A model generated the notes under the pieces. The model did not search any database and was not told the origin of the DNA. It saw only the letters and a program-made list of their open reading frames with translations. The position numbers and the translations under genes are program-made. This document shows positions 1 through 64,000 of a DNA stretch of 64,000 bases, one piece after another; the stretch's first letter is position 1; every line of letters starts with the position of its first letter. Location: assembly GCA_029641185.1 (NCBI GenBank), contig JAPWGK010000014.1:248001-312000 (forward strand), written 5' to 3'. This DNA comes from Pseudofabraea citricarpa (lineage: Eukaryota > Ascomycota > Leotiomycetes > Helotiales > Dermateaceae).

Positions 1-1000
1 CAACTCAGGGAAAACCGTCGACGGTAGAGAGTATAAGATGGATATGGAAAGCTCCACTGCGGTCATAAAAAAGATGGAAAGTAACGGCATTTCATCGCCA
101 GTCGAGCGTAGAACGTCTGTAGAAGTCGAGGCTCGAAGATTCACCGGGGAGATACCCATGCACACGAAGAAAAAATTCTACTCAGAATATGAAGAATTAA
201 AAAGGGCGTTTGTCGCAGGGGAGTTTGGGAAATACACCGAAGGGACGGGCGAGAGCAAGAAAAAAACTCAATCGCCCCGGTATATTCGAATGAAGAGCCT
301 CGAGTGGCGATCAAAGAGATTGGCTCTAATCGGGGAAGCTATGGACGAGCTTTTAGACGAGGATCATGCTATAATGCAGCTCAAAGAAGATATTCGGTCA
401 ATGGCCTCATCAGAAGCGAAGGAAGCACAAGAACAACTCAATCAGCGCATCCGAGAATTTACTCTCAGACTGGAGAATCGGGCCATTAACGACCAAATCG
501 TCTTTTACCATCATCGTGATAACCGGAAAGCACTCAGACAGGAGCCACCTCTGTTGCATTGGGATCGGCGAGACTTTGAACCTTTAAAGGTACAAGCCGA
601 GGAGTTTTACCCTGAACATGAATTGTCCCTTTTGGACTTTCACCCAAAACCAACCTGGCCATTATTTCGCACCGAAATGAACGACGATTTTCAATATGTT
701 TTGAGCACACTCTTCATGTTCCCAACTCAATCTGTCAAGAGGGGCCTTACATCCCTCGCCCACGGTGCTTACGATTGGATAGCACCGGAATGTCCTACCC
801 TTACGGACCCACGGAAAGGCGGTTGTAGGGATTTGAACGATTTATCAGTAAAGTGTTTGAATGAACAAATGCTGAAGGAGATTATTGATAGTTGGTTGCA
901 ATGGCCATTTCGACCAACCCGACATGAATTACTTATAAAGACTGGGAAAGCTATTGTCCTCGAAGAAGGAGAGGATGATTGGCATAGCTATGGTGTCTAA
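1..1000 (+). CDS. 3' part of a possible mtTFB-like (rRNA adenine dimethylase-fold) protein, cut by the window edge
   Basis: The frame is open from base 2 through an ATG at 38 to the stop at 1000. There is no stop upstream of the ATG, so the gene probably begins outside the window and the ATG is internal. The visible 320 residues include a charged, helical middle (about 110-160). A C-terminal half follows with a phrase near 205 (SLLDFHPKP), then FMFPTQSVKRGL, then a tail near WPFRPTRHELL. This layout resembles the C-terminal part of fungal mitochondrial transcription factor B/KsgA-like proteins, where a short LLD-x-P-K segment precedes a helical domain. The SAM-binding core would lie upstream and cannot be seen, so the assignment is only a family resemblance. 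No intron is needed within the visible part. The neighbouring amidase is convergent, with its stop about 170 bp away. Confidence 0.45.
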   Translation, partial: NSGKTVDGREYKMDMESSTAVIKKMESNGISSPVERRTSVEVEARRFTGEIPMHTKKKFYSEYEELKRAFVAGEFGKYTEGTGESKKKTQSPRYIRMKSLEWRSKRLALIGEAMDELLDEDHAIMQLKEDIRSMASSEAKEAQEQLNQRIREFTLRLENRAINDQIVFYHHRDNRKALRQEPPLLHWDRRDFEPLKVQAEEFYPEHELSLLDFHPKPTWPLFRTEMNDDFQYVLSTLFMFPTQSVKRGLTSLAHGAYDWIAPECPTLTDPRKGGCRDLNDLSVKCLNEQMLKEIIDSWLQWPFRPTRHELLIKTGKAIVLEEGEDDWHSYGV

Positions 1001-1171
1001 AGGGATTTTGGTCATCTGATGTGCTCTGAGTAACAGAACGTCGATTTTTTTTTGGAGAGATATAAGTTGCGTTGCAAGCATATTTAGATAGATACATGGC
1101 AGCGTATCCGATGTCCATACTTGTAATAGCATTGTAATATACACAGATAGTAACGTTATATTAAGATATAT

Positions 1172-2892
1172 TTACTGACCTGACATTACCGCGGGATCGA
1201 CCAATTGGATATTTGTCTTGTCAGCTATTGCAGAAGCCATCCCACTTTTCCGCCAATCAAACATCTTCTCATAAGCATATCCAATCTTGAGAATCTTCTC
1301 TTCGCCATGCAAAGCTCCCACAAGTTGCATACCAACCGGGAGTAAGATTTTTGGATCATCGCCGCCCATATCAGGCATCAATCCAATGGGAAGTGTCATT
1401 GCAGGATGTCCTGTCAAGTTAAACTGAGCAGTATTTACAGAAATACCAGCTTCAGCTCTAGATTTCTCGTAGACACCTGCATCACGGCTCTTGAATTTCG
1501 GCGCTGTTCGGGATAGCGATGGTGTAAGTAGGACATCGTATGTCTGGAGATGACTCTCATATTCTCTCGATACTGTACTTCGTTAATCTCCCCCTTTGGG
1601 ATTGATTGGGAGCCTGACTTACACTGGATAGCTAAATTTAAACATTTCGCATAGAGTGTGGGGTATTTCTCTAACGCAAAGTTGCCGTTGATAATAGTGC
1701 TTTTGACGGCCGGTGGTGTGCGATCCCATTTCTCCTGCGTCATCGGAAGCATCTTCTCTAGGAATCCCGTTAAGCAGTATTGTTTCCTTCCTGACGCCTT
1801 ACCAGATAACGAGATACAACCTCCCAATCTTCGAATACCCATCCAAATATTTCGTCCTGTTACGTGTGCCGGCATTGATATCTCGCTTACTTCTGCACCT
1901 AGCTCTCGAAGTTTATATGCGCTATCGAGGACTTTGGCCTTCATTTCTGAGATCATAAATGGTGAGTCGAACGATTCTTTGATGATGGCAATTTTCATCC
2001 CCATTAGAGGCTTGTCTCCGTGCGTTTGCAGTGACCGAGAGTACCAAGATGTTAGGTTGGATGAGTATTTGATCTCGCCATGTTCCTGGGCTCCAACAGC
2101 TCGATCATCCACTCCGTCTCTTCCAGCAAGAACCTCCAAGAGAACCGCAACATCCATGACATTCTTACAGATCGGTCCAACGTGATCCATAACGGCCTCG
2201 CTCGTCACGATTCCAGTATACGGCACCAAGCCATGTGTAGGTTTCAGACCAACACAACCAGACATAGCAGAGGGGATACGGATTGATCCACCCTGGTCAG
2301 CACCAACTCCCATATCGACGTAGTTTTCAGGACTTCCCACCAGAGCGCCGACGCCAGAACTCGATCCGCCGGCAGAATAACCATTCGCGTAGGGATTATG
2401 GATAATACCCGTGGAAGAAGTATCGCTCATCGGACTATATGACATATTCTCACACGTCGCCGTACCGATGATTTCGCCTCCGGCTTCCAGAATCCTCGTC
2501 ACGGCTGTAGCGTCAACTTTTGGAATCCATGGCTCTACCATATCTGACCCGTTGACTTGCGGTACCGAGGCAACGCAGATATTATCCTTGAGGCAGAGCG
2601 TCTTTCCAGCCAGTAATCCTGTCGGATTCTTTTCCCTGCCTCCTACGGAGAATGTATGAGCCCAAGCGACTCCCAATTTGTTCTCCGCCGCACTGGGGAG
2701 ATGAATGTCTTTCCGCGGAAATCTTTCACTGTCGACTGGGAGATGGTATTCTGGCATCGCGAGGAGTTGCTCGAATACAGCGTTTGTTTCCGCAAGGAGT
2801 TTTTGGTAGTCTTCTACTTCTTCGGCAGCCATTTGCACGCCCATCTTTGTGGCTGCTTGGTGTACATGCTCGCTTGAGATGGTGGTAGACAT
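1172..2892 (-). CDS. Amidase (amidase-signature family)
   Basis: Two exons (1623-2892 and 1172-1572) join across a 50-bp intron at 1573-1622 (GTAAGT donor, TACAG acceptor, branch-like TTAAC). Splicing moves the frame from AIQ into LSREYESHLQTYDVLLTP, which matches the amidase family, and gives a 556-residue protein, the usual fungal length. The Ser-cisSer-Lys machinery is visible: Lys102 in LCLKDN, the glycine/serine loop SAGGSSSG at 173-180, and nucleophile Ser203 in ADQGGSIRIPS. The C-terminal LTGHPAMTLPIG is also typical. Family members hydrolyse C-N bonds of carboxamides to acid and ammonia. The substrate cannot be told from sequence. There is no signal peptide, so it is probably cytosolic. 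The start is the first ATG and leaves a normal N-terminal helix region. Confidence 0.93.
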
Positions 2893-5800
2893 GGCTTTTT
2901 ACGAGTTTGTGAGAATAAAGGAACAGGAAACAGAGACGTGGGAGACTTGAAACCCTTTTTTATTTCGGTCAAGGACTTGGCTTTTCATTACTTGTGTAGC
3001 TGGTGCCTTGTGGACTGATAAGGATGAAGGGCGTCATTGAAAGGTGGGATATCTTCGATATCTTCGGAATCCCGATGGTATTGCCCATGGCTCAATGATT
3101 CCAGCTATGGGGAGTAGTGGAGAACGCAGAATCTCCTAGAAATATGAAAAACAATACAAAGAAGGATATTTCGCGTTTCGTGCGAGTGCCTCTCGTGATG
3201 GTCTGATGGATAATTGGGCTCGTTGAGACGCTTGTCCCATGCCCCTTATATATTCTGCGGCGACCGTCTTGTCGAATAGCGATATTCTGCTTAGTATCGC
3301 TCTTTATATTATATAATCATTGCGCAAATGAGTGTTGACTTCATTACACTTTGCCTTGTTGCATCGGGAGGGTTGTGATCTTGTTGGTTGTCGTCAGGTG
3401 ACTGGAAATAGATTTCCGATGACGGCACGAAGTCAAAACAACCAAGACATCATCAACACGTTCAATATAATCCCCAGATCTCGGATCTCGAAACCATGTC
3501 CCAGATGGAGATGTGAGTACGCAACTTCGATCAGATATGGTTATGATACCTGAATGCTTCATACATCGGGCTCAATATAGACAAGTTGAAGTACAACTTG
3601 CATAACTTGTGCTGTGGTGCTATTTGCTCTGCGTTCCTCAGCAGGAACCTTTCAAACTGGATTATGGCTAGTTGCTGCATACATAAGTATCATGATACAA
3701 GTGCTGGAATGACGTCTACGACTGTTTTTCGTTAATGGTCATCTCTTTTCTTTTCATGTCTCATGCTTGGACCACTGAGAAATATGTTTTTCTCAAGGAG
3801 AGAATATAGTGTCGGTGCTGGGTTTTTAGGTTTACGCAAGTATCTTGGTACCTTCGTACCTACCTAACTATCTTCTACGGTGCCTGAAATGTAAAGTATT
3901 TGGGACGTTATCTTTCATTACAGTTATGTATTCCTGCCCCTAAGTATATCTGGCATCGTAGGACTTTGCTCGTTTACATCATATGGCTGGCACTATATTG
4001 ATGGCCGAAGCCGGGGAACGATTTTGCTTGTCCAATGATTGAAGTGTTTTGAGTCGTCGCTTTTGGAAATATCGGATCTCAATTGCGCGAAAAGAGACAG
4101 ACAGTCGCATTGCTTGATGGCAATGTAACTGAAGCGACAAGGCAAGTGCCATCCATGTGATAAGGGGTTAGACTCGAGTCTAATGGCAGTCTGTGAAATG
4201 GACCTTTTGTTATGAAACAGGCACATAATCTAGATTGGTGATAGGGCTTGTCCCTAAGATCGTGTGATTGAGCTTTCCGCGGACTCGATTCCTACTTTTC
4301 TCATACAATGATAAAAAGCTAAAGATTTGGACAGATTCCTCAAAGCCCTCATGGCAACGTCTTTGAATACGAAAACCAAAATACTCTCCAGTGGTGTGAA
4401 GAACATCTTGAAGTTGCATACTTGGCAAGGATGCGTTTCGGAACATTTAGTAATTCTTGATGGTAACTGAAGGATTTGCCTAAACTTCTTGACGACCATT
4501 GACTGACCAAGTTGCAGGGGAAAAGGGTTGTTCAGAATATTTGACGCGGCATCAATCCTACCGAATTGTTCTCCTCATAACGCGCGCGGCATAGAGAAAT
4601 ATGAAGAACTTGCGATAAGCATTGCGATCCTTCGGAGTATCGGAGTATTACGCTGGTGAATGGAAGTCTATCTCGCTTCAAGATGCTGGAAGCATTTGTG
4701 TCATCTGTCATTTAGGGAAATCAGCCGACGAGGCAGGATCAATCATTGCGGAAATGCTACACGACCTTGTCGCCAATTACCACGATCACTAAAGGTAGAT
4801 TAGGTTTAGTCTACATCATGATGGGCGGATTTTAGGAAGCATCATGAGAATCATGCCGGGCTTAATAAGGATAAAGTGAAACCGTACGAACCAATGGCTA
4901 GGGGAGTTCTGCAGCCACAACCAAAGAACGAAGGAGGTATTATACCTACAAGACTACATACCATTACGGCTCAACCCCCGAAGTGGTCTTGATTAACCGA
5001 GCAAGCAAATGCTAATAATTCTAGTTACGGACGAAAAGGGGATCACAACTGGGCACGAGCGGCTGCCAAGGACCATAGATCTGTGATGCCCTCTTTCAAA
5101 TCAAGTTCTGAAGGATTCAAGGTGGTAACACAATCTTCAACGTGGTAATGGCCTCCTTAGGAGATTGGTCAACCCTGAACGTGCGGGGATAGAACGGATG
5201 TCTACAACCATGGCACGATAACTGAGGTTGTATGCATCTGGGACCATTGTTTCTTCCTCAAATGTTTGGTGAATGCGGGAGGAACCGCAGCCCCCCGTGG
5301 AGGCCGCGGTGTTCCACCATAAGTGGATGGGGGCCTTTATCGCCTATAGCCATTCGGCTTTTCGGTGATCTTTGGATTCAGTTGTCAGTAGTCCGTTCGC
5401 TGCAGCTATCGGAATACTCGGGAAGGATTTGAACAGTCTGTGAGAACCTCAAGAAATCCTCAGTGACCATTGCTTATGGGCCGAATGAGTGAAATGAGGT
5501 ATCAATCCAGGTGCACCATCACAAACATTTGGAGATGCTCCGACCGCTTATTTCGCCGAGCAGGGGACGACATCGGCATCGAACAAACATCTCATGTACG
5601 TGCACACGAATTGCTACCAGGATACGCGTCGCTTAATTGACCACGGCCCTCTGCACAGTCCGCATGGCGGAGATTGCATGTGAAGACAGCTAGCTACTGT
5701 ACCGTCGCCTCGTACGTCTGTCTCTTCAGATGACCCAGCGAATGGCACTTTGACTTCACTGGCAGTCGCTTCTCAGAAATCCTTCAGTTGAGGCTCTATC

Positions 5801-6417
5801 GCTACATCCTTCAAGGCTTGTTCATTGTTTGCGAGAAGCAATGCGGAAAGTGTGAGGTCCGTGGAAAACGTGCTCATGGTTGCGCCTCGGCCTATTCAGA
5901 ACATTGTCCCTGAATCAGGAATATCATCGGAAGTCAAGTCTAACCGCCGCCAACCCAATCGCACATGTGCTTGACATACCTTAAAGTCAGATCTGAATGC
6001 AGGTGCTGCCCGGGTGTATCTCTTCTTTGGTACGATATTCTCCGAGTATTAAGATCCAATTCAGCCACCGTGCTCGGCGCAGCTACCGGTTGGCAACGTG
6101 CAAGGTGGGGATTGGGGATTAATTGTCGAATCAGAGATATCGAGAGGACCCTGAATTGTGTATTGGTGGGGTAATCGAAGTATTGACTGATCATGAGTTA
6201 CATGGCAGAACCTCGCGATTGACTTTCATTGTGATGTGTACTGCATGGTAAGTGACAAGATACCATCTTGGAGATACCTCTAAGGCCAAACATCCGAGCA
6301 CGATGCATTTGATCTGGAAGTACAAAGTCTCTCTTGTCTGCCCATGATTTTGTTTCAGCAACTGTTCTTCAGTCCAAAGCTCTACACTCATTTCACTCCC
6401 TTCTCCAGCACTTCATC
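2893..6417. other. Gene-poor interval of 3.5 kb
   Basis: Only short, overlapping, stop-rich frames are present on both strands, with no plausible multi-exon model. About 300 bp next to the amidase start probably hold its promoter, and the last few hundred bases hold that of the secreted protein. Nothing else could be supported. Confidence 0.5.
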
Positions 6418-7952
6418 ATGCGTCTTCCTCTAAGCATTGTCTTTGCAGCAGCAGCAGTCCTCGTCTCGGCTGATGAGGAGTGTGCTGCAGATGCCCGTTC
6501 TGTTTCTACTTCGGGTACTTTCTTGGAGACTTCTCGTGCTGTTGTAGACTCAGTCCCAGCTACTATCGTATCGCCCAATGCAGTAGAGGTCAACTCAACA
6601 TCCATCAACTCTACCGCTCTATTCGCACCCATCTTAGCACCAGATGTTGATGTTCACGCCATAAAGAACGTCATTCCCGCCAAGAATGTCTCTCTGTGCT
6701 ATGGCACAAACGATACCGCCCTTGTTCCTGAAAGCACCCAGATGAACATCACTCACGAGATGAAATATCCTACTGTCCTGCTTGAAGACATCGCTTCCAT
6801 CACCAATGTCGACTGCTCCGACACTAGCGTCATCATGTCTTTCTCCAACACCACTGTTTTCAATGCAACCTTCAGCTCGTGGTCCGCTCAAGACGATTTC
6901 GTCTTGATCACCAACCATCTCGGAGACTGTGATGTAGAGCTTGAGAGAGGTTATTTCATTGTCAACAGCATCGATGTTGACCAGGCTGCCCTTACAATTA
7001 CTGCGCATTCTGAGAAGTCAGACGTATCCAACACTGCTGGTATGTAGAGCATTTTTATATTTTTGACAATTGCTAATATATCACAGCTATTACCGAAATC
7101 GTTTGGGGTGGTATCAACGGAAACGTGCCCTTGAACAAGCGCACTACTCTTGAGCCAAGTTACACCATCAACACCGATATTACCCTTGTTAAAGATACTG
7201 TCATCTTCGAATATGATCCTTACGTCACCGTCACTGCCGACACTGCTGTTGTCTCAGCCGCTGTGACTTTCTCTGGTTACTTGAAGTACAACTGGCTCCT
7301 CTTCAAGATGGAGGATCTCTATTTCGATATCGACACCGACTTCTCCGCTGACGTCGGTCTATCTGTTGACGTTGCTGCTGCATACTCTGATAACTTCGAA
7401 TATGCCCCAGATGCTCTCAGCTACAGCCTTATCTCCGTTCCTGGTATCTTGGAACTCGGTCCATCCGTCAAGTTCGGTATCGGAGCCGATATCTCTGTCG
7501 ATTCTGTTGTCGATATTAGCACTGCGGTCGGTATTGATCTTGAAGGAGGTGCTGTCCATCTCGATGTTCTTAATGGAGCCAACACCGGCACCTCAGGCTG
7601 GACACCAACTTATACCGCATCCGTCAATGTTTCTGGTCAAGTCGAGGCTGATATCAACCCATATGTTTCTCTTACAGTTCAACTTGCCGTCAACTTCTTC
7701 TCTGGCCTTATCGATCTCTCTTCTGGATTGACCGCCAAGCCTGGATTCAACAACACCCTCATCTTGAGTGGTACTGCTGATGTTGACCTCGAGGGGGTGA
7801 CTGGTCTGAATTCTACTGGAGGCTGTTCTAACGGCCTCTTCATCGATAGCGATTTCTACTTCAGCGTTGATGCCTTCGCTACTCAGTGGTTTAACACCCA
7901 ATTATATGCCGTCACGCTCCCAGTGTTTGAGAAGTGCTGGAGCTGGGTTTGA
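6418..7952 (+). CDS. Secreted DUF7029/DUF7223-like protein
   Basis: Exons 6418-7039 and 7087-7952 flank a 47-bp intron (GTATGT...TCACAG), giving 495 residues. I chose the ATG at 6418 rather than the upstream open frame because it starts a clear signal peptide (MRLPLSIVFAAAAVLVSA). The N-terminal half is rich in N-glycosylation sequons. It contains a beta-rich segment (about 110-205) with the hydrophobic/Ser/Thr pattern I associate with DUF7029. The second exon, from WGGINGN to the Cys/Trp-rich end (EKCWSWV), is a long beta-strand repeat region like DUF7223. Such proteins are widespread and secreted in filamentous ascomycetes. Their molecular function is not known to me. The domain names are from memory of the families and should be treated as likely. 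Confidence 0.8.
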
Positions 7953-8686
7953 TTTGAGTAAAGCTTTCTGCCACTTGCGCAACTTTCTCTGTATATATTT
8001 TTCCTTTGTAACGCCTCATGTATCTACCTAAGAATTCTTCTAATTTCATTCATCTACTTCAACTACATCCATCTACTTCAACTTTCTTCAGCTGATTTGA
8101 TATGACCTGCCAAGAATGGTGATGTAAGCGATATCTGGGGGAAGAAGGTAAGCGATTGATCTGCCGAGCTCCCGCTCATTCGCACTCAATCCGAATCCTT
8201 TCAAACAACACACCTAAGCCTTTCAAAAGAAGGATTTGAAAGGATTCAAGCCTCGTCATCATAACCTTCAATTATTGATTTCTAAAGACCGATAATCCGA
8301 AAATTCCAGTTCGTCTCTTATCTCGTCAACACGGCAATTGTGCGGTGCTCGCCGCTAGCCGCTCCACCTCGATCAATCAGAATCGTCGCTCGCAACACAA
8401 GCATCAAGGACGAAGCTTGATTGTGGGCGGCGAAAATGAGGGAATCGGGAAGGTGTGCCAGGAACGGGATCGTCATTGGTTTATCTCCTGACCAGTGCCG
8501 ATGCATATCGGTATTCTTGCTAGACCGTCCACAAGCTCGATCTTTGATGTGTCCTGACCTGCTTGTTCGGGAATGCAGATCCCCTTGTGCATTAGTGGTG
8601 TTTGGGTGGGATATATATCTACGCAGTCTTGGGTTTTCCAAGAAGCCAAGATCACTCTGATATATCGATCCTTCTCTAACGCAATC
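7953..8686. other. Intergenic; probable promoter of the nuclease gene
   Basis: This is 734 bp between two same-strand genes. A TATA-like ATATATAT lies at about 8611-8618, some 70 bp before the nuclease ATG. A pair of CATCTACTTCAACT repeats lies near 8049-8083. No coding frame is convincing. Confidence 0.4.
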
Positions 8687-9894
8687 ATGAAGAGTTTCAT
8701 CGCTACTGTTGGCCTGCTCGGTGTTATTCCAAAGGCTTTTGCTTGGGGAACCCTTGGTCATGATACTGTCGCTTACATCGCTACCAATTTCGGTATGACT
8801 CTCCAATCTGTTATATAAAGCTTATACTGAGTTTTTCTAGTGAGCGCAGAGACCAAGACCTATTTCCAGGGTGTCCTCGACACAACCAGTACCGATTATC
8901 TCGCTTCGGTCGCTACCTGGGTAAGTAAATTCGCATTCTTCTCGCATATTTGACTGATCCTGTCAGGCTGATTCCTACCGCTACACTGCCGCCGGTACAT
9001 TCTCTGCAGGGTATCATTATATTGATGCGCAGGATAATCCTCCGGACAGCTGCAGTGTTGATTTCGATCGTGATTGCCCCGCCGAAGGATGTATCGTCAG
9101 CGCCATCTCGAATTATGTATGCAGCCCCTTTTTGTACGTTGGAGGTTGCTGATGAACAAAGACTACCAGGATTTTGAGCACCAAGATCAGTGCTGCTGAA
9201 AAGTTGATTGCTGCTAAGGTGAGTTCTTCCTTGAGGTCTTTGACTGATAGCTGACGAGTTGAAGTTCATCGTGCATGTAAATTTCCCAAAGCCTTAGTCT
9301 TCTAGAGGAGACCGCTTACAAATTTAGTTCCTCGGTGATATCCACCAACCTCTTCACGATGAGAATCTTGAAGTAGGTGGCAACGGAATCGCCGTAACAT
9401 TTGACGGCGTTGCAACAAATCTCCACCACATTGTATGTCACCCAGACTTTCTCCTACAATGCTAATACAAGGCAGTGGGATACCAACATCCCCGAGAAAC
9501 TCATCGGAGGCTACTCGCTCGCGGATGCCAAATCATGGGCTACAACTCTCACGACGGCAATCAAGACTGGCACATATAGTTCACAGAAAGCCAGCTGGCT
9601 CGATGGTATAGATATTGACGACCCCCAGGCCTCTGCGCTTGTGTGGGCTAAAGATGCCAATTCTTATGTCTGTGATACGGTTCTTCCTGAAGGCGTGGAT
9701 GAGGTTGAGAGTGTGGATCTCGGTGGGGATTATTATGATGCTGCGATCCCGGTAGTCAAGGAATTGATTGCCAAGGCGGGGTATAGGTGAGTTTTCTTCT
9801 TGAACTTGTATTGAAAAAGAAGTACTAATGAGTTTCGTATGGTAGACTTGCTGCTTGGTTGAATTTGATCGCTACTGGGGAGATTGATTTGTGA
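8687..9894 (+). CDS. Secreted S1/P1-type nuclease
   Basis: Eight exons (8687-8792, 8841-8920, 8967-9116, 9162-9218, 9265-9276, 9328-9432, 9476-9786, 9846-9894) give 289 residues; one exon is only 12 bp. A 19-residue signal peptide ends at Ala19, so the mature protein starts with Trp20. In P1 nuclease the N-terminal Trp binds zinc. The trinuclear zinc ligands are all recognisable: Trp20 and His25 in WGTLGH, Asp in ATWADSYR, His in GYHYID, the HFLGDIHQPLHDEN block, and His/Asp in LHHIWD. The enzyme would degrade single-stranded DNA or RNA and act as a 3'-nucleotidase outside the cell, releasing phosphate and nucleosides. All splice sites are GT-AG, and the frame is kept across all seven introns. 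The family assignment is firm. Confidence 0.95.
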
Positions 9895-11315
9895 ATAAGC
9901 GAGGATATCTTAGAAAGCCGAGTACTGGAAAATAGCAGAGAATGATTGGATCATCTTAGATTTAGGTGTCAAAATTATTATATACCAGTTAAAAGATATT
10001 GCATAAGCTAGCCAAGATGTGACAGACAGTAGTGAAACCTAACAAGATGAAACACGGAGAAACTATCAACAGACACAATCAATATTGCCGTTGGAAAGTA
10101 TCGAAAAAGGATATTTGTTCCCTGAAAGCACGAGTGACATAGAAACTGTTGGTATAATTATGTGGCTACATCACGTCATATACCATGTGACTTGAAATGG
10201 AATTAGGTGAATAACCAACCACTTCTATATAACCTTACGGATCATTACGATCCTCCCTTCATATATGTCCATCATATTACCAACCAAGATCAACTCGTAC
10301 GAGTCAGTGAATGCCACTATTCTGTACCTAGAGCTACGGATAATGACCTCCTCAATCACCTCGTACTGCAAGGCAATATGGGTGTATCGGCAGAAACTTG
10401 CGCGAAAAACCTTTGCAGATAAATTGTTAGTCTAACTGTATTTGGAATGGCAACAGTATGACAGTTGACAGCAGCATAATATCTTCACGGAGGGAAATGT
10501 ATGTTTTCTTTCAAGACGCTATACCTAATTTTTAGGAACAGAGAGTTGAAGCTACCAAAATTCTTTATTGTTGTCCGTATTTACAGAAAGCATGAAGTCC
10601 AGGCCACCAAACGGGGAGCTGTTATTGATTAGTTACGTACTGTCACGTGGTCTCTGGAAGTTATTATAGTATTTATCATATATAACATGCTTATAAATGT
10701 AATTAATAGAGCATCATAGCGGATGGATTGACCTATTTTATACTAAGTTTAATCAGGCTTTGAAAATAGTCAACCTTTAAACTGCTCTTTGCTAGGATAC
10801 CATAATTTTATACTTGTTTTTGATAAAGATGTTTCATCAACTTATTATTTTAAAACAGGTCTATCTAGTTTCAGTCTTTATCATTCTTTACAAGAGCTTA
10901 TAAGCCTCATTCTTAGTGTCGAAATTCTTCATTTACGTCAAGAATATGTCGACCTTTGTAATTATCTGATGATTCCAAATATGAGACTCTTTATTGCTAT
11001 TTATTTTAATTCGACTCATCAAGAAACACTTGAACTCTTGATTTTGGTTCTGGCTCAGGTAAGTATAGGTAGCAGCAAATCCGGGATGGTGTTCCGAGAG
11101 TGGTGACTAAACCGAACGGAGATTAGTTCGCTTATGCTCGCTTCCATTCCGAAGCAGAGCCTTCAGGCCTCGGAACCGATTGTTTCTCCTCAACTTTCCA
11201 ACTTCTTATCCCGAACATCTAGTGTTACTTCTCCCTTAAATTGTGGTACCTCAACTCTTCAGCTGTTTCACTGCATGCTAGATATAAAAAAGCTTCGGTT
11301 CCCGGAGTTGTGAAA
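9895..11315. other. AT-rich intergenic DNA before the regulator gene
   Basis: Low-GC sequence, most extreme at about 10600-11060. It carries one copy of a direct repeat (10207-10395) and a stop-free but AT-rich frame of 105 codons at 10789-11106 without recognisable domains. The last 200 bp probably form the promoter of the Zn2Cys6 regulator. Confidence 0.45.
10207..10395 (+). repeat. Diverged direct repeat, left copy
   Basis: The stretch aligns with 15808-15972 in the same orientation. Shared stretches include ATATAACCTTA at the start, AGAGCTAC in the middle and GGGTGTATCG near the end. The two copies flank the regulator/PLP-enzyme pair. They have no coding potential and no obvious terminal inverted repeats. 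Confidence 0.7.
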
Positions 11316-13792
11316 ATGGAGCCGTCTCCGGATCATTCGGGGTCATCATCCCGGCCAGAGGTGGAGAGGGACGTGGAAATGGTCATACCCTTAACCCAAA
11401 ACTCGACCACACGACCGCGCAAGAAGACTCCTAATGCGTTAGTTTTCGCTTGACCCGGTAGCTGGTGATTATTTCAACTTGCTAACCAATTCCTGCCGTG
11501 TTGTAGTTGTCAGCGCTGCCGAGTCAAGAAGATCAAGTGTTCGGGACAAGCGCCTTGTCGGAACTGTACAAGACGCTCCATCCACTGCAATTTTGACGAT
11601 GGCGATAAGAAAGTTACCGTATCAGAAAGGTGCGTGGGCTTGGGTTAGTTGTGGGAGTAACCTGAAAGTTCTATAGGTATCTCAATCGACTTCGTGGTGC
11701 AGCAGGTAAGCGACCACAGCAGCAGGCCCTGAATATATCTCGGCATGACACCCCTCCAAGCGAAGATTATCGACAGCCATCTCCCGTACAGTCTGAGACT
11801 CCGGCGGCACATGCCAGGCACTCGAATGGTACACAATTGCCGGTCAATAATGATATTTCAATCTCTCACGCGCATCTCAATCCCCTAAGTTCTGCAAACA
11901 CCAGGTCATTCTTGGTCACAGATAATTCGGGACGGCAAAGTAAGAAAGCTGGGCTCATTTATCCTTTTTTAAAGAGGCTAAAATGGCGGTAGGACACCCT
12001 GGATACTCTTCTACGTGGTCGTTCAGCTGGCAAATCCGAGGCTTGCTCAAGGATGCCATAAAAAACGACCTTGACGTCCAACTCACACCGGAACCAGAAG
12101 GAGGTACCTATGCTTTGGCATCAATGACTCTTCAGAATACAAGGAAGTTTGACATTAAATCTTGCCCCTCCCGTGATTTCGCGGTATACTTGACTACAAC
12201 AACCTTGTTCCATTTTAGCCCCATTTATTACTTGTTCGAGAAGGAGGACTTCTTGAACAAGGTTGATATACTATACCATGACAGATCTTCTAATAGTTTA
12301 CTATCGCATCTCTGGCTGGCCCAATTCTTCCTGGTAATGGCCTTTGGTAAGTTGCTTCTTGGTCGAGGTTCAACTGAAAATCGCCCTCCAGGAATGAAAG
12401 AATTCCTTGTTGCTATGGATCTACTACCCGATATCCCTCAGATTTACCGATCACAGGTCCTTGGAACTGAAGTTTTGTGTTTGATATGTCTGTATTTTGA
12501 ATCGGCGGACATGCGAAGTGTGGCACACAACTACGTAAGGACGGTTATTGTTAAAAACGCGAAATGACTGACACAACCTAGATTGGTCAAGCTCAACGTC
12601 TTGCATTATCAATTGGAATGCATCGTGAAGGACCACCCGGATGCCTTGACGAAAGAGAACGCGAGCATCGCCGAAAGTTGTGGTGGACTGTTTATATAAT
12701 CGACAGAAAACTTTCTATGAGTATGGGCTGTCCATCTAGCATTCAAGACAGCGATATAGATCTTTCATGGCCGTCATCAGACCGTGGTTTGACTCTTCAT
12801 ATTAAGATTGCGTCTTTGGTTGGAAGAGTGCTAGCAGGTAGCTTTTCCCTAGAAAAACAGGATCAGCTGGCTAATATTAGAAGCTGCTTATGCCCTCAAT
12901 GGAGCGATTAATGCGTCATACATATTCCGGATTCAAAACATCTTTGAAGGAATGAAAGAGTTGGCTACTGAATTTTCTGGGGAATTTGACTGGGACCCAA
13001 ACAAAGGATCCCAGATATCCAAGGCATCTGCGACACTCCATCTACTTTACTATCAAGTAAGGCCCGAAGCCCCCTGGAAAGAAATTCCTAAACGTTACTC
13101 TAGTGCACAATCCAAGCAACGCGATGCATTGTGTTCCTTCTCATCCAGAAGCGTATCTCGAGCCCTCAAGATGTTCTAACTAAGCAGCGACCAGTATCGG
13201 ACTCTGTAGCCGCAATGGTCAAGACATGCGTTGGAGCCGCCAGTACAAGTCTTGCAATGCTATCACTTCTACATAGCGAGGATCTTATTGGTAGGACCTT
13301 GTCGAAAGTATACATGTTTTGTGCTGATGCTGCTAAGACCCATTTGTTCCTTCCGATCTCGAATGTACTTTCTCCTCTGCCTCCATCCTCATTCTCTCTA
13401 CTATCGCCTATCCAGGTCTGAACCTCGATATTGCTAAGATCTCCACTGCTTCTTCTATCTTAAACTGGATGAGCGGAAAGGGCAATGTCATTGCACGAAC
13501 TCGGCAGCGGGAAATTGTTGAGCTCCAAGCTATGGCAAGAAATATTAGTGAGACGTGGAGCCACGTACCATTTATGTCAGAATTAGAGCCGGGCATCTCA
13601 GACTGTTTGTGGAAAGCGTTAGATATTCAAGATGTGGATAGAGAAAGAAACCAGGAGGCTGCAGTCATTGACCTTCTAGGTCAGTATACTGGGCTTGGTG
13701 ACGAGGAGATGAACGAAAATATGATGGATGAGATATGGTTCTGGGGTGCAGATGAAGGAACAGAGGAAGCTCCCCACTCTATCCAATACTAA
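11316..13792 (+). CDS. Zn2Cys6 transcription factor with fungal-specific TF domain
   Basis: Eight exons (11316-11437, 11507-11629, 11677-11939, 11993-12534, 12582-12837, 12881-13056, 13104-13290, 13338-13792) give 707 residues. The binuclear zinc cluster is complete: Cys42, 45, 52, 58, 61 and 68 (CQRCRVKKIKC then CRNC and C). It is followed by a short linker/dimerisation segment (ERYLNRLRG). A fungal_trans middle homology region starts near the TWSFSWQ segment. It continues through LWLAQFFLVMAFGK and DLLPDIP, then LWWTVYIIDRKLSMSMGCPSSI. The protein should bind CGG-type DNA sites as a nuclear regulator. The next gene downstream, on the same strand 516 bp away, encodes a PLP enzyme and is a plausible target. 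That link rests on position only. Confidence 0.93.
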
Positions 13793-14308
13793 GATCTAGA
13801 TGCATCTAGATAATCCTGCCAAACTAATTTAAAGAATTAGAAACGCTAAATAGGTGCATCTTCTTTTATTTGCACATAGATATGAAAAGCTTCAAGAGTT
13901 AATTACCTTACTTTGAGAAGGAATAGACAGAAGAAGCGTCTTTAACAGATCATAAGTCCGGTAAAGGTCAATTAGGTTGAGTCCGCTTGCTTGTATGTAA
14001 ATGAATTAATGATGATGTTGACAGAAAGTTTTGGAGGGAAAGCAGAAAGGTGCCTCGACCCGGAGTCCATCAGAGAGAGCGAAAATAATACACAAATTTC
14101 TATCTACAGGAGCCTCTAAGAAGATTAGTCATTACTTGTGCTCGGAACACATTCCGGAATGCAGAGCCGAAGCACAAGAGATCCGGACACAACTTTTTCA
14201 TCCTATTTATTATCTGAAAACCTTTCCTCAAACGTTCTATTCTCCTCTAAATTCCATATACACAAAAGGCTATTATCAGCTAATTGTTTCAACTTACAAC
14301 TTCTCAGG
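13793..14308. other. Spacer between regulator and PLP-enzyme genes
   Basis: AT-rich 516 bp holding the regulator's 3' end and the enzyme's promoter. An open frame runs into the enzyme's first exon from upstream, but it has no family match before the ATG at 14309. No clear paired CGG operator was found by eye. Confidence 0.4.
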
Positions 14309-15681
14309 ATGCACCAATCCCCGTATCCCAACAACCTTTGCTCTTATATTGGGAAACACAAAACGGAGCTCCCTTCTCCATCAATATGTATTTCCTTGCC
14401 AGCTATCAAGGCAAACGCTACTGTTTTTCATAGCAGAGTAAAAAGATCTGGGATGAGCTACCGTGCTCATGTTAAGACGAACAAGGTAGGGCACCTTTGA
14501 GTAACGTCTAAAACAAACTTCTTGGGAACCTCTTACTTCTTTCTAGACTATAGAAGTCACCCGACTTCTTTTGGAAAGTACCTCAACCACGAAGGTAGCC
14601 GTCTCAACAATGAGCGAAGCACGAGGTCTGAGTAGCCTGATCAAGGAAGGTCTGATAACCGAGGTACAAAGCTCTTTGATCGCTTTGTACAGTGGCTCAC
14701 AAGACCCAGATCCTCTACGGTGTGCCTGTGGGTCCTTCCATGCTACCTGAACTCGATTTTCTCTCTCAGAGCGTCACCACACGTCTAATAATAGACCACC
14801 CTGATCACGTTAGCATTCTTGCCAACTATAAGCGTCTCGAAAGCAAGCACAGCGGCTCCTGGACAGTGTTTATCAAATTGGACATGGGAGCCCGACGTGC
14901 CGGACTGCCTCTTTCATCACCCTCGCTTATTCAACTTATCCGGCTAGTGGAAGCTTCACCGAACATTGAACTATACAGCTTTTATGCCTACGCCTCACAT
15001 GCGCATTGCACGGCTGGCATATCGGATGCTGAGGGACATCTTACAGAGCAGGTATTAGAGATGCTCAAGGCGGCTGCACTGGTTGCAGATCGGACGAAGC
15101 CCCTTGTATTGTCAATCGGGTCATCGCCGACCGCGCGAGTCATCATGCCAATTCAGGAGACGGTGCCGAGCAACTTGACATTCGAAATACATGCTGGCAA
15201 GTCGTTTCCTTCCTCACGCTTTCCACTTCTGTATCTGCATTAACACATGATTCTAGGTAGTTTGATCTTTAACGACCTGCAACAACTTGCCACTGGCACT
15301 GCAGCACCGCCTTTCCACCTCGCTGCTACCGTTATTGCCGAGATTTGCTCCGTCTATGAACACCGTAATGAGGCGCTTATAAGCGCCGGCGTGCTAGCAC
15401 TCACACGTGAAAAGCAGACCGCTTCATTCCCTGGATTTGCAAGAGTGAGAGATGATCTTCGCCGAGGTTGGGTCGTGGGTAGAATTAGTCAGGAACATGG
15501 CGTTTTGGTCTATGAAGACGAAGGAGTGCAGAGGAGAGTTGAAACAGACTGGAAAATTGGTGATAAGGTCGAACTGGATATACAGCATAGCTGTATTGTC
15601 GCGGCTATGTTTGGTTGGTACTTTGTTACTGATGAGAAAGGATTCATTGTAGACATTTGGTTTCCATGGAAATGGTGGTGA
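14309..15681 (+). CDS. D-serine dehydratase-like / alanine-racemase-fold PLP enzyme
   Basis: Four exons (14309-14485, 14547-14663, 14704-15196, 15257-15681) give 403 residues. Intron 2 is only 40 bp. Intron 3 uses a GC donor (GCAAGT) with a CTAG acceptor. The N-terminal strand has YRAHVKTNK, where Lys56 is the expected PLP lysine. The alanine-racemase-like barrel follows (KLDMGARRAGL, YAYASHAH, LSIGSSPTARV, EIHAG). The C-terminal beta domain ends in QHSC (His373, Cys375), matching the zinc-binding His-x-Cys of eukaryotic D-serine dehydratases, then WYFV and FPWKWW. Likely reactions are D-serine to pyruvate plus ammonia, or D-threonine-type aldol cleavage. The family does not decide which. The preceding regulator may control it. 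Confidence 0.9.
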
Positions 15682-16340
15682 ATATTATATCACGCAGTAG
15701 AAGAATCGAGTTTAAGGATAGCATACGTTTCTTGAAGACCAAGAGGAGCACCACTTAAATATTTGGCGGCGATCTCACCTGCTTGGAGGACTTCGATTAC
15801 TTCAATTCAATAACCACTCCCATATAACCTTAGGAATCCCCAAATTCTCCTCTATAACAACCAGCTCACCGCGTATGGATAAGTGAATATCCGCTGTTCT
15901 GTAAGTAGAGCTACAGGTAACTACTCTCGATCACTACGTACTACAAGGCAATGCGGGTGTATCGACAATGGATTACGTATCATCTGCGCACTTGAGGATC
16001 AAGGGCTCGGGTGTTCAGGTAATAGAAACGACACGGGTCAATGAGAATATCATGTAAATCTTCCCACACAATTGAACTTCCCATCTTTCTCTGGCGATCC
16101 TAATTCATGAAGAAATCTACATTCATTCTTGGTTACAAACTGAACTACAAGTATTATCTGCATTAAAGTCAATTGGTTGTTATGCTTTAGAGTCTAATGC
16201 AGAATCAAGATCAGAGCCATCCATAGTAAGCAGCTATGTCCCTTCACCTAACCCAACGCACTAGTGATATGTCCCCGGAGCTATCAGCCTGTAACGTTCT
16301 TTGCAAAGAGATCCTTAAAGCTGCAACTCCTTGGTATCTC
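15682..16340. other. Intergenic between convergent genes, with repeat copy
   Basis: The interval lies between the 3' ends of the PLP enzyme and the SNF2-family gene. It contains the right copy of the direct repeat (15808-15972) and otherwise AT-rich DNA without a coding frame. Confidence 0.45.
15808..15972 (+). repeat. Diverged direct repeat, right copy
   Basis: Partner of 10207-10395 in the same orientation. The final 90 bases are the best conserved part (GTGAAT...TTCTGTA..AGAGCTAC...CGTACT.CAAGGCAAT..GGGTGTATCG). The upstream part is more diverged. Confidence 0.7.
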
Positions 16341-19300
16341 TCAAATCTCAAGCTGCTGCATATCCCCCGCTACCATGTCACTTTGGTCATGCGCGACATC
16401 CTCTTTTCCCTTTGAAAGATATTCTAGTGCTTCAGTCCACTGAGTTTGGTTGCAATTGTATGATGGCACTCCATTAGTCCATGCCCAACAGTCCATAGTA
16501 ATACCCGCTGGATCTTGCTCAAATACCTCTGGCTGCCATCTAATGTGATTTCTTATGTCGATAGTCTGGTCGAAAGTTCCCAAAGTGATCAGACGATAGA
16601 TGATAGGATTGAAGACTTGTCCAGATCGAGTAAGACGGCCCACGAATTGATCTTCTAGATAACCGTTTGGTAGGCGTTCATAAAGGACCATAACATGACA
16701 GCGATGATGGAGATCCATGTCTTCACCAAAATCCGTAGGGATGATCAAAATGTCAATGTCGTCATCTTGGTTGAAACTGGATTGTATTTCAAGTTTCTCT
16801 GCAACAGTTTCATTTTGTTTTGTATGGAGAACTTTGATGTTGAGGCCAAGACCTAGAAGGTAAGTTTCAAGCAACATGCTCACAGCTAAATGCTCTACCC
16901 CAAGAATGATCTTATCTCGGTGTTTACCCTTGTCCAGTATATGATGCTTGATGATCATATCCAATGCCAGAAGTTTGGGATGCTCTTGGTGATAAAAAGC
17001 AGCAGCATCTGCCAAAGTGGTAGGTAATGGTGTATTAGGTGGATTGATACAGGAAATAAACTCTTGCATTGGCGATTTCATTGCAGCTCTCCACCCTAGA
17101 AAGTCTACTTTCTTAGTATCCATGAATCGATTCATGGTAGACGAGGAAAGCTGCTCGGCGACACTTCTGGTGCTGCTAGGAGCTTGTAAGGCTTGGTGAC
17201 TATGAGAGCTAGAATTGACATCGGCACCTAGCGGAATCTGCTGTCTTGATACTTCATTCTCCTCGTCCAGCATTTGAGTGTAAGATCGCTTGGAAGAGGT
17301 TTTGGGTGTTTTGCGGGGGGTACTACGCTTAGCAATCTCGCGCTTTTCATACGGATGGTGTTGTAGATTGAATCTTAGCATAGCACAAGTTGCTGTTAAC
17401 TGTAATTCTCTGTATGTAGGACTGCCTCGTAAGCCTCCCCACCTAGGGGGGCCTTTGTGGAGTTGTGCGTAAGCCTTAGCTCTGAATTTCTCGGACTTAA
17501 GCATGTCGACATCAGTAAACGCAACAGGAACGTTGTATATTCTTGGTTCCGGGAGCCCATATCCAACAAATCCACTGAGATTAAACTCCCAAGCCTCATG
17601 AACTCCTGCAGCTTCAATAATTTGACTATGGGATTTCCGTCGCAGCAAGAAATTCTGAACAACTTCCTTGAACCGATTCATTGCAATTTGAAGATCTCTT
17701 TCCCGGGTGTTGATGGGTTTGGATTTCGATGTGACTATTACCAGTCAATAAAAGAATGGAACTTGGTTGAGAACAAACTTACATGTCATCAAAGGCAAGA
17801 TATATCTTTTGAATGCAGCAGAGGTACATTTCTGGCGGATGTTCATATCCTCCCAAGTCTGACCAATGCTCATCATATCATCATCCCCCTCTAAGAATTG
17901 GAGAATCTTCACTCCATCCGAAGCGTTGTTCAGAACTTGTGGTGAAGTGATAGCGACTCTCATCTTTCCTTTCAGTGCGGTAAGTAATGTGGCTTTGGGC
18001 ACCCGTAAGGTTCCTGAATTTCTATATCCTTCATCACAAATAATCCGCTTGATGAGGCCCCGCAAAATGTGAGGTTCGCTTGCCTTGTTAATCGAACGCT
18101 CCCCGCCACTGTCGTTTGATCCCAAATCGGAAGAGCCATGTCCTCCTACAAGGTCATATGAAGTAAATATCACTATTCCATCAGTTTCCACCTTCGTTGG
18201 GTCAAATATCCCCCCATGGGTGAAGTCCTGTGGCTCGATAAAGTCTGTGATTAAGCCGTCTTCTTGAACATATACTGTGACAGATAGACTAGAATCATGT
18301 GCAAGAACTTCTTGTGCTTTATCAAGCCATTTTTTAATGGCAGATGGAGGCACTACCAAGAGACTTGGAGATGATCGCGTTGTGGGTGTGGCCTCCCTAC
18401 AATATTTTGCATGAGACATCACCAGGTAGCCAAGGATAGTGGTCGCCTTGTCAGCAGCACAGAAGTCAGCGATGACAGCACGCTTCATTTCTGACGATTC
18501 CATGGTAAGTAGAAAATGAATACCCATGACTTGATGAGGCTTCAGAACGCAATTGCTTACGAAGCCTTTTACTTGTGGTCTTCTGGGATTCCATCCATAG
18601 ATATGGCATACTTCCAAGTAATTATCTGGCGAGAATCTGGCGTCGTTGAGGTAGTATTCTAGCCGAGACTGCAAATCAAGCCAAGTTCCTTCCATTAATT
18701 TGTAGAACTGTTTGGGGTCCACAGAACGACCTAGTTGATCATTGAAGCTTGGTACCTCTCCCTGAATGGCGCATGGTTCCGGCAAAGGTTGACTGGCACT
18801 GTAAGAGTAGCCGGTGGACAATTCTAACTCAATAGAGGAGAATGGTATGTGGGGAATGGCTACGCCAGAAGCAATATTTCTGCGCATCAACTCCCGAAAC
18901 ACCGCATCGATTGCTGAATATCGGTTTCGTCGATTTGTTTCAAAATCTGCATTTGGATCGCTACAGAAGCTGCCCTTGTACTGAAAGTTCTCTGGATATC
19001 TCTTGGCGCCTATTGGTAGTTCTTCGACAGATTCGATCTTGGCTGTACGTGTCGTGGTTATGGTCATGGTACGTGATGTTGACTTCCGATTGTAATCCTT
19101 AGCAAACTTGCATATTACCATCCTCGCAACGGTCACTCTCTCCCTGGTGTATGCCTGCCCTCTAAATACAGGGAAATGCTTGCAATTATCGATGATATGC
19201 TTTGCAGCATGCGCCCAAACAGTCTCTATCGGGTATTGTTCTGGCCGTGTTTGATCGAATGATGGCAGCATGGTGGGTAGTTGCAGCATTTTATGAATTG

Positions 19301-19478
19301 CTAAGACTTTAGGACAGCCTTTGAGGGCGTTCGCATGCACAAGCCACATATAAGCGGAACGCATATTGTCGTTTTCGATGACGGATATCCATTGGCCTTG
19401 GGGAATTCCCAGTCTTGCAAGCAGGCCAGACTGGGATATATCCCACATGTCAGTGTTCCTAATCTGAGGAGGAGGCAT
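16341..19478 (-). CDS. SNF2-family helicase-like protein with degenerate ATPase motifs
   Basis: Exons 17783-19478 and 16341-17734 join across a 48-bp intron (GTAAGT...AATAG) to give 1029 residues from the first ATG. The frame stays open up to 19718 without another ATG, so an upstream exon is possible. The SNF2_N region begins near residue 313 (LKPHQVMGIHFLL). The expected Walker A G-K-T is D-K-A (residues 343-345) and the DEGH box is DEGY (482-485). The C-terminal helicase half is recognisable: LGLGLNIKVLH, DIDILIIPTDFGEDMDLHHRC, and motif VI QFVGRLTRSGQ. Intact relatives remodel nucleosomes or other DNA complexes using ATP. This one keeps the fold and the motif I lysine, but its ATPase is doubtful. 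There is no frameshift or internal stop. Confidence 0.85.
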
Positions 19479-20271
19479 GTTTGTGGAGAATGACGGTGGG
19501 CGCAATTCAAGATGCGCAGTATGGGATGGCGTAGAACCACGATCTAGAATGACCTGCCTTTCAATACTGCTCGGTAGACGCGACGAGAGTACTCCGGTGG
19601 CTGCGTAGATCGAAACTGGGGATGGGAAAGTAAAGGGAACAGAACGTTCCTTGCGAGTAGATCGATGGAAGATCAGACCCCCAAATGTTGTTATCAAGCT
19701 TTGCAAAGAGAACAGCAAGTCTGTGGATGGAAGATCGTTAATATGACCAAAGGTTGGAATTTATCAATCGCCTCGCTTCGCTACGCGTGACATACGATAA
19801 GCGACAGGCGATAGACGACATAGATTAAGAACTTCATTGAAACTGTTTAGTGCATTCATCACGAATTAGATATATATGCTCTCAATTTTACATGACAGAG
19901 AGAAAGTGAAGTCGCTCTAGATGTTATATATGTTATCTGTATTAAGCTATTCATATCTAGCGATTCTGATTTCAATATCAACTAGTTTTGACGTTCTGCA
20001 CGGTTTCTTTGAAGCGAATTTTGACTCGCCAAGATTCTCGTGGTGAATGAAGGAGGGGTGGTGTTGTGCTCAGCATAATTTCTGCTTACTTGCGACTTCA
20101 GCTCAATCTATCAAAGGTACTGTTTGCTACAAAGCACCCCACAACCGCATCAGCGCTTCAGCCCTCTTTATTGCAACCCAGAATCCAATCTCCTAAGCTG
20201 TGAGTTCTTCAAAATCTGGTTACAAGACGCTGTGAGTCTGATACTAAACCGGGGATCCTAGACTTGAGAAA
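19479..20271. other. Divergent promoter region
   Basis: The interval lies between the start of the SNF2-like gene (minus) and the small unknown gene (plus). The part next to 19479 is an open frame continuous with the SNF2-like protein and could be coding through an unseen first exon. The rest is AT-rich with no clear motif. Confidence 0.4.
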
Positions 20272-20868
20272 ATGACCTGCCAAGCTGGGCTCCAAATCTT
20301 CGACAGTCAGAACAACATCGATGACGACGCCCCTCATACAACGGGAGATACAGATGCGCAATTCATCCAATGCCTCAACATTAAGGATTGTACTCTGGAG
20401 ACTGTCTTCAAAGAACAGATTCAGGAGAGCATGTCTGATCTAGACAAAGAGATCGATGCTACCGGCACAGCAAACCTAAATGGCGGAGAGGTGGCATTGG
20501 AGGATACATACAAACGCGCGCTTCTTCTTTGCTGCGATAGACTTGTTTGGCGAGCTGTTGAGCACGCCGAATACCTATCACAGAGAGATGCGGAAACAAG
20601 AGATAATATCACTACCCGCCTACAGAGCGTCCTGAGAGAGGTTAAGTCCGAGGTTGAATTGAATCAGGACAGCCAATCTCCACAACTCAAGAGAGTCAGA
20701 CTTGAAGCACTTGAACAAGTCATTGGAGTTATTTGCTACCCTGAGAGAGTACATAATATGCTTTCCTCTTACAGATCTTCCTCTAGAGACTATTCCCCGC
20801 TCACCGATGATGATGGCGAGGTTACTCCACGGGCAGCAACTCCAGCCCCCAGCCTGCATGAGCGATAA
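20272..20868 (+). CDS. Hypothetical acidic protein, 198 residues
   Basis: A single-exon frame from an ATG to a stop. It is acidic and mostly helical (for example LEDTYKRALLLCCDRLVWRA, residues 77-96) and has a Ser/Pro/Thr-rich disordered tail from about 165. I recognise no domain, signal peptide or membrane segment. Uninterrupted length, helical periodicity and position opposite the SNF2-like gene favour a real gene. A further exon is possible because an acceptor-like TTTTTCAG lies just after the stop, but no good donor precedes it. Confidence 0.5.
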   Translation: MTCQAGLQIFDSQNNIDDDAPHTTGDTDAQFIQCLNIKDCTLETVFKEQIQESMSDLDKEIDATGTANLNGGEVALEDTYKRALLLCCDRLVWRAVEHAEYLSQRDAETRDNITTRLQSVLREVKSEVELNQDSQSPQLKRVRLEALEQVIGVICYPERVHNMLSSYRSSSRDYSPLTDDDGEVTPRAATPAPSLHER

Positions 20869-22761
20869 TCTGGCTGCTTTTTCAGGCGGAAGAAGTTTTT
20901 AGAGGCTCCAGCATGAGAAGTATCAGGGAATGGTTGCTCGCTTATGGGCCACCTATGATGGAATGGAAAAGACAAGTGGAAATGGACGAGATCTGGCTTC
21001 CGAGTCAACTTAATAGGGATAATTCCTCGTCAATCATTAAGAATGAAGTCCACATAAACCCAAAAAATCTTCTGCGAATGCCAATGATATGTTCTCCTGC
21101 TGTAAACCAAGAAGAATGATTTTGAACCCCAATCAGGCTAACCTTCGGCTCTTTCGTTCCCACGGCGGATTTGCTACTTATAATCCTCGCCTTCTAGGTG
21201 AAACTGTTATTGGTATTCCGGGTGTTGAGAACTTCCTCTGATATCTCTCACTTGATTACAGGTATTTTACCATAGTCCTACAGCCAGCCTCCAGAGGGGC
21301 TCAGCATTTAATCTAAACAGAATACGAGGTGCAACACAGAAATATTCTAGAAGAGCATCTTCTAATCCAGCTTCTAAAGCAAGCCTATGAATTTATTCAT
21401 TGGTATTGGGGGCCTTCTTGCACGAATCGGATTTATCATCTTAGAGTCTTGAGGGATTAGGTCTGTGATTATCGTGGCAAAGCCTTATTACGCAGGCCAG
21501 TTGCCAACATAACCTTTAGCCTCATGCTCAATTCCATCATCTATGAACTTGGAGTAAAAGCACATATTGTACGGGTATCCTTGAAGAAAAAGAAACACAA
21601 AGCATGGCCTGCAGCTCGACGAGCAGTACAAGTTGGACATTCGCTGTAAAGGTATCATCACTTTTCGAACCACCATACCAACGCTGCATCCCTTCTCCCT
21701 CTTTTCACTATCTTTACAGAGTTCAATATCTCTGGAGAGTAAGGCAAGCCAATGTTCATGTAAGGATGGTAGACAGACATCCAGCATATCTTCGGTTTAG
21801 CACCTCTATTCAAAGCAGCACTGGCTAATCTTTGCCTTATATCCTTGGTCGACAATCTGAACAATTAAGTTGGAAATTGACTTGATACCAATGATTGGTT
21901 GTCGCTTATATCCACACCTCACAGGAAATCCAATGCTGAGCACCTCCTAATAGCCATCAGCCAAGTATTCGGACGACAAATTACGAGGAAATTCATCCAA
22001 ATAGCAAGCTTTCGACCGCATCTGAGCTATCATCAGAGGCGGCCCCTTCAATTGGGATGAACGGCTGGGGTGGCTCATCGGAGACGACACTCGAAGCCCG
22101 CTCAAGCGTCATTGCAACAGGTTGGCCCCTACCATCACGCGCTGGTATCGAGTTTATAACTGAATAACACGAAGAGTCCGGGCTGTCGCGATTCGCATCC
22201 TGGTCGAAGTCGCCAATTGTATCGCTGGTGCCTCTGGAGAATCCGTCACTTCAATTGTGCTGCGCAGCTTTGGTAAACGGTTGGACAAGCATTGCCAGGT
22301 GTAAAATTCGTGAATGTAGCGTATCTTCCATTCCGTCAAGGTCTCGTCTCAATGCTTTGTGTGCTTGCAAATTCTCTGTTTAAGAGAGGCAGCTGTTGAA
22401 AACCGGGAGTTATTGTCGAGTTCTCCATGTTAATGTCTGAAATGACTTCGGCTCGTTGGGTAGTTAATACTTGAATTCGGGGAGTGAATGAAATCATGCC
22501 GCGCCAGAAAAGGCTTTTCGAATTAGGGCAAGATCGGACGCGTAAGAAGGGCCACATACCAACGCTGCAGTCAAGATAGAAGAGTTCGGATACCTAAGGG
22601 AATTTCTTAGACGATGTAGTTGGTGAGATCTTTGTCAAACCGCGCCTCGAGCAGTATGTATGGACCGCCTTGAAAGGATCACAGCCTTTTGAAGTAGCAT
22701 TTGAGTGAATATATTTGAGATTTCTCTACTAAACTTTATAAATTAAACCTGTTGTTGGATA
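20869..22761. other. Intergenic, 1.9 kb, no supported gene
   Basis: Frames here are at most about 100 codons, overlap one another and show no domain. A small frame at 20913-21119 might belong to the upstream gene. The region could hold decayed sequence, but I cannot name a source. Confidence 0.4.
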
Positions 22762-25104
22762 TCAAAGAATTAACACGGCGCCAATGCCAAAACCAATTAC
22801 TATTCCCATAAACCAGACACCAGTATGCGCCCTCACTCCAGAACTCGTCAGCAAAGGTCCAGTGCCACCAACCGACGTTGACGCAGTTGCAGCTGGGCTA
22901 AACAGCGGAGAAACTGAAAGTCCTCCATCAGAAGTGCTGATGGCTCCGAGAGTCGCCGTCGTAATAGATGTGCCACTAACAATAACAGCTTCCGATGCCC
23001 CTGTAGCAAGAGAGATAATCTCGCCTGCGTTGGTAATAATTCCTCCAGCGGTAAGTGTCTGACCATCAACGACAAATGCCGATTCTGAGTTGGCCGTATA
23101 CGTCGAAGAACCAATCACCAGCGTGGCAAGATGGGTCTCGGACACTGGGACAATAGCTATATTTCCAACAATTTGTGGTACACCATTAACGATAACAGCA
23201 GTCGGCGTGGACGATAGAATATAAGTCGTCGATCCGGCTAGTATAGTGCCCCCAGGAGTCAGAGTAGCAGTGCCAATGACAAATTCCGTCGCTAAGTTTG
23301 CGGTATATGTGTTTTCTCCTGCAGTAAAAACAGGGACGGTTGCCTGCTGTAAAACAGGACTGCTGCCTGCATATTGGATACTTTGCGTTACGCCATTGAT
23401 AGTGACTGCGGTTGGTGTAGAAGATAGGATATATGTAGTGGAATCTGCGACAATAGTACCACCGGGTGTAAGAGTTGAAGACCCGATTACAAACTCATTT
23501 GCAGAGTTGGCAGTATATGTTTCCCCTCCCGCAGTGAAAACAAGGCCAGTAGCTTGCTGTGGAGGAAGCTGAACTTCCGTGCTTTGGATAGCTTGTGTTA
23601 TACCGTTGATGATTACGGCAGTTGGTGTGGGAGGCAAGAAATAGGTGGTTGATCCCGCTATCACCGTGCCACCTGGTGTCAGAGTTGAGGATCCTACAAC
23701 GAAGGTGGCTCCGGGGCCGCCGACATAAGTTGCGTCCGATACTGTGAAGATAGGAACTGGAACAGGAGTTGGTGTTGGATTATATGTTATAGGGTTTGCG
23801 ATGGCCGTATCGACGGGAATCTGGGAAGGTATCTCAACTATCACGGTAGTTATTGTATCGGGAGTAGGAGTAGAATCATCTGGAGATCCAGCAACAGTAG
23901 TCTTCGTTTCGGAATCTTCAGAACTTGATTCGTTGTTTCCAGGATCAGGACCACCCCCAGGACTCTGAGGTACAGTATTTGACGGAACAGGTGTTTGTAC
24001 TGGGGGTCTGGTTGTTGGGACATATTCAGAAGGCGAAGGGGATATCGAAGGCTTTGCTAATGTTTGGGTAGCTTCCGATGTTTTTGCTGTGGTGGCAGGA
24101 TGATAGTTTCCGTTGACTAAGATCGTGGTAGATGCCGAACCAGTAAGTTGATTGACAGCTATGTGAGCAGTGGGCTGACCGTCCATGACACCTGGAGAAC
24201 AGATGCTAACACTTGACCAAAAACTTGATGCACCAGGCCGGACGTTTGATTGCATGTAATCGATGAGCTGTTCTGGCACACCAACTCTAAAATTGCCTTG
24301 GTACGACTCTTCTCCGTAATAACCTGTAGAATTCTCCAGTGCCAGAGGAAGCCAAAAGCCAGATGGATATGGCATCATAGAGTCGATTGCATTCTCTCCA
24401 AAAGGATCAGAGGAGTGAAGACACACTAGCTGACCATCACCGCTGGGCGATGTTTTGGCAGCCGCTGTCTGATACCACACCGGGTCATTGGACCCAAACA
24501 CGAAGAATGGTGTAGGCGATTGTACAACATTTCCATATGGGTCGGTTACTGCAGTTCCCTGTACCATCGTAGTCAAGTGTTTAGAGTATAATATATCACT
24601 CTGAACAATATTCGTAGGCACACCGTCGAGCCCATATAACGATGTAGTGACTGACGCAGGATCGAAGTATCCCGTCGGTGTTGTGTATTCGGCGGCGATA
24701 GTGGTGGAGTTAACAATTTTTGTATCATTGTACTGATAAGTCCGAGTCAGGATTGTAGAAGCTGGGGAAAGAAAACATTCAATCAGTATTTTGGTTACAT
24801 TGTAGACAACTCGAGAGATACAGAATCAACGGGATACTTACCAGTTACTTCGACGCTGCTCACATACCAGACTTGCACATTTACTGAATGAACAGCAAGC
24901 CAGCAACAAACCGGCGAGGAGACTGAGGCAGAAGTAGTAAGGGTCGCAGTAGCTCTACTTGAATTTGAGTATGAAGTTGCTGCGGAATCTTAGTGTTGTA
25001 CCAGCCACTCGGCGCTAGGCCTACTCACTGATCTGTGGAACTATATCACAAAGCACAGATGTAGCAAATAAAAGGAGCGCAAGAAGTGCTCGAAACGGTG
25101 CCAT
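22762..25104 (-). CDS. Repeat-containing GPI-type cell-surface protein
   Basis: Three exons (25029-25104, 24842-24988, 22762-24761; introns of 40 and 80 bp) give 740 residues. The first exon encodes a signal peptide (MAPFRALLALLLFATSVLC). A unique extracellular region covers roughly residues 20-300. A Pro/Thr/Ser-rich spacer with many glycosylation sites follows. Then come about four imperfect repeats of some 70-75 residues with the core SSTLTPGGT-(I/V)-x-A-x-STTY and PTAVxINGV, and the family's YTAN-x-x-x-x-FV(I/V) phrase. The C-terminus is a Ser/Thr-rich stretch and a hydrophobic tail (VWFMGIVIGFGIGAVLIL), consistent with a GPI signal or membrane anchor. It is probably a wall-anchored surface protein or adhesin-like stalk. 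No enzyme domain is recognised. Confidence 0.85.
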
Positions 25105-25893
25105 GTTCTCTAAATCACTTTGAGGTGGAGATGACAATGTGTCTGTCGCGACATTAATTAGCACTAAAAAGATTTGTGCTGGAGTTGATAAAAGTTATCC
25201 TTAAATCAAAACCTTATGCTGCATTGCTTTCAAATCACTGGCAATAAAACACAAAGTTTTGGGAACTCCGGCATTTATAGCTAGAATGATCACAGCTCGT
25301 TGAGTAAGATCCCACTGTAGAGTCCAATATGGTTGTCAGCCAACAACACATCTCTCGGTCGGTTTGGGGGCTAAGCTTACTGCATGACGGTAGTGCAACA
25401 TGCATTAATTGGCGATAAAAAGATATTGTTGGATAGGCTGTTCAAAACGGTCCCATAGATATGGTAAAGTTGCTTGCAATTGGTTCCAGAGTCAATTCAC
25501 CTAGCCCTGTCACGCTCGGGTGGCTTCGGGGCTGAATGCGGCTAAACACACCTGCATTGAATGGAGAACTGCCACCCAACAAACACATGCCAGACTGTGT
25601 GGCACAGCAGCCATAGAATCAGGGCACCAGGTACATAGCTGCCACATCCGTAGACGGTTGCATTATTGGCTGCGCGTGCATATCTGCGCCTCACTTAAAT
25701 CTCACCCGCTTCGCAGCTAACGCGCACGGGTATTTATAAACATTTTTGCTTTGCTTGAGCACACAATCAAAAGGTGGGATTTTGATCAGCCGCCTTCAAC
25801 ATGTCGCTCGACTCTGCAAACAAGATACTTTAATAACTTTATCATCGATGCTCCAATTTATGCGGGTTTCTATTGTCTCTACCGACAGCAACC
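25105..25893. other. Divergent promoter between surface-protein gene and protease-like gene
   Basis: Nearly 790 bp shared upstream region between genes on opposite strands. The 54 bases before 25894 are open in the downstream gene's frame and read like a hydrophobic leader (LCGFLLSLPTAT), but they have no ATG before a stop. A spliced leader exon may lie here. Confidence 0.4.
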
Positions 25894-27645
25894 ATGCCAT
25901 CCTCACCTAGCCCGTCGCCTATTTCCGTCTACACAAGCGAAGCATGGTAAGCAGCACTAGAGTCTATAGGTATTGTTTTTGAAAACTGATCACACCACGA
26001 TCAGGGATAGCGATGGGGCTGGGCTGTGGAGCACTTTCATCGTTGAGGTTGGAAGTCCTGCGCAACCTGCACGAGTTCTTATTAGCACAACGAGCGGCGA
26101 AACTTGGGTCGTAGGGCCAGAGGGCTGCCCAGAACAATATGGTCCTACCTGTGTAGATGATCGTGGTCTCGAATTTAATGAGAATAACTCGACGACATGG
26201 TCTTCCATTGGCCTTTTCCAGTTAAATCTTGAGTCAAATTTGGGGTATGAAGGAAATGCCGCCTATGGGTATGATACAGTAGCCTTGGGATATCCTGGTA
26301 GTGGTGGACCTGAACTTCAAAATATGGTCGTTGCTGGGATTGCATCGCCGGATTTTTGGCTCGGTCATTTTGGCGTCGATCCTGCGCCAAGTAATTTCAC
26401 CAATTTAAATGATCCTCAGCCTAGCTTCCTGGAGACCCTATTCAACACGTCAATGATTCCGAGCAGATCTTGGGCCTACACGGCAGGAGCTTCATATAGT
26501 GAGCTTGATTCCACGCTGCAATAAAGTCGTTCAGCCCTGACATTCCACAGGATACAATAAAGTTCCGGGAAGCTTAACTCTTGGAGGATATGATACGTCT
26601 CGGTTCACTTCAAATGATGTGTCTTTCGATCTTTATCCAGATGTCGCAAGAAGACTGATTGTTGACCTCGTGGGTATCAGCTATACCCAGACTGCGTCGG
26701 ACTCAACTGCTGTTTTGATGTCCGAGAAAATCCCTATGTTCATGGTATGTACCAGAACTTCCTGGCTTGCATTGCGATTACTTAGACATGACTTAACGCT
26801 TGCCAGGACTCAACAATACCATATATATACTTACCAACCTCTATGTGCGACGAATTTGAAAAAGCGTTCGGCCTACAATGGAATGAAACTATCCAGCTCT
26901 ATACCATCGATGATACTACCCACTCCAATTTGCAAACCATAAACCCTAATATAACATTCACACTAGCCAATACTGCTGGGCAAAGTCAAAATATTACTCT
27001 CCCTTACCAGGCTTTTGATCTTACGGCCACATTCCCGGTAGTTCAAAACAATATGAGCTATTTCCCGCTGAAGAGAGCCACCAATGAGTCACAATACACC
27101 CTCGGTCGGGTCTTTATGCAAGAAGCGTTAGTATCAGAGTCTTATTATAAAGCTTGACACTGATCTTGAACAGTTATCTGATATCTGACTTTGAACGGTC
27201 TACATTTTCCGTCTCGCAATGTGTATGGCCGCCGAGCTTCGAACCAAACATTGTGGAGATCCTGCCAGTCAAGGGCCCCGGCCGTAATGCAACAGGTGCC
27301 ATAGCTGGTGGTGTTGTCGGGGGAGTAGTCGTTCTAATCGTAGTCATCTTTTTGGGATATTTCTTCATTTATAAACCACGCCGGAAGGCTAGCTCAGAGA
27401 CAGGGCGTACCAGCTCTAGGTATGAAAAGCCAGAACTTGATGCCGAGGGAGTCGTTATCAAAGATACCAAAGACTTCAAGGCCGAGACGAATGAAATCTC
27501 AGGGCAACCGGTGAGGAGGCATGAAATAGCCAGCCTGGAACCTGCAGGATACGAGCTGGATAGCCCCCAGATCTTCGAGATGCCGGCCAGGGAACCTATT
27601 GGAAGTGAGCTGTCGAGTGCGCTTCCTTCGCCACGAACAACTTAG
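25894..27645 (+). CDS. Aspartic-protease-like single-pass membrane protein (probably non-catalytic)
   Basis: Five exons (25894-25946, 26005-26498, 26551-26744, 26807-27126, 27174-27645) give 510 residues. The pepsin-like fold is seen in LWSTFIVEVGSPAQ, YGYDTVALG, FWLGHFGV, SWAYTAGASYR, LTLGGYD and GRVFMQEAYLISDFERSTFSVSQC. The first active-site position reads LISTTSGE instead of the D-T-G motif, so the catalytic Asp is missing. The second site keeps an Asp (FMDSTIPYIYLP). A transmembrane helix of about 25 residues follows a glycine-rich stretch (GAIAGGVVGGVVVLIVVIFLG) and a charged cytoplasmic tail of about 90 residues ends the protein. The ATG at 25894 leaves no signal peptide, so a leader exon may be missing from my model. 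The protein may serve as a surface binding protein rather than a protease. Confidence 0.85.
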
Positions 27646-28840
27646 ATGTTGTAAATCTTAAATAGTGTAAATAGCAGGCTTTTCCATTGTGTAGTTACAA
27701 CTCATTCTCCACTTACCGACTTGCCTAATCCTTTGCATGGCTTCTCGGCGTTAACTGTTCTACTGCTATTATGCAATCAAAAAAGGTAGGTAGATTCCGT
27801 TGATCGAGCATGTGATCAGGCAAGTGTGAGGTTGAGCGAGCCATCACGAGACTAAGCGAAATACGTTAAGTGAGCTCTCATTGAGTTGGAACTTAGTTGC
27901 AAGATCGGTCAAGTCTCATGAGTAGGAGCAACAGCAGCCTTGGAGACAACAAATTTGGTAAACTCAAGTGGCAAATAACAGTATTATATATGGAGTATAT
28001 ATATATAGAACTATAACTATTAAGTTGAATAATTAAATTAAGCTAGCTCTTATAAGAGGAATTACTTGCCCAATATGTGTTATATTATATTATAAGTGAT
28101 ATTAATCGAATAGCATAGAATACGAAGCAGGAACCACGTGTTTTATATACGAAACGTACTTATATGTGACTTCGTGATAATCAATAGTATTAGGAACTCA
28201 ATTGGTTTGAAGTAGTTGATCAGGGTTAAGTTCACATCCTGATTAGTAAGTAATATCTAACAAAAGTCAATACCTATTATATTCGTTTCAACTGCAGCAT
28301 TTATCAGCTGTCGCTTTGGTTTATCTTGGTTGAATTGTGCTAAGAGATCAATTACCTTATGGACATTTTAGTAATGCCTAACCTTCTCATTGACAGAAAG
28401 GATATTGAGACAAGATTCGTGGCACATTAGAGCGGGGATGATAAACTTTTACTATAATTTTTCCATTGCATTATGGGGCGAAATAAGGAAATAACTACCA
28501 TCCATTGAAAAGCTATAGACTTTTAATGTCTATCTAATACAAAACTCTATTTCCAGACCACCATGTAGCTGAGTGTTACTTGGTAATAGAAGGAAAATGA
28601 ATGGTCCCGGAGACGCAGCACTCCACGTTAAAGTCCCAGTTTGCTTATGAAGCATGAGACAGCTGAAAGGTGAAAGTAAAGTTGGGAATCAATAGCGGAA
28701 ATAAAGTCCACCATCTTGTAATTTAAAAGTACAGAATTCGTTCGTCTGAGGACCTCTTTATCTTGGCGTTAGGAAAAAACCACTAGATTTTACCAAAACA
28801 TTAGTACAGACTAGATTGTAGCGACTAGAAGTTGAGAGAC
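27646..28840. other. AT-rich intergenic, 1.2 kb
   Basis: Very low GC from about 27960 to 28800, with TA-rich runs such as the TATATATATATAG near 28005. It lies between the 3' ends of two convergent genes. No coding frame or terminal repeats were found. Confidence 0.45.
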
Positions 28841-30197
28841 TTACCCGTTGGCAAGTCTGGTAAAGCGCCAGGCTGGGTCGTTCTGGATCTGTTGAGACCA
28901 GCGAACCACGAATTCTAACACCTTCCAATTACTTTCTCCACATACATCGAGCTTGCCAGATCTTGTTTTCGCTTTGTCAAGTTCAGCTCGCCATTTTGAC
29001 AGGGTGATTTCGACGCCAAAAGTTTGACCTTGGATCGACGACCCATAAAGGGAGATAATGGCATCTTGCACATGTTCATCTAGAAGATCAAAACAATTCA
29101 AAAACTCCCAACCATCTACACCATCCATTGTAATAAGGAACTGGATAGTCGGCTGACCATCAGATGATATCCAACCCCTAGAATTCTTGATTGGGTGATT
29201 CTCGTCAAAGATAATGTAACCTTCTGCGTTGTATCGTGCTGATGTACTAATTGGTTCGTGGTTTTTGTTGGAGTTGACTCTCGCTGGTGATGGCAATGAT
29301 TGACGTGTGCCTTGATTCTTGTAAAATGAATCTGGATCGAAAGAAAGTCTTTCGGGTCCTAACTTTCCTAAGAAAGGATACACAGCGATCAACCTATTAA
29401 AGCCTCTCTTGGCCTTGTTGGATTGAAATTTGGGTTTTGCCTGAGCAGCTTTCATTGCATGGTCTTTTAAATCTTCAACTAGTCCACGTCGGAACAATGG
29501 TTCCCACGGAAAGGCGGGGGCTTGATGAAAGGGGGTCTCAATCCCTTGGACAGTAAGGTTTTTGATACCTTGACAAGCTTGCAAGATGTCCTTACGAACC
29601 GATCCGGTACAATTGGTCAGCACTTCTTTCTTGTCCAACCGAACACGGATATCTAGCGTCTCGAGGCCCTTAAATGCTGGTATCAATTCCAACACCTCTT
29701 CATGTCCTTTCTCCAATGTGATTGAAATTGATTTTATGGCGTTCAATCTTGCAGGGGTGATAGATGCGGCGAATGGGCCAATGGTGCCCCATTGAGTGAA
29801 TTCAAAAGACTTGAAACTGAAATGATTTACTTTGTAGAAGATGTGTGTTGCGATAGCCTCATTGTAGAATCCAGTGCATACTTGAGACATGGTGAACACT
29901 GAAGGTACTTCTCGTTCATAATTCTCATGTGTTGCATAGCAACCAGTCGGAAAGCCAATGAAGATTGACTTACAAACCTGTTGAGGAGCGATGGGTCTCT
30001 TGAGTTGTAGAACGTATTTGTATATCATGTACTTTACTTCAGGCGGTAGACAGAAAAATGACAATTTTTTATTGTGCTATACAGAGTCAGCTGCCTGCCT
30101 CCAATTGGAGACCACACGTAGATCTTACTTCTGTTTTTGCTGCCATACTAGGATGTCCAGGTCGGAGGACCTCAAGGGATGGACGTTGATTCTCCAT
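28841..30197 (-). CDS. F-box/2EXR-like protein
   Basis: Exon 1 (30129-30197) starts with an ATG. A 52-bp intron (GTAAGA...TATAG, 30077-30128) leads to exon 2 (28841-30076), giving 434 residues. The first exon is inferred because exon 2's frame has no ATG before LPPEVKYMIYKYVLQ, the F-box/2EXR-like motif at the protein start. A leucine-rich region with AFKGLETLDIRVRL and IKNLTVQGI follows, as in fungal F-box-like proteins that score distance or height of helices. The middle and C-terminus (about 300-434) have no recognised domain. The TAA stop overlaps a perfect GTAAGT donor-like sequence, so the protein could extend through another intron. A role as adaptor or in regulated protein turnover is only suggested by the family. 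Confidence 0.75.
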
Positions 30198-31513
30198 ACT
30201 GTAGAAAGTTTGTCTTCAGACCTGAAGCGTGTTAGTAGCTACAGTTTTGTTTGAAGATGTACATACTTGGTAGAGTACTGTTTTATATTGTGGCTCATGA
30301 AGAACGTCGAGCAGATCTATTGGACCTGTTGGTCTAAAGTTTGCATCGACTGGTCGACGCTCGATTTCTCGCGTAACTTCGGCTCTCTGGGCTGTGAATA
30401 GATGGCATCATTAGAACAATCCTCAGAGCTGAAGAATACAACTTACATCCAGAAGATACGAGAGAGTATTGGAAGACTTGGCAAAATACGATGCCGGCCT
30501 CTGGTTGCTTGTGGAGATGACAAGTTTTGTGTTTACCAGATGGAATCGTTGTGGGGGCAAGCAGAAGTCTTTGTTGTGTGTCTGCGGAAAATAGCTGGCA
30601 GCTACCCTCCTTCGCTTGTGCAGCAAAGGCGAGACTGAATAATGCGGAGAATGAGTGCGGAGAATGAGCGCGGATAATGATATGAGATGGATTAGTTTAT
30701 TTAATGCAGTATTTTTCTTTCATGCCGTTTTTCACACGTTGACTATCTTCTCTAAGCATTTGTGGCGTCTTACAGTTTTAAATTAACCCAGTCTACTTCT
30801 ATATACGTCCAGTGTTTGATATAACCATGTCTCTGAACTGCATAACTCACAAGTCTTGATATAGCAGGGCGAAGTAGGTGAACTGGTGCCGAGATGATAT
30901 GATACCATTCTTTCAGGCTTATCTAGGTAGTTACATAAAGATATTCGGAACAGAAGTAAACTGCTTAGTTAAATCAAAAGATAAGAACATAAGGAATACC
31001 AAACAGGTATTATGAGAATACTCTCGGTCGCATGGTAGTCTCGTAGTGGCTACCATCATGAGAAAGACTGAAAACCTGGCTTCACCTGCTTCCATTGGAT
31101 TGAAGGTTCCGGATGTAGGTCATATATCTGCGGATGGAGACATATAAACCGTTTGTAGGACCTAGGCTAGGTATGGAAGTATGTCCTAGTTTAAAAGGAT
31201 TTATGAGGCTATTCGCTATGTGTTACTCTTCTCGGCTAAGACGCTCGGCTAAATAAGGGGTAGCGAGGGACAGAGGGGTGATAGGCGACGGGCGATATTG
31301 TCACGCCACGTTTATTATTGGTTGTCACAACACGAGGGTCAGAAGTTGTGAATAGACACATTGTGGTGCCATTTCTTGTAGAGCTAGCTAGGTATCATGG
31401 ATAGACGAACATCTAGCAAGTTCGTTCTCTGGCAGAGAGTTTGAAAACCCGCTCGCATCAAAAACACAAGGAAAAATCCTTTGAATACAGTCTGCTGCGT
31501 ACAATTCTGAAGA
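30198..31513. other. Intergenic between two F-box-like genes
   Basis: 1.3 kb without a supported gene. A 78-codon frame (30402-30638, plus) and its antisense frame have no domain. Confidence 0.4.
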
Positions 31514-32770
31514 CTAGCGGTGTTCGAGCTTCTCCAAAATGATTGCCTCGATCTCATCCTCATATGTATCAGAATCATCCAGTCTCTCGTCGAGTGTCAT
31601 CAGACCGATTGTGAAACCCGTCGTCTCTTTCGTGTGCCAGTCCAAGCAAAGAGATCCAACGAGGCCATTACTTGGAACGGTTGAACCAATGCGAGTCACT
31701 TTAAAGCCAAACATCGAATCAAATAATCGTACCGCTTCCGCAATAGTAACGGAATCTCTTGCCTCGAGTTCGTCTGCGATAATTAGAATCGTAAAGTGTT
31801 GTAGTCCACTGCGGCGTTCGGGAACTTCGGAACGAAGACACTGCAACAGCTGGAAAAGTCCATAATAAAATTGTTTCATGCTGAAGATAGTTGTACCTGG
31901 TGGTACGCTGATCGCGTCATCAATCCACCATCCGCGAGAGAATCGCAGAGTCAGTGTGCGAAGGCTCTTAGCAGAAATGCCACAACTACCATCGACCTAT
32001 CTTAGATTAGCTGCCAGACCTATCTTCGTAGATTGAATACAAACCTGTTTTCCGAAGGATTCAATCAGCTTGGACATGTAGAAGATGGACTCGTTATCAT
32101 CGTAGCAGCTGTTTAGAGTCAGTGATCCTTCTCGAAGCTTCTGTGAAGGGAACCCTACCGAGCAGAGACCATAATATTCTGGATGTTTTCACGAATGAAT
32201 TTGGGGACATCATGGAATGCAGACTCCCGCCATCGACCACCTAGTATTTCTTGGTCATCGCAAGGCCCAACGAACAGTGTCGATCGCTTGATTCTCTCGT
32301 AGAGGAATTCGTTGTACAATGTCCGATTTCCAATTTCAAAGAGCATCAACTCAAATGCTGGCGTGGGTGCCCTATCCCCCGAACTAAATCTTGGCGGAAC
32401 GGCCGGCTTCTGCTTTTCGGATGTAATGACAGGGACCATAATACGGTGCAATGATAAATCGGGCATATCAGGAAATCGGAGGTGGAGCTCTCTGAAATGA
32501 TTATCCAAGATCGCATTGAAGATCATCAGTCGCACTTCCACAGGTGCGTCCTTGATGCGGCCAAGGAGGTTATCGTTGACTTTAGGGATAGATTTCTGCA
32601 AACGTAATCCTGCAAACACATTCTTGATAGGCGTGACCATCAACACCAAGACAAAGTTGAGGAACCGCGCCATGATGTTCGGACGTGTGGCGTCCTGGAA
32701 AGAATTAGATTTCTTTTGCAGATGTTTTTGGGGGCTAGTTTTATACCATTTTCTTCTTGCTAGGCGCCAT
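31514..32770 (-). CDS. F-box/2EXR-like protein, second copy type
   Basis: Four exons (32747-32770, 32159-32694, 32045-32108, 31514-31996) give 368 residues. The first exon is only 24 bp (MAPSKKKM), joined over a 52-bp intron with a CTAATT branch and TTTCCAG acceptor that keeps the frame. The F-box-like part is DAPVEVRLMIFNAIL (about residues 57-71). It is followed by a segment with LFEIGNRTLYNEFLYERIKRS typical of fungal 2EXR/F-box-like families, and a C-terminal alpha/beta half (LRTLTLRFSRGW, FTILIIADE). There is no transmembrane helix or signal peptide. It shares the general family with the neighbouring gene at 28841-30197 but is clearly different in sequence, so the two are not a recent duplication. 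Confidence 0.78.
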
Positions 32771-35700
32771 AGCTAAAGTGTCATGAAGTACAAGATCGGA
32801 GTGCTGGGGTAGCTACTTTGTGTGATTTCAAAAATAATGTGCTGGATGTTGGAATCGCTCATGTGCGTCTAAACCGAAGTCACGTGTATTGGTCTTATTC
32901 ACTTCTCGCACAACTTGTCTCTGGTATTGTCAGCATTCAGTAGCCTTGAGCATTCGTTCTTTTATAAGTCTAGTAAGATTATTCTGAGCCACCATTTCTT
33001 TCTTTTTCTTCCGTTTATATTACTAGCACACAGTTTCTGGGTAGTTGGAAGCCTGCCATACATCCTGCATGAAAGTTGTGTCTTCTCAAGTTTAGTAATA
33101 TTTGACTTTGATCCCTCACCCTTATGTCTTATTTATTGCTCTCGCAGCTCATAACATTTATAAAAATATATGACTGTCGAACGAATTTGAATTATATTTT
33201 GTCTAACGGAGTCAAGGAAATAGCTTTCGTGAAGTTAATGTCCATATGCCCCTTACTCAGAGGGGATTGAATGTGTGCTTGGTTTCGTTACTCTACGTAT
33301 AAATTCACTTTAGGAAAATACAACTACTGAGTCAAGACGCACTCTACTAAACTGATCTTAATGATTACCTGTTGATATAGCTACGGCATATGTTCACCAG
33401 AGAGAATAGACCGTACAGGGTCATCCGAGCTTTCAGGTCACGGTTAGGCCAGGTGAATACTATACAGACAGACACTTAATAAATGTTATCTATAAACAAG
33501 TAGTATATAAAAGAAATTTTTATACATAACTATGCTAACTTAATTTCGTCCATGTGCGTTATTTCTGGAACTATAACTCATAACCTCCTAATTTAAGTAT
33601 TTCTTCAACAGCAACTCGAGTAACATGTCGGTTATGGCCGAATGCTGGACCTCAATGTTTAACTAGGTGAAGGATAGCAAGACTCTGGATAACAAAAGAA
33701 TGTGGAAGCACTGTAATTACTATGTAGATAAATAGCCACGGTTACTGCCAGCCCGAAATTCCTCGCCATCCAAATAGTAATTTCAAAGATTCTTATGTAA
33801 TTGCATAATATTGGAAATTAAATCAACTTTCTCTGCACTTGTTATTTGGACTCTTTTCAAGACTTCCGCGAAAGCCCGGTATTCCTGCCCCTCCGTCCAT
33901 AGCCTTGGATGAGTAGGGCTCATGGGTGTATTCAAAAGCATTTGAGAAAAGGTAAAAATTTCATATTCATTGATGCAATTACAATCGTTGAGACTCTCCG
34001 AATCAGCTGATATTCATGAGGCAGTTTTGGTTCGTCAAGCAAGCTTATCAACACATACTTGCAGTGTCAATTAAAAGCAGACAACTCTTAGTGGCAGCAG
34101 TTAACGCAGTTGATCGTTTATTATAGATAGTGTAAACATTAATACACTTAGTTTGATTGATAGGTGGCTGGTGCTATGTTCGCATGAAACGTGGAGATAA
34201 TGAGTGCTTAACGATGATAGATGTCCTAATGGCCGTTTCTGATATGATGAAGCAGCATCAATCGTGGCCATCATCACGTCTCTTGGTATTTCAAGGAGCA
34301 CTTTGACTGTCAACCTAAGCACTATTTAATCAGCGCTTCCTTCTCTCTGCGTGCACTCTACCAGAATTTTGAATGCCTGGATCAAAGGGTAGGCGCAACA
34401 GTTCTTGGGGGAGGTAGAAACTCATCCGACCTACAATGGGCCCTAGTAATTCATTGACATTTACTGGCATATCTTCCGATGTACAGGCTTGTATGTTAAC
34501 TTGTGCTTTGCACAATGTAGCTCGAGATGTTTACTCCCTGTCATACTTTTATGTCAGTAGGCAGGTGTTTCTTTTGGCTCTGCCAATAGCAGGGCCTACT
34601 TCGACAGCAGACCAGCCTGTAATCTAATCACTGGTTTCGGAACCGGACTCAGAAAATACATCCTGTGTTCTATTAGGATCTAGTTTGAAATTGTCATCTT
34701 GTATCTGCCACGGTCTACATTGCAACCGCAGGCGCCATCACAACATTCTCTCTGTCTACACCTGGTCCTCCTCTTTACCGACACGTTATCCAGGGATATA
34801 TGACCAATCAAAGCCGCGATTAAGATTACCTCAAGCAACTCACGGCGCCGAATCCTTATCGCATTGTCCAAGGCACACTATGAGGGATAATATTTGTCAC
34901 GTCGTGAGAGAATTTACCATCAGTATGAGGATTATGAGCGGGTGAATGTAGTGAGTGAGCAACTGGGACGGAGCAGAATTCGCCCACGATAAAAGGATCT
35001 TCCGAAGATAGGCCGACTCGATATCACAAACTAGAGAAACAGCCCTCTCAATCAGATCCACCTTCGGATATCTTTAGTTCTGCTACAGGTTTCACCAAGA
35101 TGCGTAGGATCAATCGAGAGGGACAAAGGATACTGTGAGGATATATTTACTATTTCAATATATAATCATAAGATTATTGGCCTCAAGTTCAAAGCAGAAG
35201 CAGAAGACAATAGAAGTGGCAATCTTGATCTACTTTGGTGATCCCATTTGATTGACAGGTGTGGTGACTTGGACATTTTTGCTTACTATATATGCTATTC
35301 TAGTCTTCAAGTGTCCGTCATACAATTGGTTGTTGATGGCAAGCTTTCTGCGACTGCCGCAAAAGCATTGGACAAGGACTTCTCAGACTCGGCATCCATG
35401 GTCTCCTAAAGCCCTAGTCGTGATACCTACCCATCCTCCTCTTGATCAAACCTTCTGAGCACCCAGAGAAGATTGGAGTTTATTGGCAGCACAAAGGTTT
35501 TATCAAAACGAGATGGTTGGTGGCCAAAAGCCAGTAGAGAGCAAGCAACTGGAAACAATCCAAAAGCTAGGCTCAAGGACTCTAAGTTATAAGAGTGGGT
35601 GAATGTGTTGGTGGTTGGCCTCAAAGTTGTAGTGACCTACTGATGTAGTTGGTCAGCCCACAAGTCTGCATATCATCACGCCACTTATCCATATGCCCAA

Positions 35701-35820
35701 ACGCGTGTTGTTTAAGTCCTTCGCTGAATTTATTCGGCGTCATCCAAGTTAATCGTGTAGCACAACCGTTCGATAATATGGTTGCAGTCATCTTGGACCT
35801 TTGGTTTGATGGTCAAGGAA
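32771..35820. other. Gene-poor AT-rich interval, 3 kb
   Basis: Short frames only. A plus-strand fragment near 34680-34945 gives a hydrophobic run (ATVYIATAGAITTFSLS) in one frame, but it is broken by stops. No intact element, terminal repeat or RNA gene was seen. Confidence 0.4.
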
Positions 35821-36572
35821 CTATGTGTCGATGAATTTTAACGTATTCGCTCGCGGCACATTGACGTGTTTGGAAACCGAAACCATCATCTTCGTGGTGA
35901 CAGCTTCATCGATCTTCTCGACTGCTGTATCAATGTGATTTTTGATTGAAGCACCTGTAATCATTGGTGTAGTAGATTCCTTCAGATTCTTGACTACCTC
36001 GTTGGCTTTCTCTCGAACAATGGTGTAAACGAAATCTCCGTCAATGTGATATCTCACTCTCACCAACGAGGCTGCGGTGCAAAGAGATTCTATGAGGGGC
36101 TTCGTCTTGTTGATAACTCTGGTGGCCGTGCCGTGCCGCCAGAAGAGATTCGAATGAAACCGGCATCGATATGTTGTCCAAAGACGCGATTGTGCGAAGG
36201 TTGTTGAGCAATGGCTTCGTATTATATGTGAACTCATTGGCAATCTGCCGCTCTCCAATGTCAGTGTATCTCTCCCTCTATAAGCCGCGCCAATTGAGCT
36301 GACCGTTCTGCTCCCTGACAATCTTTCGCCGTTGCAGGTCCTTGCATTGTCGTGTCGATACCCCCCCAAGGCAGAACGAATATCCGGTTTCGGTGAATAG
36401 GTAGCCGATTTCGACCTCAGAGTCTCCGATGAACTTATGGAAAGGAGATGTCTCCATCGAATGCATCAAAGATCAAAGAGACAACTTCGTGGTGGTTGAC
36501 AGTTCGTAAGAATGTCCTTCACAATCTCGACGACGAGATCAATGATCTTCGGTTTCTTCGCTTCCATTATTA
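35821..36572 (-). pseudogene. Possible broken gene, family unknown
   Basis: On the minus strand an ATG at 36567 opens a frame (EAKKPKIIDLVVEIVKDIL). It soon stops, continues in another frame near 36470 (HKFIGDSEVEIGYLFTETG), and then in a third (GDFVYTIVREKANEVVKNL) ending at 35821. Pieces in at least three frames with amphipathic, protein-like composition suggest a frameshifted gene or one with unrecognised introns. I do not recognise the family. Confidence 0.3.
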
Positions 36573-37785
36573 CTGCTGCTGCAGCTGCTCTTCGTGACTG
36601 AGCAGTAAATTATCCTCCCAGTCTCGTCCATCTGCATACGACAAGTAGGTAAGCATGAGTTTACCCGCGTTAGGCTTGAGGATCGGTCCGCACCTTGACG
36701 GGAGGTATCACATTCGTTGTGTGAGATAGCTTGGATTTCAACAAGGACTCAACAGAGGTGGATTCGAGTTCGAATGTTTTGTCAATGGCTGGGAGAGAAG
36801 ACTGTGTATGTTGGAAGGATTAAAGATGGCAGGGACGCCGAGACGTTGGCAATGATAGCCACCGCTCAGACGAACGCGCTAGGCACATTCCGTGTTATAT
36901 GTGGTTAGCTTTACATACCTATCACCAGTACCTAGCGATCTAGCTGGAAAATGGAAAGTGGCTTCGTATAATATACGCAGAAGCCCAAACTCAAAATCAT
37001 GTCTTCGCCAGAAATCTGAAATCTAGTGTCGTGTCTCTGGGGATCGACTTCGACAAATCATCCTCGACATCTATTCTGTACAAGCGATAGAGTTTACGCT
37101 CTACCCCCAAGACGCTCACTCATGAACTCGACGGGAAATTCAAATGTACAGCGAGTACAAATCGCCGACCCATCCACCTCTAAAAATAGGTTTCTTGAAA
37201 CTGAAAACGGCAGATTCTAGAGAATCATGCGAGCGATTGCTGATCTGCGGAATGACAGTGTTGCCGTGTTTTAAAACGATGACGAAGCATACACGAACTG
37301 CTGAATATTCGAGACTTATTTCCTCCTGCTGTTTGCGAGAAAATTCTTGAGATAGCAGGTTAGCTATTTCTGCTCTTTAAAGGTTTGGAAATGTAGAGAT
37401 ATTTTTCGAGCCTTGTAGCCTAGAAAAGTGCTGTAAATTTGTGTTTCTGGCTGAGAAATACCCCTGAAGGTCTGCAAAACAGTCTATTTTATATGTGTTT
37501 GAGTGACCATTTCTTAATATTTTGGATTCCAAACAATTCGACGGCTGCTTAATTATATAGAATACCCAAGGAAAGTTGCTCTTGCAGACTTTCGATTAAT
37601 TTCTGATCTTTTATTTAGCTAGTTTATGGACAGATTGGTTGGTATGGATTTACAAAAGAAGAGAGATGAAGTGATACTCTCAATAGAAGGCTTGGAGTAT
37701 TGAACAGTTAGACGCCGAATTAGTTCGATATTGATAACGTCTAAGTAGATAATTGTAGAGTCATAGAATAAGAAAGAAGACCAAA
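36573..37785. other. Intergenic, no supported feature
   Basis: Only short frames are present, none with recognised composition or motifs. The last part is AT-rich. Confidence 0.4.
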
Positions 37786-38347
37786 TCATACCTCTGAATG
37801 TGGGTGTTGATCGTTTGCCAATTGATCGCGGTGTTTTGCGGATGAGTTAGCAAGTATCATCGAGATCAACGGAAAAGAGATACATACCCAGCTCAAAACT
37901 TCAGCTGGCTGTTTGAAAGCCGCTGAGAAATGGTGTTTAAGTATGGTTTGAGCAAGGTGATAGGTGAGAAGGATTTTGAGGGACGTATATTGCGGCATAG
38001 AGATAGAGATCTTGGTAAGAGAGGAAGCGGATACACATCCCGATGAATGACTATGACTCTTACATGAAAGAGCATTCGACGATGGATCATGGAGCGCTTC
38101 TGATAAAATAGATATTTGATGGTATAATCTCCAGTTATTGCCAACCACTCGGAGACCTCTCTCCTATCAGCATACGGTCTTTAAAGCGTCTATCTTTCAC
38201 GAAGCTTGGAGTATGGATCGTTTGCGATAGCAGTCTCAACGTGTCTCCGGGAACCAAAGCAATAATATTGACGGCAGCAGGATCTAGCATCCCAAATTCT
38301 CCTTGCTCAAATTCTTCTGGTAGTGTATATACAGTATTGCACCTCAA
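37786..38347 (-). pseudogene. Possible small broken or multi-exon gene, family unknown
   Basis: Three minus-strand frames succeed one another. The first has LPEEFEQGEFGMLDPAAVN and PGDTLRLLSQTI, the second EWLAITGDYTIKYLFYQKRS, and the third LYLYAAIYVPQNPSHLSP. GT-AG sites exist (for example a GTAAGAG near 38064), but I could not build one uninterrupted model. It may be a small gene with short exons or a decayed one. Confidence 0.25.
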
Positions 38348-41300
38348 AAATAGCTCTCTTTTTGATGCAGCTTAGGGATACTCTCATCGCTGAGATACCA
38401 CACAAGCTCATAACCTCACCACTCTACCCATCAAACTTGCCACTGTTGACCTCCAAACTTAGCCAAGTTCCCTATATACCATCCTGATACCGACTCGGTT
38501 TATGCGACTAATACTTTGGTCTTTTTGAGATTATCCTTGTGCTTTTGGCTGATGGTGTTGACATGGACCGGAGATGTATGTGACAAAACTTGACAATACA
38601 CACTGTTGCAAACACCCAACAGCAATGATTTCAGTTCAGGTATATCTCTCTTCTAGAAATTATGCCGCTTCCTCTTGGTCGTTCATGTAAACTCGTTCCC
38701 GTGGTTTCCTTTGGCCGTTTCCTGACTGTCGCGTGCTGGTTGTTGTGGAGTCGGAAAGTCAGCGACTCTACTCCCTCGATCCACCTTTCTGTGAAATCAA
38801 ACAATCGGTATTCTTCCTCTCAACAAGCCTCCTTCTCCTGAATCATGTCCAATCCTTTGTGTATGATTGCGGTCGTGTTTGTAAATACAATAGCTGCCTT
38901 TGTGGGGTGTTGGGGATGAAGATCCTGTACATCGTGAACTTTGGCTGTGTGTCGTAAACGCAGAAGCAGCGGTACAGAACGGAAATCATGTCAAAAACGG
39001 TGACCCACTACTGTAGTGATAGGTAGGAATGAATAGAGCTGTGTAGAGAATAGTGTCTTGATGGCAGCGAGATCGAAAGAGTTGTATTTTCGTGCAAGAT
39101 TCGTCAGGCGGTTCACGATGCCAAAGCGCGAGCTGGGGGCAAGCTCCATCACTATCAGAACCTAACGTACAAAGGAAATTATGATGTTTCTATTTCAGTA
39201 AAGATTCTCATCTTCTGCCAGTTATGTAACTGATAAGCAGATATATATTTGGAATTGGGCACTGTATGAAAGAAAGATAACCCCATCCGGTAAAATCTCT
39301 AGCAACGAGAAGTAATGATAGATGAGAAGATATCACTGACAACTCAACCCTAGACATATCCGCATCTGCCTCGCAGAATCTCATGATACTTTGAGTTCAA
39401 CGAAGAATTTACATGCGCGTTCATTATACCTTCTGTGGATTGACCGCCGGTGCCAATTGTCAAGCAACAAAGGATATCGAGGGCCCCAGATTCCATCCTC
39501 CAAACGACCTTAGGCAAGAGCCAACTATTTCATCATACAGTTTGAGTCGTGAAGCGTCTATGATAATCACCAATAACGAGGGTATGAATTGAACTTGTGT
39601 CTTTGATATTCGATCGTGGAGTCAAACTTAGCCTCGACAAGAAAGGAACGGTCAGGAGCGGCGCATAATATCTAGGAACTTGATCAGCACAATGTTTTTA
39701 TGGTTAGGAGTCTTCCCAACAGTGTTCAGTGTTCACCTGTCTATGATATGAACTCAGCTCAAATTCACTAGATAAATCGTCTAATTGACATGAGGAAATG
39801 TCTATCTCGTTGACATCGATAACCCGAAATAGAACGGTGGCGAGGTACAGTCTAGTAAGAGAAAACCAGTATGAATAGTCTCACCTGAATATATCGACAA
39901 ATTTTTCAGAAAGATATTGAGTAGCAGGGTGAAAGTGAGTGAGGAACAAATGGTACTGTGTCAGGGTCCTCGCTAGGGTCGCCACTCATAAGCGACACTG
40001 AAGTCTTCACACGTACCTATGTGAGCATAACTTCGCAGCCCATGCCCATGACTCGAATTCGCAAATTGATTTTTCAAACTTTTTTTTTCCCTTCCTTATT
40101 CAATCCCCACTCTTGACCACATTTAGAAACACGTCAGCAACATGCTGTTTAGCTCCTGGGAAATTGAACGTGCGATGTTTTCTGTCAGATGCTGCGGTAC
40201 GACCGTACGAGTACTTGGGAAACGACAGTCATAACTCTGGTCTGCTGTATCAGCCCGTGTCCCATCGGCCGATCCAGACAAGTTTGAGAAGAAAACCTTA
40301 TCTACCGCATCAGAATAGCCTCTGGAGAGGAGATATTGAGAAAGAATCTGATAAACATTTAGTGTCGTTAAAGATATTTGGAAAGTTCCCCCCCAAGTAT
40401 ACGAGTCTTACCTCACTCAACTGCCGGTATGCCGCGCAAGTTGTTCATGGCATGCAGCTCCAAGATGATCGTTATACAAACCATGTAGTCAGATGTTGCC
40501 ACATAGTACAAGCATGTCTTTGACTAATGATTTATAAACCTCTTTGGACACCGCAGCATCAGATATTCAGACGATCAGGTAGTTCGAGACCATAATCGGT
40601 GCCTCATCATATAAGTTATAGTATACTCTCAAGCCTATAGGTATATGTGCGTGGGATTATCTACTAATAGAGCCTACCTTTGCTGATACTCGTTTGTCTT
40701 GGACCGATTACATTCTATTTTAAAATTTATATCCAGCTTTGAACATGGACAAGTCATAGGCAGGGAAGAGCTGGACCACAAGGGAAATAATTCCATCAAT
40801 ACTGATTGGATTGTCTCAATCTAGGTCGAACTGACGAAATGTACAATTTTCAAACGCGATTTTTGTGCCGAAAACTTAGAGCTCCCTCCAGGATCATGAG
40901 CATCCATGCATGTAACCATACCAAGATCAATGGTGGAATCGGATCGGATATCTCATTTCCCCGCGTTCATTCGCATTTGCATTGCTGGACAGACATTACG
41001 GCTTGATGAGTTTAATGGTTGTCTTAGCCTTTACACACGGAGCATCCTTGAACCGAGCTAACTCATGCTGATAGGTGCCAGCACTGCTGGTACGGAAGTA
41101 CCTACTGGTAAGTTCCTCAAAGATGTGCCGCTCGGAAAAGGAAAAGGGAAAAGCAGTACTTGCTTTGTCCCCCTCGTCCAAATGCCTACGAGCAGGTAGT
41201 AGGCCTACGAGTTCTCGCCTTCTTTCTTGTTAATGTTTCTCGCTTTGACTTCCCGCATGTCCGAGTGTCACGTTACCGAGTCCGTATTTGACCATGACAA

Positions 41301-43042
41301 GTGGACAAGGCTATAAATCAGCCCATGACTCTGGTCCTCGCAATGCGGTTACTTACCTCATTAGGGTTATCAGCACAGGCTACACTGTTAGGGAAACAAA
41401 AAGAGTCTTGCGCCAAGGCGTGCGGTAGGCGATGCGTACACAACATAACTCCATCGCTATCCCACATCTCGAATAACCGAGGGTCGAGTCCGGGGGCGAG
41501 ACCAGCAAGGAGCCGACTCGGTGCTCGCTACAAGTTTAAATATTGGGCGTCGATTTCTTTCCTCTCTCAGCTACATGTACGTGAAGGCCGTTCGTCTGAA
41601 TATATATCTTATGGAATCAATCATGCTCCAGCATTATTCTGTTGACTTTTCATCCCGCGGCACGGTCTTTCGTCACGAAACTTTTTGGAAACTAGGTTTG
41701 ACGAAGGCCAAACTATAATCTATGGCTGAAAATCACATCTGAATCAAATAGCGATGAATGGTTCGGGACATGTATTCCGATGGCATCTGGTGGAGCGACA
41801 TAGTGACAACACATACGGCCGTCTTATCGAGGCATTTGTATTAAACTGCCCCTCCACCTCCACTTCGGTGGAGGGCCGGAAAAGAAGGCATTGTTCCTAA
41901 TGGTGGCCCACAGAGTTTGCACAGCCACCGTTACCGGTACTCAGATTGGGGTACTTAATCATCACGGACTTTGGATATCATTTAAATAGTTATCGCCATC
42001 GGTATAACTGAGATGGATACCGATTTCCCTCGCTCATACGGTACATGATACAATACAGTAGACCAGGTTGTAGAATCCGGAGTCACCTCCACTTCCGAAG
42101 CGACGCAATATGTGCAAAGTCGATCCCGATTACTGCAAGTCCTTTCAGCCCTCTGGATACCGTAGTACCGTCTTGGTTTTGTTGAGCCAATCAGCATTTG
42201 GCTTTTGCAGGATTCATGTCCAAATGTTTTGATCGATCCATCTTTCTCCCGAAGCTAGAACTTTTGGGATAAGAGTTTCCAAATCAGATAACTTTTCAAC
42301 CCTGGTCTAGACCGTCGCAAGATTTAGAAAGCGATTTGTCTGTCTACTACAGTACTACTGTAATGTATTTCTGGTCTGTACAGTAGTGAGGTCAGTATGA
42401 CCCCTCCGCCCCTCCATCCCATCCCCTACTCTTGACGGCAGAGCAACCATTGGCACACTAAGTTCAATGCCGTCTAGACACAACGCCTACTGCATCACAT
42501 GCTTACCCGGCGACCGAAGTGAACCCACTGGGATGTCATGGTAACGCTAGATCAATTACTTGACCCTGTCGAACACATCTTTACCCAAATGTGAAGATGG
42601 TGCAGAGCTGTTTGGGTGTGGCAAAGGCCCGAGCAAGAAGTCTAGGTCCGAAGCGCGTCAAATGAGCCGTTGATAACCCCCCGAGCAGCATTTTAAGCTT
42701 CTAAAGAAGAACCACTGTTTGATCTTGAGCCTATGTGCGCCTTGACTAGTTGGGATCCCTCTGGCCGGGGTCCCCTCACCCCTGAACCAGAACCAGAACC
42801 AGAACCAGAGAGGTCGTCAACAATCGCAACATTGCGTTTCCTCTCATTTCCCTTCCAGCCCAATTTCCAAATTTCCAAATTTCCAGAAAGACAGACTGAC
42901 CGACTCGTATGTGTCCGTAGAATAACAGCCGTATGGGACGGAAGATGTTCAGCAGGATCCTCATCTGAAATATCAACGAGTTGTCGGTCCCGGGTAGAGA
43001 CGATTCAAGATGTCCGACCCGGGGAAACGAAATGCGGGTACA
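38348..43042. other. Gene-poor interval upstream of the phytochrome gene, 4.7 kb
   Basis: Frames up to about 136 codons (for example 40113-40523 and 41301-41645) show no domains and have chance-like composition. Microsatellite-like pieces are present near 42777-42812 (GAACCA repeats) and 42864-42884 (TTTCCAAA repeats). The final 300 bp could be the 5' UTR of the phytochrome gene. Confidence 0.45.
42777..42812 (+). repeat. (GAACCA)n hexanucleotide tract
   Basis: Several near-perfect GAACCA units just upstream of the phytochrome start. Confidence 0.7.
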
Positions 43043-46000
43043 ATGGGATTCTTGCCACCCAGCGATTTCAACATCGAGCGCGTCTACCCCATCCGGAATC
43101 TCGTATCCCATCAGGAGGAAGGAGAATCGCATGAGGAAGACGATGGATCTGTACGGGGTGCGCCGAACCCATTCGTGTGACATATATTGACATTGGCAGG
43201 ATTCGCAGGCGAGCGGTAAAGCCCAATCAATCCCCAAACCTCCACCATCGCCCGGAAACAGCCACAGTACTGGAACCGACGACAGCACTGAGTCGCGAAA
43301 AATTTCAGAGAGGTTCAAGCTGCTGCCGTCGAAAACTGGGGCGCCGAATGTATTACCTGGCGCGGGAGCAGATAATGAGAAACCCGCTTACCGACGATGC
43401 GAAGACGAACCCATTCATATACCCGGAGCAGTTCAGTGCTATGGTGCGTTGGTGGGCCTGAGATACAGCGCAAAGAGTCAGCTAGAAGTGAGGATTGCGA
43501 GTGAGAATACGCGAAAGGTATTAGGTTATGGACCCGAACAGCTGTTTGCGCTGCCATCTTTCCTGGAAATTCTGAGCGGTGATGCTCGCGACGAGATGGT
43601 GGCACGGGTCGCTCATGCGCTGGCAAATGCTGGCACCATGGGGGAGGAGACTCGCTTGGATATCTTCCAGATGGTCATTACGTTCCCATATGAGCCCGAA
43701 ACCCGGCTCTGGTGTGCCATTCATGCAGCACCGAGTCCGAAAGGCCTTGTGATTTGCGAGTTCGAGGAATATGCAGATGCCTTCTACCTGAAAGATGTTA
43801 CCACCGCCAACGTCTTGCCAGTAAATATGGTCAGGTCCACAGGTGTCGAGGTCTCGCCGGAGGAGTTCCGGAAAAGTACACAGAGTCGGAGCCAGCCGCT
43901 ACCGGTCATCAAGATTGCGAGACTAAGAAAGCAAAAGGAGTTCTCTTCGATGGATATCTTCAACGCAATGACACAATCTCAAAGACAGTTGTCCAGTGCC
44001 AAGTCGGTACAGGAGATATTCGACGTGGTTGTGGGCATCATTTCGGAGCTGACTGGGTTTCACCGAGTTATGTTTTATCGGTTTGATAGCCAAAAGAATG
44101 GATGTATAGAATCGGAACTACTAAACCCACAAGCCAGTAGTGATATCTATAGAGGTATTTGTTGCTTGCTCCCATTGGCGCTTGCATACTAATTTGCTTC
44201 TAGGTCTTCATTACCCAGCTTCTGACATACCAAAACAAGCTCGAGACTTGTATCAGATAAACCGGATTCGTATCCTTCATGATCGAGATGCAGAAACAGC
44301 TAGGCTGGTAAGACATTCTTTGATGGTTTTTGTGTTGTAAAAAACTTAGATCTTTCGTAAGTAGAAATGATATGCTAAATTAGGTATTTCAATAGGTCGC
44401 CAGGAACGAAACAGATTTTGAACAGCCACTAGATCTAACACATTCATACTTGCGAGCTATTTCTCCAGTACATATCAAGTACCTGACGAATATGGGCGTC
44501 CGATCCACCATGTCAATTTCGATTGTGATTAACGACGACCTGTGGGGTTTGATAGCATGTCATGGGTACGGAGATTTTGGTATTCGAGTATCTCTTCCCA
44601 TCCGTGAGCTCTGCCGAAACATCGTAAGCTACTCTTGTCTTGCATTTGTCAATCCCCTCTCAACACTATACCGTGTGCTGACTTTTAAGGGTGAATGTGC
44701 TGCTAATAACATCGAACGACTTCTAATGGTCCAGCGTATTGAAGCACGCAAACCATTAATTACGCCACCACCAACACACCATCCAGCAAGCTTCATTGCT
44801 GCATCATCAGCAGATTTGCTAAGGATTTTCGATGCAGACTTTGGGTTAATCAACATTCAAGATGAGGCAAGAGCAATAGGAAGGCTAGATCCTTACAGGG
44901 AAGCGTTGGCACTTCTTGCTTACATTCAAACCTCTCAATGGAAAACCGTTCGATCATCGCAAAACATCAACGCCGACTTCCCAGACTTGAAATACAGTCC
45001 TGGTCTCCAGATAATTTCTGGGTTGCTATTCGTTCCGTTGGGCATCGGCGGAAACAACTTCTTGGTATTCTTTAGGAAAGGGCAGCTCAGAGAGGTGAAG
45101 TGGGCGGGGTATGTTCAAAGACCAAATCCCAAATCAACTAAGCGAACAGAACAGTGAGATTTTGCTCCATTCACGAACGGCTTTTAGGTCGATCTTATTT
45201 GTTCTAGGCCGGTTCTGGCTTCACAGCATTGGAAGCTGACAGCTAGTCGCAGGAATCCTTACCACAAAAGCTACAAGCATGGGAGCGAGTATCTCGAGCC
45301 AAGAACCAGTTTTAAACGTTGGGTTGAGACTATCTCAGGACTGAGTAGAGAATGGACCGAAGATCAACGTGAGATGGTCGATGCCAATGATTTCCTAAGC
45401 TAATGCAAGTACCGATAGTCGAATCGGCATCCGTATTGAGTCTTTTATATGGTAGATTTGTCGAGATCTGGAAACAAAAGGAGTCAGCTAGTCAGAACAG
45501 TCAAATGACTCGACTTCTAATTCGCAACTCTTCTCAAGAAGGTATATTGATTCCCTCATTTTCAAAGACATCTATGGAGGATTCAAGTAGTCGACTAAGG
45601 GGGTTTCGATATTGATGAAGTCCCTCACTAACACAATGAATAGTCCGAACACCATTGAAATCCATAATCAACTATCTTGAAATGGCCCTCGAAAACAACC
45701 TCGACGAGTTAACGCGCGAGATCTTGAAGCGAGCACTGAAAGCTTCATCCTCGCTGATATACACTATTGACGATCTCTTGAAGCTTACTAAAGCTGAGGA
45801 CGGACCCGTCTATGCGATCAAAGACAACTTCAATCTAAGCAAAACTGGCAAGTCGACATCTCGAGATATTTACAGCGTTGTTAACGGTTTACAGTGCAAG
45901 AAGTCGCCAGCGTGTTCCAGAAAGAGGCAGAATTCAAGCGGTTGGACCTTACGTTCACAACACATGAAGGTATTCCTGAGATCGTCAAGGGTGATCCAAC

Positions 46001-47367
46001 TCGCCTTCGAAAAGTCATCTCCAATCTGACAAGTAACGCCTTTCGACATTCCCTCGACAGTGGTGTTCGGGTCGATATTCGCCCAATCAAATCCGAAGAC
46101 GCTAGCTGCATAATAAGCATCTCAGTTCAAGATGCCGGGCCTGGCATGTCGGAAGCACAGCTCGATGTATACAGATCCTCGTCACCTTGTAAAATCTTAG
46201 CTAACAATCTTAGGACCTCTTCCAGAGCTTTGAGCAAGTTTTAGATGAGGATGATAACTTATTGCCTAAGGCCGAACCACCAGCCGACAGAACGGAACAG
46301 GCATCTAGTATCGGGGTCGGGCTTTCCCTCGTCGCCCGCTACGTACGCAATATGAATGGGCAAATCCGAGTCAAGAGTGAGCTCGGTAAAGGAACCATCT
46401 TTGCAGTTGAACTACCGTTCGATCATGCAACATCGCCGGGTTCTACACCACCTATAGGGCTTCCACAGCAGCCTAGCAGCAGCCTCGCAGCATCAATGAC
46501 ACCTCGACCACAAAGCGAGCCAGCAGCAGTAACGCCGTCGGATCTCCCACCGTTCATGAAGAGCGAATCACTAGGCCCGAAGCAGATTCTGAAGGTGATC
46601 GAAACTCGAACCCATCTCGAGGGGGACTTCTCGCCGCTTACTGATATGGAGCCTTTTGGGACGACGGCAGCAAGTGGCGAGTATGATCAAGCCATCAGTC
46701 TAGCCAGCTCAGAAACTGAAGACCGTTCTCAGTACCCGGGACTAGATGAGGAGGGCCAGTCGACGCTGGTGCATCTGCGCATCCTGGTGGCTGAAGACAA
46801 CCCCATCTACCTCCGACTCTTAGACAAGCGTCTCAAGCGCCGCGGCCACCAAGTATATCTTGCCTGTGACGGCCAAGAAGCTTACGAGTATCTGGTTTCA
46901 GACCCCGGTCGCGTCGACGTTATCTTGATGGATTTACAGGTGCGTGCTTGGATCATTTGGGAGATAGAGTCCTGTTGTTGTGATATGAGGCTGACCTAAG
47001 TCACAGATGCCGTTGGTTGACGGAGCTCTGTCTACGCGCATGGTGAGGTACAACGAGCAAGAGCAATACGATAAGGTCCTAGGACCTAATAATAGACCGC
47101 GACAGAGGGTCCCCATCATAGCCGTGTCAGGACATCTAGAAGAGGAGAGCCGGTTCGATTACATCCAGAGCGGGTAAGCATCATCAATCCCCCATCAAGA
47201 GCTGTCGAACTGACGCGTTGGGTTGTAGTTTTGATGGTTGGATCGTGAAACCTATCGATTGGTCACGCTTGGATTTCATGCTCCAGTGTGTCAAGATACC
47301 AGAGTTGAGACGCGATGCCATCTACGTGCCCGGGACTTGGGATCAAGGCGGCTGGTTCATGCCGTAA
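43043..47367 (+). CDS. Fungal phytochrome, hybrid histidine kinase (H-box His replaced)
   Basis: Eleven exons (43043-43150, 43200-44154, 44204-44307, 44396-45108, 45253-45368, 45419-45541, 45644-45847, 45895-46166, 46214-46939, 47007-47173, 47229-47367) give 1208 residues. Intron 7 has a GC donor. Bilin-binding Cys103 is in RCEDEPIHIPGAVQ. The GAF domain is shown by YPASDIPKQARDLYQINRIR and SPVHIKYLTNMGVRSTMSISI. The PHY tongue is EPRTSF. The transmitter has N-box NLTSNAFRHS, G1 DAGPGMS, G2 GVGLSLVARYV. The receiver has acceptor Asp1105 in MDLQMP and Lys in VKPIDW. The H-box reads NSSQEVRTPL, with Gln705 where the phosphoacceptor His belongs. The protein should sense red/far-red light via biliverdin. 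Autophosphorylation is doubtful. The first exon and exact start are the least certain parts. Confidence 0.93.
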
Positions 47368-47400
47368 TCTACCTACCTACCTACCTACCTTACCTTACCT
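47368..47400 (+). repeat. (CTAC)n / CTTAC tetranucleotide tract
   Basis: Runs of CTAC then TTACC directly after the phytochrome stop, in its likely 3' UTR. Confidence 0.75.
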
Positions 47401-47965
47401 CTTATCTACCATGTAATATCTCTCAGTGATAAACGACGTGTATGTGCGTGCGTGTATATGTATATATGGATATGCTAGATTGAAACGGACACTGGGGATT
47501 TGCTACTTGTTTCTTCTAGAGGGAGATGGGCGCGCGAATAGGAAACAGGAGACGGGAAACGGGATCCAGGCAGCCGGGGATAGGCATTCATTCCGAAATT
47601 TCTAATGATAATGATTAAGCGAGCGAGCGACTAAGCATGTATACAGCAAATAGTACCGTAGTACAGCACATGCATTCCCAAAACTCTCTCTGGTCCCCAT
47701 TGCACCTACAAGTATGACACCATGAAGCCCTATCGGCAGAACGGATAAAAGGACAACAAGATAAACTCCAAGGCAGAAGACATCCGCACGCCACAGGGCT
47801 CTCTGTGCAGTACAGCACAGCACTGTCCAGGATGCAGATTTCGCGCTTCCCGATCAAACTCTAAGGCGCAGGTGGACTTGTGGAATCAAGTTTTCCCCGA
47901 TGGAAAGTTTGTATTCCCTGCACATCTCGTTTGCCTACTGTACTGTACCCTTACCCCACAATCGG

Positions 47966-48017
47966 TGCCAATGCCAATGCCAATGCTAATGCCAGAGCCA
48001 GTGCCAGTGCCAGTGCC
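47966..48017 (+). repeat. (GCCAAT/GCCAGT)n tract
   Basis: About eight imperfect 6-bp units of GCCAAT, shifting to GCCAGT. Confidence 0.75.
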
Positions 48018-48097
48018 GTGGTCCGCTGGTTGGTCGGTCGATGAATGACTGGGGCGGGGGTTGGGGTTGGGATTAGGAACGGGATGGTAGCTTAATG

Positions 48098-48146
48098 CCA
48101 AGCACCAAGCACCAAGCACCAAGCACCAAGCACCAAGCAGCAAGCA
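48098..48146 (+). repeat. (CCAAGCA)n heptanucleotide tract
   Basis: At least six units of CCAAGCA, ending in CAAGCAG units. Confidence 0.8.
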
Positions 48147-49313
48147 GCACCGCACAGTACTCGGTAGATGCTAATTACAGTACGCTGGTCGCAAGGGAAA
48201 GATGCGAGGGCCCGAGTACGAGTACGCGGGGGGCAGAGGCATAGCCGCATAGCCGCATAGGCATAAGCAGAAGTGTGAAGAATCAAGAACTAAGCGAGCC
48301 ATTGAATAGACATTTGCATCTGAATGGGACACGCAAAGAAGATCTTGGTGCTGACACTACGGAGAAGTCCGATGACGCTTCTTTCTTCTTCTCTTTTTTT
48401 TTCTTTTTCTTTTTTCTTTTTTTTTTTGGCGCCCTGTGTGATCGATCATAGCCTCTCCCTGCCTGCTGCAGTAGATAGAGTACTAGATTAGAGTTTCCCC
48501 ACGTGTGCCACGAACGCCAGAAGCCTTTTACAGTACACTTTAGTTTTTCTCTTTTCTTTTTTTCTTTTTTGGAAGAAAAAAAAAAAGAGGAAAAAAGGTA
48601 TGCCTAAACTCTCTCCGTTTCCCGATCTGGTCATTATCAAGTGCCGAAGCAAGAAGGTTTTTAAGGAGAGCCACGGCCCACGATGGATACCGTATCTCTT
48701 ATCTAACAGACCGGGGGTGGGAAAAAGAAAAAAAAAAGAAAAAGAAAACAAGAGCGAGGAAAGGTCCGTGAAATGAGTACCGCGCTGAGACCGTAACTCA
48801 GAGGATAGAACGTGAGCTTCTCTAGGTATGTTCTCTGAAATTCTAAATATCAAATAATCGCGAATACTGAGTAGAGATCTAAGCGAGCACTGACATATGT
48901 TAGGTTGGATTGGAGAGAGACGCTGTTTCTGTGCGAGCAGCCGAGATAAGGAAACGAGAGGTGGCGAGGAAGAGAGGGCAGGATAAGAGCGTGTGGTGGA
49001 GATATACGGATCGATTGATTGATGATGATTCTCGTCTAGAAGGCCAACTTCCCTGAGACCTCCCTGAGGACACTGAGACCTCAGCTACGGGATTATACCC
49101 ACATACAAGTGTAAAACCTCAGAGAGCATTTCTTGCGTGCGCTGCCTTTAAAGGCTTTTGTATATGACATCCTCACCCACTTGAGATGGACCGCCCAAGG
49201 TGCGACGAGATTCAAAAGAGTGCAGGTGGTCAAGCAAATCCTTCTTGCCTTTGCCCCCAATCATCTTCACCCTCGCCCTCGACAGACATAAACACGGCTA
49301 ATTCTAGAAGTCA

Positions 49314-49489
49314 AGCGACGGGGGTACGACATGCAACAAAGCAGAGATATACAATTCACTGAGAAAAAGTCTAGCGACGGGGTACGACATGCAACAAAGC
49401 AGATATATACAATTCACCGAGGAAAAGTCTAGCGACGGGGGTACGACGTGCAACAAAGCAGAAGTATACAATTCACCGAGAACAAGTCC
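49314..49489 (+). repeat. Three tandem copies of a 58-59 bp unit
   Basis: Units start at 49314, 49373 and 49431, each with AGCGACGGGGGTACGAC and ending in AAGTC. Copies differ at only a few positions, and a partial fourth unit follows. The array lies in non-coding DNA between two genes. Confidence 0.9.
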
Positions 49490-49817
49490 AGCGAGTATAC
49501 AATCTAGCGGCGTTCCCTCAGTCTGGGGGGGCTAGACTCGTCGCCAGCACGAGCACGAGATAAGGAGCATGTTAGACTTTGGAGAAGATCTTGGGTTTGG
49601 GGTTCATGATGGCGAAGGATGCAAGGAGAAGGAGGTCCAAAGATTTGTGGTACCATCTGAATTGTAGCTGAAGATACATACAGAAGAGGCTGCACCATCA
49701 GATTCCCAAGTCGCGTATAAGCTAAGCTAGTGCTCATTTCCCTGATTCTTCCAAACCTATTCCATATCATCATTATTTTCGGCCACGTAAAGGGAAGGCA
49801 AAGGTGCTAGAGTTGTA

Positions 49818-50333
49818 TCACCTCTGTGACGAGAGCTGCTGATCGAACCACATATGAAAGATGTCCAAAAGATCAGTCGCCCACTCGCCGTGCATGTCGT
49901 CCAGGACAGGAACCGGAGAGGATTCCTGGCTGGATACAAAGGGCCTGCCTGGTATTTTCTTTGGGAGAGTCCTTCGGTTCATCGAGCTTGGCTTGGCTGC
50001 AATTTCAGCCCACCAAGAAGGTCCAGAGGTTTCTGAAAATTTCCCCTGGGTCTTTGAAGAAAAGCATGTGGATTTCTGTTGCAACCAAGGTACTAACTCC
50101 TCTCTCCATATCATCGAGTGCAACCAAAATCCATCTCCCAAAACCACAGATACCGAAAGGGATTCCATCAATTTCATTTCAAAATTGAAACTCACGGGCC
50201 AATGCTCTATAAGTAGCTCCTCTCTAAGGAGTGCGGCGCAAACATTGGTCATTGAATGGAGGAAGTCAAAAGGTTGGAGACGGTAGCCGGAGAGCAAGGA
50301 ATCCCAAACAAAGTAGCCCAATCGCAACATGCC
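49818..50333 (-). CDS. Hypothetical protein of about 171 residues
   Basis: A single open frame on the minus strand, with the first ATG at 50333 (the frame itself is open up to 50411). It is rich in Trp and hydrophobics and ends in DDMHGEWATDLLDIFHMWFDQQ. There is no signal peptide, transmembrane helix or family match. A downstream frame at 49504-49773 is another possible exon but shows no good splice link. I am unsure this is a real gene. Confidence 0.3.
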   Translation of the reverse strand, partial: GMLRLGYFVWDSLLSGYRLQPFDFLHSMTNVCAALLREELLIEHWPVSFNFEMKLMESLSVSVVLGDGFWLHSMIWREELVPWLQQKSTCFSSKTQGKFSETSGPSWWAEIAAKPSSMNRRTLPKKIPGRPFVSSQESSPVPVLDDMHGEWATDLLDIFHMWFDQQLSSQR

Positions 50334-50689
50334 GTAAATAACCTCAGTCTTGGAGAAGGCATGCCCCTTTAGCCTTTCACAAATAATAACCTGTATTAAT
50401 TCTGATGCCAATCTGCTATATTGTCTTCGACCGACAAAATTTCACATATCCTCTCAACTCTAAACGGATTTTCCATGGAACGGAATAATGCTAAGCCGCG
50501 ATAGGTCTGATCAAACAAAACTTTCCTTTTTTTATTTTTTTTATTTTATATTCATTAACAGGTTCTTAGCCGCCCATGCCTCAAAACTATATACTATGAA
50601 ACCACTCCTAATACTAATATTCGAAATCCTTCCTCAACAGGCATACGACATGTGAAACTGGTATTATTGAAATACCCCATCTTTCCACC

Positions 50690-50725
<36 letters not shown>

Positions 50726-50747
50726 TCTCAGGTCCGTGGGGGGGCTT
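50334..50747. other. Intergenic with a long poly-C tract
   Basis: A non-coding stretch that includes the 33-base C run at 50691-50723 and AT-rich DNA. It follows the 3' end of the HeLo-E2 gene. Confidence 0.5.
50691..50723 (+). repeat. Poly-C tract of 33 bases
   Basis: Uninterrupted run of 33 C on the plus strand, followed within 20 bp by a G7 run. It lies just outside the coding end of the HeLo-E2 gene and encodes nothing there. Confidence 0.9.
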
Positions 50748-52987
50748 TTACTCCTTTATTCCTCCTCCTCCTCCTCCAAAAGTATTATCAGAGCTTTCAG
50801 AACTTTCAGAACTTTCAGAACTCTCAATACTCTCAGTACTTGGAGTGCTTCCAGGTTGGAATGGGAATTTATCATCATATCGTTTACGCAAAGACTCTTG
50901 TAAACTGATCGTATCACTCTTCTGTTCTTGAAACAGAGAACTGTCCCACTGAGAACTGTCCGACTGAGAAAGATAATCTGGCGTTCCGACATCTTTCTTC
51001 TCTTCGGGGAAGATAATATTGGAAATATCTGGTCGTGGATGCTTGGCATACCTTTGGGTGTAGAGTCTGGCCGCCTCGCAATACCCCTCATAGTCCTCGA
51101 CGTACTTTTGAGCAATCTCAGGCACTAAAGGATCATCAACATCTGGTGACGCTAGGAGACCACAGATTGCTGTGAGTAAAGCACCAAGTGTCCATCGTAT
51201 TTCTGTAGATTTTGCAGAGAACCAAACGTCAGAAGGGTCACGTACAGGTGGAGTACCATATGATAGCACTGATTCCCATTTTTCTCGATAATCCGCGCAA
51301 ATATGACCCTGTGGTGATATGTTGGGATGGTAGACCCTCGTATGGAACTTCATCATTGGTAGTCCCTTTGGCTCAGACTCTGGTATTGTGACTGCGATCC
51401 AAAAGACTCCTCCTTCGTATGGTGTATCGGGTGGGCCTTCAATACTAGCCAGCACCTTGTCGAGCCTGTCGTCGATGGCTGTAGCGCTAACAAATGGAAC
51501 TTTGCCAGATTTGATTTTTCGTAATTCAAAGAACATTCGTTTGGTTGCTGATGAGCCATTCGACGCATTTGTAATAAGTTTCGTAGAATTATTTATCCAA
51601 TATTCTTCGTCGTGCCTTTTGAAGGGTGCAAGCTGACTTCCATAATTCCTGTCGCCTGAACTAAATGACAGTGGTCTTCTGATATCAGAACCCTTGAGAA
51701 CCCCAGTGAGAATACGCTGATTTTGTGATATGGAGGATCCATCTGTTACCGTTTCAGATTGTAATATTGGCGGGCGTGAAACTTCTTGTACATGGCGATT
51801 CTGTTGCTCATTGATTTGGAAGCTGCATTCTCGCTGCAAAGTCCAGCACCTGTCGCAGCTCTTGTCATTTTGGTTCGAATGAGCTCCAGCATCACACTTG
51901 TAGTGTTCCTCCCTACACTGCTCACAGGGTAACATTGGCTTAACCTTCCTTCTCATCCTTTGTGCAATAGGGATTTCGGGTTTGATCTCATGTTGCTTAG
52001 CATCACGCGGCCACGAACCAGGAATTTGCATGTCGAGACTTGATTGATGTCTTGAATAAGAGGAAGACATTGATGATAAATCTCTAATGATGAAGTTGTC
52101 TTCCTGGTACATTGGATCTGATATGGATGCAGGCGTATATGGAAGGAACCGAGATGGCGCTGTTCTGAAAGATGTGCCACCACTTCCGACCAAAGACGAA
52201 GAGGCAAGTGTTTGTGATTCCAAAATCGATTCTGCGACCTGTCTAGTAAAGTGCCGGCTTGACGAAGTGAGGATAGATAGATGAGATGATCGATGGCTTG
52301 AGGAAGCATCGTGAAGTAACTTCAGGTCCTGAACATCAGCGATACTTTCTATTTCTTCTTGAAGTCGAGCATGTTGTTCTGCCAAGAGACCCAAAGACTT
52401 GGTAATACTCTCCAAACCATCCACAAACTTCTCAAGGCGATCGATCATGTCTTCAAACCTTTTAGAATCGTGTACGGCCCAGCGCGTGACATTCCAAGTT
52501 GATGTGTTCTTCTGGTGGCTCCGAATACGAGCTTTGAAGCGCTCAAACGAGGGCTTGAAGACATCAATTCCGCGGGCTCTGTGAATTTTCAAATCATGAG
52601 ATTGTTCTGCAAGTAACGCATAGCGTTGATCAATATGACCTGCGTCTTCAAGTATAGATTTTATATTGTTCAGTATGCGTTCCAAACCGAGATTGATATC
52701 GGGCCGATCGAGTGTCTTCTCATATTGTAAACGACGTCCACTCGCAGGGTCGGGAATCAGACCAACGGATTCACCCCAGAGCCCAAATCGTGCTCGTTGC
52801 AAGGAGAACTGTATGCATGGTTAGAATAGAATAATAGCCAACGAGAGGGAAATCTCACAAGTGCACAGAGCTGCTCATAATCATCGCTGAAATTTCTGCC
52901 TGCGACGATGACATCAAAGCACTCCATACAGGTCGAGAAGAGGCCTGCAACGCCTGCAACGCCGAGAACAAGGCCAGCTGCCTCCAT
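50748..52987 (-). CDS. HeLo domain - six-Cys cluster - E2 ubiquitin-conjugating (UBC) fusion protein
   Basis: Two exons (52859-52987 and 50748-52808) join over a 50-bp intron, giving 729 residues. The N-terminal HeLo-type domain (PF14479-like; about 1-215) opens with a glycine-rich helix (GLVLGVAGVAGLFSTC), then RARFGLWGESVGL, as in HET-S-type proteins. Residues 338-371 carry six cysteines spaced C-x2-C-x6-C-x12-C-x2-C-x6-C, like a Zn2Cys6 cluster. Residues about 463-632 are an E2 domain: TPYEGGVFW, YHPNISPQGHICAD with HPN at 537-539 and putative catalytic Cys547, then LLTAICGLLASPDVDDPLVPEIA. An insertion of about 20 residues follows the catalytic loop. Ser/Glu repeats and glycines end the chain. 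HeLo domains act in fungal membrane-linked cell death. E2 enzymes carry ubiquitin. A signalling link is inference. Confidence 0.92.
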
Positions 52988-54403
52988 GGTGCTATTATCT
53001 GGGTTCTACCTGTGCTGATGAAAAACCAAAAGAATGGAGGGTGATGGCGAGAAATTGAAGGGTAAGTTGATTGCGACAACGAAGACGAGGCTGAGCAGGC
53101 AGATTTTCGATCAACTGCAACGTGAGCATGAGCATGAGGCTATGCTTCCCTCCACCACAGAAACGCGGGCGCGTCGCCTCACCCTGTAATACCTGAAGAT
53201 CAAAACTTCAATGGTTGACGTGGCATAGCCATGAATGATATGCATGGCATGAACACGCAGTGCGATATGATGAGATAACTTTGGGTACTTGACTGCGAAG
53301 AACGAATTGGGTGGGATCTTCAGGTGTTGAGCGAGAAGGTGATGCCGCCTGCGCTTCTGACTTACTGTAATATGCACAAGAACACAAAGACATTTTGCTC
53401 AATGGATCGCGATACATATGGTGCGCGGCATGCGCAAGGTCTTTCATCCAAGAGTGAAGAGGATGGAAGGAGAAGAGAGAAGAAAAGATGTCCGTCTAGT
53501 CTTGGCATGGGAGGAAAGGGAAAGTCCTCGATCGCTTAGTCATCCCTGCAATCTGACTCTCTCCCCCACCCCCACAGCCAACAGATCGCACCCACACTCC
53601 ACTCCCCATACGCAGTGCCGATGGGGGCCAAAAGAGCAACATAAGGAGAGACAAAGCCAAGAAAGGATTCAGGAAGGATTCAGGAACGAGCTAGAGAAAG
53701 ATTTTAGGCTTTGGGGCGAGATCAATAATCGACAGCAGCAGCGTCGATCTCCCGAAACCCACGAACCGGGGTCGGGATGGGATGAAGGAGGAAGTGAGTA
53801 AATGGGAACATGCAATGTAGACCGCGGAAGAATCGCACTTTGAGATATATGATAATTGAACGGATCGTCGTGTTGTTTTGAGACTTGGAAACCCACTTGC
53901 TCTGAATTACCGCCTCCTTCTCCGACCTGAATCCCCACTCATGTTATTTTTTCGTTCTCTGTTCGCCGTTTCATTATATTGTACATTATATGATTGCCCT
54001 CAAGGATGTGTTCCTTTCGCGAAAAGTATGCTGTGACGGGTATTCCTTTCCTCTCCTCCGTTTCGCTTCATGCTTCTACCACGAATTCCAACTTCCGATG
54101 AATCTCTCGAACATTGACCTGGTTGCTCTCTGCGAATTGGTGGTTGATTCGGACCCTATCGAGTTAGGTGTTGAGGCGGGCCAGGGTTGCAAGGGGGATC
54201 GATCTCGCTGATCCTAGTACACGTAGGAACCGCTTTGTAGATATCCGAAAGAAGAAATTGCATCTGCAATCTCGAAAGACAGCAGTATAAATTGTCATAA
54301 TCGCAGCTGTCATGCTAGCATGTTCGAGGTTGTCACCTCAGGGTCCCCTCGATCCTCCTAGGATGCTACGCGACTGAATCCGCATACGCCTCACCATCAC
54401 ATC
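52988..54403. other. Intergenic, upstream of the HeLo-E2 gene
   Basis: 1.4 kb between this gene's promoter and the next gene's 3' end. A few frames (for example 53418-53801, plus) are charged, low in hydrophobics and have no domains. Nothing is supported as a gene. Confidence 0.45.
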
Positions 54404-55276
54404 TCATCCTGAACTCCTCGGTCTTCCAGGGCGATAATAGCCGCCATACATCTCCTCCCATTGACTCACGACATAGGGTGGAGGAGCGAGTGAAGAACTT
54501 TGCTGGTTCGAGCCTTCGGCATGATCGTTCGAGCTGACAGCCCAACCCAGCCCTCGCGGACCTCGAGGCATATCACCAAAACTATCCCCGCTCCACGCAT
54601 CCCAGCCGCCTTCTTCAAGACTATCGATCGTCATCATGGCCTGGTGCAGGGTCTCGAGATCGCGGACCCGTTGCGGATCCTCACCCCGCGTACTGTCGCT
54701 ATCTGCACTCATACTCAGCGTCGTCGGATCCTCGTAGTCCGATTCCGAAGGCACGAATGTTGGTGTCGACCAAGGAAGATCCGGCTCACCAAGACGGAAA
54801 GTTGACGGCAGTGGAGGGAGAGGGCGTTCCTCGAGCGGGAACGACGAGGTGTGGACTGGACGCACGGGAGGGTTGAGATGACGTTCCTCGAGTGTTGGTG
54901 GAGCCGAGCGACCTCTCTCATGAGGGTCTCTCGCCCGAACACCGAGCCTCCTCCTCCTGCGAGATGAAGGTTGCAGATGCTGTTGCTGCTGGGCACCCCT
55001 CTCCCGATGGGGTTGTTGTCCATAGGGTTGCATGAGGATCCCAGCTTGCGGTTGTTGTTGTTGTTGGCGATGCATCCGCTCCTCCATCCCTCTCGTAGCA
55101 TACTTCATCGTTGCCGTATGCGGGCCATCTCGCTGGGAGAAGGAGACACCGAATTCCATGTTCACATAGATTCCTGGAGCGGGCCATCGCGAGTGGTTGT
55201 GGTTCGAGGTCGTATTCCTGCGCGGGTAGCCCGTATAGGGATCTTCGTTGCCCCAATCGGAAGACGACGAAGCCAT
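54404..55276 (-). CDS. Hypothetical low-complexity protein, 290 residues
   Basis: One uninterrupted frame. I chose the ATG at 55276 (MASSSSDWG) because the extra codons upstream come from a CT-rich tract that looks like 5' UTR. The protein has Gln runs (about 75-105), a basic SRRRRR motif, a Pro-rich middle (EERPLPPLPSTF), an acidic region and a C-terminal APPPY motif, which can bind WW domains. Helical propensity is low, and it appears largely disordered. No domain family is recognised. Length and lack of stops favour a real gene. Confidence 0.6.
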   Translation of the reverse strand: MASSSSDWGNEDPYTGYPRRNTTSNHNHSRWPAPGIYVNMEFGVSFSQRDGPHTATMKYATRGMEERMHRQQQQQPQAGILMQPYGQQPHRERGAQQQQHLQPSSRRRRRLGVRARDPHERGRSAPPTLEERHLNPPVRPVHTSSFPLEERPLPPLPSTFRLGEPDLPWSTPTFVPSESDYEDPTTLSMSADSDSTRGEDPQRVRDLETLHQAMMTIDSLEEGGWDAWSGDSFGDMPRGPRGLGWAVSSNDHAEGSNQQSSSLAPPPYVVSQWEEMYGGYYRPGRPRSSG

Positions 55277-57034
55277 GATGAGATTTCTTTCTTTCTTTTC
55301 TTGTTTTCTTTCTTTCTTTCTCAATGGATTGATTCTCGATGAAGAGACGAGACGTGACGAGTGATGTTCAGACGGAGGCTGTTTGTTGGAGATGGCAGGG
55401 ACTTAAGAAGCTTCGGAGACTAACGGCGCACACGCACACGCACTTACCTTGCTGTACGCACCACACACCTCACACCTCGCCAGCACGGAGGAGGTTACAC
55501 ATGACAGTCCTCCGTACAGTAGTTTGAAACGGAACAGCACCAGCCCAGAAGCGGCGATGCGGAATGCGGAATGCAGGGCAGGTCGCAGTCGCAGTCGCAG
55601 CACCAAAAGCCTCCAAGCCGAACAAGTTAAAGAACGGGCTAGTGTGGTGGAAAGGCAGATCAGCCGTGGCTGTGCATAACTGACAGCTGGGCTGGGCCTA
55701 CCGTACAATGACAACAAAACCACCATCTTTACTACCTTCCAGCTTCTGCACAGCACCGCACTCAACCCTTGTATTCGATACACGGGCTCGGTGATTTGAT
55801 GGTGCAAGAGGCCCCGAGAAAGGCAACATGTTTGCGCTATCAGACGAAGAGAGAGAGAGAGAGAGAGCATGCGACGTTACACTTCACGAGCCCGTTAATC
55901 ATCACCACAACTCACAGTCATCCACCCCCGCGTTCCACTCCAAATCGACAAGACAAAAGATACAGGTACAGAGCACCCGAAATAGATTTAATCTTATCTC
56001 ACTCTCTTCATGGCATCTATCGCATGTCACGGATCCCCATTCGCTACTCCAACCAGCAAGATTTACGAAGCCGTCATGCAGAAACGTCAAGATCTCGCTC
56101 TCGCTATTCAGGCTGAGTCGACAAGTACCGAAATACTCTCCCACGCCGCATGATCAATCGCGCCAGATGAGCGAGGTCCACAATTTCATTCCATCTCTCC
56201 TTCTCCTCCCTTCTTTTCTCCGACCTGGTTGTTTTGCGACCGGGCAGGGCAGGGTAAGAGCAAGAAAAAAAAGAGGGGAGGGGGATTTGACGTCAAAAGA
56301 TTTCGCTTAGGTCTGGGTTTTTCTGGTGTTCTTGGAGAAGAAAGCTCGGCTCCGAGGACCTAAAGCGACTTGGTCTCGGTTGCTCCGTACAGGTACCTAC
56401 CTACCGTACGGCACAGCAGAGCAAAGCAAAACAGAGGCCCCATCACCTCACGGACGAGCAGGAACATCACGGACAAACTCTTCCTCTGCTTTGCCTGTGC
56501 CTTGACAGAAAATCAAGAGGGCGCAATGGATTTGCGCTTTCTCAGATCTTTGTGCCTTTGCTATGCCATCCCCGCTAAGAGCTGAGGCTGAGGGTATGCT
56601 ATACTATGCTTATCGTAAGTAAGAAGTGAGAGGTCACGTCCGGCCGATGGATGAGATGACACGAGAGAGGCTTGGGCAGGGCAAGAGAGGAGACAAAACA
56701 GAGCCTCCTCTATTCTTTCTCCTCTACTCATCTGCTCTCACGAATATTCTAAGCGCCGCGTGCCTCTCAACTACGATATACTCGCTTAAAATAGGGATGG
56801 AGCTCCACCATTCTTCTCTCCTCCGTGAACTGGCTGCTCACTCTCTCACTCACTTCGTCAAGAGAAGGTAGGTCCACTTGGTAAGAAGAGTATATTTATC
56901 TCCTCTCGGCAGCGACAGTCAAGAACCTAATCTAGCGATGAGTTGGAAATAGAAAACAACAAAGAGGTATCCACGACTCCGCCGCACCTCCCAATCCAAC
57001 ACTTCGTCATCACCGTCCATCGTCCATCAATCCA
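55277..57034. other. Intergenic, 1.8 kb
   Basis: Nearest to 55277 is a CT-rich tract (likely promoter/5' UTR). A GA run lies at 55847-55868. No gene model is supported. Short frames around 55403-55870 have no domain. Confidence 0.45.
55847..55868 (+). repeat. (GA)n dinucleotide tract
   Basis: About 11 perfect GA units. Confidence 0.8.
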
Positions 57035-58316
57035 TCACACTGTCTCGGCCATGGCACTGCTCTTCCGCTCCCTCTCACTCATCGCAGCCACGTCCGTATT
57101 CGCAGCTCCAGCACCAGCACCAGATCCGCCCTCCCTCCTCTCCGCCGCATGCGTCTCCCAGAACCTCTGGTTCATATTCCGGCCCTTCATCAAACCCACG
57201 ACATCAAAGGGATCAAAGATGGTAACGAGAAAGTTCCGCTTGTCCTCATAGCCCTCGCCCTCGATCTCGGTATGGCCATCCTCGGCGAGGTAGATCTCGT
57301 TGTTGCGGGGGAGGAAGCGCATCGGGTGGCGCGAATTGAGGAGGAAGGTGTTGCAGACCATGAGCACGGCCTCGAAGACCCAGAACCACCACTCGTAGCG
57401 CAGGATGATGGAGACGTCTGATTCTCGCAGGCCGGCATCGAAGTGCAGACTCGCCGTCGAGAAGTACTCGACGGTGCGGAAGATGGTGCGCACACAGATG
57501 AGCGTCGTCGAGATGTAGAGTGTCGTGAGCACGGCGCCGAGGTTGGATGGGAGCAGATTCGCTCGGATGCATTTCCGATGGAATGATGCTGCGAGCAGGA
57601 CGAAGAGGCCCAAGATCACTAGCTGTAAGATCAAGGCGGATTTCAAGAGCGATCGTCCCATTGATTGTTTACTCTCTGGGAGAGATGTGTTTGCTGTATA
57701 AGCGGCTCCATTGGCGTTCAAGGCTTCGACTACACTAGACAAAGCTGCAAAGGTAGTAAGAACTCGGCCAGGGTGGATAGGCGAGTGGTATGGCACATAG
57801 TAGAGGATTCGCGAGAGGATGAAGTAGTTTGCTAACTCATATAGGGGTCTAACACTGATTAGCCTGCTTCGCATAGATGCAGAGGATATCCCTCGTCGCT
57901 TGGATTCGGAGAATACTACTTACGGCGCCGCGTACAGCAAGACGACGCTAGAGATGAAGACGTCGATATTCCCATAATCGAAAGCGCCAATCTCCCGCAT
58001 GATATAGCCTCCGACGAATATCATGGCCGACCACGGCAGGATCCCCGTCACCTTCCAGCACCTGTAATGTCTAAAACTCGTCAACGGATGTTCTCCGCCT
58101 GCTACCAGTCATGGCCGACTTACATGCATAGGTAGATATGCCACAGTCCCGACGCGGCAAAGAGAAGTGCGAAAACCACAGGCGCGGCTTTGTTCGGAGC
58201 GTAGAAGTACAAGCTTCCCTCAACTAGACTCGCCGTTTAGCTACGCATACCCAATCTATATCAAATCAGATCAGCTCCGCAAAGGAAAAATACCCACCGA
58301 ACTTTCCGTCTTCCAT
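57035..58316 (-). CDS. RTA1-family seven-helix membrane protein
   Basis: Four exons (58298-58316, 58124-58223, 57924-58070, 57035-57848; introns 74, 53 and 75 bp) give 359 residues. The first exon has only six codons. Several hydrophobic helices are visible: PVVFALLFAASGLWHIYLCIHY, then WSAMIFVGGYIMRE, then NIDVFISSVVLLYAAPPLYELANYFIL, then ALILQLVILGLFVLLAASFHRK, a conserved TLICVRTIFRTVEYF helix, and an aromatic EWWFWVFEAVLMVCNTF helix near 270. These match the RTA1-like family, implicated in fungi in lipid or sterol export and stress tolerance. The C-terminal tail (about 280-359) is cytoplasmic-like and charged. The function of this member is not determined. Confidence 0.93.
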
Positions 58317-59410
58317 ACTGCTGGCTGTCTTATGAGCGACAAGGCTAGCTTAGCTTAGCTTAGCTGCAGTAGAGTAAAGTAAAGCAAAGCAAAGTAGAGT
58401 TGTTTTTTGTTTTCTTTTTGCGTATACCGACCCCCAAGAAATGCAACGCAAGGCAACGCAAGGCAAGGCAATGCAGGTGGGTCGTCGCACACGCTTTATA
58501 GTTTTCTATACCAAACACTCCACGAGATCTGCACGATATGACACGACAAACAAAAACGCTTCTGCCTCGAAAAGGCGTGCAACCCCTCTTCAACGTTGAC
58601 ATGCCTTCTCCTTTGTCTCGTGCTGGCCAGCTGCGTGGAAGAGGAATGAAATCCCTCAATCAGCCTTCCTCCCGTCAGCCTTGTGGCGCCTTGCCCGCCC
58701 GCTTCGCGTGCTTCGCGGGCTTCGCGGGCTTTCGCGAGACGCCATGGCCTGAATCGGGTGGTTGAATGCGAGGAACCTCGCCTCGCGCCGCCTCGCTTCG
58801 GGTTGTCTGAGAGGGAGAGAGAGGGAGGTTGACGTACCGTACGTATTTGAAAGACAAGACTGCCATCTCCAGCTGGGGAAGTAAATTAGGCAGGCAGGAG
58901 CTGAGGAGATCAGGCACAGCCGGAATGGGTATCTCCTCAACTACTAAGCTCCATTGTTATTTTCTCCTCCCACAAGTTTAGCCGTTTTGTTTTGTTTTGT
59001 GTTTTTGCTTTTTGTTTATAGGAAGCGATGATATTCTATCTGTCTATGATATAAGTAGGTAGGTAAGGTAGGTCCTAGCTGGTAGAAGTGCAGATGTCTT
59101 ATATTCATCTTATATCCTATCTTAGGTAGTCATATTATCATCTTACGAGACACAACAAATCCAAGTACAATAGCAAGTATATTTGTATTTGTGTTCGTAT
59201 CTAGTCCCTCGCCTTAATCCTTAATCCTTATCCGAATTTTCTTGCCTATCCTAATTCTCGTTTATCTTTTCTCTTTTTTCTTCTTCTTCTTCGGTTTTAC
59301 TCTTTCACAACACACGCGCATGGCGATGCATGCGATCGCTCAAGATAGATAGATACGCACATAAAAGCTTATCTTGCGTGACTTGTATTTCTTCTTCTTA
59401 GCTTGTGCTG

Positions 59411-59505
59411 TCCTGTTCTTGTTCTTGTCCTGTCCTGTTCTTGTTCTTGTCCTGTCCTGTTCTTGTTCTTGTCCTGTCCTGTTCTTGTTCTTGTCTTGTC
59501 CTGTC
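59411..59505 (+). repeat. Tandem 22-bp unit, about four copies
   Basis: Imperfect units of TCCTGTCCTG followed by TTCTTGTTCTTG repeat about four times. Confidence 0.8.
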
Positions 59506-59537
59506 AGAGTCAGAGTCAGACGGCTTAATAACCCTCC

Positions 59538-59612
59538 CGAACTCGAACTCGAACTCGAACTCGAACTCGAACTCGAACTCGAACTCGAACTCGAACTCGA
59601 ACTCGAACTCGA
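59538..59612 (+). repeat. (GAACTC)n hexanucleotide tract
   Basis: About 12 perfect units. Its frames read (NS)n, (EL)n or (SS)n, so they are repeat-derived, not genes. Confidence 0.9.
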
Positions 59613-60053
59613 AGTCAAGCGTTACGCGTTACGCGTCAGCCAGCTAGCTATAGTAGTAGCTCTCTCTATCTCTCTTCTCTCTCTCTTCTCTCTCTCTAAA
59701 CCAAGCATTTCCAAGAGTCGAGAAGAAGCACGTGAGTTGAGTTCTCTATATCATAACACGACGGGAGGTACACTAGAAGTAGCCACTACCAACCACTACG
59801 GTGCAGGAGGGTACAAGAGGAATGAGGTTTCTGTTTTATTGTTCAACTACCTAGCCTAGACTACCGTATCAATCCACACCACCTACCTATTTAAGTATTC
59901 CTGCAGCACCGTAAATAGCTGAGAGGTAGATACCTACCCTACTTATTCCTTCGGCTTGATGTTAATACCAGAGGGTGAGTCTAGATGTTTCCGAGAAGAG
60001 AGCGAATGGCGTAGCGTGGGACGACCTGGATAGGTTGTGTAGGTAGGTATGTA

Positions 60054-60083
<30 letters not shown>
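60054..60083 (+). repeat. (GATT)n tetranucleotide tract
   Basis: About seven perfect units of GATT. Confidence 0.85.
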
Positions 60084-60084
<1 letters not shown>

Positions 60085-60304
60085 ATCAGGGGGTGGGTGA
60101 AGAGGGAATAACTCGTGTACAGGAGCGGAGGAAGTAACTTGAATCTTAAACAGAATCTTAAATACAGCTAGTGTCCCTACAGGAGCGCTCCCTCAGTCAT
60201 GTCACAAACTTACTATACAATGGTCTGCAACTTTTATTAGTGGTGGTGGGGAGGGGAGGGGAGGGGAGGCACGGCACGGTATGGTACGGTACGCTATACC
60301 TCAA

Positions 60305-60715
60305 GGTACCTCGAGGCAAGGCTTGTTGCTCTGTTGGGGTGGTGTGTTTACTATGATCACAGACAGGAAGGCTCTTTTATCGATAGCGTAGAGCGCTGTA
60401 CCTAAAGGCAAGCTCGTTACTCTGATGGGATATTGTGTTTACAGTACTGCATGTACCTACAGAAAGGCTCTTTCGTCCATGCCGTAGAGCGCTATACCTG
60501 AAAGCAAGTCCATAAGTACCTACAGAAAGGCTCTTTTGCCAATATCGTAGAGCACGATACCTAATGGCAAGTTTATTACTCTGATGAGATATTGTGTTTA
60601 CCGCATGTACTTATAGAAAGGCTCTTTCGTCCATGCCGTAGAGCGCTATACCTGAAAGCAAGTCCATAAGTACCTACAAAAAGGCTCTTTCATCAATGTC
60701 GTAGAGCTATACCCT
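60305..60715 (+). repeat. Tandem array with alternating unit lengths
   Basis: Five copies of a core AGGCTCTTT followed about 12 bases later by GTAGAGC. They start near 60371, 60467, 60529, 60618 and 60683. Spacing alternates between about 90-96 and 62-65 bp, so a two-unit higher-order repeat of about 154 bp is present. The longer units share an added TTACTCTGATG-ATATTGTGTTTAC block. Confidence 0.8.
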
Positions 60716-61227
60716 CTTCTCTCTTTCCCTTTCGGTAAGTGGGCGAGCTAGATAAGGGCCTGGCTCAGACGGGCAAAATTCTGGACCCAGAGTAAGTATT
60801 TGGTAGCAATGCCTCTTGAAGTTTAGTAACAAAGGTTAATCGAAGAGGCTACCGCCTACCTATAGTCCCGCTCGTGCTAGGCTAAGGCTACCCAAGATGA
60901 ATGAATGAATGACTTGTTCTCTTCTGTTTTGTGGATAAGTCAACTCGTTGCAGATGCTGCTATTGAAACGCTCGGCATTGTCATGTAGGTATACACTTTC
61001 AGTTCTCCTCGTATGCGGTCCGCTTCACGCTTGACGTTGTTTCCAGTGTGGGCGGTGGGCTTTTGTGGGGTCACATGGCAGACTCTGAGAGATGGGAGAT
61101 GACTCCAGCTTCTCGTCATTGGAGTCCTCAGCTCATGCTTCGTCTCACGATCCAAACTGCTTGCAGCGCATGTTGGTCGTCGGTAGAACTGACTCACGTT
61201 GCCCAGAGTTGGTGAGGGTAGCCAGCC

Positions 61228-61395
61228 AATAGCCGGCAGTTTGGTTGTTGTCGTTGCTATTCGGTCTGCTTCAGGTGGAATGGAGCTGGATGACATGTCG
61301 CATTCGACTTGCCGGCAGTTTCTCGTTCTCGTTGTTCTTCGGTCTGCTTCACTTGCAGTCGGACTCTACTTGCCGGCAGCTTCCTTTCTTCTCAG
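61228..61395 (+). repeat. Imperfect tandem repeat, three copies of GCCGGCAG-headed units
   Basis: GCCGGCAG occurs at about 61232, 61311 and 61372. The first two are followed by a T/C/G-rich segment ending TTCGGTCTGCTTCA, and the third is shorter. Confidence 0.6.
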
Positions 61396-63174
61396 CTGAC
61401 GGAGGCTCAAAGTCACTCAACCGGCATCACCATGCGCGGGAAGCATCAGTCGGAAATTTCCAGACCCGGTGGGGAAAGAAAGTGCCCCTCCTTCGACGCA
61501 GCAGAGATGATGGATGGCCTCAGAGAGCGACGGCGAGGCCCCTTGTCCTTGTCGTGGTGGGGTGCAGAACTTTCTCTCTTAGCTCTTGGAGTCTCACAGC
61601 AAGCAACTGACTTCCGCCGTAACGGTCTCCATTGCATCATAAAGTTTCCGAAGGAATCTTTCCTGGCCCACCGCAGGCAGGTGCTGTAGTGCAATAGGCA
61701 ATCGTCCATCTCGATCCGGCAGCATCTATTGATTTCCTCTCAACCGGGTTCTCCTGTCGAGAGAGGCAGACGTGCAACAATTCAGCTGCCGCCCTCTTAG
61801 ATGCTGCTCTCTCTCGCGGGATCCCTTGGTGATGGCCGCTTGGACTTCTCGAAGCGGTCGTCGAGCCATTGATTGATTGTGCGATACTCTGTAAAGTGCT
61901 GCCGTGCTGCAAAGGCGGAAACGAGCCGGATTACACTACATGATCGATGCGGTTCCCCAAAGGCTGAGATGCAGTACAGTAGAGATCGGCCTGTCTCACG
62001 GGGGCACGAGATATAAGAGCTGGATACTATAGGGATTTTGGCTCGCAGACTGGACTGGTCATCTCCGGGTTGAGATGATGGTTTGTTTGACAGGCCGGCT
62101 CGCATCCGATTTCCATTCTTCTGCCGCTGCGTGCCCCAGACTCGGCGGAACAAGGTTTGGCCGCCGCCGTGGACCCTTTTTCGTACGTCGGCCCACATGT
62201 TCTCACTAAACTTAGAGGCAGGCTAGAGGCGTCAAATCTCCGAGGGTTCCCCAAAACAGGCGGGCAGGCTCACTACGGCAGGGCGTTTCAGGGGTTGGCC
62301 ATGTCCTTGACGCCCTGGGGATGGGGATGGGAGAGAATCCAAAAGAGAGCAGAGCAGATATGTAAAGTACAGTAGATGCATGGCAAAGGGGGAATGCAGC
62401 CAGGAATGCACTCAAGCCGCCCGGAGTTGAGAAATCCTCTTTTGGATAGCCAATCGTTTACCATCTGGATCTGTTTGGCCACCAAAGATACTGGCTGGAG
62501 TACATGACCAGAAAAGAGGTCAAAGTTACTGTACGGCTGGTCATGGTGGTCATGGTGGCCATGGCAGTCATGGTTCTCATGGATGAGCATCATAGCCCAT
62601 GGTTCACGCCTGTACAACGTAACCCAGTCACTGGAAAAGCCAAAACGTGCTAAGAGGCTAACACACCTTACTTACAGTAGGGTTATCGTAAGCTCAATAC
62701 ACCGCCTCTTCACTATCTGCTAGAGGCTAGAGGCTGTATCTGGTAGGCAGTTGGCTGTTGGCTGTTGGCTGTTGCTTTAGGCTCTACTGTCCTCTAGCTT
62801 TCTAGCTTTCTAGACCTCCCTTCAGCAACGAAGCAAGGAAGCAAGCAATAGCTACTTACTATCTACTCTACTCGGCCACCTGCTGCACACCCTCTTGCTA
62901 TTGCTCTTCTATCTACAGCGTATCAACGGCATTGCCTCCCCCTCTGCCCCTCCCTCTGAAACTGTTCATGCTGTACGACGGGTAGTTGCTCTGCAGTATC
63001 TGTACCACTTACCACTTACCACTTGCTAGTTGCTATTCACTCAATCACTCCGCTGCCTTGTGATCTCGCCCCTCTCCTCCTCCCCTCCAACCTCTGACCT
63101 ATCGCAAAGCCGTTGACAGTTAACTTAACTCATCCCAAATATTCCTCAGAAAACCAAGAACCAGTTCCGGAGAG

Positions 63175-63716
63175 ATGGCAACCGTGAACACAGACCCTAC
63201 CCTCCCAACTCTCCCTACAGTACAGTACTACGCACCCTACCCACCCTACCAAACCCGTGCATACACCACAGACCCCATCCAGCGAGGTATGACACCACTG
63301 ACATTAACACATACTGGCTGCATCCATCTTCTATTCGTGTACCTGTTTAATCTCACGTGGATCCTCCTTGCTTGCCCCCCCCTCAATCTTGTAATCTTGT
63401 CGTGCATCGCATCTCTGTTTCCCGCCGGCTAGTGTTTCTTAATACACCAGTTCACCACCATCGCCATCGCAATCTTGGAGCTACCTCTCCTCCACCACCA
63501 TTACCACCACTACATCAACCACCACCTCCACCACCTCCACCATCACCCGCTAATTCCTCCTGCCACCACCATCCGTACGAAAGCGTCTTACACGCGCCCT
63601 CACCCACTGTCCTTACCGACTGTTCTCGCCGTTCTTCTCTCGAGACGCCCCCAAAAAACGGCCTCGGCTCGTTTCATCATCTTCGAGCTTCCGACGTTTG
63701 TTGCATCAAGAACTGA
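63175..63716 (+). CDS. Possible proline-rich protein near the right edge
   Basis: Two exons are proposed: 63175-63286 and 63451-63716, joined at a GTATGA donor and CACCAG acceptor (intron 164 bp). The phase fits, giving 125 residues. The N-terminus has a Tyr/Pro cluster (QYYAPYPPYQTRAY). The second exon has a polyproline/His stretch and ends in DVCCIKN. The exon is Pro-rich for lack of any domain, and a further exon may lie beyond the stop or past the window. Recognition as a gene is weak. Confidence 0.35.
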
Positions 63717-63797
63717 GCACGCAGCGGCTGTCTGTTATTTGCTACCAAAAAATCCCATCAACTGCGCAACCCCTTCCCACGACTCTACTCCACCCTG

Positions 63798-63820
63798 CCC
63801 CCCCCCCCCCCCCCCCCCCC
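63798..63820 (+). repeat. Poly-C tract of 23 bases
   Basis: A second long C run, outside the supported exon, about 13 kb from the first. Confidence 0.85.
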
Positions 63821-64000
63821 GACGAGCCCTTTGTACCACGAATGCTTCGAATCACCGTCACATCCAGGAAACAAACTTTGGAATAGAGGCATTCCCGCCG
63901 GCGTATTGTTTGTGGTTGGCGAAGGGGTCTTGCTCCATTCGTCTGGAACCCTGAATCCAATATTCCCAATTTGATGACAGCCGCTGGCTCGACCCCCCAG

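Follow-up and report, generated by a model that had tools for sequence, protein, structure and literature searches.

Does a single fungal gene join a HeLo domain, known from cell-death proteins, to a ubiquitin-conjugating (E2) domain, and what might such a protein do? The question is raised by a locus of Pseudofabraea citricarpa that lies in a 64,000-nucleotide stretch of contig JAPWGK010000014.1, referred to here as the window, whose positions are used for all coordinates below.

RESULTS

A two-exon gene encodes both domains

The HeLo-E2 gene was found at 52987-50748 on the minus strand, where two exons encode a protein of 729 amino acids (aa). The initial annotation had given the same limits, which stood, but no strand, which was established here; its two-exon model with a first exon of 43 codons was also borne out. 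Exon 1 (52859..52987, minus strand) is a stop-free frame for residues 1-43, i.e., the start of the HeLo domain including its hydrophobic N-terminal helix, and it is followed by a GT donor at 52858 and a 50-bp GT...AG intron (52809..52858, minus strand). Exon 2 (50748..52808, minus strand) encodes residues 44-729 and the stop codon in an open frame.

Three overlapping protein searches (the best 120 of 142, the best 120 of 166, and 41 of 41 matches) gave 158 different relatives. The exon junction is read straight through by 34 of these 158 listed relatives, as judged by a junction pattern in the first 90 residues, while those without the pattern are truncated, differently modelled, or divergent at the N terminus. 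We also found a second HeLo-Zn-E2 gene in the same 44 Mb genome, on contig C34 (G000:C34), which is 36% identical to the first over 721 aligned positions and has a 68-bp intron at the same residue. The read-through relatives and the intron of this paralogue support the predicted exon junction.

The fusion might have been explained by two adjacent genes merged in the reading, or by a pseudogene, but we rejected this and give it practically no probability. The linker, the E2 domain, and most of the HeLo domain lie in one 690-codon open frame, both domains were listed in 136 of the 158 relatives (precomputed Pfam matches to HeLo and UQ_con), the paralogue shares the intron site, and HeLo and E2 diverge together (see below). 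As had been expected initially, the fusion is thus no joining artefact, and from these sequence comparisons the HeLo-E2 architecture is near certain to be real.

A poly-C run of 33 bases lies just 3′ of the gene (50691-50723), and a second one, of 23 bases, is found at 63798-63820. Also in the window are pieces of a phytochrome-like gene on the plus strand (43191-46996; PAS_2, GAF, PHY, HATPase_c, and Response_reg) and an RTA1-like gene on the minus strand (57038-57919). We recognized no NLR domain in the 20 scanned of the 35 window open reading frames of at least 150 aa, in which short exons can hide domains, and no prion or amyloid family among the Pfam families matched the HeLo-E2 protein at an E value of ≤1. 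The usual activation route of fungal HeLo proteins is therefore not visible at this locus.

The HeLo domain resembles that of HET-s

The HeLo-like N terminus that had been noticed initially was confirmed by both a Pfam profile and a sequence match to HET-s. The domain covers residues 5-208 and spans the intron (52314..52975, minus strand); its match to PF14479 (E = 8.1e-49) scored 166.7 bits against a curated cutoff of 23.2 and covered profile positions 1-205 of 205. In a PDB sequence search, the domain matched the solved HeLo domain of HET-s (2wvn, E = 2.5e-24). A structure-based fold search was made with the relative P0001 as the query in place of the window protein, and its result lists were filled by E2 matches.

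HeLo domains work at membranes via their N-terminal helix, according to passages of PMC12881547 and PMC10197012, and the former describes the N-terminal stretch of HET-S as the membrane-attacking part. The corresponding hydrophobic stretch of the window protein lies at approximately residues 1-19 (52931..52987, minus strand), with a mean Kyte-Doolittle value of 1.58 over the 19 aa from residue 4. A like stretch was located in 55 of the 158 listed relatives by a search pattern that itself demands hydrophobic residues. Within the domain, Lys135 is a lysine in 92 of the 106 listed relatives with a residue there, and Lys143 in 84 of 107. These conserved lysines need not be ubiquitin sites, since HET-s also has a lysine at the Lys143 position in the 2wvn alignment.

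Of the ten HeLo loci of the genome, all but C12:2124742 and C34:211989 were examined. Among seven other frames scanned, six carry HeLo: three together with DUF7580, one with no more than a weak kinase match, one with a Ras-association (RA) domain, and one by itself. In L002, L003, L005, and L006, DUF7580, weak kinase matches, or both come after HeLo, which is an MLKL-like layout; L008 (G000:C8:1142028-1142576, plus strand) has HeLo and then RA in one open frame. Another E2 of the genome, in L025 (G000:C9:570292-570504, minus strand), shares its frame with a preceding von Willebrand factor A domain.

The E2 domain is apparently active and has altered active-site surroundings

The E2 (UBC) domain extends over residues 463-632 (51042..51551, minus strand). 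It has the UBC fold of the E2 class, as indicated by a UQ_con match (PF00179) at residues 471-626 (Pfam, E = 2.6e-23), and its best PDB sequence match was UBE2D1 (2c4p, E = 8.7e-26); by sequence, it is of the Ubc4/5-like type. The E2 motifs pointed out initially are all present, with HPN beginning at residue 537, the catalytic cysteine at Cys547 (codon 51297..51299, minus strand), and DPLVPEIA beginning at residue 602. Cys547 is a cysteine in 117 of 120 relatives, the other three having gaps, and the HPN histidine and D602 are kept in 118 and 115 of the 120 listed relatives, respectively. This retention is consistent with selection for catalysis, and the E2 looks like an active enzyme. It is also the best-kept part of the protein among the relatives, with an identity to the query of 0.51 to 0.77 per block versus 0.35 to 0.63 in the HeLo domain.

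Behind the catalytic cysteine, the family has an insertion of its own at residues 560-582 (51192..51260, minus strand) with a near-invariant Trp572, which lengthens the region beside the active site by about 20 residues relative to Ubc4/5-type E2s, and an extra helix is predicted immediately before the E2 core. We also looked at the equivalents of Pro95 and Phe62 of UBE2D, which we take to be E3-contact positions. The position assigned to Pro95 is a proline in only 10 of the 120 listed relatives, and that of Phe62 has kept an aromatic residue (F, Y, or W) in 45 of 120. An argument for reduced E3 contact from these positions is weak, because the Phe62 equivalent is often aromatic, these loops are loosely aligned, and the UBE2D roles are presumed.

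The HeLo-E2 family is widespread and its two domains have diverged together

Apart from the 136 relatives with both domains, 21 of the 158 listed relatives have UQ_con without HeLo, all from the sources jgi, lgn, or ena only and perhaps truncated models, and P0096 is listed with HeLo and SAM. When 18 relatives were rescanned with Pfam, the HeLo match preceded the E2 match in all 18, the E2 of P0096 being present as a sub-threshold remnant only. Among the 158 matches listed, we saw no E2 of this family with another N-terminal domain or with NACHT/NB-ARC. The best match among those listed was from Phlyctema vagabunda (59%), and the named sources that we looked up included further Leotiomycetes (Botrytis and Xylogone, besides Phlyctema), Sordariomycetes (Hypomontagnella and Paramyrothecium), and Cladophialophora of the order Chaetothyriales (Eurotiomycetes). 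Judged by these sequences, the architecture is widespread among the fungi fetched.

Pairwise distances of the HeLo and E2 domains were correlated (n = 79; Pearson, 0.78; Spearman, 0.70), and 0 of 500 permutations gave a value as high, indicating that the two domains have been inherited as one unit. An E2 tree was built from the 80 rows with both domains long enough, including the query and its paralogue. In this tree, the window protein pairs with that of Phlyctema (SH-aLRT, 98), and the pair belongs to a clade of 37 rows (SH-aLRT, 99). Three rows, P0156 to P0158, have long branches and split off separately from the main family, and they might have captured an E2 independently. The HeLo domain of L008, itself on a long branch, stands next to the fragmentary row P0143 in the HeLo tree, where the family is therefore not strictly monophyletic.

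The six-cysteine segment is lineage restricted and has a nonbasic loop

A Zn2Cys6-like segment lies at residues 338-371 (51825..51926, minus strand). Its cysteines, at 338, 341, 348, 361, 364, and 371, have exactly the C-x2-C-x6-C-x12-C-x2-C-x6-C spacing of Zn2Cys6 domains (PF00172), and the Zn_clus match (residues 337-378, E = 0.0012) reached 19.3 bits, below the curated cutoff of 21 bits. Each of the six is kept in 59 to 63 of 120 listed relatives. The first loop is acidic or neutral, with a mean net charge of −0.7 (range, −4 to +1) in the 54 of 158 listed relatives that match the pattern, versus +4.7 (range, +3 to +6) in the control, which comprised the 30 best-scoring of 150 scored Zn_clus loci of the same genome and leans to canonical members. 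Since the basic first loop, presumably the DNA contact of Zn2Cys6 domains, is lost, DNA binding is unlikely and that reading is disfavored; a putative zinc-held, protein-binding knuckle is more likely.

All 24 rows labelled for the segment, the query and paralogue included, fall inside the 37-row clade of the 80-row E2 tree, and on this evidence the segment is lineage restricted. The label requires seven changes on the tree, indicating losses or missed patterns within this clade. What the initial annotation had called a zinc-cluster-like center acting as a binding module is real and conserved as a center, within one lineage and with a nonbasic loop, and a binding module is a possible role.

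C-terminal tails are diverse and include repeat arrays

The tail of the window protein is rich in serine and acidic residues and has no repeats. Pfam gave no TPR, ANK, or WD40 repeats in it and no NACHT/NB-ARC match at an E value of ≤1, so neither feature of a fungal NLR was found in the query. NB-ARC and NACHT were likewise absent from the 18 rescanned relatives, and the precomputed Pfam matches of the other listed relatives are to HeLo and/or UQ_con only. A short motif at residues 675-692 (50862..50915, minus strand), resembling DxxSLQxSLRxxYDDKFP, was matched by 22 of 144 listed relatives, and it seems to be partly repeated in P0002. We considered it as a ubiquitin-interacting motif and rejected this, as it does not conform to the consensus of such motifs.

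TPR or ankyrin arrays follow the E2 in 6 of the 158 listed relatives, all six of which were rescanned: TPR in P0021 and P0026, and ankyrin in P0022, P0040, P0104, and P0110, all of them predicted proteins. P0021 has seven full TPR units with a mean identity of 90%, and highly identical repeats are characteristic of fungal NLR sensors. On this basis, the TPR and ankyrin members resemble NLRs in which the E2 replaces the nucleotide-binding domain. In the P. citricarpa genome itself, L084 has NB-ARC followed by TPR families of the same kind as those in the TPR relatives.

Other tails, as found on rescanning, include DnaJ in P0047, a protein kinase in P0087, and SAM in P0096; C2H2 occurs in P0150, and WW occurs ahead of the E2 in P0033. 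P0042 has a PPIP5K2_N domain after HeLo-E2 and may be a merged neighboring gene model, and by this example the domains seen in single cases (P0087, P0047, P0096, P0150, and P0033) may be model errors as well. Many other relatives have long tails without listed families, those of P0046, P0051, P0064, P0084, P0103, and P0133 being similar to each other.

DISCUSSION

The sequences establish a HeLo domain, an E2 with intact catalytic residues, a conserved fusion of the two, altered active-site surroundings, and diverse C termini; the function of the protein is inferred. We consider it most likely, at about even chances, that the protein is an effector of the HeLo type carrying an E2 in cis, in which ubiquitylation of itself or its neighbors controls a death or defense output. 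Triggered by a partner or by the variable C terminus, the HeLo domain would expose its N-terminal helix, move to a membrane, and cluster. Clustering would pack the charged E2 domains together and concentrate E2-ubiquitin beside HeLo and the membrane, and ubiquitin could then be passed to HeLo itself or to neighboring membrane proteins with hardly any need for ordinary RING E3s. This transfer may tune, license, or execute a cell-death or defense response. In animals, according to passages of PMC8816944, K63 ubiquitin chains are attached to the HeLo domain of MLKL once the protein has oligomerized, and these redirect it. In Podospora, 7 of 8 further HeLo proteins were upregulated during incompatibility, and the genes upregulated in both Podospora and Neurospora were enriched for ubiquitin-degradation domains, according to passages of PMC3689799. 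Speaking against the effector are the absence of a prion or NLR activation route among the Pfam families matched and the window frames scanned, and the nonlethal roles that HeLo domains also have in passages of PMC8816944. The coupling of ubiquitin transfer to a death or self/non-self response that was suggested initially is accordingly a hypothesis.

The HeLo domain could instead be a membrane anchor or oligomerizer only, with the E2 serving trafficking or quality control by modifying targets at membranes or vesicles, and no death function at all. This would fit the E2 being the best-kept part of the protein and the joining of HeLo to other modules in the genome (DUF7580, weak kinase, and RA). 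However, the query has the hydrophobic N-terminal stretch, and those fungal HeLo domains that have been tested were reported to be membrane targeting and cytotoxic in passages of PMC12881547; a plain anchored E2 is conceivable but rather unlikely. The E2 might also be a restraint, whose steady self-ubiquitylation would keep HeLo scarce or vesicle bound, so that a block of the E2, e.g., by a parasite, would free the death activity as in a guard-type trap. By analogy, the passages of PMC8816944 agree with this, as ubiquitylation of the MLKL HeLo domain turns MLKL away from killing, and necroptosis rises somewhat when its E3, ITCH, is lost. Sequence features do not tell restraint from activation, however, and we regard the restraint as improbable.

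In a bolder form of the cis-E2 effector, the HeLo-E2 proteins would be a class of their own among fungal immune receptor-effectors, with HeLo as the executioner, ubiquitin loading and transfer as the switch, and the fast-changing C terminus as the sensor, for which TPR, ankyrin, kinase, J-domain, SAM, or unassigned sequences would be the candidates. We propose this doubtfully. If true, the part played in NLRs by the nucleotide-binding switch would fall to the E2; the relatives bearing TPR or ankyrin repeats suggest such an NLR-like arrangement lacking a nucleotide-binding domain.

The HeLo-E2 architecture is apparently undescribed and present in databases unremarked. We found no description of it in the searchable full-text literature, a scope that subscription papers and preprints lie outside, and it is absent from the ubiquitin passages of PMC9815663, PMC10197012, PMC4986451, PMC12258605, PMC12881547, and PMC3321046; the part of PMC6525431 that names both Pfam accessions has them in separate categories only. 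The architecture was unfamiliar at the initial annotation and was likewise not met in this literature, but it is no one-off, as a whole family exists. In animals, HeLo/MLKL-type death proteins are known to be controlled by ubiquitin in trans, whereas here the enzyme and the putative executioner form one polypeptide. The fusion, kept in many related fungi, suggests that ubiquitin control is wired directly into a death or defense protein, and a single cysteine change would suffice to test the link between ubiquitin transfer and membrane-active death.

Among known systems, HET-S/HET-s of Podospora anserina shares the N-terminal HeLo domain with its hydrophobic first stretch. Unlike the window protein, HET-S carries a prion-forming region at its C terminus, and its activator is the neighboring NLR NWD2 (passages of PMC10197012 and PMC12881547); here, an E2 follows HeLo, with no prion family matched at an E value of ≤1 and no neighboring NLR domain recognized in the scanned frames. 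Compared with UBE2D/Ubc4-Ubc5, the E2 has an insertion of some 20 residues behind the active site, in which a tryptophan is near-invariant, less well kept E3-contact positions, a HeLo domain and linker in front, and a predicted extra helix before the core. MLKL likewise has a HeLo-type domain followed by a signaling-enzyme fold, but that fold is a pseudokinase and MLKL is ubiquitylated in trans by ITCH, whereas the second domain here is an E2 and no kinase family matched the query at an E value of ≤1 in Pfam. BIRC6/BRUCE is similar in being a cell-death regulator with an E2 of its own, and it is reported to ubiquitylate pro-apoptotic factors. It differs in being a giant IAP protein that inhibits apoptosis and is not known to have a HeLo domain. 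Finally, fungal NLRs of the HeLo-NACHT-WD40 and HeLo-NB-ARC-TPR types (passages of PMC3321046) also have HeLo at the N terminus, and six of the 158 listed HeLo-E2 relatives share their C-terminal TPR or ankyrin arrays; the difference lies in the middle, where the HeLo-E2 proteins have an E2 instead of a nucleotide-binding domain.
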